Shown: in pieces, positions 1 through 44,085 of the stretch | How the letters are laid out: every line of letters begins with the position of its first letter | How positions within the stretch are numbered: position 1 is the first letter of the stretch | Source: Myxococcales bacterium | Lineage (GTDB): Bacteria > Myxococcota_A > UBA9160 > UBA4427 | DNA: 44,085 nt | Reading direction: 5' to 3' | NCBI GenBank assembly: GCA_012959665.1 | Contig: DUCT01000020.1 | Location: 1-44,085 of the forward strand | Notes under the pieces: generated by a model | Database searches by the model: none | What the model saw: only the letters and a program-made list of their open reading frames with translations | What the model was told of the DNA's origin: nothing | Made by a program: the position numbers and the translations under genes

Positions 1-165
1 GGGCATGGGGCGCGAAGCTATCCGACCCGGCCTGTCTGGGCGAGCGTAGACACCTCGGACCCGGCGTCACGACACCCATATCCTTCGCTCTGACCGGGGT
101 GGGCAGATTCTGGGGGATGGAACTGTCTACTCGCCTGGAGCACCGGCGCTCGCCGAGGCGCTGAA

Positions 166-1206
166 TCAGTGGGCTGGGCGCGCCGCCAGGAATTGTTGGT
201 AGGCGAAAAGCCCGGGGCCGCCCCCGGTATGAAGGAAAATTACCGGGCGCTCGTTGTCTAGACGCCCCTGGCGGATGGCATGGAAGAGCCAGGCCATGGC
301 CTTCCCCGTATAGACCGGATCGAGCAGGATCCCCTCGAGTCGAGCGAGGGATTCGACGGCCTCTTGCATCGCCTGGGTGGGCACCCCATAGCCTGCTCCG
401 AGAAACCCTCCCTCGATGCATAGGCGGTCCTCGGCCGGTGGCTCAAGCCCAAAGAGCGATGCCGTGGCACCGCACAGAGTTCGCAGTTCGGCGGAGCTTG
501 GTCGATCCTCGGGGGCGGATACGTTGACACTTCGCAGGGAGATCGGGCTGCCCACCGCCTGCAGGCCGATCAGCAACCCGGTCTGGGTGCCGAGGCTCGA
601 AGTGGCGTGGACAAGGCTGCTGGGGGCGGTACTCCAATCTGCGATCTGCGTCATCAACTCTGCCGCGCAGCCCACATAGCCCAGGGCACCCGTGGCACTG
701 GATCCGCCGATGGGGACGACGGAGAGTCGCCGGCCGTTGCTTTGGGCTGCTTCGAGAAGGAGGTTCAGCCGTTGGCCAGCCGCGGCCACATCGTTCTCAA
801 GATAAATTTTTGCTCCGAGAAGTTCATCGAGGAGTCGATTCCCCGAGACTTCCCAGGCGGGTTCCCGGTAGTCGACATCGGTGACGAGGATGAGATCGCA
901 AGTCAATCCCAAGGCCGCCGCCGCTGCTGCGGTTTGCCGCGCATGGTTGGATTGGACTGCCCCAAAGGTGACCACGCCGTCGACGCCCTCGGCACGAGCT
1001 GCTCCCATCAGGTATTCGAGCTTGCGCGCCTTGTTTCCACCCATGGCCAATCCCGTGCAGTCGTCTCGTTTGATCCAGAGGGGTGGTCCGCCCAGGGCTT
1101 CGGTGAGGCGGGGCAGGAATTGAAGGGGCGTGGGGAGGTGGGCGAGCCTCTCCCGGGGAAACTCGTCCAGACGGGCGACGAGGGTATCGGTGTCGTGAAC
1201 AGGCAC
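166..1206 (-). CDS. PLP-dependent D-cysteine desulfhydrase / ACC deaminase family protein
   Basis: 346 aa ORF; 'PTPLQFLPRLTEALGGPPLWIKRDDCTGLAMGGNKARKLEYLMG' and '...GAVQSNHARQTAAAAA' typical of the DcyD/ACC deaminase family. Confidence 0.9.
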   Translation of the reverse strand: MPVHDTDTLVARLDEFPRERLAHLPTPLQFLPRLTEALGGPPLWIKRDDCTGLAMGGNKARKLEYLMGAARAEGVDGVVTFGAVQSNHARQTAAAAAALGLTCDLILVTDVDYREPAWEVSGNRLLDELLGAKIYLENDVAAAGQRLNLLLEAAQSNGRRLSVVPIGGSSATGALGYVGCAAELMTQIADWSTAPSSLVHATSSLGTQTGLLIGLQAVGSPISLRSVNVSAPEDRPSSAELRTLCGATASLFGLEPPAEDRLCIEGGFLGAGYGVPTQAMQEAVESLARLEGILLDPVYTGKAMAWLFHAIRQGRLDNERPVIFLHTGGGPGLFAYQQFLAARPAH

Positions 1207-1327
1207 CGATCGACCCTAGCCGACATCCTGTGTGCTTGCGCAGAGGCGGGCGGGCAGCGACATTCAGAGTTCAAATCCGTGTCCGGAGAGGCCGCTCCGG
1301 GCTGTCTTTGGGCGGAGAAAGGGCCAA

Positions 1328-1942
1328 ATGTTTACCGGGATCGTTCAAGGCACATACGGGGTGACTTCGGTTCACCGCGAGCTCGATCTTTTGACCTATG
1401 CCGTTGATCTCGACGCCGAGCGGGTGGACGGCCTCGAAATCGGTGCGAGCGTTTCCATCGACGGTGTTTGTCAGACAGTGGTTTCCATTGAAGGGCACCG
1501 GGTGTCCTTTGACGCAATTCGAGAGACCCTGGACCGGACCACCCTGGGTGCGTTGCAGGCGGGCGACCAAGTCGCGGTGGAGCGCAGCGCGCGTGTGGGC
1601 GACGAGGTGGGGGGGCACGATGTTTCGGGTCACGTCATCGGCCAAGGCGAAGTCGTACTCGCCCGCAAAGAGGGGCACGTTTGCGTGCTGGGAATAGGGG
1701 TTCCGCCTTCGTGGATGAAGTACGTCCTCAATAAGGGGTTCATTGCCGTCGATGGCTCGAGTCTCACAGTCTGCGATGCGACGGCTGACGGGTCCTTCGC
1801 TGTGCATTTGATTCCGGAGACCTTGCGCCTCACCCGGCTCGGACAAAAGCGACTGGGCGACCGGTTGAACATCGAACTCGATCCGCGCACGGTGGCCATT
1901 GTGGACACCGTGGAACGCGTGATGGAGGAGCGGGAGAGCTAG
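1328..1942 (+). CDS. ribE: riboflavin synthase, alpha subunit
   Basis: MFTGIVQGTYGV start inside the ORF 1232-1942; two lumazine-binding repeats (SIDGVCQTVV, AVDGSSLTVCD). Confidence 0.93.
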   Translation: MFTGIVQGTYGVTSVHRELDLLTYAVDLDAERVDGLEIGASVSIDGVCQTVVSIEGHRVSFDAIRETLDRTTLGALQAGDQVAVERSARVGDEVGGHDVSGHVIGQGEVVLARKEGHVCVLGIGVPPSWMKYVLNKGFIAVDGSSLTVCDATADGSFAVHLIPETLRLTRLGQKRLGDRLNIELDPRTVAIVDTVERVMEERES

Positions 1943-1977
1943 GGCTCCCTTGTGACGCCCTCACTTCGCGTTGGGGG

Positions 1978-2775
1978 CTAACGGCCTTTGAATTCCGGAG
2001 CCCTTTTCTCGAAAAATGCACGGGGGCCCTCGACGGCATCCTCGGACGCCATGACCTTCAGGCCGTGTCGCTGTTCGATCACGAATGCGTCTTCTTCGGC
2101 GAGAGTTTCGGTCTCGCGTAGAGTGGCGAGAATGCCGCGCACGGCCAGGGGACCGTTGGTCGCAATTCGCTCGGCAATTTCGTGCGCTCGACTCAGGGCC
2201 GTGCCATCCGGGACCACGTGGTTGATCAGCCCGAGTTCGAGGGCGCGCCCGGCCGGAAGATCCTCGCCTGCCAGAAGCATTTCGGCGGCGACTGCATAGC
2301 CGATCTGGCGGCGCAGACGCACAGCGGATCCCGCCATGGGAAAGAGTCCTCGCTGAACTTCGGTGATGCCGAAAACCGCGCTCTCGCCCGCTACGCGAAT
2401 GTCCGTGCCCTGAAGAATTTCGGTTCCGCCGGCCCGAGCAAAGCCCTCCGCAGCCAAGATCACGGGCTTGCCGGGTCGATTGGTCTTGAGCCAAGCACCA
2501 TATATCAGCGCTGGTTCCTTCATGACCCGCTCCATGAATTCGTTTTCGGGTTGACCGGTGCGGAGTTTTGGAATTTCGGTCAGGTCCATTCCCGCGCAGA
2601 AGGTGTTCCCTTTGCCGGTCAAGATGGCAACTCGAAGTTCATCGTTCTGGTCGAGTTCCCGCCAGGCGTCGTAGAGTAGGCACATCACCTCGGAGTTGAC
2701 GGCATTTCTTTTTTCGGGTCGGTTCAGGGTGACGACCAGCGTGTGGTTCTTTTTTTCCACGAGTACGGCGGGCAT
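1978..2775 (-). CDS. enoyl-CoA hydratase/isomerase (crotonase) family protein
   Basis: 265 aa; 'LNRPEKRNAVNSEVM', 'GNTFCAGMDL', 'PVILAAEGFARAGGTEIL'. Confidence 0.92.
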   Translation of the reverse strand: MPAVLVEKKNHTLVVTLNRPEKRNAVNSEVMCLLYDAWRELDQNDELRVAILTGKGNTFCAGMDLTEIPKLRTGQPENEFMERVMKEPALIYGAWLKTNRPGKPVILAAEGFARAGGTEILQGTDIRVAGESAVFGITEVQRGLFPMAGSAVRLRRQIGYAVAAEMLLAGEDLPAGRALELGLINHVVPDGTALSRAHEIAERIATNGPLAVRGILATLRETETLAEEDAFVIEQRHGLKVMASEDAVEGPRAFFEKRAPEFKGR

Positions 2776-2914
2776 GGCGGGCTCCTCTGGACGGGGGCCA
2801 GCCCCGGGAAGTAAAGGATCCTAACGCGCTCGGGCGACGCGGCCCCTCAAGTCACTTTTTACCTCAAGGTGCGCCGGCGGTCGTTCGCCGTGCCAGAGGA
2901 GTTTTGCGCGAGGA

Positions 2915-3547
2915 CTAGTTCGATTCGGGCGGTTCGCCGACGGAAGCCGCCCCACTTTCCGTCGAGTCACGCTGGGCAAATGCTTCCTCAAGAGCTTCCA
3001 CGGCACCGGCCATCCGTTCAAGATTCTGGTTGAGTGACTCGACGTCCGACCGGCGGGGCAGGTCGAGAAGGCGAAAGACCCGCTCGACCGATCTTTGCAC
3101 CATATCGTCGAGTTCCGGCGGGGAGTGGAAGAAACCCTGGCGGCTACGATCGGGATTGTTAGCGGGGTCGTCTTTGCTTCCGGAATTGGAGTCGGATTTC
3201 CCCTCGGAATCGTCCACGCCCACCATGCGGCGAACGCGCTCCTGAAAATCGCCGATGCCGTCGCTCGCATCGTCGACACCCTTGCGGAGGGCATCGTAGA
3301 GAGCGTCGCCCCCTCTTCCGAGAATCTGGGAAAGCAGGCTGTCCGGAGGCTGGGTATGCGACCGCTCGCTGTCCACGAGGATCTGGGACAAGGCCACAGA
3401 GGTGATGTCCTCGCCCGTCTGCTTGTCGACGACGCGTACCTCTTCGCCGGCATCGAGGAGTTCGGCGATGCCCTTGAGCGTGATGTAGCGACTGGTCTGA
3501 GTGTTGTAGAGCTTCCGGTTCGCGTAGCGCTTAATCAGGATCGCCAT
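2915..3547 (-). CDS. phaR: polyhydroxyalkanoate synthesis regulator (PhaR-type DNA-binding domain)
   Basis: N-terminal 'ILIKRYANRKLYNTQTSRYITLKGIAELLDAGEEVRVVDKQTGEDITSVALSQIL' is characteristic of the PHB/PHA accumulation regulator domain. Confidence 0.9.
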   Translation of the reverse strand: MAILIKRYANRKLYNTQTSRYITLKGIAELLDAGEEVRVVDKQTGEDITSVALSQILVDSERSHTQPPDSLLSQILGRGGDALYDALRKGVDDASDGIGDFQERVRRMVGVDDSEGKSDSNSGSKDDPANNPDRSRQGFFHSPPELDDMVQRSVERVFRLLDLPRRSDVESLNQNLERMAGAVEALEEAFAQRDSTESGAASVGEPPESN

Positions 3548-3695
3548 GAACGACTCACTCGACCTTTGAGGTTTGCCAGGTCGTAGGGATTTGCCTGCGC
3601 ACCGGGCACCCTAGCACAAGGGGCACTCGGCAGGCTTCCGCGCGGAAATCGGAGGGGGGTCCCAACGCCATTCGCGTGCACTTCGGGGACCTCCA

Positions 3696-4187
3696 CTACG
3701 AGTTGAAGGCATCCATGACCGGTGTTTGGGGCCTTCGCACCGGGCGTTTCCGATGGGGTGTACTGTGGGGCATGTGTCGCTCGGCGGGCGGACTGAATTC
3801 CCACAGTATCTCGCGCATCCCGAGAAAGGCATGCAGGACCGTGCGGGCGTTGGAGTCTTTCTGCGCTCTCAGCGCCCATCGGCCGATCTCGGTTTCCAGG
3901 GCTTTGAGCACTTCGGGCAGCCCGGGGGAGGAACGGTCGGGCTCCGGGCCGCGCAGAGTTCCCGCCCAGCGCTCGATGGCCCCCGCCAAATTGGCAATGG
4001 GTGAATTGGGCTGGGCGTGGCGAACCACGGGTTCGTTGGCCAGCAGAATCGACAACGCATCCATCAGCGCCCGGGTCGCCATGAGGGCTTCGGCGGCCGA
4101 ATTGCGTGCGTGCTGGAGGCTACGCGCGAGGGCCTGCTCGATGGTGTCCGGGGGCGGAGGACTGCGCAGTCCACGATCTATCTGCAT
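3696..4187 (-). CDS. conserved helical hypothetical protein upstream of phaR
   Basis: 163 aa ORF, Ala/Leu/Glu-rich helical pattern, colinear with phaR; no family recognised. Confidence 0.6.
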   Translation of the reverse strand: MQIDRGLRSPPPPDTIEQALARSLQHARNSAAEALMATRALMDALSILLANEPVVRHAQPNSPIANLAGAIERWAGTLRGPEPDRSSPGLPEVLKALETEIGRWALRAQKDSNARTVLHAFLGMREILWEFSPPAERHMPHSTPHRKRPVRRPQTPVMDAFNS

Positions 4188-4317
4188 GGGCGTACGGTAC
4201 TCGGTCTAGGGCGCGTGCGCAGGCCGAGGGAAAATCGTGCCCCGCCGCACCGCGCGGATCCCAAGGGCCGGGCTAGGATAGGGCGACTCGCGTGGAGCGA
4301 GAGTCGGGGAACATTTT

Positions 4318-5469
4318 TTGATCATTACTTGCCGGAACTGCGAGGCCCAATTCGAATTCGACGAGTTGCGCGTACCCGAAGAGGGCGTTCAGGTCAGGTG
4401 CTCAAGCTGTCAGGCTGTCTTCTTTGTTGCTTCGGAATCTCAGTCGCCCGAGGCGTTTGATTTGGCCGAAGCGGGGCCCGAGTCGGGGGGGGAGGAGAGA
4501 GGCGACCGCGGTGATCCGGCTCCCGGGGATTCGTCGGATGCCTCCGGTTCCATCGAAGATTTGGCTTTCGACGCTTCCCCGCTCACGGAATCCGAGGAGG
4601 CCGCGCCAGCTTTGGAATTCGACGATTCCGACGAGATCCTAGAGGCTACGCCTCTGGCTGAGGACGATTTTTCGGACCTCGGCGCCTCGCCGGACGCGAC
4701 CGAGGAAGACCCTGATCGGCTCGGCGAAGTGGGGCGGGCTTCGCTGGAGCACGAGGCCGAGAACTCGGCTCCAGAGATTGCGGACGAAGTTTCAGAGAGG
4801 GCTGGCCCCCGGGACCCACGCGATGAGTCGCCCGGGGCCGTGCCCGAGTCCAAGGTCGCGATTGGTGCCGTCGCGCTCGCGTCTGTGCCGGCGGGAAGCC
4901 ACCGGGGCGACGCGGCGGTGGAACCCCGTTCACCCGGATTTCGCAAGCGGTTTCGCGCCATGGGGCGAGGGTTGGGGTGGGGGCTGACCGCGGTTCTGGT
5001 CGTTCTCGCCCTGCTGAGCGTGGTCCAAGAGACCACCGATTCGGTGCGGACGACGGATCAGACCATCGAGGTCGGTCGCCTGCTCGCCGAGGGCCTGAAG
5101 GGGGAGTGGGTGGACACCATGGCGGGTCGGACGCTTTTGGCCGTTACCGGCGAGTTGCACAACCCCACGGGTTCGGCGGAGATTCTCGGGGCCATCCTGG
5201 AGGTCTCGCTGGTGGGCCCGGACGGGCGCCGGTTGGTCTGGCCCTCGGCGCCGATGGGGGTTCGACTCACGGAGAGCGAGATTCGCGAGTTGCCGCTGGC
5301 TGGGTTGAAGAGCGCCCAGGGCCGGGCGGCGCGGGCCCTCGCATTAACCGTACTCCCGCCGGGGCAGTCGGTGGCGATCCAAGCCATCATCCCGCGCCCG
5401 CCGGATGACGCCGTGCACTTCGCGTTGGATCTGGGTCCGGCCGTGGGCCGATCGCTGGAGAACGAGTAA
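4318..5469 (+). CDS. zinc-ribbon (MJ0042-type) membrane protein with DUF3426-like C-terminus
   Basis: TTG start; N-terminal CRNCEAQFEFDELRVPEEGVQVRCSSC; long acidic linker; TM segment; C-terminal domain. Confidence 0.8.
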   Translation: MIITCRNCEAQFEFDELRVPEEGVQVRCSSCQAVFFVASESQSPEAFDLAEAGPESGGEERGDRGDPAPGDSSDASGSIEDLAFDASPLTESEEAAPALEFDDSDEILEATPLAEDDFSDLGASPDATEEDPDRLGEVGRASLEHEAENSAPEIADEVSERAGPRDPRDESPGAVPESKVAIGAVALASVPAGSHRGDAAVEPRSPGFRKRFRAMGRGLGWGLTAVLVVLALLSVVQETTDSVRTTDQTIEVGRLLAEGLKGEWVDTMAGRTLLAVTGELHNPTGSAEILGAILEVSLVGPDGRRLVWPSAPMGVRLTESEIRELPLAGLKSAQGRAARALALTVLPPGQSVAIQAIIPRPPDDAVHFALDLGPAVGRSLENE

Positions 5470-5488
5470 GATTCTGGGCCCTGAGCGC

Positions 5489-5701
5489 TCAGCCCCCTCC
5501 AGGGCCGTTCTCACTGCTCTTCCTCGTCACTTCCTCTTTGTCTGGGGTTACGTCGATCTCATCTTCTCCCGAAACTCCGGCTTTGAAGTTCTTGATCGCC
5601 TTGCCAACCCCCGCGCCAATCTCCGGAAGCCTGCGGGCTCCAAAGAGGACGACGACGATCACGAGGATGATTGAGAGTTCTGTGGCGCCGAGTCCAAACA
5701 T
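5489..5701 (-). CDS. tatA: Sec-independent protein translocase TatA/TatE
   Basis: '[42 protein letters not shown]'; start chosen at the internal Met. Confidence 0.93.
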
Positions 5702-5847
5702 CGCGCACTCCATCGCGGTTGAGATTCTGACCGCTTCAGGACCCGAAAGTGCCGCTGGCTTCCTCCCGGGTCAAGCCGTAGGATGCCCCCGATTCGAGTT
5801 GATAGCCATCTCCCTGTTTCCCTGGGGATCTTTTTAAGGAGTCCGGA

Positions 5848-7191
5848 GTGGCAATCTTCAAGGCCTACGACATCCGAGGAGTCGTTCCCGGAGAGCTGGA
5901 CGCTGAGATCGCCTACGGGGTCGGGCGGGCCACGGCTCATTTCATTGGTGCCGAGCGGCTTGTCGTGGGGCGGGATGCCCGGGTCCACTCGCCTGAACTC
6001 TGCCAGGCTCTGATTCGCGGCATTACCGACGAGGGCGTTTCAGTCATTGACCTGGGCTTGGCGGCAACGCCCATGGTCTACTTTGCTGTGGCAGACCTGG
6101 CCGCCGGGGGCGGCGTGATGGTGACGGCATCCCACAATCCTGCGGAGTACAACGGCTTTAAAATCTGTCGTGAGAAGGCCATTCCCATCGGTGAGGCGAC
6201 GGGGCTTAAGGAAATTGAGGCGCGGGTGGCCGAGCGTGTGACGGCTGCGTCCGCGGCCCGTCTCGGCACCGTTGAACAGCGAGATGTACGAGTCGGCTAC
6301 GCGAGCCAGGCTCTTTCGGTGGGCGCGGGGCGTCCATCGGCGCGGGTTGCCATCGATTGCGGCAACGGGATGGCGAGCGTTGGCCTAGAGCCGGTGCTCG
6401 ATCGCTTGTCCCTAACCGTGGAACGCCTGTACTTCGAACCGGATGGGACATTTCCCAACCACGAGGCGGATCCGCTCAAACTCGAGAACCTGTCCGAGGT
6501 CTCAGACGCTGTGCGCCGGGTGGGGGCCGACTTTGGCGTGGCGTTCGACGGCGATGCCGATCGAGCGGTTTTCGTCGATGAAGGGGGGCGTCCCATCGCC
6601 TCGGATTTGATGACCGCCGTCATGGCGCGTCACCAACTCGCTCGAAAGCCCGGCGGTCTCGTGCTCTACGATCTGCGGTCGAGTCGAGCCGTAGCCGAGG
6701 AGGTCGAAGCGGCGGGGGGCCGGGCCGAGATGTGTCGCGTCGGCCATTCCTTCGTGAAGGCTCATATGCGCGAGTCCGGAGCGGTCTTCGCCGGGGAACT
6801 CTCAGGCCATATCTATTTTCGGTTTCCCAATGACCTGATTGCTGATGATGCGATCGCGGCTTTTGTCGCGCTTCTGGATGTTCTTGATGTCGAGCGACGT
6901 CCTCTTTCGGAGATCATCGCTCCCCTACGCCGATACCATGCCAGCGGCGAGATCAACCGTCGGGTTCGGGATACGGGAATCGTGCTGGAGACGATAGAAC
7001 AGGAGCATTTGGGGGCTCCATCGGTGTCGAAACTCGATGGCCTTCGGGTGGGCTATTCGGACTGGTGGTTCAACCTGCGACCTTCGAATACCGAACCCGT
7101 GCTGCGGCTGAACCTAGAGGCCGATAGCGAGGCGAAGATGGTTCTGGAGAGAGACCGGATTCTCGCGCGGGTCGAGGAACTCGGCTCCTGA
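5848..7191 (+). CDS. phosphomannomutase/phosphoglucomutase
   Basis: 447 aa; 'KAYDIRGVVPGELD', 'VTASHNPAEYNGFK', 'FDGDADRAVFVDE', 'RPSNTEPVLRL'. Confidence 0.95.
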   Translation: MAIFKAYDIRGVVPGELDAEIAYGVGRATAHFIGAERLVVGRDARVHSPELCQALIRGITDEGVSVIDLGLAATPMVYFAVADLAAGGGVMVTASHNPAEYNGFKICREKAIPIGEATGLKEIEARVAERVTAASAARLGTVEQRDVRVGYASQALSVGAGRPSARVAIDCGNGMASVGLEPVLDRLSLTVERLYFEPDGTFPNHEADPLKLENLSEVSDAVRRVGADFGVAFDGDADRAVFVDEGGRPIASDLMTAVMARHQLARKPGGLVLYDLRSSRAVAEEVEAAGGRAEMCRVGHSFVKAHMRESGAVFAGELSGHIYFRFPNDLIADDAIAAFVALLDVLDVERRPLSEIIAPLRRYHASGEINRRVRDTGIVLETIEQEHLGAPSVSKLDGLRVGYSDWWFNLRPSNTEPVLRLNLEADSEAKMVLERDRILARVEELGS

Positions 7192-7218
7192 GAACAGAGG
7201 ACATCCAGGCCTCGGGGC

Positions 7219-8292
7219 TCACCCCTGGGGTCTGGCGATTTCCTCCTGGATGAGTTCGTCAAAGGCCTCGATGGGTTGGGCGCCGCTCAAGAATATGCCG
7301 TTGACGAAGAAAGCGGGCGTTCCCGAAGCCCCGAGTTGTGCGGCATCCTTGAGGTCTGTGGCGACCAGCGCCTCGGTTTCCGGGGCGCTCATGCAGGTCT
7401 CAAACTTTTCCATATCCAGGGCCAAGGTCGTCGCGTAGCCGGAGAGCTGCTCGCGCCCAAGGGCTCTCTGGTTGGCGAAGAGAAGGTCGTGGTATTCCCA
7501 GAAGCGGTCTTGATTTCCCGCGCAGATCGAGCCGTAAGCAGCGATTCGCGCGTTGTCGTGAAAGCTCAAGGGAAGGTGACGAAAAACGATTCGGACCTGC
7601 TCGGGATACCGGGCGGCGATTTCCTTCATTGTCGGAACGACTTTTGAGCAATAGGGGCATTGGAAATCGCTGAACTCGACAATGGTTACCTGCGCGGTTT
7701 CGGGTCCGAGGGCGTAACCGAGGGGCGCAACGGTCTTCCTCTCCCTGGGAAGCGAAACCACTACGGTTGCTTCGTCTCGGAGTCCTTCGCGAATGCTCGT
7801 CTCCCTGATCTGACCGAGGTATTCACGAATCGGAACCACCAGAGTCTCGAGGGTGGTTCCTGGGGCAAAGCGATTTTGATTCTCTGTATAGAATGTCTGG
7901 ACTTCAGCGTCCGTGACTTCGGGAAGTTCCGTGATTCTCGCGGTCATCCATTCCGTCTCACTCAGCTGGGCGGTCGCGGCTTCTCGCGCAATCAACCTTT
8001 CGTCGATGATTTCGTTGATGGTTTGGCGTCGAGCTTCGTACAGCGCGGCATCACCCTTGCCACCGGGAAATTTTTCGGCGAAGAGGCTGTCTTTGATTCG
8101 CCGGTCGACGTCCTCTAGGGCGATGGGATCGCCGTTGACCAGAGCGATGGGAGGCTGGTCGGAAACGGAGTCATCGTTCGCGTTATCTCCTGCATTTGCG
8201 CAGGCGAGTACCGCGACGAGGCCGAAGAGCACGGTCACTAACCCGGCGACTTGTCGAAGACGGGTGGTGTACTTTCTAATGGATCGCTTCAC
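7219..8292 (-). CDS. lipoprotein with SurA/PpiC-like N-terminal and DsbA-like thioredoxin (CPYC) domain
   Basis: Lipobox 'VLAC'; 'VNGDPIALEDVDRRIKD' SurA-N-like; 'VEFSDFQCPYCSKVVPTMKE' thioredoxin motif. Confidence 0.87.
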   Translation of the reverse strand: MKRSIRKYTTRLRQVAGLVTVLFGLVAVLACANAGDNANDDSVSDQPPIALVNGDPIALEDVDRRIKDSLFAEKFPGGKGDAALYEARRQTINEIIDERLIAREAATAQLSETEWMTARITELPEVTDAEVQTFYTENQNRFAPGTTLETLVVPIREYLGQIRETSIREGLRDEATVVVSLPRERKTVAPLGYALGPETAQVTIVEFSDFQCPYCSKVVPTMKEIAARYPEQVRIVFRHLPLSFHDNARIAAYGSICAGNQDRFWEYHDLLFANQRALGREQLSGYATTLALDMEKFETCMSAPETEALVATDLKDAAQLGASGTPAFFVNGIFLSGAQPIEAFDELIQEEIARPQG

Positions 8293-8356
8293 GCTGGTTC
8301 CTCCGGGGTTTTTTGCACTCTACCCCAATCGGCTTTGGGGGGTACTCGCTTGAGGC

Positions 8357-8989
8357 TCAGCCTCGCAGAATCCTCAGAAATCTGGCGAGTACTGGGGGCG
8401 CACTCTCGCGCCCGATAGCTTTCTCGGCTTGTCCCTGTCCCTGTCGGTGGCGAATAGCCTCGTTCGCCCGGGTGGATGAGGCCTCGCCCTGACTGTTGGC
8501 TGAGGGGATCGGCGTGAGAGAGAACTCGAGATGGAGGATTCGGAGGGGATCGATTTCCCGGATGGCCGCAGTCGCGTCGAGCAGGCAGCTGAATTCTTCT
8601 TCGGCTTGGGCGAGGAACTGACGAATGAGTACCGAAGGCTCCCCTGTTCCTGTTTGGGCGAGTTCCGCGAGGAGTTGGCGGCTCATCTTTGGACTGCGCC
8701 GAGAACCCAGAAGCGGCCAGTTCGATTGAACGGTGGCGATTCCTCGGGCGAGACAGCGTTCGGCTTCGGGGCTCGGGCTTTCCTGGTCGGCATCGTCGAT
8801 GAATATCGCCAGGGGGTAGGGCGGTGCGCTCTCCACAGGAATTCGGACCCGGGCGGTCACTCTTTCGCCCCGCGCGGTGAATTCCAGTCGCTGGCCAAGC
8901 GAGAGCGGGCCGGGGGTGAGCGAGACCGAGAGAGCTCCTTGGCTTTGGGGTTGAGCCGGGTGGGTAAGGCTGAGTCTCCGGGTGGGCAT
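8357..8989 (-). CDS. hypothetical protein, possible degenerate alpha/beta-hydrolase fold
   Basis: 210 aa; 'YPLAIFIDDAD...ARGIATVQSNWPLLGSRRS...DATAAIREIDPLRILHLEFSL' parallels dienelactone-hydrolase-like proteins but lacks the GxSxG elbow. Confidence 0.6.
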   Translation of the reverse strand: MPTRRLSLTHPAQPQSQGALSVSLTPGPLSLGQRLEFTARGERVTARVRIPVESAPPYPLAIFIDDADQESPSPEAERCLARGIATVQSNWPLLGSRRSPKMSRQLLAELAQTGTGEPSVLIRQFLAQAEEEFSCLLDATAAIREIDPLRILHLEFSLTPIPSANSQGEASSTRANEAIRHRQGQGQAEKAIGRESAPPVLARFLRILRG

Positions 8990-9067
8990 CGGGCCAAACG
9001 GTAGCAGCCCCGGCCTATAGGCTATTCGCCCGCCGGTTACCGGGAGAATCCGTATGTTCTGGGGTCC

Positions 9068-9727
9068 TCAGCGCGGCAACAGCAACTTGCGTGCGCGATA
9101 GAGATTTGACTTGATCGCGTCCTCGGACTTCTTGAGCTTTGCAGCAATTTCGCTTATGGGGCGGTCGTCGATGTGGTGCAGGCGAAAGAGCATGCGCTGC
9201 TCATCGGTGAGTTTGTGGGCAGCGGAACTCATTTCCTCGATCCGCTCCTGGCACTCGTATTCCTCCAGCGGAGTGGGTCGAGTGCTGGCGTGGGCGGTGT
9301 TGCTCTCGGAGTTCTCTTCCATCAGAGGAACCGTAGGATGGCGCTTGCGCTTGAACCGGCTGGCGATCACTCGGCGAGTCACGCCGAAGATCCAGGCCGA
9401 GAACGGGGCTTCGCCCCGGTAGGAGTCCAGACAGGAGAAGACGGCGATAAACACCTCTTGGGTCGTCTCTTCCACATCGGCTCGAATGCCCATGCGTCGA
9501 TCGATAAAGCGGTATATGCGCTTGAAATACCGCTCGTAGAGGATCTCGAATGCTTCGCGATCGCCCTTGCGGACCTTGTCCACAATTTCTAGGTCGCTGC
9601 ATTCCTGCACGGGCTGATTGGCCGATGCCGGGCCCACTGGGCAGGCACTCGGTGCCGAGCTCTCGGTGGGCGCGTGTTGCGGAGCCCCACTGGGCTTCGT
9701 TTCGTTCCTGTTTGCCTGTTCTCGCAT
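9068..9727 (-). CDS. ECF-type RNA polymerase sigma factor
   Basis: Sigma region 2 'YERYFKRIYRFIDRRMGIRADVEETTQEVFIAVF...YRGEAPFSAWIFGVTRRV' and region 4 'LTDEQRMLFRLHHIDDRPISEIAAKLKKSEDAIKSNLYRARKLL'. Confidence 0.92.
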   Translation of the reverse strand: MREQANRNETKPSGAPQHAPTESSAPSACPVGPASANQPVQECSDLEIVDKVRKGDREAFEILYERYFKRIYRFIDRRMGIRADVEETTQEVFIAVFSCLDSYRGEAPFSAWIFGVTRRVIASRFKRKRHPTVPLMEENSESNTAHASTRPTPLEEYECQERIEEMSSAAHKLTDEQRMLFRLHHIDDRPISEIAAKLKKSEDAIKSNLYRARKLLLPR

Positions 9728-9939
9728 TCGACTGTCCCCCTGAATTCCCAGATTCAGATCCCAAGGAGCCGCTGCGCCCAGTAAAGGTCGCAGGGACTCT
9801 CATTGGGTTGTGTCCCTGGGGTCCATGGAGGTGTCAAAAAAATATTCGAATCGCTCAAAAAACATTTAACTACCCGGGGGGACGGACGAGGGCGTCAAGA
9901 AGGGGCCCCGGGCACATCCTTCGGCCGAGGTAACGGCCT

Positions 9940-10542
9940 CTACTCGCCCAGGGATTCTTCGGTATCGGATTTGAGTCCGAGGTCGCTGTCTCTCAGATTG
10001 CTCCGGAAGGCGGGTAGTGGCGGGGCGGTCTCCGGTACGGTGAATTTCCTGACCGGGCCTTGTTGTCCCTCCGGGCTCGAAGGGCCTCTGGAGCCGACGG
10101 TTTCCAGTAGGAGGCCCGAATGGGGTCCAGCTCGCACAGCGGTGTACCGGACCAATTGGACGATGCCCGCGCGTAGGCTGCGGGATGCGGCTCTGGTTTC
10201 TGTCGCGAAGCTCGGGGCCAGCAGGATGGCTCGAACCGGTGTGTCTGGAGAGATTTTCAACTCGGGTGCGAGCTTGGCCCAGTCCCCCACGCGCGCTGCA
10301 ACCCATGCACGCTGGGCGAGGGAACGGGTTAAAAGCGCGGCATCACTTTCGCCCTCTAGGGCCAGCAGCATCAGGATCACGTCGCCGTGATCGTTGACCG
10401 TCACCAGATCGATGGGCGAGGCCAGTCCCATGATGTTTTCCGCGATTACGCGAAGTCCCGGATCCAGCTGGTGGAGTTGTGCCTTTACCCCTCTTCGTAG
10501 GTAGTCGATGGATAGGGGCTGGGTTTTTTGAATTTCGGTCAA
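9940..10542 (-). CDS. hypothetical protein, possible degenerate NucS/PD-(D/E)xK-like nuclease fold
   Basis: 200 aa; 'QLDPGLRVIAENIMGLASPIDLVTVNDHGDVILMLLALEGESDAALLTRSLAQRAWVAAR...PVRAILLAPSFATET'; start overlaps the end of the upstream gene (10539-10542). Confidence 0.6.
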   Translation of the reverse strand: MTEIQKTQPLSIDYLRRGVKAQLHQLDPGLRVIAENIMGLASPIDLVTVNDHGDVILMLLALEGESDAALLTRSLAQRAWVAARVGDWAKLAPELKISPDTPVRAILLAPSFATETRAASRSLRAGIVQLVRYTAVRAGPHSGLLLETVGSRGPSSPEGQQGPVRKFTVPETAPPLPAFRSNLRDSDLGLKSDTEESLGE

Positions 10543-11333
10543 GGCAGTCCCCGGAGCATGTCGGTCAGCAGGAGTTGGGCTACGTCGCGAAGAGCCCTTG
10601 CCGCGGGGGATTGGGGGTGGGCGAGGCCGATGGGCCTTTGGGCCACGATGGCTCGGTAGACATGCAGGGCGTCGACCAGAAGTCCGTAGCTCTGCACATC
10701 ATGTCCGAGGTTCTTGCGAGCGGCCTGGGCTATACGAGCGAAGGCCGTCTCGGCTTCCGCGCGGCACTCGGCGCCGTGGATTGTGATTCCCACTCGGGCC
10801 TGGGACTGCTTTTGCACGATGGCTCTGGCAGTTTTCAAGGTGTCCTGTAGGTCCGAGGTTTTGGACGAGGTGAAGAGCAGGGTCCAGCGAAGGAGCGCGC
10901 AATTCTTCCACCCGGCGTCGAGCCACGATGGCGGGATGCGGACAAAGATCAGCCCGCCTTCGGCTCCGCCACGCGCCCCCGCGGCGGCCTCTCGGGCAAT
11001 CTGATCGAGGCTCTTGAGATCCTTCGCCAAGGTTGGTCGAAACTCGACGCCCAGAGGGCCCGCACCGGCCTGGGGCCAGAGGGGAGAGGGGCTGACATCG
11101 TCGGGTGAGATGACCAAGGCGTCCCCCCCGAGGCGTGCCACCTCTACGGCGAGGTTCCACGTGAAAGCCGCGCGAACTACGTCCCGGTCGCCGATGGGAA
11201 CGCCGACGATTTGAGGCGGTGAGGGTTGCGAGGAAGGTCTCGGTTCTTTTTGGGCAAGCCTACCCTCGGGCGCGTCCGGCTTAGCCAGTTCGGGTCCGAA
11301 GTGATGAAGGACGTCGGCGAGGTTGCGAGGCAA
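10539..11333 (-). CDS. ParA/MinD-superfamily-like protein lacking a Walker A motif (pseudo-ATPase)
   Basis: 264 aa; 'IVGVPIGDRDVVRAAFTWNLAVEVARLGGDALVISPDD' aligns to the GKGGVGKT region of MinD/FlhG without the P-loop; C-terminal 'RPIGLAHPQSPAARALRDVAQLLL' resembles MinD/FlhG tails. Confidence 0.65.
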   Translation of the reverse strand: MPRNLADVLHHFGPELAKPDAPEGRLAQKEPRPSSQPSPPQIVGVPIGDRDVVRAAFTWNLAVEVARLGGDALVISPDDVSPSPLWPQAGAGPLGVEFRPTLAKDLKSLDQIAREAAAGARGGAEGGLIFVRIPPSWLDAGWKNCALLRWTLLFTSSKTSDLQDTLKTARAIVQKQSQARVGITIHGAECRAEAETAFARIAQAARKNLGHDVQSYGLLVDALHVYRAIVAQRPIGLAHPQSPAARALRDVAQLLLTDMLRGLP

Positions 11334-11342
11334 GCGCAGAGA

Positions 11343-12431
11343 CTAGCGGACGTGGAGAACTGAGTTGGTCTGTCCCATCGGTCCTGCTGAGCTGTTCTGA
11401 TTCGCTGGGTCAACCCTCCACTGGCCGTCTACGAAATAGCGGTATTGGTAGGTTCCGGGCGGCAAGCTCAGCACTTTGACCCATACCCGTGTTCGCCCCT
11501 CGGCTTCGACTCGGGAGAGGACGTTCCGGTCGGGCACCCAGTCGTTGAAGTCGCCGGCAATTCTCACGTCGCCGGCATCCGAGTCCCGGTATTCCACCAC
11601 GACCTCCCGCTTCTCTGGGTTGCTCGATTCCGCGTTATCGGCGGTGGTTGAGGCGACGACTTGTGGTCCACCCAAACTCACCTCCATGGCCAAGGCCGCG
11701 TAGTCCAGAGCGCCATTGGCCTTTGGCGCATATAGGCTGATGGGTTTGCCGTTTTGCGCGGCTTCGCGAATTTTTACGTTGAGTCGGACGACCGAGTCGA
11801 AGCACAGATCCCGGAAAAGCTCCCTGATTTCGCCCAGGGTTTCGCGGGCATAGCGTGTTCGCCCGTCGTAGAGAGTCGGCAGTACTCGAACCGAGAGGGA
11901 GTGCCCGACACGGTCCATCAGCAGGGAGATCGTCTCGAGGAGCTTTTGGACACCGTCAACGGCAAAGGAGCTGGTTTCCAGCGGTACGATGACTTCCTGG
12001 GAAGCCCTCAAAGCATTGAAAGTCAGGAGGCTGACTGCGGGTGGGCAGTCGATCAGGATGAAGTCGTAGTCGGGCTTGAGGGAATCCAGCGCCCGAGAGA
12101 GCCTCTCGGTGCGCGCCTCTTGGTGTTCTGCAGCGAGTTTCTGCTCAAGGGCCGAGAGCACGATTCCAGCAGGCGCAAGATCGACTCCGTGGGAGACATT
12201 GAGGATGATTCGGCTGAGTGCGGTCGCTCCGGCGGGTTCGACGAGAACCTCGTAAAGATTCTCGTCGAGTTCGTCCGGGTTTATGCCGAGCGCAAGGCTT
12301 GCGTGGGCCTGGGGATCCATGTCAACCACCAGAACAGAGAAGCCGTCTGCCGCCAAAGCACCGGCAAGGTTCACCGTCGTCGTGGTTTTCCCGCAGCCCC
12401 CTTTTTGGTTGACGATGCTGATCGTTCGCAT
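11343..12431 (-). CDS. ParA-family ATPase fused to C-terminal AMPK-beta/CBM48-type glycogen-binding domain
   Basis: Deviant Walker A 'NQKGGCGKTTTTVNLAGALA', 'VVDMDPQAHA', Walker B 'FILIDCPP'; C-terminal 'VRIAGDFNDWVPD...VWVKVLSLPPGTYQYRYFVDGQWRVDPANQNSSAGPMGQTNSVLHV'. Confidence 0.92.
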   Translation of the reverse strand: MRTISIVNQKGGCGKTTTTVNLAGALAADGFSVLVVDMDPQAHASLALGINPDELDENLYEVLVEPAGATALSRIILNVSHGVDLAPAGIVLSALEQKLAAEHQEARTERLSRALDSLKPDYDFILIDCPPAVSLLTFNALRASQEVIVPLETSSFAVDGVQKLLETISLLMDRVGHSLSVRVLPTLYDGRTRYARETLGEIRELFRDLCFDSVVRLNVKIREAAQNGKPISLYAPKANGALDYAALAMEVSLGGPQVVASTTADNAESSNPEKREVVVEYRDSDAGDVRIAGDFNDWVPDRNVLSRVEAEGRTRVWVKVLSLPPGTYQYRYFVDGQWRVDPANQNSSAGPMGQTNSVLHVR

Positions 12432-12618
12432 AGCGCATCCCCCGATTACTCGAGAACTTTTAGGCATCTGGCGTGCTGTCGATTCGGTCCAATTTACTTT
12501 TTGCTCGACATGTGCAGGGAAGTGTCCATCCCTTTTCCATTCTTAGGTCCAAAGTGCTAGAGGAATTCACCGCAGTGGTCACTTTTTCATTCGGGTCGGA
12601 GACCTTTCCCCAAGAGTT

Positions 12619-13188
12619 TCAAGCCCCTTTCAATGAGCGCTTGTTTTGCTCGGCTGACGTTGCTCGCTTTACGCTCCGAGGGACGTGTAGTGCGCGCCAT
12701 GCATCGAGTTCGCGCCGAAAGTCACCCACTCGAAATATCCACTCACCTCCCCGAATGGCACGAACATCGCTGCCCTCGCTGAGGACCAACAGCACATCCC
12801 CTGTGGCCACGAGGGTTATTTCTCGGGACCTCCACGCGACTTCCGGGAGAATTTCTCGTAGGGCCTGAATGCTGCTCCGGATTCGCTGGACTGAAACCCC
12901 GGCGTCGATCAAGCGCTTGGCGGCCTTGAGCGCAATCAGGTCCTCGAAGGTGTACCTGTGGTGCCCCCCTTGCGTCCTGATAGAAGGTCGCACCAGATTG
13001 GTCTGCGCCCAGTACTGCAACTGGCGCCGGGAAATGGCAAGCAGTTGCAGCACGTCCCGGGTCCTGAAAATTGCCGGGTCCAAGGGGTCGCTTTCAGGCT
13101 GCACTGGAGATTTGGGCAGTGAAGGCTGTTTCGCGCGATTCTGCCACGCGTCGTATCGCGCTCTAGTAGAACGACCTGCGGAACTCAA
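12619..13188 (-). CDS. MerR-family transcriptional regulator
   Basis: 'FRTRDVLQLLAISRRQLQYWAQTNLVRPSIRTQGGHHRYTFEDLIALKAAKRLIDAGVSVQRIR' HTH. Confidence 0.88.
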   Translation of the reverse strand: MSSAGRSTRARYDAWQNRAKQPSLPKSPVQPESDPLDPAIFRTRDVLQLLAISRRQLQYWAQTNLVRPSIRTQGGHHRYTFEDLIALKAAKRLIDAGVSVQRIRSSIQALREILPEVAWRSREITLVATGDVLLVLSEGSDVRAIRGGEWIFRVGDFRRELDAWRALHVPRSVKRATSAEQNKRSLKGA

Positions 13189-13429
13189 ACTGTCCGCCGC
13201 CTTTCTCTGTCAGGGCGATCAATGCGCCCCGTGTCCCCACTCTGCCCCGCTCCAGGGTCGACCTGGGCGACTAACCCACCCGACGTCGAATAAGGGAAAT
13301 CCGGGCAGACGACCTTCCCTCTGATACGCGAGATAAGGCCGTAGAGACCTAGAAGTCAACCCAAAAAAGAGCTATTTTGAACGATTAGGTCTTATAAGCG
13401 GTCCGATTAAGGGATTTCTCCTCCGAACT

Positions 13430-14824
13430 GTGACGGGCCAATCATCGGTGGTGGGCCTTATCGCCCCCACGCCATCGACTGGCCCATTGACTGGCCAATC
13501 GGATCACGTGTCGTTGAGTGCCAGCGGGTACCGCGCTTGGTTTGAGCTGGGACAAGAGGGAGCATTTTTGCCAGGCCCCAAGGCGGTTACTGATTCTGGG
13601 ATCGATGCGACGACCGAGGGTGCCGACTCGACGAAAGAGTTGCGTCGCGAATTGGCTTCGATGAACTCTGAGCAAGCCGAATCAAGGGTTCTGGTCGTGG
13701 AGGGCTCGGGGGTTGCCCGTCCCTATATGCGGGGGATCATGGTCCATGCCCTGATGGCGAAGGGAGTCAGCTTTGACGATGCCTATTCTGCAGCCCAGAC
13801 AGTGGCGGCACAGATTGAAGGCCGCGGAACAGTGGAGCGAGTCGAGTTGAGCAAAATCGTCAAGGAGATCTTGGGCGACGCCCCTGAAAACGAGCCACCC
13901 ATTCCACTGCCCACCGCGATACGAGTTGTGGGTAATCGGGGGAGTACCCATTTCTCAAAGGGCACTTTGTCCCAGAGTTTGCTGGCGGCTTCCCTGGTGC
14001 CCGATGATGCGTTTGAGGTCGCTCGTCAAATTGAAACGGGGTTGATCCTTCAGGGGCGAGATGAGGTCTCCCAGGCCGACTTGCGAGAACTGGCCTTCGA
14101 CGCGCTGCTGGATCGCTTTGGCGAACGCGTGGCCGAGCGCTACTTGGTCTGGCGGGAGTTCGAGGAGCCCGACAAGCCTGTGATAATTCTGCTTGGTGGG
14201 ACGGCGGGTGTGGGCAAGACCTCATTGGCGTTGGCTGTTGCTCAGCGCCTGGGTGTCAGCCGAATGCTTTCGACGGACTCGATTCGTCACATTATGCGAA
14301 TCATGCTGTCCGCTGACTTGGTTCCGGCGATCCATGTCTCTTCTTTTGACGCCTACCGTGAACTGCCGGCGCTGGGCCACGAGGACGATCCCGTGATTGA
14401 CGGGTTTCTTTCCCAGGCGACAACCGTTTCGGTGGGGGTACGCGCGATGATCGATCGCGCCATCGAGGAGAATACCAGTCTAGTGCTCGACGGAGTTGCC
14501 TTGGTGCCAGGTTTGATCGACCTGACGGAATACGCCGATCGGGCTCACGTTTTCTTTCTCATGGTTGGACTCCTGGATGAGAAAGCTTTCGAGAGCCAAT
14601 TTGAAGCGCGTGCACAACGACAGCGGGCACGGAACGCGGCGCGCTACGTGGAGCGACTCGAAGAAATCCTCAAGATCCAACAGTACCTTCTGGAGCAGGC
14701 GGATCGAAACAATGTGCCAATCGTCGACAATGTCACTGTCGATGGCTCTGCTCTCCTCGTGATCCGGCACGTGGTTGATTCTCTGCGTATCGATTGCGGA
14801 ATCGACTTCGCCAAGCGACTCTAA
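13430..14824 (+). CDS. 2-phosphoglycerate kinase-like protein with N-terminal ATP-cone-like domains
   Basis: P-loop 'PVIILLGGTAGVGKTSLALAVAQRLGVSRMLSTDSIRHIMR'; two preceding ATP-cone-like segments; start codon position uncertain. Confidence 0.83.
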   Translation: MTGQSSVVGLIAPTPSTGPLTGQSDHVSLSASGYRAWFELGQEGAFLPGPKAVTDSGIDATTEGADSTKELRRELASMNSEQAESRVLVVEGSGVARPYMRGIMVHALMAKGVSFDDAYSAAQTVAAQIEGRGTVERVELSKIVKEILGDAPENEPPIPLPTAIRVVGNRGSTHFSKGTLSQSLLAASLVPDDAFEVARQIETGLILQGRDEVSQADLRELAFDALLDRFGERVAERYLVWREFEEPDKPVIILLGGTAGVGKTSLALAVAQRLGVSRMLSTDSIRHIMRIMLSADLVPAIHVSSFDAYRELPALGHEDDPVIDGFLSQATTVSVGVRAMIDRAIEENTSLVLDGVALVPGLIDLTEYADRAHVFFLMVGLLDEKAFESQFEARAQRQRARNAARYVERLEEILKIQQYLLEQADRNNVPIVDNVTVDGSALLVIRHVVDSLRIDCGIDFAKRL

Positions 14825-14896
14825 TCGGATCGGCTACCTGCTAGGCGCGTCGGTGAATCCCGCACTCCGGTTGCCTTTTCTTTTTCAGAGGGCAAG

Positions 14897-15619
14897 GTGG
14901 TCGATGAAAACGTGTACCTGGCAAGGTACGTTGAAGATCGGACAGGGCTGAAACTCCAAATGGCTCGATCCCTCAACTACGAAATACCGGGAACCGACCG
15001 ACGTTCCGATTCACTGGAATTGGCAGAGCGTGGTTTCGATGGTCTCTTCAGTTCGGAGTTGGAGAACCCTAAGGAACGCGTTCTGGAGATTGGCTTCGGG
15101 CGGGGAGAATTTCTGCTGGAGATGGCGGCCAAGCGCCCTGCGACCGCGTTCCTCGGAATCGAAATTTCATTCAAGCGGGTTCTGAAAATGGCAAGAAAGG
15201 TTGGCCGCGCCGGACTTGTCAACGTTCGATTGATCGAGGCGCGAGGCGAAGTTGTCCTGAGCGACTTGCTCCCATCTGACTTTCTCGACGAGATCTGGGT
15301 GAATTTTTCTGACCCTTGGCCGAAAGACCGGCATGCTCGACGCCGGATTATTCAGGCAGGCTTCGTCGAAAATGCGGCAAAGTGCCTCGTTGTAGGCGGT
15401 GTCTTGCACGTGGCTACGGACGATGTTCCCTACGCCCACCAGATTGGGGAAGTTCTGGCTGGCGAACCCCTGTTCGAGAATGCGTTTGCGCCCGACAAAT
15501 GGCTGCCCGAGGTGCCTGGTCGCATCCAGACGGGCTACGAGATCGATTGGCGGGCGGCGGGCAGGCCTCTGCACTTCTTTGCGGGCCGGCGAAGGCAAGT
15601 CTCGGGATCGGGTTGCTGA
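14897..15619 (+). CDS. trmB: tRNA (guanine(46)-N7)-methyltransferase
   Basis: 'VLEIGFGRGEFLLEMA', 'IWVNFSDPWPKDRHARRRI'; GTG start. Confidence 0.93.
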   Translation: MVDENVYLARYVEDRTGLKLQMARSLNYEIPGTDRRSDSLELAERGFDGLFSSELENPKERVLEIGFGRGEFLLEMAAKRPATAFLGIEISFKRVLKMARKVGRAGLVNVRLIEARGEVVLSDLLPSDFLDEIWVNFSDPWPKDRHARRRIIQAGFVENAAKCLVVGGVLHVATDDVPYAHQIGEVLAGEPLFENAFAPDKWLPEVPGRIQTGYEIDWRAAGRPLHFFAGRRRQVSGSGC

Positions 15620-15620
15620 G

Positions 15621-16706
15621 GTGGATGGGATCGCCCCGCAGTTTTCCGCTGGAAAGCGTCCGAATCTCAAGAGCTTCGGACGCGATTCGCTCCGTGAACG
15701 CTTTGTAGCAGATGGCCTACCCGCCTACCGGGCGGATCAGGTCATGGTCTGGCTCTACGCCCGAGGCGTGGATGACATTCATGCCATGACAAACCTTCCC
15801 CTGGAGTTGAGGCGGGGGCTGGCTGAAACCTGGGAGTGCCGGGCGCTGGAGACACGCGCGATCCAGACCTCTGCCGATGGGACGAAAAAGTTCGTTCTTG
15901 AAACGTGGGATGGGGAAGTACTGGAAGCCGTGCTGATCCCCGAAGAGCGCCGCAATACCCTCTGCATATCCACCCAAGTGGGCTGCCCCTTGGCGTGTTC
16001 GTTTTGTGCGACTGGGAAAATGGGGCTCAAGCGGAATCTTGGCGTGGCCGAAATTGTCGACCAGTTCATACGCGCTAGAGAGGTACTGGCCGACGATGAT
16101 GTCATTACGAATATTGTCTTCATGGGTATGGGAGAGCCTCTGCTAAATCTGGCGGCAGTCAAAGAGTCGATTCGAATATTTACTGAACCCAGGAGCCTGG
16201 GAATGGCTCCTCGGAGGATCACAGTATCGACCTCTGGAATCGTGCCCCAGATTCGTCCTTTGCTTGAAATTGGTCCAATTAACCTCGCTGTTTCGTTACA
16301 CGCGACCACTGATGACGTGCGAGACGAGTTGGTGCCGCTCAATAAGCGCTTCCCCCTGAAGGTTCTGCTCGGAGCGCTCCGCGAAGAAGAGTTAATCACT
16401 AAGAAGAGGCCGGTATTCTTCGAATACACTCTTATGAAGAACACGAACGACAGTCTCGATGACGCCCGGAGGCTTTCTCTCCTTCTTGAAGGTATTCCGT
16501 GCAAGGTGAACCTGATCCCCATGAACCCTCACCCGGATGCGGACTACGAACCCCCGAGCCGAGAGGTTTGTGATGCATTCGCTGCGGAGGTCTACAGGTC
16601 TGGCCTGCGCGTCACCTTGAGGCGGAATCGAGGGCGGGACATCGACGCGGCGTGCGGCCAATTGGCCGCGCGCCACCTGCCCCAGGCGAAGTCCGTCATC
16701 CTCTGA
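15621..16706 (+). CDS. rlmN: 23S rRNA (adenine(2503)-C(2))-methyltransferase, radical SAM
   Basis: 'CISTQVGCPLACSFCATGKMGLKRNLGVAEIVDQ', 'FMGMGEPLLN', 'VTLRRNRGRDIDAACGQLA'; in-frame GTG at 15621 immediately after the trmB stop. Confidence 0.93.
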   Translation: MDGIAPQFSAGKRPNLKSFGRDSLRERFVADGLPAYRADQVMVWLYARGVDDIHAMTNLPLELRRGLAETWECRALETRAIQTSADGTKKFVLETWDGEVLEAVLIPEERRNTLCISTQVGCPLACSFCATGKMGLKRNLGVAEIVDQFIRAREVLADDDVITNIVFMGMGEPLLNLAAVKESIRIFTEPRSLGMAPRRITVSTSGIVPQIRPLLEIGPINLAVSLHATTDDVRDELVPLNKRFPLKVLLGALREEELITKKRPVFFEYTLMKNTNDSLDDARRLSLLLEGIPCKVNLIPMNPHPDADYEPPSREVCDAFAAEVYRSGLRVTLRRNRGRDIDAACGQLAARHLPQAKSVIL

Positions 16707-16743
16707 TCTCACCCTTGAATTAGGCGTATGGGTATACGGCGGC

Positions 16744-18849
16744 CTAACGTCTCTCCACGATGGGTGAGATGATTTCGACCCCTGCAGAAGCGGTTTCAAA
16801 ATCGACGTCGGGGTTGTATTGCTGAAGTAGCCACAGCGGAACCTTGAACTGCTGGTGGGCCAGGTCCCAGATGGAGTTGCCAAGCTTCAGAGTGTGGGTC
16901 GTCGTGCCTGTGATCTCCCATTCGGAAAAATATTTCCCCTGAACGGCCCTCTGGAAATGAATCCGTTGTTCTTCAAAGATAGCCTTGGGTACCCGGCTGA
17001 AGTCCAGTCGGAGTCGACTGTGGATCGGAAGTGCTTCGCCGAATTGCAGGTCGTTGCGCACCCGCAGTTCCTGTGCGCGAATGTCGAGCCACTCGGCGTA
17101 GTGTCCCAGGGTTTCTCCAAACTGCACTTCGATCGTGCTGTCGGCGTTCACTCGGTAGTCGGCGGGATCTGCCAGTAGGTTGAGGGGGGCGAGTTCGGAA
17201 CCCGGGCGGGTGGCTTTCTCTTGGCCGGCCGGTGACTCCATCGGGGTCAAGTCGGTGCTCTCTGAGGGATTTTCCGGGAGTTCCGGTTGGGAAGGTACAG
17301 GGGGCCTTTGGGGTTCGGGTTGGCCGGGGAACTGGAGCGCTTGGCCGGCGTGGACGAGGTTGCGATTCCGAATGTTGTTGACCCGTGCAAGGTCCTCCTC
17401 GTCGATGCCGAAACGAAGGGCGATCGAGGTTAATGTGTCGCCCCTGCGGATCGTGTAGACGCCATCCTCGGGAAGTGCGGAAGGGACAACGCCCCGTCTC
17501 CCCTCCGGGCGGAATGTAGACGCATGCTCAATGGGTAGGCTGAGCTTTTGCCCCACCCGGATTCTGTTCCTGTTGCGTAGATTGTTCAGATTTTCGAGTT
17601 CGCGAATGGGAACTCGGTACTTTTGTGCGATTCGCGAAAGTGTCTCGCCCCGACGGACCACGTGGTAGTTGTCCCGGGTCTGGGTCGCGAAGCGCTGGGA
17701 TTGGGGCAGGGAGGCGAGAGCACTGCCCAGGGGCTGGGCCAATTCCGAGACCGGGATCTTGAGATCGAAGCCCTGTGGGATCCTCTTCTGGCCAGTCCAA
17801 ACGGGAGAAAGCAGTGCTGGGTTGGCGGCCTTGAGGCTTTCTATGTCCACTTCAAGAACTCGCGATACAGCTTCAGCAGATGCGTAGAAGGGAAGGGGCT
17901 CGCTGTCGTAGAGAATCGGCGGGTCGACTACGAGGACTCCGAAGTAGTGCTCCGGGTTCTCGGCAATTCGCGATGCAGCCACGAACTCGACGTAGAAATT
18001 GCGAGAGGCGAAACCGAAACGCCTGCTTCTATATTCGCGAATGATCTTTTCGATATCCCGGTGGCCGAGCTTTCGGCTCGCTCGGCGCATTCCCGAGGCG
18101 CCGTGATTGTACGCGGTGATGGCCAGGGGCCAGGATCCAGTGGAACGGCGATTCTGAGCCAGAAGGCGGGCGGCGGCGGCGGTCGCCTTGTAGGGGTCGA
18201 GTCTTTCGTCGACGATTTGATCGACCCGCATGTACCGGCGCCCGGTGGGACGTGTGAATTGCCAGAGGCCGGCGGCGCCCACCCTTGAATAGGCTCCGGG
18301 CGTATAGGACGACTCCACGTGGGGGAGTGCCGCGAGCTGGGGGGGCAGGTTCATATCCCGCAGGATTTTTTGGATGTGATCGGCGTATGCGCCTGCCCGA
18401 ACGAGTCCGGCACGAAATTGGTCCGCCTGCCCGAGTTGGAAACGAATGCGCTTCGTGTGGCCAAGCAGAGTTTTGTTCGAGACCTCTGGGGGGAAGAGCT
18501 CGAGTATCCGGCGCTCCTCGTGAGTGAGGTTTTTGCGATTCCCGAGAGCGAGCCTTTTCAGGATCTTGCGGTAGCGGTCCTTGCTTTTTTCGACATGACG
18601 CTCAGTACCCGAGACGGACAGGTTCTCGGGCAGTTCCAACTCCTCGTAGACAATATGAATATTCCTGGAGTCGTGAAGGAGTCCGCGCTGCTTTCCCACC
18701 CGGGTGTAGATCCTGATCCAGAACTGAATGTCCGGTTCGAGTCCGGTGGGTTCGACGAAGAGCAGCGTGTTTCGTGCCACGGGCTCCGCAACGGGGGTCA
18801 GGATGGGCAGGAACAGAAGACAGGCGAAAACTTGCAGGAAAAGCTTCAT
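16744..18849 (-). CDS. mltD: membrane-bound lytic murein transglycosylase (MltD-like) with LysM repeats
   Basis: SLT domain 'LPHVESSYTPGAYSRVGAAGLWQFTRPTGRRYM'; LysM 'YHVVRRGETLSRIAQKYRVPIRELENLN' and 'YTIRRGDTLTSIALRFGIDEEDLARVN'. Confidence 0.93.
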   Translation of the reverse strand: MKLFLQVFACLLFLPILTPVAEPVARNTLLFVEPTGLEPDIQFWIRIYTRVGKQRGLLHDSRNIHIVYEELELPENLSVSGTERHVEKSKDRYRKILKRLALGNRKNLTHEERRILELFPPEVSNKTLLGHTKRIRFQLGQADQFRAGLVRAGAYADHIQKILRDMNLPPQLAALPHVESSYTPGAYSRVGAAGLWQFTRPTGRRYMRVDQIVDERLDPYKATAAAARLLAQNRRSTGSWPLAITAYNHGASGMRRASRKLGHRDIEKIIREYRSRRFGFASRNFYVEFVAASRIAENPEHYFGVLVVDPPILYDSEPLPFYASAEAVSRVLEVDIESLKAANPALLSPVWTGQKRIPQGFDLKIPVSELAQPLGSALASLPQSQRFATQTRDNYHVVRRGETLSRIAQKYRVPIRELENLNNLRNRNRIRVGQKLSLPIEHASTFRPEGRRGVVPSALPEDGVYTIRRGDTLTSIALRFGIDEEDLARVNNIRNRNLVHAGQALQFPGQPEPQRPPVPSQPELPENPSESTDLTPMESPAGQEKATRPGSELAPLNLLADPADYRVNADSTIEVQFGETLGHYAEWLDIRAQELRVRNDLQFGEALPIHSRLRLDFSRVPKAIFEEQRIHFQRAVQGKYFSEWEITGTTTHTLKLGNSIWDLAHQQFKVPLWLLQQYNPDVDFETASAGVEIISPIVERR

Positions 18850-19039
18850 GGCTCCCTTCTCTTAACAAGCTTTCTAAACGAGCATTTGAGCGGGGTGATT
18901 GAATGTCCCGGCCGGGGCATTGAGACCGCCTAGGCCGGAGTCACGACGATTCTGAGCTCTCGTCAATTCCGTCGTCGTGCCCTAGCGTCGGTCTCCGCTC
19001 AAGGAGTTATTGTTCCCCGGCAGGCATCGAAAGGGGGCG

Positions 19040-20587
19040 CTATTTCTTCTTCTTCTTCTTGCTCCTGCTTTTTTGTCGAGACTTTCGAGCTTGCTGCCGT
19101 TTATTTTTTCGTTGTTGGTTTGATTTGACGCTCCGTGGCTGGACGGGGGCGGCTAGCATTGATCCCATTCCCCCGCCTCCTGCGCCGGAAAGCAGGGTGC
19201 TCGGGCCCATGCCCGCACCGCCCGGTCCGGCGCCGCCCGTCATCTGCCCCATCCCGGGGAGTCGGGAGAGAAGTCCCCCCTGTTTTCCCAGGGAGCCCAT
19301 CATCTCGCGCATTTGCTTGAAGCGGTCGACGAGATCCAGAACCTCTTTGGGCCTGCGCCCACTTCCCCCTGCAATCCGCTTGGCGCGGCTCTTGTTGATG
19401 ATGTCCGGCTTGCCGCGTTCTTGTTGAGTCATCGAATGAAGCATTGACTCTACTTTTGCAAGGTCGCCTTCTTCGACCTTGTCGGCCATGGAACCGAACA
19501 TGGGCATACGTGCGAAGACATCACGCAGCGGACCCATCTTCTGAATCGTGCGAAGTTGGGTGAGTAAATCGTTCAGGGTAAACTGGCCCTTGAGTATTCT
19601 CTCGGTGTCGGCTTCAGCTTGCTTCTCGTCGACGACCTCCTCGAAATCTCGAACAAGCCCGACAACATCGCCCATGCCGAGGATTCGCGAGGCCAGTCCC
19701 TCGGGTCTGAATTCCTCAAGCCTGTCGAGTGTTTCACCTGTACCCAGGAACTTGATAGGGACGCCCGTGACGGCCTTAATGGCCAGCGCTGCCCCGCCGC
19801 GGGCATCGCCGTCCAATTTCGTGAGTACCACTCCGTCCAGCGGGATTCGATCGGAGAAGGCCTGGGCGACGTTGACGGAGTCTCGCCCCATGAGCGAATC
19901 GCACACGAGAAGAGTATTAGCGGGTTGCACCGAACGCTTGATATTCTCGAGCTCCGTCATCAGTTCATCGTCGAGGGCGAGACGGCCAGCCGTGTCATAG
20001 ATGATTGCGTCGAAACCATCGCTTCGTGCTCGGCGATGGGCTTCCGCGCAAATTTCGGGCGGGCTCTGTCCCTCGGTCCCGCTGTGAACGGGAACCTCAA
20101 TGGAGTCGCCGAGGGTAATCAACTGCTGGACCGCAGCGGGCCGATAAATATCGGCGGCGACCAGAAGGGGCCTGCGGCCCTGCTTCTGGAGGTGGCGCGC
20201 CAGTTTCGCTGCGACGGTGGTCTTACCTACGCCCTGGAGTCCAGCGAGCATGATGGATGTTGCCCCGGCGTCCCGTACGAGGCTGGTATCCACGGGCCCC
20301 ATGAGTAGGACCAGTTCGTCTTCGCAGGCCTTGACGAAATGTTGCCCGGGCGTGATCTTGACCGTCCGGCCGGATGCATCGCGCACCCGGGTCTCGACCC
20401 GCTCTCCGAGTGCCCGCTCCTTGACGCGAGCCAGGAAGCCCTTGACCACGCCAAGGTCGACATCCGCCTCCAAAAGCGACATGCGGACGTTCCCGAGGGC
20501 TTCGTCAATATTAGACTCGTGTAGTTCACGAACGCCTCTCAGGCGCTCGGTCGCTGATTGGAATCCCTGGCTTACTGTTTCGAGCAC
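19040..20587 (-). CDS. ffh: signal recognition particle protein Ffh
   Basis: 'MLAGLQGVGKTTVAAKLARHLQKQGRRPLLVAADIYRPAAVQQL', 'YDTAGRL', 'TKLDGDARGGAAL'; M domain; poly-Lys tail. Confidence 0.96.
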   Translation of the reverse strand: MLETVSQGFQSATERLRGVRELHESNIDEALGNVRMSLLEADVDLGVVKGFLARVKERALGERVETRVRDASGRTVKITPGQHFVKACEDELVLLMGPVDTSLVRDAGATSIMLAGLQGVGKTTVAAKLARHLQKQGRRPLLVAADIYRPAAVQQLITLGDSIEVPVHSGTEGQSPPEICAEAHRRARSDGFDAIIYDTAGRLALDDELMTELENIKRSVQPANTLLVCDSLMGRDSVNVAQAFSDRIPLDGVVLTKLDGDARGGAALAIKAVTGVPIKFLGTGETLDRLEEFRPEGLASRILGMGDVVGLVRDFEEVVDEKQAEADTERILKGQFTLNDLLTQLRTIQKMGPLRDVFARMPMFGSMADKVEEGDLAKVESMLHSMTQQERGKPDIINKSRAKRIAGGSGRRPKEVLDLVDRFKQMREMMGSLGKQGGLLSRLPGMGQMTGGAGPGGAGMGPSTLLSGAGGGGMGSMLAAPVQPRSVKSNQQRKNKRQQARKSRQKSRSKKKKKK

Positions 20588-20696
20588 GCTTTCCCCCGGT
20601 GGCGCGGGATCCTAGCAGGCTGAGGCTAGGAGGGGGGAAGGGGTGGTCTTGCTCCGGGGGAGCGTCGAGCGCATCCTCTCCTCGTGAGAGTTTCAC

Positions 20697-20939
20697 GTGC
20701 CGGAAGGACGAGGGGAAAGCGAATTGATCGAGATCGAAGCGGAAATTGCCGGAAATGTCTGGAAGGTCGAAAAAACAGTGGGAGACACCGTTGAAGAAGA
20801 GGAAGTCCTGCTGATTCTCGAGTCGATGAAGATGGAAATCCCGGTGGAAGCGCCCTGCCGTGGTACGGTGAAGGAAGTTCGTGTGCAAGAGGGCCAAACC
20901 GTGGATGAGGGTACGGTTCTGGTGGTACTCGACGTCTGA
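20697..20939 (+). CDS. stand-alone biotinyl/lipoyl attachment domain protein
   Basis: 80 aa, GTG start; 'EEEVLLILESMKMEIPVEAPCRGTVKEVRVQEGQTVDEGTVLVVLD'. Confidence 0.88.
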   Translation: MPEGRGESELIEIEAEIAGNVWKVEKTVGDTVEEEEVLLILESMKMEIPVEAPCRGTVKEVRVQEGQTVDEGTVLVVLDV

Positions 20940-21805
20940 TGGCTTCCTTGCAGGCAGGGCAGATCAGGGCCGACTTCATGGTGCCGCACCAGACGGAGGA
21001 GGTGCTCGCTCGCCTTCGTCACGAACCGCGCCACAACCTCCTGCTGATGGATCTCGTTGCCAGCACCGAAGAGGATCCCGGTGTCGGGATTCGTAACTGC
21101 GAGGTGGTGGTGGCCTCGCGGGGGGCGGAGATTGTGGGCGTTGCCTCGCTGCGGCCCAGCCTGATCCTCGAGGATGGTCTGAAATCAGAGACCCTGGCTG
21201 CCGTGCTGCCCTTTCTCTCACGCCTGGAAGCGGGCCTCATCAAGAGCCAAGCCCATGCAGTGGGACCGGTTTGGGAGAGTCTGCGCTCTGTTGGCCGCAA
21301 TGCGCTCTTGGATCGGTATGAGGAGTGCCAAGTACTCGCGACAAAAGGCCTCCGTCAGGGGCCGCGGGTCCTACCGTCAGGGGCGTCTTTGCGGAGAGCG
21401 GAATCCAGTGACCTCGATGCGCTCGTGTTCGCCGCTCGATCCAGTTTGCGCGAGGAGGATCGCCCGGATCCCTTCTATGGAGATCCCCATGGATTTCGTC
21501 GCTGGGTTCGGGGACGGATTGGCCGCGCCCGATTACTTGAAGTTGCCGGCCAGCCGGTCTTCGTAGGGTATGCGGATGTATGTCGCCCCGAGGGCTGGTT
21601 GATCCAGGGTGTTTACACCTGGCCCGATCAGCGTCGCCGGGGATATGCGCGGGCCGGAATACTGGGGATGGTTGACGAGGCGGTTCAGGCCGGAGCGGAG
21701 CACGTTCAACTCGCCGTCGTGGTGGGGAATAGGCCTGCGCTGGGGCTCTATGAGAGTCTCGGTTTTAAGGCCTTCTCGCGCCTGCGAACGATTCTTTTCA
21801 ACTAA
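20939..21805 (+). CDS. GNAT-family N-acetyltransferase
   Basis: 'GVYTWPDQRRRGYARAGILGMVDEAVQAGAEHVQLAVVVGNRPALGLYESLGFK'; overlaps the preceding gene by 1 nt. Confidence 0.85.
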   Translation: MASLQAGQIRADFMVPHQTEEVLARLRHEPRHNLLLMDLVASTEEDPGVGIRNCEVVVASRGAEIVGVASLRPSLILEDGLKSETLAAVLPFLSRLEAGLIKSQAHAVGPVWESLRSVGRNALLDRYEECQVLATKGLRQGPRVLPSGASLRRAESSDLDALVFAARSSLREEDRPDPFYGDPHGFRRWVRGRIGRARLLEVAGQPVFVGYADVCRPEGWLIQGVYTWPDQRRRGYARAGILGMVDEAVQAGAEHVQLAVVVGNRPALGLYESLGFKAFSRLRTILFN

Positions 21806-22010
21806 TTTGTCCGCTCCTGCGGCGCTCTGCGCAGATCAAACATTGTGGCCAACGGCTTGAAGGCCCGGCGAGTCGTCGGCTAGTCTCGACCCTCGCCTCG
21901 GGTCATTCCGCGAGATGGACCGGGCCGTCGCTTTCGCCCAGGCAGATTCGGGCGCTCAGTCAATTCAGCCAACTATTGGACGTCAACTCGAGATTAAAGG
22001 AGATTGTTTT

Positions 22011-22880
22011 ATGGGTCTGCTCGACGGGAAAGTCGTAGTCATTACGGGATCTGGTGGCGGTATCGGGCGAGAGCACGCGCTTGCCATGGCCAAGGAGGGC
22101 GCCGCGATCGTGGTCAACGATCTAGGGGGGGCTCGAGATGGAACGGGAGAGGGCAGTGCGATGGCCGATCAGGTTGTCGATGAGATCAAAACCCTGGGGT
22201 CCGAGGCCGCGGCCAATTACGACAACGTTGCCACGGTTGATGGCGGTGAGGGAATCCTGAAAACGGCTCTGGATGCTTTTGGCAAAGTTGATTGTGTGAT
22301 CAATAATGCAGGGATTCTCAGGGATAAATCATTCTCCAACACGACGGAAGATCTCTGGGATTCCGTAATCGCAGTTCACCTCAAGGGAACGTATTGCGTG
22401 ACGCGCCCGATCTTCAATCACATGAAGGAGGCCGGGAACGGCGGCGTCGTCATCAATACGTCCTCGACGTCGGGACTCAATGGTAATTTTGGTCAATGCA
22501 ACTACGGAGCTGCCAAGGCAGGAATCGCAGGCTTTACACGTTGCCTGGCCATCGAGGGCAAGAAGTACGGCATCCGCTGTTTCATCCTCGCCCCTGTGGC
22601 GTTGACCCGGTTGACCGAAGATCTACCGGGCTTTGATGCCAACGCAATGCGGGAACAAATGGCGCCCGGCCTCGTTTCGCCTCTGCTCGGCTATCTGGCC
22701 AGTGACCTGTCCAAGGACATAACGGGGAACACCTTTTTCTGTGGCGGCGGACGCATCGCCGAGATGAAGGTGGTGACAACCCCAGGCATTACGAAGACCG
22801 AAGACGGCGGCCTTTGGACGCCTCTGGAAATTGCAGAGGCAATGAAGCCTGGCGAAATACTACTGCCCAGTAGGGAATAG
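22011..22880 (+). CDS. SDR-family oxidoreductase (3-hydroxyacyl-CoA dehydrogenase / 3-oxoacyl reductase-like)
   Basis: 'MGLLDGKVVVITGSGGGIGREHALAMAKEGAAIVVNDLGG', 'CVINNAGILRDKSF', 'YGAAKAGIAG'; upstream aaaggag. Confidence 0.93.
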   Translation: MGLLDGKVVVITGSGGGIGREHALAMAKEGAAIVVNDLGGARDGTGEGSAMADQVVDEIKTLGSEAAANYDNVATVDGGEGILKTALDAFGKVDCVINNAGILRDKSFSNTTEDLWDSVIAVHLKGTYCVTRPIFNHMKEAGNGGVVINTSSTSGLNGNFGQCNYGAAKAGIAGFTRCLAIEGKKYGIRCFILAPVALTRLTEDLPGFDANAMREQMAPGLVSPLLGYLASDLSKDITGNTFFCGGGRIAEMKVVTTPGITKTEDGGLWTPLEIAEAMKPGEILLPSRE

Positions 22881-23011
22881 ACCACTGGACGTTCCGGGGG
22901 CAGCGGCGTCTGCCGCTCGGGACGCTTCAGGCCGCTCCTGGGCCAGAGGCTCAATCGAAGCGGAACTCTTTCGTTGCTGGCATTGGGGCTGCATGGTACA
23001 TATGCGCAGTC

Positions 23012-25726
23012 ATGTCTGAAGAAAACCACGATCGGGTGGACGAGACTACCTCGTCCCCGGGGCACCCTTCTGCTGCTTCGGGTTCTGCTGCCCCGTCGCC
23101 CTTGGCCGATCCCTATTCGGCGATGACGCCTCGCTTCAACTTCTTCTTTCGCTGGTTTGCTCGGCGATATCTCCAGCATTTCTGTCTTGGAGATGAAGAG
23201 GCGAAGCGACTGCGAGATCTCGAAAGCCGTGGCTCAATTGTCTATGTCATGCGCTATTCGAGCCGCTTGGACTATCTGCTCTTCAATACTCTTTTTCTCC
23301 GCGAAGGTCTTCGGCTCTCAAGCTTTGCGAACGGCATTCACTTCACCATCTACCGCCCGACCCTCGAGGTGCTTCGCTCGATTTTTAGGCGCAAACGCGG
23401 TCGGTCCCGGGCGGTTGAGCACGAAGAGGATCAACAGCATGTTCGTCAACTCTCCCAGGACAAGGCGTCCCTTTTTCTCTTCTTGAGGACCCAGCGCCTG
23501 CAGACCTTCTGGCGGGGGTTGTGGAATCTCAGGCATCGCCAGGATGAGTTCGATTTGATCCAAGAGGTGGTTCGCGAAGTTTGGAGCGGAGGTGACGAAG
23601 TATTCGTGGTCCCCTTGTCGATTTTCTGGCGCAAGGGGCCCCGGACAGCCAACCGCTTTCTCAACCTCGACTACGGGTCGCTCTCCAGACCTTCTGACCT
23701 GGCGAAGGTCTCGTCATTTCTCCTGACCTACCGGAGCCTGTCGGTGAAGATCGGCGAGCCCATCGATTTGCTCGGCTACGTGTCGGAGCATCGTGATGAT
23801 GGGCAGGAGCGTGTGGCTCGGACGGTTCGGCGCTCCCTCCTGATCTACCTTTATCGAGGAGAGAAGGTTGTCGAAGGACCCACCCTGCGATCCGCCCAGC
23901 GCATTTTGGCGGTGATCATGGCCGACAAAGGCGTCCAGGCGGCAATCGCCGAGCGGGCGGGAACGAAGAGGGGCAGCCAGGAAAAGGCCGAGCGTGACGT
24001 GGCCAAGGCTTACCGTGAAATTGCGGCGCGCATGAATTCGACGCTGCTGGCCGTGCTTGCCATGGTGGTTGGGGCAATCGTGCGACGTCTTTTTTCCAAT
24101 GTCGAAACTCGTGGTCTCGACAAGGTGGCCGAGTACGCAAAGAGGCATCCGCTGGTATTGGTGCCCAATCATCGATCCTACTTTGATTTCTTGATCGTCT
24201 CATTACTCTTTTACAATAGTTATCTCGTGCCGCCGCATATTGCGGCCCGGGACAACATGGCATTTGGGCCGTTTGGTCTGATCTTCCGCATGGCAGGTGC
24301 CTTTTATATGAGACGTTCGTTTGACGACCCACTCTATAAACAGGTATTTCGCGCATACGTTGCCTACCTGGTACGCGAGGGGTTCACCCAAGAGTTCTTC
24401 ATCGAAGGCGGGCGTTCGCGTACAGGGAGGACGATGACACCCCGGTTAGGCATGCTGAGTTGGGATCTTGATGCCTTTCTCGAATGCTCCCGGAAGGATC
24501 TTTTTTTTGTCCCCATCGCACTGACCTATGAACGGCTAGTCGAAGAGGGGGGAATGGTGGAGGAACTCGAAGGGGGCAAGAAATCGGAAGAGAGTACGCT
24601 TGCTCTCTTTCGAGCCAGGAAATACCTGAGTAAACGATTTGGATCGGTTCACGTTAATTTTGGCGAGCCGATTTCTCTTGCCGACGCGTTGGGTGAACGG
24701 AGGCAGGAGTTTGAGAGTCTCGTTCGAGGCGATCTGGCCGCGGAATTGTCCGCCAAAGCATCCGCTGCCCATCTCACGGAGACTGTCGAGCGGATCCAGC
24801 AAGAAAAGCGCCGTTTTATCGACGATTTTGGCCACCGACTGGTCGAGCGAATCAACTGGTCGGTCACGGTGAATGCGACTTCGGTGGCCTCGGTGGCCCT
24901 GATGGGGCTTTCTCATCCGGGTCTTTTGCGGTCAGAGCTGATCGAACGAATGCAGCAATTGGTGGACTTGCTGCGTCTGGGCGGGGCTGGAATCACTTCG
25001 GCCCTTCGGGCCGATCAGGGGAGTTTCGCGGACTCGATTGCGTTTATGATTCGAAGCGATCTGGTAAAGGCGGCTGACGACTCCAAGGGAGAGGTCATCT
25101 ATTTCGAACCACAGAAGCGCCGGGCCCTGGACATCTACAGGAACTCAATTGTCCACTATCTGGTCGCTCCGAGTGTCCTGGCCCGCTCCCTGCTTGCCGG
25201 GGCTTCGGCCAAGGAACTGGTGGATGACGTGCAAGTCTGGAGTCAACTCCTCTACCGCGAATTTTTCACCCCGGCCCATGAAGCGGGGGAAGTAGCCGTC
25301 GGCAAAATCTTGAGTCACTTCGAGGCGGCGGGCTGGATCACCTCGGAAACAGATCGACTGCGCGTGACGAGCGAAGGGCAGGGAATTCTCTCCTGTCTCG
25401 ATTTTCAGACCCGGGGCGTGGTGGAGTGCTATGCCGCTGTCTGCCGTGTGGTCTCCGACGCGGATGGCAAACTCTCCCACGAAGCCATTCTTGAGGGGAG
25501 TTCGGAGGTTTTGGACAATGCCTACCGACTCGGGCTTTCGGGGCATCCCGAGGCCGCCAACCGGTCCACTTTCGGCAACGCCCTCGAATTGCTGTTGGAG
25601 CGTCAAATCCTGTCCCGGACCGATCCGTCCGTGGCCATTGGGAAGGCGGATTACGCCCCCGGGGAGGAATGGTTGACCTTGGCCGAACTCCAGGAACTTC
25701 TGGCGCGCTTGGCGACTGCCGGGTAG
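23012..25726 (+). CDS. plsB: glycerol-3-phosphate 1-O-acyltransferase PlsB-like
   Basis: 904 aa; '[21 protein letters not shown]', '[20 protein letters not shown]', '[20 protein letters not shown]'. Confidence 0.92.
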
Positions 25727-25748
25727 GGTCTGCGCCTCGCGCAGCCGG

Positions 25749-26198
25749 ATGGGTCCCGCACCCCCGAGTAGGGACTCAATGGGCGAGCACAGCGAGGAGG
25801 AACCGGTTTCAATGGACCCTGTTGCCCTGCTTGACTTTTCGAAGTCAGGAGGACTCGTGACCGCCATCGCACAAGACGCGCTGAGCGACGAGATCCTGAT
25901 GGTCGCGCACATGAACGAGGAGTCCTTTCGCCTCACCGTTGAAACCGGGGAGGCGGTCTATTGGAGCCGAAGCCGCGGCAGGCTCTGGCACAAGGGCGAA
26001 GAGAGCGGAAATGTCCAGCGAATCGATTCTCTCTATATCGATTGCGATGGCGATGTGGTTTTGATGAAGGTTCAGCAGGTGGGCGACGCGGCGTGTCACA
26101 CGGGGAAGCGCAGCTGCTTCTTTCGTAGAGTCGAGGCGGATTCGGTGGTGGATGTGGGCGTTCAGGTTTTCGACCCGGAGAAGGTCTACAAGAAATGA
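25749..26198 (+). CDS. hisI: phosphoribosyl-AMP cyclohydrolase (start may be downstream at 25812)
   Basis: '[42 protein letters not shown]', '[28 protein letters not shown]'. Confidence 0.94.
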
Positions 26199-27073
26199 GC
26201 GAAGAGAGAAAACTCCGCCTTGCCTTGCCCAAGGGAAGCCTGCAGCAGACGACGTTCGAGCTCTTTGCGAAAGCGGGCTTCGACATCAGGGTCGCTGCCC
26301 GTTCCTACTATCCCTCGATCAATGATTCCGAGATCGAGTGCATCTTGATTCGTCCCCAGGAGATGGCCCGCTATATCGAGCAAGGGGTGATGGATTGCGG
26401 AGTCACGGGCTTGGACTGGATTATCGAAAGCGGGGCGGCGGTGGAACAACTGGCCGACCTGAAGGCACCTTGGCCCAATTACGGGGCCGTGCGCTGGATA
26501 CTGGCCGTGAAGGAGGGGTCGCCATTTCGTGTCCCTGAGGATCTCGCGGGCAAGCGCGTGGCGACCGAGGTGATGGGCCTGACGAAAAGCTATTTCGCAA
26601 ACCGAGGCATCGAAGCTCAACTCGAATTTTCCTGGGGGGCGACCGAGGTCAAACCGCCTCTCCTAGCCGACGCGATCGTGGACGTGACCGAAACCGGTTC
26701 GAGCTTGCGGGCCAATAATCTGAAGGTTCTCGATGTTCTGCTGGAAAGCACTCCACGCTTCGTGGCGAGTCGTGAAGCAGCCGCCGACGAATGGAAGCGC
26801 GGCAAGATGGACAGGATCTTGATGTTGCTAACCGCGGCCATTGCGGCGGCGAGTCGAGTGGGGCTCTCGATGAACGTTCCGCGGAGTGCACTCGATGCGA
26901 TTCTCTCCCTGCTCCCCGATTCTTCGCCCACGCTCTCTCCGCTTTCGGATGAAAATTGGCTGGATGTATTTGTCATTATCGAGGAGGAGAGGGTGCGCGA
27001 TCTGGTTCCGTTACTGTCGGATGCGGGTGCTCGCGTCATCGTCGAAACTCCGCTCAACAAGATCATCGACTGA
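26195..27073 (+). CDS. hisG: ATP phosphoribosyltransferase, long form
   Basis: '[22 protein letters not shown]', '[13 protein letters not shown]', '[18 protein letters not shown]'; C-terminal regulatory domain; ATGA overlap with hisI. Confidence 0.94.
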
Positions 27074-27075
27074 GT

Positions 27076-27642
27076 GTGGGCCGGCTCCGCGCGTTCACGA
27101 AAATTCCGCGGACCTATCTGCGGACTGCTTGGTGGGGGCTGGTGGCGCCCCGCTTCAGCGAGCATGAACCCCTTGTGGTCGTTCAGGCGGTGGTCCTCAG
27201 CGGCGAAGGCGAAGAGATTCTTCTCTCCGTTCGGGCCGATGTGAGAGGCTGGGAACTTCCTGGGGGAAATCTGGAGCCCGGGGAAACCGCCAAGCAAGCA
27301 TTGCGGCGCGAGGTTCAGGAAGAGACCGGCCTGGACGTGGAGGTCGGCGGTCACGTCGGCGACTACACGCGGACAGGTTTCCGCCCCCATGTGGCCCGAG
27401 TCTTTCGCTGTCGCGTTCGAGAGGGGGAACTGCGACCGAGTCGGGAGACTCCCCGGGTCCGGTGGTGGTCAGTCGGCGAATTGCCGGCCACGCTTTTCTC
27501 CTGGTACCGCCAGCCCATCGCCGATGCTCTAGCCAATGAGCCGAACCCCGCCGCGCGCAGCGACCACCAGGGGGTCGCGGTGATTGCCCGGGCCGTTGCC
27601 ATCGATCTCCGGATGCGTTGGATCGAGGGGCGCGAGGGTTAG
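27076..27642 (+). CDS. NUDIX hydrolase
   Basis: NUDIX box 'GGNLEPGETAKQALRREVQEETGLDVEV'; GTG start just after the hisG stop. Confidence 0.88.
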   Translation: MGRLRAFTKIPRTYLRTAWWGLVAPRFSEHEPLVVVQAVVLSGEGEEILLSVRADVRGWELPGGNLEPGETAKQALRREVQEETGLDVEVGGHVGDYTRTGFRPHVARVFRCRVREGELRPSRETPRVRWWSVGELPATLFSWYRQPIADALANEPNPAARSDHQGVAVIARAVAIDLRMRWIEGREG

Positions 27643-27683
27643 GGAGAGTCCCCGTCTTGGCCGCTCCTATTCCCGGGAGAGGC

Positions 27684-28172
27684 TCACCCCCGTTGTTCGC
27701 GCAACCCGCTGGCTTCCCATTCCTTGGACAGTTGATCGAGTTTTCGTGCGAATTCTTCGAAGGGGTCGTCGAAGGAGAGGGTGATTTCGGTTGTACGCGG
27801 AATCTCATCGCCATTCAGGAGGCCGCGGTACCGGTTCAAGTTGGCGAGAATCGCTTCGGCGACCTTGAGTGCGCGCTTCTCGGTCTTGATCAGCGGCGAC
27901 TGCAGGGTGTAGACATTGTTTCGACCCCAGAGACTCTCGTCCCGAACGATTCCGATCTCGCGATACACCCCGTTAATGGGATCAAAATTGTATTCGACTC
28001 GGACTTCCTTGAAGATGTCCGAATTACCCGTATAGAACCCACGCTCCTTCTCCACCTTTCCGAGCTGACGGCAACGGGGGCAATAGAAGGTGTCTCCATG
28101 ATTGAGCAGGAAAACGCCCTTGGCGTAATCCTCGCAGTCTGTGCTTTCGCAATACCCTACTCCGCGTTTCAT
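27684..28172 (-). CDS. conserved hypothetical zinc-ribbon protein
   Basis: 'MKRGVGYCESTDCEDYAKGVFLLNHGDTFYCPRCRQLG...'; start chosen at an internal ATG with an AGGA upstream. Confidence 0.72.
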   Translation of the reverse strand: MKRGVGYCESTDCEDYAKGVFLLNHGDTFYCPRCRQLGKVEKERGFYTGNSDIFKEVRVEYNFDPINGVYREIGIVRDESLWGRNNVYTLQSPLIKTEKRALKVAEAILANLNRYRGLLNGDEIPRTTEITLSFDDPFEEFARKLDQLSKEWEASGLREQRG

Positions 28173-28315
28173 GCTGGCCATCCTGGTTTCGGAGCGCCTC
28201 CCTGGCGGGGGAACAGTTTCCCCCGTCCTTCCTGATGCCAAGTTGCCAGGGTACCCATGTACCCAAACATCCCCAGCGCTGGCGCCGCCTCACTACCGGC
28301 TACCCGCGAGCTTCA

Positions 28316-28639
28316 TCACTCGACGCGTAACTTGCGACGACCCATTGTGGATTCCCCAAAAGTCGGAGAATCCGATTTAGTTTTCAGGAGGCTCTGAAAG
28401 GTAACAAGAGCAAGACCCGTACCGGCTATCCCGTTTTTACCCCTACATCTCGGAAAATAAACTTCTTCAACGATGTCGAGTGCCTGTCGCGATTCGTTGC
28501 CGCCTCCGTACCTACCCTTGGACAAGTTCACCAAGATCTTGTCCCAATTTTCTAGCGTCGCACTGTCCAAGTCTTCCCAAAATCTTCCGTCTGGTCCGCT
28601 CACCCCGCATGTTTTGTCTAAGTGATTTCGCGGAGCCAT
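28316..28639 (-). CDS. possible small ORFan/remnant protein in an atypical-composition intergenic region
   Basis: 107 aa 'FWEDLDSATLENWDKILVNLSKGRYGGGNESRQALDIVEEVYFPRCRG...'; no family recognised. Confidence 0.25.
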   Translation of the reverse strand: MAPRNHLDKTCGVSGPDGRFWEDLDSATLENWDKILVNLSKGRYGGGNESRQALDIVEEVYFPRCRGKNGIAGTGLALVTFQSLLKTKSDSPTFGESTMGRRKLRVE

Positions 28640-28913
28640 TAGGGGGCAATTACGGACCGCTCACCGACTCATTCAGCTTCATTATTCAATATCCAACCGC
28701 ATTCAGCGCAATTCAGCAAAATTCAGCGAACAGCGAGCTCAAATAACGAAATCAAGCAAGGAAACCCTGCGATTCGCCGCTTTGGACTCATATTTGGCTT
28801 TTGTTGGGGTGTAAATCTTTATCTCGATGGATAACAGCCCCCAATTGGGAATTGGCCGCTGCTCAGGAACTCATACCCTCTGGGAGGGGCTGCTGTCAAC
28901 ATAAATTGCCTTT

Positions 28914-28958
28914 CTCCCTCCTTCACCCCACGGGGGCGGGGGGTGAGGGGATGGAGGG
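28914..28958. terminator. imperfect GC-rich inverted repeat, possible ccm operon terminator or REP-like element
   Basis: CCCTCCttCACCCC ... GGGGTGaggggatGGAGGG arms downstream of ccmD. Confidence 0.35.
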
Positions 28959-29026
28959 TGGAGGGGTGAGTGCGGAGCTTCGAAGGCAGAGCGGGGGGCT
29001 GCCGGCGCCGATTCACGTCAATTTTT

Positions 29027-29122
29027 TCAGTCGTCGAGTCGGCGGCGCTCGCGCAAGAGGGCGATGCCGTAGACGAGCAGGGTTCCGAAGGTGATTCCGT
29101 AGGCACAAAGAAGGTAGGCCAT
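29027..29122 (-). CDS. ccmD: CcmD-like small membrane protein
   Basis: 31 aa 'MAYLLCAYGITFGTLLVYGIALLRERRRLDD' immediately downstream of ccmC. Confidence 0.75.
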   Translation of the reverse strand: MAYLLCAYGITFGTLLVYGIALLRERRRLDD

Positions 29123-29195
29123 GGGTTCTTGCTCCTCGATTCCGTGGAGTGACGGCGCGCGGGCGCCCTGGCAGAAGTGGCGGGGCTGTTTCGGT

Positions 29196-29972
29196 CTAAT
29201 CTTTCGGGGCGCGTGGGCCACCGACTCTCGCTTCCGAACCTTGATCGTCTTCTCGGGCTCGCTGGCTTTCAACCTCCCAACGCAGGAGGAGCAAGTAGAA
29301 GAATGCACCCGCGAGGGCGAGGTTGCCCAGTAGAAAGGGCAATCCCATCCCGTCTCCAAGGCTGCCCTGCTTCAGGTTCTCGGGGTGCATGCTGCGGCTT
29401 CCAAAGATCTCGATCACGTAGTAGTTCAGCGGGATGAGGACCAGCCCCAGGACGCCATAGATCGCAGCGAAGCGTGCGGTGCGCGGGTTCCGGCCACCGA
29501 AACCGCGCAGCAGCAGATAGGCGAGATACACGAACCAGAGCAGGAGGGTCACGGTCAACCGCGCATCCCAGGACCACCAGACTCCCCAAGTTCCCCTGGC
29601 CCAGATCGGTCCGGTCACGAGCATCAGGGTGCAGAAGATCACGCCGACCTCGGCGCTCGCGATGGCCAAGCGGTCCAAGTCCTCCCGCCCGCGTCCGAGG
29701 AACACCATTCCCGCGAATCCGGTAATCACGAAGCCGAGGTACGCGCCGTAGGCTAGGGGAGGGTGGACGTAGAGGATCTTCTGAATCACGCCCTGGGTAT
29801 GGTCGATGGGTGCGCTGACCACCGACCAGGCGTACCCGATCGTCAGCAGCCCGAGGACGATGCCCAGGGGCCGGCGCCAGCGACTCATTCGGGCTTCAAG
29901 GGGCGAGGGAATATCGGCCTCGGGATTCGGCGCGGTTTCGTTGCCGGGTTTCATTGCCGTGATCCTCTTCAT
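29196..29972 (-). CDS. ccmC: heme exporter/cytochrome c biogenesis protein CcmC
   Basis: 'KILYVHPPLAYGAYLGF', 'GPIWARGTWGVWWSWDARLTVTLLLWFVYLAYLLLR' (WGxWWxWDxRLT tryptophan-rich motif). Confidence 0.94.
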   Translation of the reverse strand: MKRITAMKPGNETAPNPEADIPSPLEARMSRWRRPLGIVLGLLTIGYAWSVVSAPIDHTQGVIQKILYVHPPLAYGAYLGFVITGFAGMVFLGRGREDLDRLAIASAEVGVIFCTLMLVTGPIWARGTWGVWWSWDARLTVTLLLWFVYLAYLLLRGFGGRNPRTARFAAIYGVLGLVLIPLNYYVIEIFGSRSMHPENLKQGSLGDGMGLPFLLGNLALAGAFFYLLLLRWEVESQRAREDDQGSEARVGGPRAPKD

Positions 29973-30076
29973 TCATAATGGTATTGCCAGGGCCCGCTGC
30001 CGGAACCCAGCAATCATCTTAACTCCAATGGTCCCGGTCCCTCGACCGGCTCCCACGCTGAATCGTTGAACACCGC

Positions 30077-30742
30077 TTATTCGTCCAACACGTAGTCGAA
30101 TCCGAGGAATGCGACGATCAGGTAGACGCCGTCGATCACAAAAAGCAGTTGCAATGATTCAAAGGGCACGGGCCTGCCGGCCACCGCCGCCATGCTTCCC
30201 TGGACGGCTCCTGCCAGGATCGGGAAAAGTGCCGGTAAGAGCAAAACCGGCAGCAGGACTTCGCGAAAACCCGTACGAACCGCCATGGCGGCGAGCAGGG
30301 TGCCCGCGGCGCAGATTCCCAGGGTTCCCAGGCCAACGACCGAGGCGAGCCCGGTCAGCCCGGGAAGCAGATCCACGCGGTAGAAGACCGCGAAAACCCC
30401 GGCTGTCAGCACTTGGACAATGGAGATCAGGACCCAGTTGGCGGCGGCTTTCCCCAGGAATATCCAGCCGCGATTGCCAGGTGCCAGGGCGAGTCCTCCG
30501 AGGGCATCGTTCTCCAGTTCCAGGGCGAAGGAGCGGTTGAGTCCCAGGAGCGCGGCAAATAGGTAGGCGGTCCAGAGCAACCCGGGGGTGAGCGCCCGCA
30601 GGGCCTCGGGATCTTGATCGGGCAGGGCAAAGTGGAAAACCACCGCCATCAGGATCGAGAAGATCAACATCGCGACCACCCGATCCCGGGAACGCCACTC
30701 GCTAACCAGGTCCTTCCAAAGGATCGCCAGAGCGACGTTCAC
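30077..30742 (-). CDS. ccmB: heme exporter protein CcmB
   Basis: 'ILWKDLVSEWRSRDRVVAMLIFSILMAVVFHFAL'; 221 aa membrane protein between ccmA and ccmC. Confidence 0.92.
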   Translation of the reverse strand: MNVALAILWKDLVSEWRSRDRVVAMLIFSILMAVVFHFALPDQDPEALRALTPGLLWTAYLFAALLGLNRSFALELENDALGGLALAPGNRGWIFLGKAAANWVLISIVQVLTAGVFAVFYRVDLLPGLTGLASVVGLGTLGICAAGTLLAAMAVRTGFREVLLPVLLLPALFPILAGAVQGSMAAVAGRPVPFESLQLLFVIDGVYLIVAFLGFDYVLDE

Positions 30743-31515
30743 GGGGCAGCCTCCAGGGCCCGAGCGTAGGCTGCCCGGAGCTCGGCCTCGCTCATCGCGT
30801 CGGAGTCGATCGATTCCTGGACTGTGCCGTCCACGAGGATCACCGCGGACCGGGCGAGCCGGGCGGCACGGCTTATCTCATGGGTGGTCAGCACGAGACC
30901 GTGCCCCTCGGCGGAAAGGGTCGTGAGTCGCTCGGTCAAGCGTTGGGCGGCCGGCTCGTCGAGGCCGGTAAAGGGTTCGTCGAGGAGCAGGAGCTTGGGC
31001 GAATGGACTCGGGCACGGGCGATGGAGAGGCGCTGGGCCATGCCCCGAGAAAAACCGCCGACCCGGCGCTCGGCGACTTCGCCGAGTCCTTCCTCGGCCA
31101 GCAACTGGTCGGCTCGTGCCTGGGGGCTGTTTACCCCGTAGAGACGCCCGGCGAAAATCAAATTTTCCCGGGCGGTGAGTTCGGGATAAAGCAGTGTGGC
31201 GTGGCCCAGGTAACCGACCTGCCCGCGGTCGTGCTTCCCCCCGGCAAATTCGATGCGCCCCGCCGTGGGGTGGGCGAGCCCGGCCATGACCCGCAGCAGG
31301 GTGCTCTTGCCAGCGCCATTGGGCCCCAGAATTGCCAGGCTTCCGCCGGGGGCAAGGGTGATGTCGACGCCCCGCAGCGCGGTGACGGACGCGTAGCGCT
31401 TCCGGACTCCACGCAGTTTGAGCTGAGGAGAATTCACCCGGGCTCCTGCCCGGCTTCGAGCCCGCTCCCGCATCCGGCACAAAAGCTCCAGGAACCCTGG
31501 ATGGCAATTCCGCAA
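30739..31515 (-). CDS. ccmA: heme ABC exporter ATP-binding protein CcmA (true start probably about 31436)
   Basis: Walker A 'ILGPNGAGKSTLLRVMAGL', signature 'GGFSRGMAQRLSIARA', Walker B 'KLLLLDEPFTGLD'. Confidence 0.93.
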   Translation of the reverse strand: MRNCHPGFLELLCRMRERARSRAGARVNSPQLKLRGVRKRYASVTALRGVDITLAPGGSLAILGPNGAGKSTLLRVMAGLAHPTAGRIEFAGGKHDRGQVGYLGHATLLYPELTARENLIFAGRLYGVNSPQARADQLLAEEGLGEVAERRVGGFSRGMAQRLSIARARVHSPKLLLLDEPFTGLDEPAAQRLTERLTTLSAEGHGLVLTTHEISRAARLARSAVILVDGTVQESIDSDAMSEAELRAAYARALEAAP

Positions 31516-33359
31516 CCGGGGCAGGTGGCTACGGACTCGGGTCCGGGGACGGCGGCGATTCTGGGTCCCGCCGCGCCTCCGCGGTCCTTCGAAGCGGCGA
31601 GGCGTTCCTCGCGCATGAGCGCGATGGCGTCGCCCCGGAGTTCTTCCCGTAGCACGCGGAAGTCGGCGTCGTCGATCTTTCCGGTCTCGAAGTCGTGGTC
31701 GAGATCGTGGATGGATTCGTAGAGGATTTCCCTTTCGAGGGCGAGCTCCGAACTCGCTACCGCTGGGCCCGGACCGGTACGTCCCCGGAGCGGTGAAACC
31801 ATGAAAAAGGCCGCGAGCACGGCCAATGCCAAGGCTGCAGCACGGCCTCCGGCGGTTGTACCCGCTCCCCGTTGGAGGGGCGTGAGCTTGATGGAGACGG
31901 TTTCGCCGTCCGCAATCTGGTACGCCTCGCGGTGCAGGTAGAAGCGGGTGCCCTGCTTGAAGGGCCGCTTGCGATGCAGGCGTGCGCTTTCGATGATGAC
32001 GCCGGTGTCCGCCACCAACACATTGAGCAGTGCCGTCCCGCGTTCGAAACGAAGATCGAACTGCGCGCTGTCCTCCACCGGGATTCGGTAGCGGTAGCCG
32101 ATGACCGACGGGCCTGGCGCCAGGGGGCCGCGAACCGCTAGGCCGCCTTGGCCGTTGGCCTCGACACCGAGCAGGCGGGTCGATCCGCTGAGGCCGAGGA
32201 ATTCGGCGTTCGGGGGCAGGTCGAAGTTCAGGAGTTGTCCGCCCACCGGAGCCAGCAGACGCGTGGTTCCCGCAACGGAGACATGCATCTCGGCGCTTAC
32301 GCGAATGGCTGTGTCGTCGTGATCGATCCAGAAATCGGCCCGGGAAATCTCGAGTTCGCTCAGATCGCTGGAACTGGCAGGGACGGGCAGCGTTAGGCGA
32401 ACGGGGCCACCCGGGGCAACGGCGTCACCGACGTAGCTCGCGTATTCCACTTCGTCGATGGCGATGCGCTCGGGAGGATCGGCGAGTCCGTTGCCCTGGG
32501 GCGCATCGGTTCCCGCGGCGACAAGGACTCGCAGCTGGCCGGCTCCCGAGGGCAACGCATCCACGACTTCGAATTTATCGTCGGGGGATTCGCCGCTGGC
32601 GTCGGGTCCGTTCAGGAGGTAGCCGTAACGGATATCCTGGGGGCCGGGATAGATAGGCCCCCAGAAGGCGATTCGGTCGCCTTCGCGGACGAGATCAGAA
32701 CGCTTCCCCCCCTGACCGTCGATGTATTCGGTGATGTCTTCGGGGAGCGCTGCGGAAAAGATCGGGGTCTTGGCATCCCGTCGGTCCTCGTTGACATAGA
32801 TGACTTCATCCATGGAGTTGACGACACGATGGGAAACCTGGACGAACAGTTGCCCGCCCACCCAGTCAAATTTGTAGGTCACCTGGGGGATCTCGAGGGC
32901 CTCGCCGCTTTCAACGCTCTCGTGGAGGGTCAACTGGACGATCAGTTCGTTCTGCCCCGGGGCAAACACGGCTCGCTGGGCAAAGGGGACGCCGAGATAC
33001 TCGGTACCGACCAGATAGGTGATATCCCCCGCGCTGGAGATTCCCTCAAAGACGAAGCGACCCTCGGCATCGGTCCGTGTGCCCATCAAGCCGGGTGCGC
33101 CATCCGGCCGCAGGGCGTACAGGGCGACGGGCAGGTCCGCCAGCGGAGCCGGGTTTTCGCCCACCTGGGCCTGGCCCCGGATTACCCCGGAGCCCGCTGG
33201 CGGTTTGGGGACTTCGCGTTGGGGCCCCGTGACCTGGGGAGGCGCCTGGGCCCAAACGAGTCCTGGGATCAGCAGGAGTAACAGGATAATGCCCGCGCGA
33301 CTCCCGCGGAGCGCTCTGCTCCCGATGGTTCTCAGGTCGGTGGCTTTGGGTTGCTTCAT
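31434..33359 (-). CDS. large secreted/membrane protein with CcmI-like helical tail and C-terminal zinc ribbon, inside the ccm operon
   Basis: ATGA overlap with ccmF; signal peptide; beta-rich ectodomain with 'EGRFVFEGI'; TM; 'ALEREILYESIHDLDHDFETGKIDDADFRVLREELRGDAI'; 'CPGCGIAIQGSWSFCAGCG'. Confidence 0.8.
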   Translation of the reverse strand: MKQPKATDLRTIGSRALRGSRAGIILLLLLIPGLVWAQAPPQVTGPQREVPKPPAGSGVIRGQAQVGENPAPLADLPVALYALRPDGAPGLMGTRTDAEGRFVFEGISSAGDITYLVGTEYLGVPFAQRAVFAPGQNELIVQLTLHESVESGEALEIPQVTYKFDWVGGQLFVQVSHRVVNSMDEVIYVNEDRRDAKTPIFSAALPEDITEYIDGQGGKRSDLVREGDRIAFWGPIYPGPQDIRYGYLLNGPDASGESPDDKFEVVDALPSGAGQLRVLVAAGTDAPQGNGLADPPERIAIDEVEYASYVGDAVAPGGPVRLTLPVPASSSDLSELEISRADFWIDHDDTAIRVSAEMHVSVAGTTRLLAPVGGQLLNFDLPPNAEFLGLSGSTRLLGVEANGQGGLAVRGPLAPGPSVIGYRYRIPVEDSAQFDLRFERGTALLNVLVADTGVIIESARLHRKRPFKQGTRFYLHREAYQIADGETVSIKLTPLQRGAGTTAGGRAAALALAVLAAFFMVSPLRGRTGPGPAVASSELALEREILYESIHDLDHDFETGKIDDADFRVLREELRGDAIALMREERLAASKDRGGAAGPRIAAVPGPESVATCPGCGIAIQGSWSFCAGCGSGLEAGQEPG

Positions 33360-35329
33360 GCGGGCTGTCCGCTTCCCGGCCGCGCGGGATGCGGCCAGAG
33401 AATCGCGACCCCCCCCATGGCAAAGAGGATCGCACCCGCCCATATCCAGTTGACCAGGGGGTTTTGATAGATCTTTACGGTGGCCGAACCGTCGGGCTCG
33501 ATGGCATTGAGGATCACGTAGATGTCCTCTGACCAAGTCGAGTAGATGGAGGGAATCGTCGAGGGCTGTTGTTCCAGCCAGTAGATCCGCTTCTCAGGCT
33601 CCATGACGGCCAGGGGTTCTCCATCCTTGTAGAGCGCGAGCCGTGCTGTGGCGCCGCCGTAGTGCTGTCGTGTGATGGGCTCCGCGGTGAGGTACTGGAG
33701 TCGATAATCTTGGACCTCGACGGAATCGCCGGGCTCCATGTTCTCCAGGGTCTCGTAATTGAAGACACTTCCGGAAATGCCCAGGAGAATGATCACGACT
33801 CCCATGTGGATGATGTAGCCCCCGTAGCGTCGCTGGTTCTTGCGCAGGAGGGTCATGAACGCCGTTGCGGGTGATTCGCCGTGGGCCCGGACACGGGCCC
33901 GAATGGCCTGGGTGTATTCCTGGCCGATGGTTCCCGCGACAAAGGCGCAAAGCCCCCAGCACGTCAGGGCCCAATACCCCACCTCGCCCCAAAAGATGGC
34001 CGCGAGGACAAGAGTCGAGCCGACGCCCAGGGATACGGGAATCTTGAATTGGCGTCTCAAGCTGGCGGGGCTGGCCTTGCGCCATGCCACCAGGGGGCCG
34101 ACCCCAGTGAGAAAGAGCAGGATCAGCACCAGTGGGCCGGTGACTACGTTGAAGAAGTGAGGGCCCAGGGTTAGTCGCTCACCACTGAGGGATTCGGAAA
34201 AGACCGGCAGCATGGTGAAGCCGAACACGACGGCAAGCAGCACCATGAACACCCAGTTGTTGAGGATGAAACTCGACTCCCGCGACACCACGGATTCCAG
34301 TCGGTTCGGGCTGGCCAGTTCCTTTCGCCGGAAAATGACCGCGCCATAGAAGAGCGTCGCGGCAACGACCACGTAGCTGAGGAAAATCGGCTTGTACCAT
34401 CCCGCGTCGGTGAAGGCGTGGACGGATTGCACGATTCCGCTCCGTGTGAGGAAGGTGCCGAAGAGGCACATCGTGTACGTGAGACCGATCAGTACGACGT
34501 TCCAGGTCTTCAGCATATTGCGCTTTTCCTGGATCATCACCGAGTGCAGGTAGGCGGTGGCAGCCAGCCAGGGCATCAGGGAAGCGTTCTCCACCGGATC
34601 CCAAGCCCAGTACCCGCCCCAGCCCAGCACTTCGTAGGCCCACCGGCCACCCAAGACGATTCCGCAGCCCAGGGTCAGCCAGGCGATGAGACTCCAGCGC
34701 CGGGTGGTGCGAAACCAGGAGGTGCTGAGTTCGCCGGTGACCAGGGCGGCGAACGCGAAGGCAAAGGGTGTCGCGAAGCCCGTAAACCCCAGGTAGAGCA
34801 TGACCGGGTGAATCATCATAACGGGGTGTTGGAGCAGAGGGTTCAAGCCCTGGCCGTCCGAGAGCACCTGGTCGTGGGGAAGGCGTTCGAAGGGATTGGT
34901 CAGAAATTCAAGCAGGCCCAGGAAAAAGGCTGCGTTCAGCAAAAGCATCACGGCGACCCAGGGAATCAGGCTCGGGTGCAGTTTGCGGTTGGCAAAGACA
35001 CCGGCTGACCCGAAGGCCATGAGGAGGAACACCCAGAGCATCAAGGAGCCCGCCTGGCCGCCCCAGAGTGCGCCCAGGCGGTAGTGAAGTTCCATACTGC
35101 GCGCCGAGTGTTGGGCCACGTAGGCCAGGGAAAAGTCGTTCTGGGCCAAAGCCCAGAAGAGGGCAAACATGGCCACGGCCAGAAAGCCGAAAACCAGGTA
35201 GACCGCGCGTTCGGCCACCCGGCCCCAGTCCGCGTTCCGGTTGAGGCCCGCATAGATTCCGGCCACGATCCCGGCACCCGCGGCCAACAGGCCCAGGCGG
35301 ATCGCATAGAGTCCGAGTTCGGACATCAA
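33356..35329 (-). CDS. ccmF: cytochrome c-type biogenesis heme lyase CcmF
   Basis: 657 aa polytopic; 'WGGYWAWDPVENASLMPWLAATAYLHSVMIQEKR', 'LFGTFLTRSGIVQSVHAF'. Confidence 0.95.
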   Translation of the reverse strand: MMSELGLYAIRLGLLAAGAGIVAGIYAGLNRNADWGRVAERAVYLVFGFLAVAMFALFWALAQNDFSLAYVAQHSARSMELHYRLGALWGGQAGSLMLWVFLLMAFGSAGVFANRKLHPSLIPWVAVMLLLNAAFFLGLLEFLTNPFERLPHDQVLSDGQGLNPLLQHPVMMIHPVMLYLGFTGFATPFAFAFAALVTGELSTSWFRTTRRWSLIAWLTLGCGIVLGGRWAYEVLGWGGYWAWDPVENASLMPWLAATAYLHSVMIQEKRNMLKTWNVVLIGLTYTMCLFGTFLTRSGIVQSVHAFTDAGWYKPIFLSYVVVAATLFYGAVIFRRKELASPNRLESVVSRESSFILNNWVFMVLLAVVFGFTMLPVFSESLSGERLTLGPHFFNVVTGPLVLILLFLTGVGPLVAWRKASPASLRRQFKIPVSLGVGSTLVLAAIFWGEVGYWALTCWGLCAFVAGTIGQEYTQAIRARVRAHGESPATAFMTLLRKNQRRYGGYIIHMGVVIILLGISGSVFNYETLENMEPGDSVEVQDYRLQYLTAEPITRQHYGGATARLALYKDGEPLAVMEPEKRIYWLEQQPSTIPSIYSTWSEDIYVILNAIEPDGSATVKIYQNPLVNWIWAGAILFAMGGVAILWPHPARPGSGQPA

Positions 35330-35467
35330 CTTGCTCCCTCATTCAAGCGCCGGCTTGGCGCAGAGCGCTCAAATCCGACGTGTCGCTTCCGCCCGATGAA
35401 TTTCTACGGGGCTGGTTTCTCCTGCTCCGATTCGGGGCCCGAGCCCAAAGCCTGGCTGGCCGATGAA

Positions 35468-35947
35468 CTAGAGATTGACGGCCTCGCTCGATTCGCCCTC
35501 GCCCAATTCGGCCTCGCGCGCCTTGGCCTCGAACTTCGATGGGCATTTAGCCATGAGGTTGTCGGCAAGAAAGAGCGTATCGGTCCGGTGGTTCTGGACT
35601 CGACCCTCGATGACAACTTCGGCGCCATCCTTGAACATGTCTGGAGTTTCCAACCCGAGAAAGAGGACCTCGAGGGTCTGCTCTCCGGTGATGCCGGCGT
35701 GGGGAGGATCGTTCTGCACCACGAAACGCACGTTCTTGGCTTCGAGGTCGCGGTGGATCGAATCGTTGGCCACGTAGCCGTGCACCCGCAAGGATCGTCC
35801 CTCGAGTTCCTTGTTTTCGGCCAGGAACTCGTTGAGGTTCTGGTAGTACTGGAAGGCGGCTTTGCCCTGGAGGTTCGTGTAGCCGTACCAGCCGAGGAGC
35901 AGGGCGACCAACGCCGCCCCCACTGTAATTTGCGCGCCCTTTGACAT
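35468..35947 (-). CDS. ccmE: cytochrome c maturation heme chaperone CcmE, Cys-type
   Basis: 'MSKGAQITVGAALVALLLGWYGYTNLQ', 'LRVHGYVANDSI', 'VEGRV/VIEGRVQN...LFLADNLMAKCPSKFE'; Cys at the usual heme-binding His position. Confidence 0.9.
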   Translation of the reverse strand: MSKGAQITVGAALVALLLGWYGYTNLQGKAAFQYYQNLNEFLAENKELEGRSLRVHGYVANDSIHRDLEAKNVRFVVQNDPPHAGITGEQTLEVLFLGLETPDMFKDGAEVVIEGRVQNHRTDTLFLADNLMAKCPSKFEAKAREAELGEGESSEAVNL

Positions 35948-36171
35948 CCGTGTGCCCTTCGACTGCGTGCGTGCGTGCGGAGTGGTGTGAATTGGATTGG
36001 ATTGGATCGGTGCCGTGGAGAGTAGGGACCCCGCTGGGCTCCCTAAGAGCGAGCCGAGGGTAGCCGCGCGTGGCTCGCGCGTCAAACCGTCAGCAATCAG
36101 AAAAGCTACCAAATTCACATACTTGGGCTCCTGCCCTCGACACTTGCCGGGCGTGTGGCTACCCCCCGGAG

Positions 36172-37350
36172 ATGCGTACCGATCGGTCCCGTGCCCTCGA
36201 GCCTTTTCTCGCCATGGAGATCATGGAGCGCGCCTTTGAACTGGAAGCCGCCGGGGCCCGTGTGGTTCACCTTGAGATCGGTGAACCGGAATTCCCGGCT
36301 CCGGCCTGCGTCGTCGAGGCATGCGAACGCGCGCTTCGTGACGGCCAAACCCACTACACCGACAGCCGTGGGCTTGGGGCGTTGCGAGAGGCCATCGCCG
36401 AGGATTGCCAACGCCGTTCGGGCGTCGCCCCCGATCCCGCCCAGATCATGGTGACGGCGGGGACTTCGCCCGCAATGCTCTTGGTCTTCTCCCTGCTCGT
36501 TGATCGGGGAGACGAGGTGGTGATGGCTACACCCCACTATCCCTGTTACCCCAACTTCATTCGCCACTGCGGGGGAGAGCCTGTCCTGGTCCCCACCCGG
36601 GCCGAAGACGGCTTTGCCCTCGACCCGGACGCCGTCCGCGCCGCCCTGACCCCGCGAACTCGGGCCATCGTGGTGGCCTCCCCGGCCAATCCCACCGGAG
36701 CGATTCATGATCGCGAGACCCTGGAGGCTCTTGCACAACTCGGCCCACCCCTGGTTTCCGATGAGATCTACGATGGTCTGGTCTACGACGGAGCCGAAAC
36801 GACTTCCGTTATGGGAATCTCCGATGAAGCGTTCGTCCTCGATGGTTTCTCGAAACGCTATGCCATGACGGGTTTCCGGCTTGGCTGGGTGGTGGCGCCA
36901 GAGTGGTCCCTTCGCGCGCTTCAGACCATGCAGCAAAATTTTTTCATCTCGGCCAATCACTTCGTTCAGCACGCGGGTATCGCGGCGCTGAAGGGCGGCG
37001 CTCCGGCGGCGGAGCACTTGCGGCGGGCGTGCGCGCGCCGGCGCGGGCGGTTGGTGGATGGCCTTCGGAATCTGGGTTTTGGTATTCCCAGATCGCCCGA
37101 GGGTGCATTCTACGTGCTGGCCGATGCGCGTCGTTTCGGAAGCGATTCGCGTACGCTGGCCTCGGCGCTGCTCGAGCGGGCGCATGTGGGAACGACTCCG
37201 GGCATTGATTTTGGAGCGGCGGCCGAGGGCATGTTGCGCTTTTGTTACGCGGTGAGTGAAGAGGCCCTGGACGAGGCGCTGGCCCGGTTGGCAGAGGTCC
37301 TTCCCGCACTCGAAGCCCAAGCCCAGAACACGATCGAGGGAGAAACGTGA
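36172..37350 (+). CDS. class I/II pyridoxal phosphate-dependent aminotransferase
   Basis: 'VVHLEIGEPEFPAP', 'SPANPTGAIHDRETLEAL', 'DEIYDGLVYDG', 'LDGFSKRYAMTGFRLGWVVAP'. Confidence 0.93.
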   Translation: MRTDRSRALEPFLAMEIMERAFELEAAGARVVHLEIGEPEFPAPACVVEACERALRDGQTHYTDSRGLGALREAIAEDCQRRSGVAPDPAQIMVTAGTSPAMLLVFSLLVDRGDEVVMATPHYPCYPNFIRHCGGEPVLVPTRAEDGFALDPDAVRAALTPRTRAIVVASPANPTGAIHDRETLEALAQLGPPLVSDEIYDGLVYDGAETTSVMGISDEAFVLDGFSKRYAMTGFRLGWVVAPEWSLRALQTMQQNFFISANHFVQHAGIAALKGGAPAAEHLRRACARRRGRLVDGLRNLGFGIPRSPEGAFYVLADARRFGSDSRTLASALLERAHVGTTPGIDFGAAAEGMLRFCYAVSEEALDEALARLAEVLPALEAQAQNTIEGET

Positions 37351-37934
37351 AAATTCGACGCGCGGAACTCAATCGGTCGTGCGCTCTGTTGGCTCAATTT
37401 CCAGAGACGACCCGGCCCGAGATCGCATTCCTGGGTCGCTCCAACGTGGGCAAGTCGAGCCTGCTCAACGCGCTCGTTCAGCGAAAGCAACTGGCGCGGA
37501 CGAGTTCAACCCCGGGCAAGACCCGGATGATCCATTTCTTTGAAGTCGATGCAGACTCCAGGGAGGTCATGCTCGTGGATCTGCCGGGCTATGGCTGGGC
37601 CCGGGTATCGCGCAAGGAGCGCGAGAGCTGGCAGGGCCTGATCGAAAGCTACCTCGAGGGGCGTGAGGCCCTGCGCCTGGCCATCCTGCTCCAGGACCTG
37701 CGCAGGGATTTTTCCGAAGACGAAACCCTGCTGCTCGATTGGCTGGCCGAGCGGGGTATCGAGGTCGTGGTGGTCTTCACCAAGGGCGACAAGCTCAAAC
37801 CCATGCGCCGCGCCAAGCGAGCCAAGGAACTGAGGGCTCAACTCGGCAGCCGTTCGGTGACGGTGCAATTGACTTCCGCCCAGGCCAAGCAGGGTATTTA
37901 CGAACTCTGGAAGACGATCCGCGAGCGCCTTTGA
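37347..37934 (+). CDS. engB: ribosome biogenesis GTP-binding protein EngB/YsxC/YihA
   Basis: 'EIAFLGRSNVGKSSLLNALVQRKQLARTSSTPGKTRMIHFFEV', 'LVDLPGYGWARVS'; ATGA overlap. Confidence 0.95.
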   Translation: MKIRRAELNRSCALLAQFPETTRPEIAFLGRSNVGKSSLLNALVQRKQLARTSSTPGKTRMIHFFEVDADSREVMLVDLPGYGWARVSRKERESWQGLIESYLEGREALRLAILLQDLRRDFSEDETLLLDWLAERGIEVVVVFTKGDKLKPMRRAKRAKELRAQLGSRSVTVQLTSAQAKQGIYELWKTIRERL

Positions 37935-37988
37935 GCCCCTGCCCCCGGGCGGGGTGTTCGGCTGATCCCTTGATGGAGCGTCGGGGGA

Positions 37989-38015
37989 ATCAGAGCGATC
38001 AGAGCGATCAGAGCG
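37989..38015. repeat. 9-bp tandem repeat (atcagagcg) x3
   Basis: Direct reading. Confidence 0.95.
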
Positions 38016-38376
38016 AGAAGGGAAGTTGTACCACGAGGCCCAGGCTTTGGTCCGGCTCCACGGGCGTGCGCGGGGCATCCCCGAGAACGACGGGGCGTAA
38101 GGGAATTCGGTGCAGTCTTTCGACGAGCCCCGTAAAAGCAAAATTGTCCTGCCGGTGCAGTGTCCGGGAGACAAGGGAATAGTCGTTCTCCTTGCCGAAC
38201 TCGAAGGGGGCGGGCAGTAGGGTCTTGGGGAGTTCCGCCGGCGAAAAGCGCTGGGCATCCCACAAGCTGTCCAGGGCGAGGACGGGCCCGGCTGTCAGCC
38301 CGAGTAGAGGGGCGGCGAGCAGGGTGGCTAGAAGTCCGCGTAGGCTCCCTAGGAACGAAGCGGTCTGATTGGGCAT
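38008..38376 (-). CDS. small secreted hypothetical protein
   Basis: 122 aa with N-terminal signal peptide 'LLATLLAAPLLGLTAGPVLA'. Confidence 0.55.
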   Translation of the reverse strand: MPNQTASFLGSLRGLLATLLAAPLLGLTAGPVLALDSLWDAQRFSPAELPKTLLPAPFEFGKENDYSLVSRTLHRQDNFAFTGLVERLHRIPLRPVVLGDAPRTPVEPDQSLGLVVQLPFSL

Positions 38377-38615
38377 GGTCTGTCCTGGGCTCTTTGGGTT
38401 GGGCTCACGTCCGGTCGGGGGTGCAGGGGTGCGAGCTACTGTTCGGCCGCTGCGGACATTTCAAGAGCCCTTTCTTTTGTGCCGCTTCTCGGGCCAGTGC
38501 CCTCGGGGCGGCTGCCTGTGTTCCGCCGGTGGGCCGGTGCAAGCGGCCCCGAGATTGAACGCCGGGACGAGGGGCATGCGCGAGCGGACGCAAAAGACTT
38601 GAGAATCGAAGCCAG

Positions 38616-38663
38616 GGCCTAGAGAAAGAAGGGCCTAGAGAAAGAAGGGCCTAGAGAAAGAAA
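38616..38663. repeat. 16-bp tandem repeat (ggcctagagaaagaag) x3 followed by a purine-rich tract
   Basis: Direct reading of three near-identical units at 38616, 38632 and 38648. Confidence 0.95.
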
Positions 38664-38722
38664 GGCGGAAAGAAAGGAAGCCGGCGAGAAAGAAAGCCGG
38701 AACGGACCGGGTCCGGTGGGGC

Positions 38723-39499
38723 CTAGCGGAAGAGATCTTCCTCGGGCTTGCGCAGTAGGTCCTCGAGCTTGCCCTCGCCAACACGGGGAACGCCTTGGAT
38801 CCAGACCGCGGGAATGCCGGCATCCTTGATCATCAGCAGCCCGGCGGCGGCGGCCAATTGGTCCACCGTGGCCATGGTGGTGACCTGGAGTTCCCGGCCC
38901 ATCCAGTCCTGGCTGCCCCGGATATCGGCGATGGGGGCGATGCCCGCCGAGCCGATACAGACATCCACCAAACCCTCGCGCCAGGGCCGGCCAAAGGTAT
39001 CGCTCACCACGACGGCGAGGTCGGTATGGCCCAGGGCGGCGAGCCCGTCGCGCAGCCGAGCCGCCGAGGCGTCGCTGTCCACGGGCAGCAGCACGGCGAT
39101 ATCACGGCCCGGCGTGTTGGAGAGGTCGACTCCCGCGTTTGCGCAGACGAGTCCGTGGGAGGTCTCGCAGATCATGACCCCGCGACCCCTTCGCACCACG
39201 CGAACGCTTTCGCCCAGAACGATTTCCACGTGTCGGGGATCCTTGCCGTCTTCCTCGGCGATGCGAAGCGCCTCGGCGCGGGGCTCGACATCGGCCAGGG
39301 CCAGGGTGCGGCCCTCGGCCTTGGAGATGATTTTCTGGCAGACCACGAGGATGCCCTCGCCCAAGTCCAGGCCGGCTGCGTCGGCCGCGGTGTGAATCAA
39401 CCCGGCCAGGTCGTCGCCGGTATTGATCGCCGGAATCCCGCCCAGGGCGGTCATGCGGATGGGGGCCGGAACGGCGGGAGAAGTGGCTGAATCGGTCAT
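38723..39499 (-). CDS. cofE: coenzyme F420-0:L-glutamate ligase
   Basis: 'LVVCQKIISKAEGRTLALADVEPRAEA', 'RRGRGVMICETSHGLVCANAGVDLSN', 'VVVSDTFGRPWREGLVDVCIGSAGI'. Confidence 0.95.
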   Translation of the reverse strand: MTDSATSPAVPAPIRMTALGGIPAINTGDDLAGLIHTAADAAGLDLGEGILVVCQKIISKAEGRTLALADVEPRAEALRIAEEDGKDPRHVEIVLGESVRVVRRGRGVMICETSHGLVCANAGVDLSNTPGRDIAVLLPVDSDASAARLRDGLAALGHTDLAVVVSDTFGRPWREGLVDVCIGSAGIAPIADIRGSQDWMGRELQVTTMATVDQLAAAAGLLMIKDAGIPAVWIQGVPRVGEGKLEDLLRKPEEDLFR

Positions 39500-39509
39500 G
39501 GACGGCGCC

Positions 39510-40214
39510 TCATTGTGGATCCACCGGAGCGGATTTTTTCGTGATCGGAGCCGAGGACGCCGGGGGTTCGGCCGACCAGCCCAGGCTTTCGAGCAGAAGC
39601 CGGGTGTGGGCTCCGCCTTCCTTTTGCCCAAGGAAACTCCGCAAATCTTCGGCGCGGTCCAAATCGATGGCGAGTGAGGGGAGGTCGATTTCGCACAGGG
39701 GGACGCCCGCTATTCGGGCTGCCTCCCGGTGCCGGGCAGCACTTTGGGGGCCGAAGCACGAGGGCAGGGCGGCGTAGGGGCGGCGCAGGAGCGCCGACGT
39801 GCCACCGTCCCGGGAGGGGGCGAGGACCGCGGACGGGCCTGGCGCCATGGCGTCCAACGCATCGAAGAGTCGCTGCACTTCGCCGGACTGGGCACCCGGC
39901 ACGTCGCCCAGAACCACGAGCAAGGGGGCATCGGGCGCGAGACCGAGTTTGCCCGGGGCGGCGTCGATCGCCGCATTCAGCCCGGGGTCGGGGCCGTGCA
40001 ACACGTGGGCGCCCAGGCGGAGCGCGTGCTCGGCCACCCGATCATCCGGGGTCGCGACGGCGACGCGGTCGATTCCCGGGGTTTCATGAAGGGCTCCGAC
40101 CAGATCTTCGAGCATGGCGAGACACAGCGCGTTGAGTTGTTTTCGGGGCAACTCGGGGAGCAGTCTAGACTTGCTCGCCGCCAGGGATTTTACGGGAATC
40201 ACCACGGCCGTCAT
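39510..40214 (-). CDS. cofC: 2-phospho-L-lactate (or PEP/3PG) guanylyltransferase
   Basis: 'VIPVKSLAASKSRLLPELPRKQLNALCLAMLEDLVGAL', 'LVVLGDVPGAQ', 'DLPSLAIDLDRAEDLRSFL'. Confidence 0.93.
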   Translation of the reverse strand: MTAVVIPVKSLAASKSRLLPELPRKQLNALCLAMLEDLVGALHETPGIDRVAVATPDDRVAEHALRLGAHVLHGPDPGLNAAIDAAPGKLGLAPDAPLLVVLGDVPGAQSGEVQRLFDALDAMAPGPSAVLAPSRDGGTSALLRRPYAALPSCFGPQSAARHREAARIAGVPLCEIDLPSLAIDLDRAEDLRSFLGQKEGGAHTRLLLESLGWSAEPPASSAPITKKSAPVDPQ

Positions 40215-41182
40215 GCTTCCGACTCCGCGAGTTCGAGGGTGGCGGCCGCGAGACGCGCCGCTGCATCGGGGCTCACCATCATCGAGTCGGTGACTCGGGT
40301 CTCAAGGCCCAGGGCTTTGATCTCGCTCTCGAGTTCGGCGTCGCGCTGATCGAACACGTAGCCGTCAATCCAGGGTTGGTAATGCCGGGCGACGCCCAGG
40401 GCCGAGACCTCCACCCCGATGCCCCGGAGCAGTTGGCTGGCCGGCCCCTTCACGGGCGCGCCGCCCACGATGGGCGAAACCGCCACCACCGGCGCGGGGC
40501 TCTTCGCGATGGCCTCGGCGATGCCGGGCACCGCCAGGATCGGCCCGATGGAAACCACCGGGTTGCTGGGGCAGACCACGATGGCCCGGGCCTGAGCAAT
40601 GGCCTCGAGCACGCCGGGGGCCGGGCGGGCCACCTGGGCGGCGCCGAGATCCACCGATGCCACCGCATCGGGAGCGCCCTCGCGGATCATGTAGTCCTCA
40701 AAATGCATGCGCCGACCGTCGACGAGATCGACCAGGGTGGGGCAGGGATCCTCGGACATGGGCAGGATCCGGGGAACCGCGCCCAGGGTTCGGCGAAGTT
40801 CGTCGGCGATTTCGGCAAGCCCCGCCCCGGCCTTCAGCCGCAGGGTGCGGTGCAGGCAATGAGCGAAGTCGCGGTCGCCCAGGCGGAACCAGGCTGGGTG
40901 GCCCAACTTGTCCAGGGTGTCCACGATCTCGAAGCGATCGCCCTCGAGCCCATAGCCCAGGCTCTCGTTCACCTGCCCGGCCAAGGTGTAGGTGACGATG
41001 TCGAGGTCCGGGGCCACGTGCACCCCGTAGAATTCGCGGTCATCCCCGGTGTTCACGATGGCGACCACGTCTTCGGGGGGCGCGACACGGACGAGGCCGC
41101 GCAGAAAGCGCGCGGCGCCTACGCCGCCCGAGAGAGCGACGATGGGCCGAGAACGACCGGTTTCTCGGGGGGCGGTGGTCAT
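40211..41182 (-). CDS. cofD: 2-phospho-L-lactate transferase (F420 biosynthesis)
   Basis: 'IVALSGGVGAARFLRGLVRV', 'VNTGDDREFYGVHVAPDLDIVTYTLAG', 'VVCPSNPVVSIGPILAVPGI'; start at 41182 inside the longer ORF. Confidence 0.94.
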   Translation of the reverse strand: MTTAPRETGRSRPIVALSGGVGAARFLRGLVRVAPPEDVVAIVNTGDDREFYGVHVAPDLDIVTYTLAGQVNESLGYGLEGDRFEIVDTLDKLGHPAWFRLGDRDFAHCLHRTLRLKAGAGLAEIADELRRTLGAVPRILPMSEDPCPTLVDLVDGRRMHFEDYMIREGAPDAVASVDLGAAQVARPAPGVLEAIAQARAIVVCPSNPVVSIGPILAVPGIAEAIAKSPAPVVAVSPIVGGAPVKGPASQLLRGIGVEVSALGVARHYQPWIDGYVFDQRDAELESEIKALGLETRVTDSMMVSPDAAARLAAATLELAESEA

Positions 41183-41482
41183 TCGGACCTCGGCGCGTGC
41201 CCGGGCCCGAAGGCGAGCAGCGTCGGCAGGAGGGAGGGCGCGAGCGGTTGCATGGTCCGCGAGTTTTCTGGAGCCGGGGCGGCGAGTCAAGCACCCCGAA
41301 AGGGCGCCGGGAAACCGAGACCTTCCCGGGTCCCTGCGCCGGTGTGCCGGGGGATCGCCGAGGTCGCCTTGGCGTGGATATTCGGACCGGCCTCGCCGTG
41401 ACCGCAGAGCGACAGAGGGACTCGGGGAGGGGGTTTTCGTCGGTCGCCTCCCGGTTTTTGAGCCGCCGGCGCGGCATGACTC

Positions 41483-43360
41483 TTGCTCCTTGGGAGAGCC
41501 ATGCTCATTGGCTCTCCACGACCCGATCGACAACCGGAATCGGCTCTGCGCCCCCCGCATCCCCCGGTCGTGGCTCCCTGGGGCCGTCGCGTTCTTGTCC
41601 TGAGATCTCTTGTCCTGAAATCTCTGGTACTCAGATCTCTGGCACTCGGAGTTCTGGCCGGGCTCTTGCTCCCCCAGGCCCGGGTGGCGTGGGCCGTGTC
41701 CGCCGAATACGCCGACCCGGGTTGGAACTGGCGTCGGCTGACGGTGAGCGGGGCCGAGGGCCCTCTGCTCGCCGTTGCCATGGATTCGTCCAGGGGTCGA
41801 GTGGCCGTGGCGGATCCCCACGGAGCCTTGTTGGCGGCCTGGCCTTTGGCGGCCGACGAGCCGGTGGGCTGGCGTCGCGCCGCCCGGGTCGACGGCATCA
41901 GCGACCTTCATTTCGACGGTTCCGGCGCGCTCTGGATCGCTTCGTTGAGCGGACTCTGGCGCTTGGATGTCGGGGGCCGGTTGGAGGACCGATCGCCGGG
42001 ACCCGGCGACGCCGCCCGGCGGATCCTGCGAGTGACCTCTTCGGGGGATCTGCATGTCGCTGCCGGGGCAGGCGGCGCCTTCGTTTCCCACGACGGCCTT
42101 GCCTGGCGTCGCCTTGGCGACGGGCTGCCGCACGGCATCGTTCGAGCGGCTGCCTTGGGCGATACGACATCGAGCGGGGGAGCGCCGGGTTGGGGGCTCT
42201 GGCTCCTGGCGGAGCAGGGCCTCTGGCATCTCTTTGTCACCCGAGGGCCCGATGGCATCCAGCCCGGCCCGGCTCGGCGGGTACGGATACCGGGCCGGCC
42301 CCTGGAGGACTCGCCGGTGGATCTGGCTTTGGATCTCGCCGGATCGGAGGTTGTGGTCGTCTACCCGCGTGCCCTGGCGCGAACGCTGCCGGGACGGGTG
42401 GGGCCGCACCGTTGGGAAATCGTCTACCCGGTCTGGCCCGCCGGGGCCGGGGCGGTGCGGATCGTTGGTGGGCCGGGCGGCTTCCTTTGGCTGGCCACCA
42501 ATCGAGGCCTCTTGCGCGCCCGAACCTTTGCCGGGCCCTGGGCCCGAGCGGGCTCGCCCCTGGCCGCGATGTCTGTCGCCGGAGTAACGGCTTCGGGTGA
42601 ACCGGCCCGGGGTGAGGCGCTTGCCGCGGGGGCGCACCCCGATCCCCAGCGCGTTTTGGTGGTGGGTTCCGGAGGGCTCTTTGGCGGGCGCCCCGGTTTT
42701 TGGCGGGGCGCGTCCGGGCCCTTCGTCGATTCGGGTTTGGAGCGCTCGCCCGAGCCCGAGCTGGCTCGAATTCAAGCGCAGGCGCTCCGGCATGCGGGGC
42801 TGGCCCCCGAATATTTCCGGGGTCTCCGGGAAGGGCTGCACCGCCGGGGCTGGTGGCCAGTGCTGGTCTTGCGTGCGGGCGCGGACTTCGACCGGGATCG
42901 CGGGGAAGACCTGGATCAATCCTTCACATTCGGCGAACTCCACAATCTGCGGGACCGATCCGAGGATTGGTCCGAGGGATTCGACGCTTCGATCAGCCTC
43001 GCCTGGGACCTGGGCGATATTGCTTACCCCCCGGACGCCACCGAACTCTCCCGGGAAGCGCGTCAGGTGATCAGTTTGCGGGACAACGTCCTCGACGAAC
43101 TTACTCAACTCTATTTCGACCGCCGAAGGGCACTGTTTGCCCTCGAGTCCCACCCGGATAAACGCTCGCCCGAAGCGGTGGCCCTCGGGTTTCGCGCCGA
43201 GGAACTCGCCGCGGGCCTCGATGCCTGGACGGGGGGCTGGTTCAGTCGGGCCCTTGTGGGCGGGGCGGGCGGCACGGGCGGCACGGGTAGGGCGAGCGGG
43301 GCAGGTAAGAGGGATGAGTCAGTGGCCGTCGGACTTGCGTCCGAGGACGACGCGCCATGA
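41483..43360 (+). CDS. secreted WD/beta-propeller-like hypothetical protein with helical C-terminal domain
   Basis: 625 aa; signal peptide; repeated 'GALWIASLSGLWRL', 'GLWLLAEQGLWHLF', 'GFLWLATNRGLLRA' blade-like motifs; C-terminal 'LRDNVLDELTQLYFDRRRALFAL'. Confidence 0.72.
   Translation: MLLGRAMLIGSPRPDRQPESALRPPHPPVVAPWGRRVLVLRSLVLKSLVLRSLALGVLAGLLLPQARVAWAVSAEYADPGWNWRRLTVSGAEGPLLAVAMDSSRGRVAVADPHGALLAAWPLAADEPVGWRRAARVDGISDLHFDGSGALWIASLSGLWRLDVGGRLEDRSPGPGDAARRILRVTSSGDLHVAAGAGGAFVSHDGLAWRRLGDGLPHGIVRAAALGDTTSSGGAPGWGLWLLAEQGLWHLFVTRGPDGIQPGPARRVRIPGRPLEDSPVDLALDLAGSEVVVVYPRALARTLPGRVGPHRWEIVYPVWPAGAGAVRIVGGPGGFLWLATNRGLLRARTFAGPWARAGSPLAAMSVAGVTASGEPARGEALAAGAHPDPQRVLVVGSGGLFGGRPGFWRGASGPFVDSGLERSPEPELARIQAQALRHAGLAPEYFRGLREGLHRRGWWPVLVLRAGADFDRDRGEDLDQSFTFGELHNLRDRSEDWSEGFDASISLAWDLGDIAYPPDATELSREARQVISLRDNVLDELTQLYFDRRRALFALESHPDKRSPEAVALGFRAEELAAGLDAWTGGWFSRALVGGAGGTGGTGRASGAGKRDESVAVGLASEDDAP
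41594..41653 (+). repeat. 15-bp tandem repeat x4 within signal-peptide coding region (LVLRS/LVLKS/LVLRS/LALGV)
   Basis: cttgtcctgagatct | cttgtcctgaaatct | ctggtactcagatct | ctggcactcggagtt. Confidence 0.9.
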
Positions 43361-43392
43361 GGTCGCCCGCTTTTCCGCTTCGCGTATTCGCG

Positions 43393-43449
43393 CCCCGCTT
43401 TCCCTCCCCGCTTTCCCTTTGCTCCTTCTTTCATTTGCTCCTTCTTTGA
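43393..43449. repeat. paired direct repeats in polypyrimidine leader: ccccgctttccct x2 and tttgctccttcttt(ca/ga) x2
   Basis: Direct reading at 43393/43406 and 43418/43434. Confidence 0.9.
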
Positions 43450-44085
43450 TGTGCATTCCCTCACCCCGCTCGAAAGGATTTTTAGTGAACGGTTTTCATC
43501 GTGGGTTCGTTTTCTCTTTTCTCATCCCTCTTGTGGCTTTTATTTTCGTCGGGGCCCTCGCGACCCCGGCCGAAGCCACCGTGATCCTCTCCGAAATCTT
43601 CTACGACGCCGAGGGCAGCGACGACGGCCACGTCTTCGTCGAACTCGCGGGGCCGCCCGGGACGCTTCTCGATGGCTGGCAGGTGGAGGGGGTGAACGGT
43701 TTCAATGGGGCCGTGGGCCCGGTGATCGTGCTGTCGGGTTCGATCCCCGCCTCGGGGCTCTTCGTGCTGGCCGACCGCACCGGGGGCGGGAGTGTGTTCG
43801 TGGCGAACGCCAATCTCGTGGCCAACTTCGATTTTCAGAACGGCCCGGACTCGGTTGTGCTGCGCGATGAGTTCGGCATCGTGGATGCCGTGGGGTATGG
43901 GAGCTTTACGTCGGCGCAGTTCTTTGCCGGGGAGGGCAGCCCCGCCCCGGACCCGCCCGCGGGCTCGAGCGTGGCGCGTTGGTTCGCGGACGTGGATACC
44001 GATGACAACGCGATGGACTTCCGTGTGCTGGGCGAGCCGACGCCGGGAACGGCGGATTTTATCGCGGTGCCGGAGCCGGGGACGG
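43449..44085 (+). CDS. lamin-tail-domain-like secreted protein with probable PEP-CTERM sorting signal, truncated by window end
   Basis: In-frame translation from ATG 43449 (or GTG 43485): signal peptide, 'ATVILSEIFYDAEGSDDGHVFVELAGPPGTLLDGWQVEGVNG', ending '...ADFIAVPEPGT' at the window edge. Confidence 0.72.
   Translation, partial: MCIPSPRSKGFLVNGFHRGFVFSFLIPLVAFIFVGALATPAEATVILSEIFYDAEGSDDGHVFVELAGPPGTLLDGWQVEGVNGFNGAVGPVIVLSGSIPASGLFVLADRTGGGSVFVANANLVANFDFQNGPDSVVLRDEFGIVDAVGYGSFTSAQFFAGEGSPAPDPPAGSSVARWFADVDTDDNAMDFRVLGEPTPGTADFIAVPEPGT

Follow-up and report, generated by a model that had tools for sequence, protein, structure and literature searches.

A probable pseudo-FlhG with a ParB-like N-terminal peptide encoded beside a CBM48-bearing ParA

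Genes at the locus and their conservation

The window, by which we mean the whole stretch of 44,085 nucleotides that was analyzed (contig DUCT01000020.1 of assembly GCA_012959665.1, from a Myxococcales bacterium of the GTDB lineage Bacteria; Myxococcota_A; UBA9160; UBA4427), is part of a draft genome of 3.57 Mb. The gene of main concern, here named pFlhG for pseudo-FlhG, lies on the minus strand at 10539..11333 and encodes 264 amino acids, with the stop codon within these coordinates and a TTG start that is supported by the first alignment column, in which each of 60 orthologues has M, V, or L. It begins after a gap of 9 bp from the stop codon of ParA-CBM48 (11343..12467, minus strand), an active-looking ParA (NQKGGCGKTTTT, with the catalytic Asp kept) and the proposed motor of the system, which carries a C-terminal AMPK-type CBM recognized by domain search (AMPK1_CBM/CBM48, 11346..11603, minus strand). 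At its other end, the pFlhG reading frame overlaps by 4 bp with that of a third gene, P3 (9940..10542, minus strand). An ECF sigma factor gene follows 3' of P3 after a 212-bp gap (9068..9727, minus strand), and a gene for a MerR-type regulator, often but not always detected and given as context only, lies upstream of ParA-CBM48 (12619..13188, minus strand).

A pFlhG protein was matched in 73 of 91 genomes of the class, whose members are uncultured bacteria, a few of these being weak matches to true MinD/FlhG-type proteins. A phylum-wide profile search confined the family to the class, the matches outside it being C-terminal only and to ordinary MinD/FlhG-type proteins, and no plasmid relatives were found. 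ParA-CBM48, at E < 1e-100, is also class restricted. Throughout the class, in two taxonomic orders, pFlhG adjoins ParA-CBM48 on its downstream side. The gene order widely kept in the window's own taxonomic order is kinase-like, MerR, ParA-CBM48, pFlhG, P3, ECF sigma, DsbA-like, and PGM (phosphoglucomutase/phosphomannomutase), while in the second order ParA-CBM48 and pFlhG are kept and none of the P3, ECF sigma, and MerR neighbors was detected. The literature searched held nothing relevant on a pseudo-ParA or on ParA-CBM48.

Two side observations concern the neighborhood. In most loci whose flanks are long enough, a conserved divergent gene borders the ParA-CBM48 operon; in the window it lies at 13430-14824 (plus strand) and encodes an ATP-cone domain and a P-loop-like GGTAGVGKTS. 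A public metagenome-assembled genome titled Spirochaeta sp. MED672 (L011) has the same gene order and a copy whose protein has a score equal to that of the copy in a genome of the class (G061), and its title is probably wrong.

The FlhG-type fold and the lost ATP site

Used as a single query, the pFlhG protein gave only a weak match to TIGR01969 (E 0.005) and no significant family in a Pfam search, and a family profile was therefore needed. A profile of 56 sequences matched FlhG (4rz2, E 8.6e-15), FleN (8p53, E 3.5e-14; 5j1j, E 4.3e-14), and MinD (1hyq, E 8.8e-9) in the PDB, in all cases through the C-terminal half, where the FlhG/FleN/MinD homology is recognizable (residues 147-258; 10560..10895, minus strand). 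Aligned by hhalign against FlhG of the same class, the pFlhG family gave an E value of 9.2e-17 over 221 columns (controls: 0.05 for the reversed and 0.69 for the column-shuffled alignment), compared to 0.16 against Soj, 0.09 against ParA-CBM48, and 0.0075 over only 40 columns against Mrp-like proteins. An AlphaFold2 model built from four sequences (pTM 0.77, with low confidence for residues 1-35) had FlhG, FleN, MinD, and Soj as its nearest PDB folds, and Foldseek matched it to FlhG with an E value of 7e-12. An origin of pFlhG as a duplicate of the neighboring ParA was considered and rejected. Since the profile comparison favors FlhG over both Soj and ParA-CBM48, pFlhG is very likely, indeed close to certainly, a degenerate MinD-fold protein of the FlhG/FleN type.

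The ATP site of this fold has been replaced in pFlhG. In alignments with MinD/FlhG, the stretch 'IVGVPIGDRDVVRAAFTWNLAVEVARLGG' falls on the P-loop region, with GDRDVVRA in place of GKGGVGKT, and no intact Walker A motif (GxxxxGK[ST] or the deviant GKGGVGK[ST]) was found anywhere in the orthologues examined. Where the Walker lysine would stand, 53 of 60 orthologues have Arg and none has Lys, and the position of the Walker B/switch II Asp is mostly R, then C, A, and H, with no Asp listed, so that by sequence alignment all of the ATP-binding and hydrolysis motifs are replaced. It is likely that pFlhG is a pseudo-ATPase that does not bind ATP, an inference from motif loss and not from biochemistry.

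The former P-loop segment (residues 42-69; 11127..11210, minus strand) has nevertheless remained highly conserved, and having lost the ATP motifs it appears to be under a strong new constraint. Its consensus is P[IL]G-x-R-D-V-V-R-A-A-x-x-W-N-L, with Pro46, Asp51, and Trp59 each at 97% and Asn60 at 92%, and its mean majority-residue identity (0.71) is higher than that of the C-terminal half (0.63) or the middle of the protein (0.48). Because the segment is among the best-conserved parts of pFlhG, it has likely been repurposed more than it has decayed, although this is inferred from sequence alone.

Compared to the MinD-like flagellar ATPases FlhG/FleN/YlxH, pFlhG has fold and sequence homology in common, strongest in the C-terminal half, but lacks Walker A and the Walker B Asp, has a different N-terminal motif, and in our neighborhood comparison is not encoded with flhF or flagellar genes; full-length FlhF is also missing from most pFlhG carriers. 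FlhG has a C-terminal membrane-targeting helix; the pFlhG model stops at the last core helix, with no C-terminal extension. TadZ/CpaE proteins are MinD-like with an atypical Walker A and, by analogy, likewise represent a MinD fold outside division with an altered ATP site, but they are pilus associated and carry a receiver-like domain.

A preliminary description, made without database searches, had taken the open reading frame at 10539-11333 for a ParA-fold protein without ATP binding, colinear with an active ParA. The frame is a real, conserved gene on the minus strand, and the colinearity holds across the class, the activity of this ParA being inferred from its sequence. The likeness of the C terminus to MinD/FlhG tails was borne out by profile and hhalign comparison as the strongest part of the resemblance, and structure prediction gave a MinD/FlhG fold and not the non-P-loop fold that would have refuted the proposal; "ParA-fold" can be refined to the FlhG/FleN branch. 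The replacement of GKGGVGKT was upheld by alignment, with no orthologue examined keeping a Walker A there or elsewhere in the protein. The claimed loss of ATP binding stands as a motif loss conserved across the class, ATP binding itself being a matter of inference.

The N-terminal peptide, the ParA pocket, and P3

Residues 1-15 of pFlhG (11289..11333, minus strand) form a conserved peptide that we propose as a ParA-binding motif, by inference and without binding data. Its consensus is [MVL][PA]R-x-L-x-D-V-L-H-Y-F-x-P (mean identity of 0.75 over residues 1-14; R3 98%, L5 98%, D7 93%, V8 97%), and it is followed by a variable linker predicted to be disordered (residues 16-40; 11214..11288, minus strand) that ranges from 10 to 88 residues across orthologues. 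Myxococcus xanthus ParB requires L11, L15, L18, and I19 to bind ParA and R13 to stimulate the ATPase (PMC12462528). The pFlhG peptide fits this ParB pattern, phi-x-R-x-phi-x-x-phi-phi, at the level of a sequence pattern only: when Arg3 is set on R13, Met1, Leu5, Val8, and Leu9 fall on L11, L15, L18, and I19, respectively. In ParBs of the class the motif is LGRGLGALI, and the sequence RGLGDVL occurs in some of the distant pFlhG peptides. As a rough background, the pattern occurred near the N terminus in 2 of 519 other long open reading frames, and in 73 of 76 loci, some of which are duplicates of one genome, the motif is no more than 250 bp away from the stop codon of ParA-CBM48. The three exceptions are L068 and L072, with an eroded motif, and L103, where the gene is absent; in L108 the motif is partly eroded. 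A caveat is that the resemblance to ParB rests on a short motif.

Both pFlhG and ParB (Spo0J) thus carry this peptide on a disordered tail and adjoin a Soj-type ParA, and the hydrophobic pocket is largely kept in ParA-CBM48. In contrast to ParB, pFlhG has a dead FlhG fold as its body; searches with pFlhG gave no match to the ParB family, and since the fold is that of FlhG, there are no ParB/CTPase or parS-binding domains. Known partner proteins of ParA/MinD ATPases have a charged, disordered N terminus (PMC10241942), and pFlhG resembles McdB and similar partners described there in this respect, in being an operon neighbor, and, by inference, in having a cargo-facing body, but the body of pFlhG is a pseudo-ATPase from the superfamily to which the motor itself belongs.

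The ParB pocket was mapped onto ParA-CBM48 with structure 8ray, which we take to be M. xanthus ParA on the basis of the D60A change that it carries and of the residue numbers used in PMC12462528. Positions 150, 152, 155, 187, and 192 are hydrophobic in ParA-CBM48, and most of these proteins also retain Tyr81 and Glu82. But relative to M. xanthus ParA, D110 has become V, I, or A, V116 has become Q (66 of 69 proteins), and E117 has become K or R (68 of 69). Two of the four acidic or aromatic residues around the ParB Arg are lost. All eight of the chromosomal Soj proteins of the class that were examined have D at 110, I or V at 116, and E at 117. The altered pocket, with Lys or Arg at 117, and the new Asp7 of the peptide (93%), a further difference from ParB, could represent a separate specificity code, although this is an inference.

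The pocket also changes where the peptide does. In the three loci with an eroded motif (L068, L072, and L108), V150 and F155, both within the ParB-binding pocket, are the only ParA-CBM48 positions of ≥90% conservation that are changed in all three, and the Fisher P values for the pocket are 0.0003 (L068), 0.002 (L072), and 0.006 (L108), uncorrected for phylogeny. This co-variation amounts to two independent events, as L068 and L072 share one genus, and the pocket varies in some motif-bearing genomes as well (Y81F in L019, L021, L066, and L112). Separately, L103 (G087) lacks both pFlhG and P3, and its ParA-CBM48 is interrupted in frame by a stop codon close to where the CBM ends, which might be either a coupled loss or an assembly error.

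P3 had no Pfam or PDB match by sequence, and its relationship comes from a fold search only: a model predicted from two sequences (pTM 0.60) was matched by Foldseek to EndoMS/NucS (5gke, E 1.7e-4). P3 would thus share the PD-(D/E)XK fold with EndoMS/NucS nucleases but keeps only the Asp of the catalytic residues (Asp45, conserved), the E-x-K positions being hydrophobic. With E-x-K lost, it is probably a dead nuclease, and we regard a pseudo-nuclease of the EndoMS/NucS fold as likely on the basis of the model. The C-terminal tail of P3, FR[ST]-x-L-x-x-x-DL (9973..10008, minus strand), is near invariant, being present in 53 of 54 P3 proteins, with the lone exception truncated by a contig end.

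In two genomes of one genus (G084 and G085), the gene after ParA-CBM48 keeps the N-terminal motif and continues directly into a P3 domain, without the FlhG body (L105:963-1499 and L106:997-1494; P3 profile E values of 4.5e-32 and 6.3e-9, respectively). The P3 tail is missing from both of these motif-P3 fusions. Its absence where the pFlhG body is lost suggests that the tail binds this body, which two genomes of a single genus can only raise as a possibility.

The adaptor model and its rivals

An FlhG-type fold, a conserved loss of the ATP motifs, a conserved operon, a conserved ParB-matching peptide, retention of this peptide in genes that have lost the body, and its co-variation with the ParA pocket are all shown here. 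The combination of a ParB-like N-terminal tag with a lost ATP site indicates that pFlhG is probably an adaptor and not a second motor. We consider it likely that pFlhG is a pseudo-ATPase adaptor, a ParB/McdB-like partner that acts on ParA-CBM48 through the ParB-like peptide, although there are no binding or activity data. In this model, a ParA-CBM48 dimer with ATP would bind the nucleoid, and pFlhG would do for it what ParB, McdB, or MinE does for the motor of other ParA/MinD systems. Its N-terminal peptide would grip ParA-CBM48, both physical binding and ATPase stimulation being inferred, while the FlhG-like body, without ATP binding, would serve as a nucleotide-independent scaffold that holds the cargo; for most of the class, P3 would connect the two, a link that is likewise inferred. 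The preliminary description had left a heterodimer partner and an adaptor as alternatives, and the ParB-like peptide and the pocket co-variation favor the adaptor, with binding still inferred.

A bolder reading, toward which we lean slightly less than away from, is an intracellular positioning system, present across the class, in which only the motor is live and two enzymes are dead. It would comprise a carbohydrate-binding ParA, a pseudo-FlhG whose ParB-like tag grips this ParA, and a pseudo-EndoMS (P3) that is held by its C-terminal tail and forms a cargo-side module, perhaps one that binds DNA. If this were true, a member of the MinD family would have changed from a motor into the partner of a motor. 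Many ATPases of the ParA/MinD type are orphans, since partners of such diversity escape recognition by sequence (PMC10241942); the partner in the present case appears to come from the superfamily of the motor itself, as a dead member. With the ParB-like tag, the coding of partner specificity can be tested directly, Asp7/Lys117 contrasting in the same cell with the Ala/Glu pair of the chromosomal ParAB, and the peptide provides a signature with which further hidden partners could be sought.

The first rival is a heterodimer, in which pFlhG and one subunit of ParA-CBM48 would join at the P-loop face to give one dead and one live ATP site. MinD/ParA proteins dimerize over nucleotide, and the two proteins share the MinD/ParA fold and one operon. 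However, pFlhG belongs to the FlhG branch and has no profile similarity to ParA-CBM48 by hhalign, it retains none of the P-loop, lysine, and Walker B residues, G084 and G085 miss the dimerizing body yet keep the peptide, and known A/D ATPases are described as homodimer restricted (PMC10241942). We find this alternative unlikely.

Also unlikely is an anti-activator or sigma regulator that binds the ECF sigma factor or MerR as FleN does FleQ, with ParA-CBM48 controlling release. FleN, FleQ-FleN complexes included, is among the nearest solved relatives of pFlhG, most loci have an ECF sigma gene after and often a MerR gene before, and FliA is treated as a partner of Halothiobacillus neapolitanus FlhG (PMC10241942). 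Against this, the second taxonomic order keeps ParA-CBM48 and pFlhG without a detectable ECF sigma or MerR gene, the gap between P3 and the ECF sigma gene suggests a separate transcription unit, and the ParB-like peptide is left unexplained.

A decaying FlhG paralogue without function is supported by the lost ATP site and by a body that is very divergent or lost in L102, L104, L105, L106, and L108 (few genera), but it is very unlikely and for the class as a whole is already refuted by the conservation of pFlhG in a fixed place over two orders, where some residues of the former P-loop segment and of the N-terminal peptide hardly vary, in genomes mostly without full-length FlhF.

Positioning of glycogen or storage granules, with the CBM binding glycogen and pFlhG bridging, is also very unlikely: the CBM keeps its GDFNxW and VDGxW motifs in 60 of 69 proteins and the PGM gene is nearby, but GlgA was found in 13 and GlgB in 29 of the 91 class genomes, neither in the window's genus, and ParA-CBM48 is far more widespread than either.

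Glycogen, polyhydroxyalkanoate (PHA), and flagella were each rejected as a general cargo, as their marker genes are too sparse for the spread of ParA-CBM48; class I PHA synthase is nearly absent, with two below-cutoff cases in the class genomes, and full-length FlhF is present in about a quarter of them. Genes for glycogen synthesis are sparse in the very class across which ParA-CBM48 is widespread.

Follow-up and report, generated by a model that had tools for sequence, protein, structure and literature searches.

A ParA ATPase fused to an AMPK-beta-type CBM48 domain: a candidate glycan-linked ParA system in Myxococcota and other phyla

Introduction

ATPases of the ParA/MinD type are known as positioners of DNA, of carboxysomes and chemoreceptor arrays, and of the division site. 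An open reading frame in the stretch of DNA analysed here (the window, 44,085 nucleotides; contig DUCT01000020.1 of the Myxococcales bacterium assembly GCA_012959665.1) raises the question of whether an ATPase of this type may also act on polysaccharides. The original prediction, made from the letters of the window, held that this single frame encodes a complete ParA ATPase with deviant Walker motifs followed by an AMPK-beta/CBM48-type domain, and that the product could position, segregate or sense glycogen-like granules; HMM searches, an AlphaFold model and a taxonomic survey were proposed as checks.

Results

Domain architecture of the ParA-CBM48 protein

The reading frame (Table 1) opens with an ATG start that is backed by orthologues, and a Pfam search of its 362-residue product assigned residues 1–180 to AAA_31 (E = 1.2e-50) and residues 277–362 to AMPK1_CBM (PF16561, E = 1.1e-12, 48.4 bits against a curated cut-off of 26.8). 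Searching PDB sequences with phmmer matched the N-terminal part to ParA/Soj chains (2.5e-44) and the C-terminal part to AMPK-beta CBM chains (4y0g, 2.7e-9), the CBM reaching 2.9e-10 when queried alone. The AlphaFold2 model (mean pLDDT 85.9) consists of two well-predicted domains, the ParA domain and a beta-sandwich (residues 275–361), joined by a disordered, low-confidence linker (residues 258–271). In Foldseek comparisons, the ATPase domain of this model was nearest to Soj (9a6n, E = 5.7e-27) and ParA (8ray, E = 2.0e-24), with FleN and BcsQ also among its structural neighbours. Both domains of the original prediction are thus significant in the profile searches and present in the model, the ParA assignment being further backed by motif conservation and the C-terminal one by the AMPK-beta chains. 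An assembly, frameshift or fusion artefact was ruled out because the same architecture recurs in dozens of independent genomes, so the fusion within one frame stands.

Table 1 Features of the ParA-CBM48 locus, in positions of the window.
Feature	Coordinates	Strand	Basis or remarks
ParA-CBM48 fusion protein of 362 aa; coordinates include the stop codon	11343..12431	(-)	Pfam, PDB phmmer, orthologues, AlphaFold2
ParA/Soj ATPase domain, residues 1-253	11673..12431	(-)	KGGCGKTT, DMDPQAH, FILIDCPP, DGRTR, NVK
AMPK-beta-type CBM48, residues 277-362	11346..11603	(-)	W298, Y330, R331, W338, N356 at sugar-contact positions
Partner protein of 264 aa with an N-terminal ParB-like motif; its ParA/MinD-like domain is degenerate and lacks Walker A	10539..11333	(-)	
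Putative ParA-activating N-terminal motif of the partner, LPRNLADVLHHFGPEL	11286..11333	(-)	Compare LGRGLEDVSHLFLS elsewhere, RRALGRGLGALIS in the host's ParB
Protein X, 200 aa, NucS/EndoMS-like PD-(D/E)XK fold, E-x-K lost	9940..10542	(-)	AlphaFold2, Foldseek, alignment A3
ECF sigma factor, end of conserved gene block	9068..9727	(-)	Gene order only
MerR-type HTH protein, upstream, same strand	12619..13188	(-)	MerR_1 3.3e-12
Phosphomannomutase/phosphoglucomutase, conserved convergent neighbour in the class	5848..7191	(+)	

The ATPase domain and its place among ParA proteins

Across 141 orthologues, the catalytic residues K10, K15, D39 and D128 are each retained in 140–141 sequences, with the signature lysine of the deviant Walker A motif, the DxD motif and the Walker B aspartate all present. 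R195, R224 and K241 are the DNA-contact residues of Caulobacter crescentus ParA (CcParA; PMC7229837), and a spacing-based alignment matches them to R191, which is retained in 138/141 orthologues, to K220, which is K or R in 122/141, and to K237, respectively. The ParA-binding motif of Myxococcus xanthus ParB lies at residues 11–19, its central R13 being needed to stimulate ParA, and the ParB peptide is predicted to contact Y81, E82, D110 and E117 of M. xanthus ParA (PMC12462528); Y60 (126/141) and E96 (134/141) of the ParA-CBM48 protein match Y81 and E117, which form the predicted pocket for ParB R13. Judged from these residues and from the subfamily signature described below, the protein is a ParA ATPase that is intact and belongs to a separate subfamily, and it would be expected to bind DNA non-specifically and in an ATP-dependent manner. 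It scores below the BcsQ model TIGR03371 (67.3 bits, cut-off 157.85) and below the bacterial MinD model TIGR01968 (48.8 bits, cut-off 212.9).

The nearness of sequence and fold to Soj/ParA would also suit an ordinary chromosome-partition ParA bearing a decorative domain, a reading that we rejected as very improbable: the genome has its own parAB pair, with KGGVGKT, on another contig (L148), and in a quick tree all ParA-CBM proteins formed one clade against ten canonical ParAs of the same phylum (SH-aLRT 100). The subfamily is marked by KGGCGKT and DPQAH, in which C13 of the P-loop is found in 141/141 and H43 in 140/141 orthologues, whereas the outgroup of canonical ParAs has V and N at these positions. 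The conserved module also has no ParB_N gene; Pfam gave no ParB_N match among the neighbours in the window, and the sole ParB_N gene found in the window's genome (G000) lies on contig C10, beside another ParA.

Distribution of the fusion

The taxonomic survey revealed a class-wide and multi-phylum occurrence that the original prediction had missed. Among 98 relatives, 81 carry the ParA-CBM gene, all within the class (91 sampled, 10 of them non-carriers), while it is absent from the 7 genomes of other Myxococcota classes. Nearly all carriers have full-length orthologues (55–84% identity), which are spread throughout the order and a second family of the class; carrier G049 shows a frameshift in the gene and carrier G046 an in-frame stop. 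Outside Myxococcota, orthologues occur in Omnitrophota, Planctomycetota, Rokubacteria, Eisenbacteria, Latescibacterota, Acidobacteria and others, by the phylum labels of the database records. A strong match (E ≤ 1e-60) was obtained in 75 of 117 sampled Omnitrophota, 59 of the 75 aligning over the full length; 14 Omnitrophota ParAs with shorter or longer frames, for some of which the match ended near residue 250, proved on checking to be mostly ParA-CBM proteins with long linkers. The gene is single-copy and conserved in the whole Myxococcota class and in most sampled Omnitrophota. Natural loss of the CBM was seen in G030 (L045) and G031 (L044), which keep the ATPase with no CBM detectable in any frame.

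A putative partner with a ParB-like motif

By its N-terminal sequence, the product of the next gene is often a partner carrying a ParB-like, putatively ParA-binding motif with R or K at its centre. In the window, this protein shows a weak match to TIGR01969 (0.0054); a homologue (L088:7150-8079) matches CbiA (1.5e-7), and weak similarity to CbiA is kept in homologues from other phyla. The motif reads LPRNLADVLHHFGPE in the window, PRDLADVLHYFMPE in Myxococcota, LGRGLEDVSHLFLS in Rokubacteria and LGKGLEDISYLFLS in one Omnitrophota genome, and the host's own ParB begins with RRALGRGLGALIS, the LGRGL core of which is identical to that of the partner motif. In 49 of 120 loci, a pattern of the form (A/P)-R-x-L-x-D-V-(L/S)-H-x-F is found no more than 320 nt downstream of the ParA-CBM gene, whereas the six-frame ORFs of the 120 loci, 1.9 million amino acids in all, contain only 62 matches; this enrichment is to be read as descriptive because the pattern was drawn from the same loci. 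It recurs, with variants, in further Omnitrophota examined after the pattern had been made. In the other 71 of the 120 loci the pattern has no match immediately downstream, and the neighbouring gene of many Omnitrophota is a different one.

Protein X itself bears the motif in Rokubacteria and Acidobacteria, by direct fusion and with no pseudo-ParA part, and in other clades the motif sits on the pseudo-ParA, which amounts to a Rosetta-stone link. An HMM of the pseudo-ParA was not used for counting, having drifted into ParA itself. The partner motif suggests that ParB-type activation of ParA may have been reused outside DNA partition. In one Acidobacteria MAG, a 613-residue ORF (L110:1370-3208) combines ParA with a truncated CBM, the LGRGL motif and X, and is either a natural fusion or the product of a frameshift between two genes.

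Protein X, the surrounding genes and a possible sensor role

A degenerate NucS-like gene commonly follows the partner gene. Its product in the window, protein X (AlphaFold2 pLDDT 87.7), is nearest in Foldseek to NucS/EndoMS (2vld, E = 6.6e-5; 5gke, 1.1e-4), and alignment A3 shows D45 to be nearly invariant and E-x-K to be absent, so that the catalytic D...E-x-K set of NucS is not complete. X shares the fold of the NucS/EndoMS endonucleases but is short, lies in a ParA operon and has lost the E-x-K motif; it is probably not an active nuclease because this motif is missing, and as a dead NucS-like protein it would probably serve as a DNA- or partner-binding adaptor.

Across the class, the gene order is ParA-CBM, partner, X and ECF sigma factor; most loci also have an upstream MerR gene, with which the operon may begin. 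That MerR is a partner of the system in general was rejected, the gene being present in 38 loci and in none outside Myxococcota. A phosphomannomutase/phosphoglucomutase gene lies 4–8 kb from ParA-CBM across the class, and it is uncertain whether it belongs to the system. Three further genes of the window are of note in themselves: a 2-phosphoglycerate kinase-like gene with an ATP-cone-like stretch (13430-14824 (+); PRK04220 6.3e-90, below the model cut-off), divergent from the MerR and ParA-CBM genes and retained next to them throughout the class; a gene of the conserved block (7219-8292 (-)) joining a SurA_N-like N-terminal part and a DsbA/thioredoxin C-terminal part in one protein; and, between the latter and the ECF sigma gene, a conserved gene with no Pfam or NCBIfam match (8357-8989 (-)).

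The MerR-type and ECF sigma genes that flank the module in Myxococcota would fit a sensor or regulator, in which the CBM would report that a poly- or oligosaccharide is present and determine the nucleotide state of a switch of the ParA type; this switch would control transcription or an enzyme complex, with no cargo being moved. FleN and BcsQ, both among the structural neighbours, are likewise ParA-like proteins that regulate rather than position. We nevertheless regard this reading as rather unlikely, since MerR occurs only in Myxococcota, whereas many phyla have kept the ATPase next to other genes, and since the ParB-like motif points to a partner-triggered ATPase cycle.

In a large Omnitrophota clade, the genes upstream of ParA-CBM encode a GH57 enzyme (PF03065, 1.6e-65), a small membrane protein and an alginate-export-type porin. 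The small membrane protein (L118:5411-5971 and 20 homologues) has an invariant cytosolic N-terminus, EIYDHLAxxYL, which only loosely resembles the partner motif; that it acts as a partner is a guess, and its outer part, which has no Pfam match, is possibly a jelly-roll carbohydrate-binding domain.

Conservation of the CBM

The original prediction had mapped the glycogen-contact residues of the AMPK beta subunit correctly, W100, K126, W133, L146 and N150 corresponding to W298, R331, W338, M352 and N356. In 116 sequences, the equivalents of W100, Y125 and W133 are invariant (116/116), the K126 position is R or K in most, and the N150 position is N or D in 112. Myxococcota have V, T, A or M at the L146 position, where other phyla have Y or F; the sugar platform may therefore differ. 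Between genomes of the same genus, dN/dS of the CBM is ~0.05–0.07, with synonymous sites near saturation in most pairs and the cleanest pair (L024-L025) giving 0.029/0.442; the constraint is no weaker than on the ParA domain, and the linker evolves fast. The CBM is therefore under strong purifying selection, and its conserved aromatic contact residues suggest that it may bind a glycan.

Is the glycan glycogen?

Searches for GT5, GH13, GH57 and GT35 in the 98 genomes returned no match to GT5, GH13 or GT35 in G000 and four same-genus relatives, in which GH57 gave short, weak and partial matches only, and the window's bacterium seems unable to make glycogen by a known route. Altogether GT5, GH13 and GT35 are missing from 40 of the 81 carriers, every sampled member of the window's genus included, and 23 of the 40 have a genome completeness of at least 90%; canonical glycogen is thus not required for keeping the ParA-CBM gene. 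Within the class, GT5 is present in 14/81 carriers and 1/10 non-carriers (P = 1), giving no association with ParA-CBM, and the negative relation over all 98 genomes (P = 0.02) is descriptive only, the genomes being related. Glycogen granules as cargo in the window's host were accordingly set aside as not supported by these searches, and the host's glycan is probably something other than canonical glycogen.

By contrast, some GT5 match was present in 48 of 50 genomes reached through loci from the scan of labelled database records, strong in carriers from Omnitrophota, Eisenbacteria, Latescibacterota and Acidobacteria and weak in those from Planctomycetota and Rokubacteria. A link with glycogen is possible in other phyla, above all in Omnitrophota, where an alpha-glucan is a plausible ligand; GH57 matches in Myxococcota are mostly weak and partial, so there is no shared link with the Omnitrophota operon. 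In six Omnitrophota genomes (G110, G128, G131, G135, G136 and G116), GT5-like matches fall in frames of ~8,000 to 39,700 residues, that is, in giant genes.

Of the granule system first proposed, positioning or sensing through a glycan stays the best guess, but the glycogen-like granules do not hold for a host without GT5, GH13 and GT35. The CBM48 contact residues, the strong GT5 matches in carriers of the four phyla above and the Omnitrophota GH57 neighbour do speak for a system that positions or segregates canonical glycogen granules, the window's organism included; set against the many carriers without GT5, GH13 and GT35, more than half of the 40 being at least 90% complete, and the lack of association between carrier status and GT5 within the class, we consider it improbable.

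The same missing enzymes in the window's genus, together with the L146 equivalent not being kept in Myxococcota, would agree with a CBM48 fold that binds no sugar and serves only protein-protein contact or dimerisation. This we hold to be quite unlikely, given that the W100, Y125 and W133 equivalents are invariant over deep divergence, that the N150 position is so widely N or D, and that the Omnitrophota neighbour is a glycoside hydrolase. Where bacteria have no known glycogen enzymes, continued purifying selection on the CBM points to an unrecognised ligand.

Discussion

We tentatively favour a ParA-type positioning or tethering switch that recognises its cargo through a glycan; in this view the protein serves as the ATPase in a ParA-type system that has apparently not been described before. 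The ATP-bound ParA-CBM dimer would bind the nucleoid non-specifically, the CBM would tether the ATPase to a glycan that is borne by a cargo or forms part of a polymer, and the N-terminal peptide of the partner would dock at the dimer interface and trigger ATP hydrolysis and release, the outcome being positioning, partitioning or tethering of glycan-bearing cargo. Taken together, the ATPase core, DNA-contact positions, peptide pocket, partner motif and CBM aromatics fit a ParA-type cycle, as far as sequence can indicate. In known ParA systems the link to the cargo lies on the partner, which makes it unusual for the ATPase to bear a CBM. Counting against positioning are the host's lack of a known alpha-glucan pathway and the two genomes, G030 and G031, that lost the CBM yet kept the ATPase; the chief rival readings are a sensor that moves nothing and a CBM co-opted for contacts between proteins.

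A broader claim, which we hold as possible but open to considerable doubt, is that the ParA-CBM48 protein, the partner with its LGRGL motif and often the dead NucS-like protein make up a new family of glycan-linked ParA systems with members in at least 7 phyla. Such a family would position or partition a cargo that bears a polysaccharide, and in some of the carriers this would be something other than glycogen. If this were true, an unrecognised intracellular or envelope-linked glycan body would await discovery. The ParA-CBM gene offers a testable handle on how bacteria might place or sense polysaccharides, in a Myxococcota class and in Omnitrophota that have little experimental biology.

Machines of this kind are known; what appears to be new is the architecture, how widely it is distributed, and the partner. 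The open-access literature that we searched contained no ParA fused to a carbohydrate-binding module or linked to glycogen, absence there not being proof of absence elsewhere, and a 2025 review of organelle positioning mentions neither glycogen nor carbohydrate.

Compared with known systems, the protein is closest to ParA/Soj of ParABS (for example M. xanthus ParA-ParB), with which it shares the ATPase fold, the deviant Walker A motif, the DNA-contact positions, the ParB-peptide pocket and a neighbouring partner with an N-terminal LGRGL-type motif; it differs in KGGC and DPQAH, in its C-terminal CBM48, in a module with no ParB_N/CTPase partner and in being separate from the genome's parAB. McdA/McdB and PomZ/PomX resemble it in their expected way of working, a ParA-type ATPase with a dedicated, unrelated partner acting on non-DNA cargo, but no McdB- or PomX-like gene was noticed at this locus, and to our knowledge neither McdA nor PomZ carries a glycan-binding domain. 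BcsQ, the MinD-like ATPase of cellulose biosynthesis, is likewise a ParA/MinD ATPase linked to a polysaccharide, but it has no CBM, ParA-CBM48 falls far below the BcsQ model cut-off, and no bcs genes were noticed here. The CBM, for its part, shares with that of the AMPK beta subunit (CBM48, PF16561) the domain family, the stacking tryptophans and the K/R126 and N150 positions, and is set apart by its fusion to a ParA ATPase, by the changed L146 position in Myxococcota and by having no AMPK partners.
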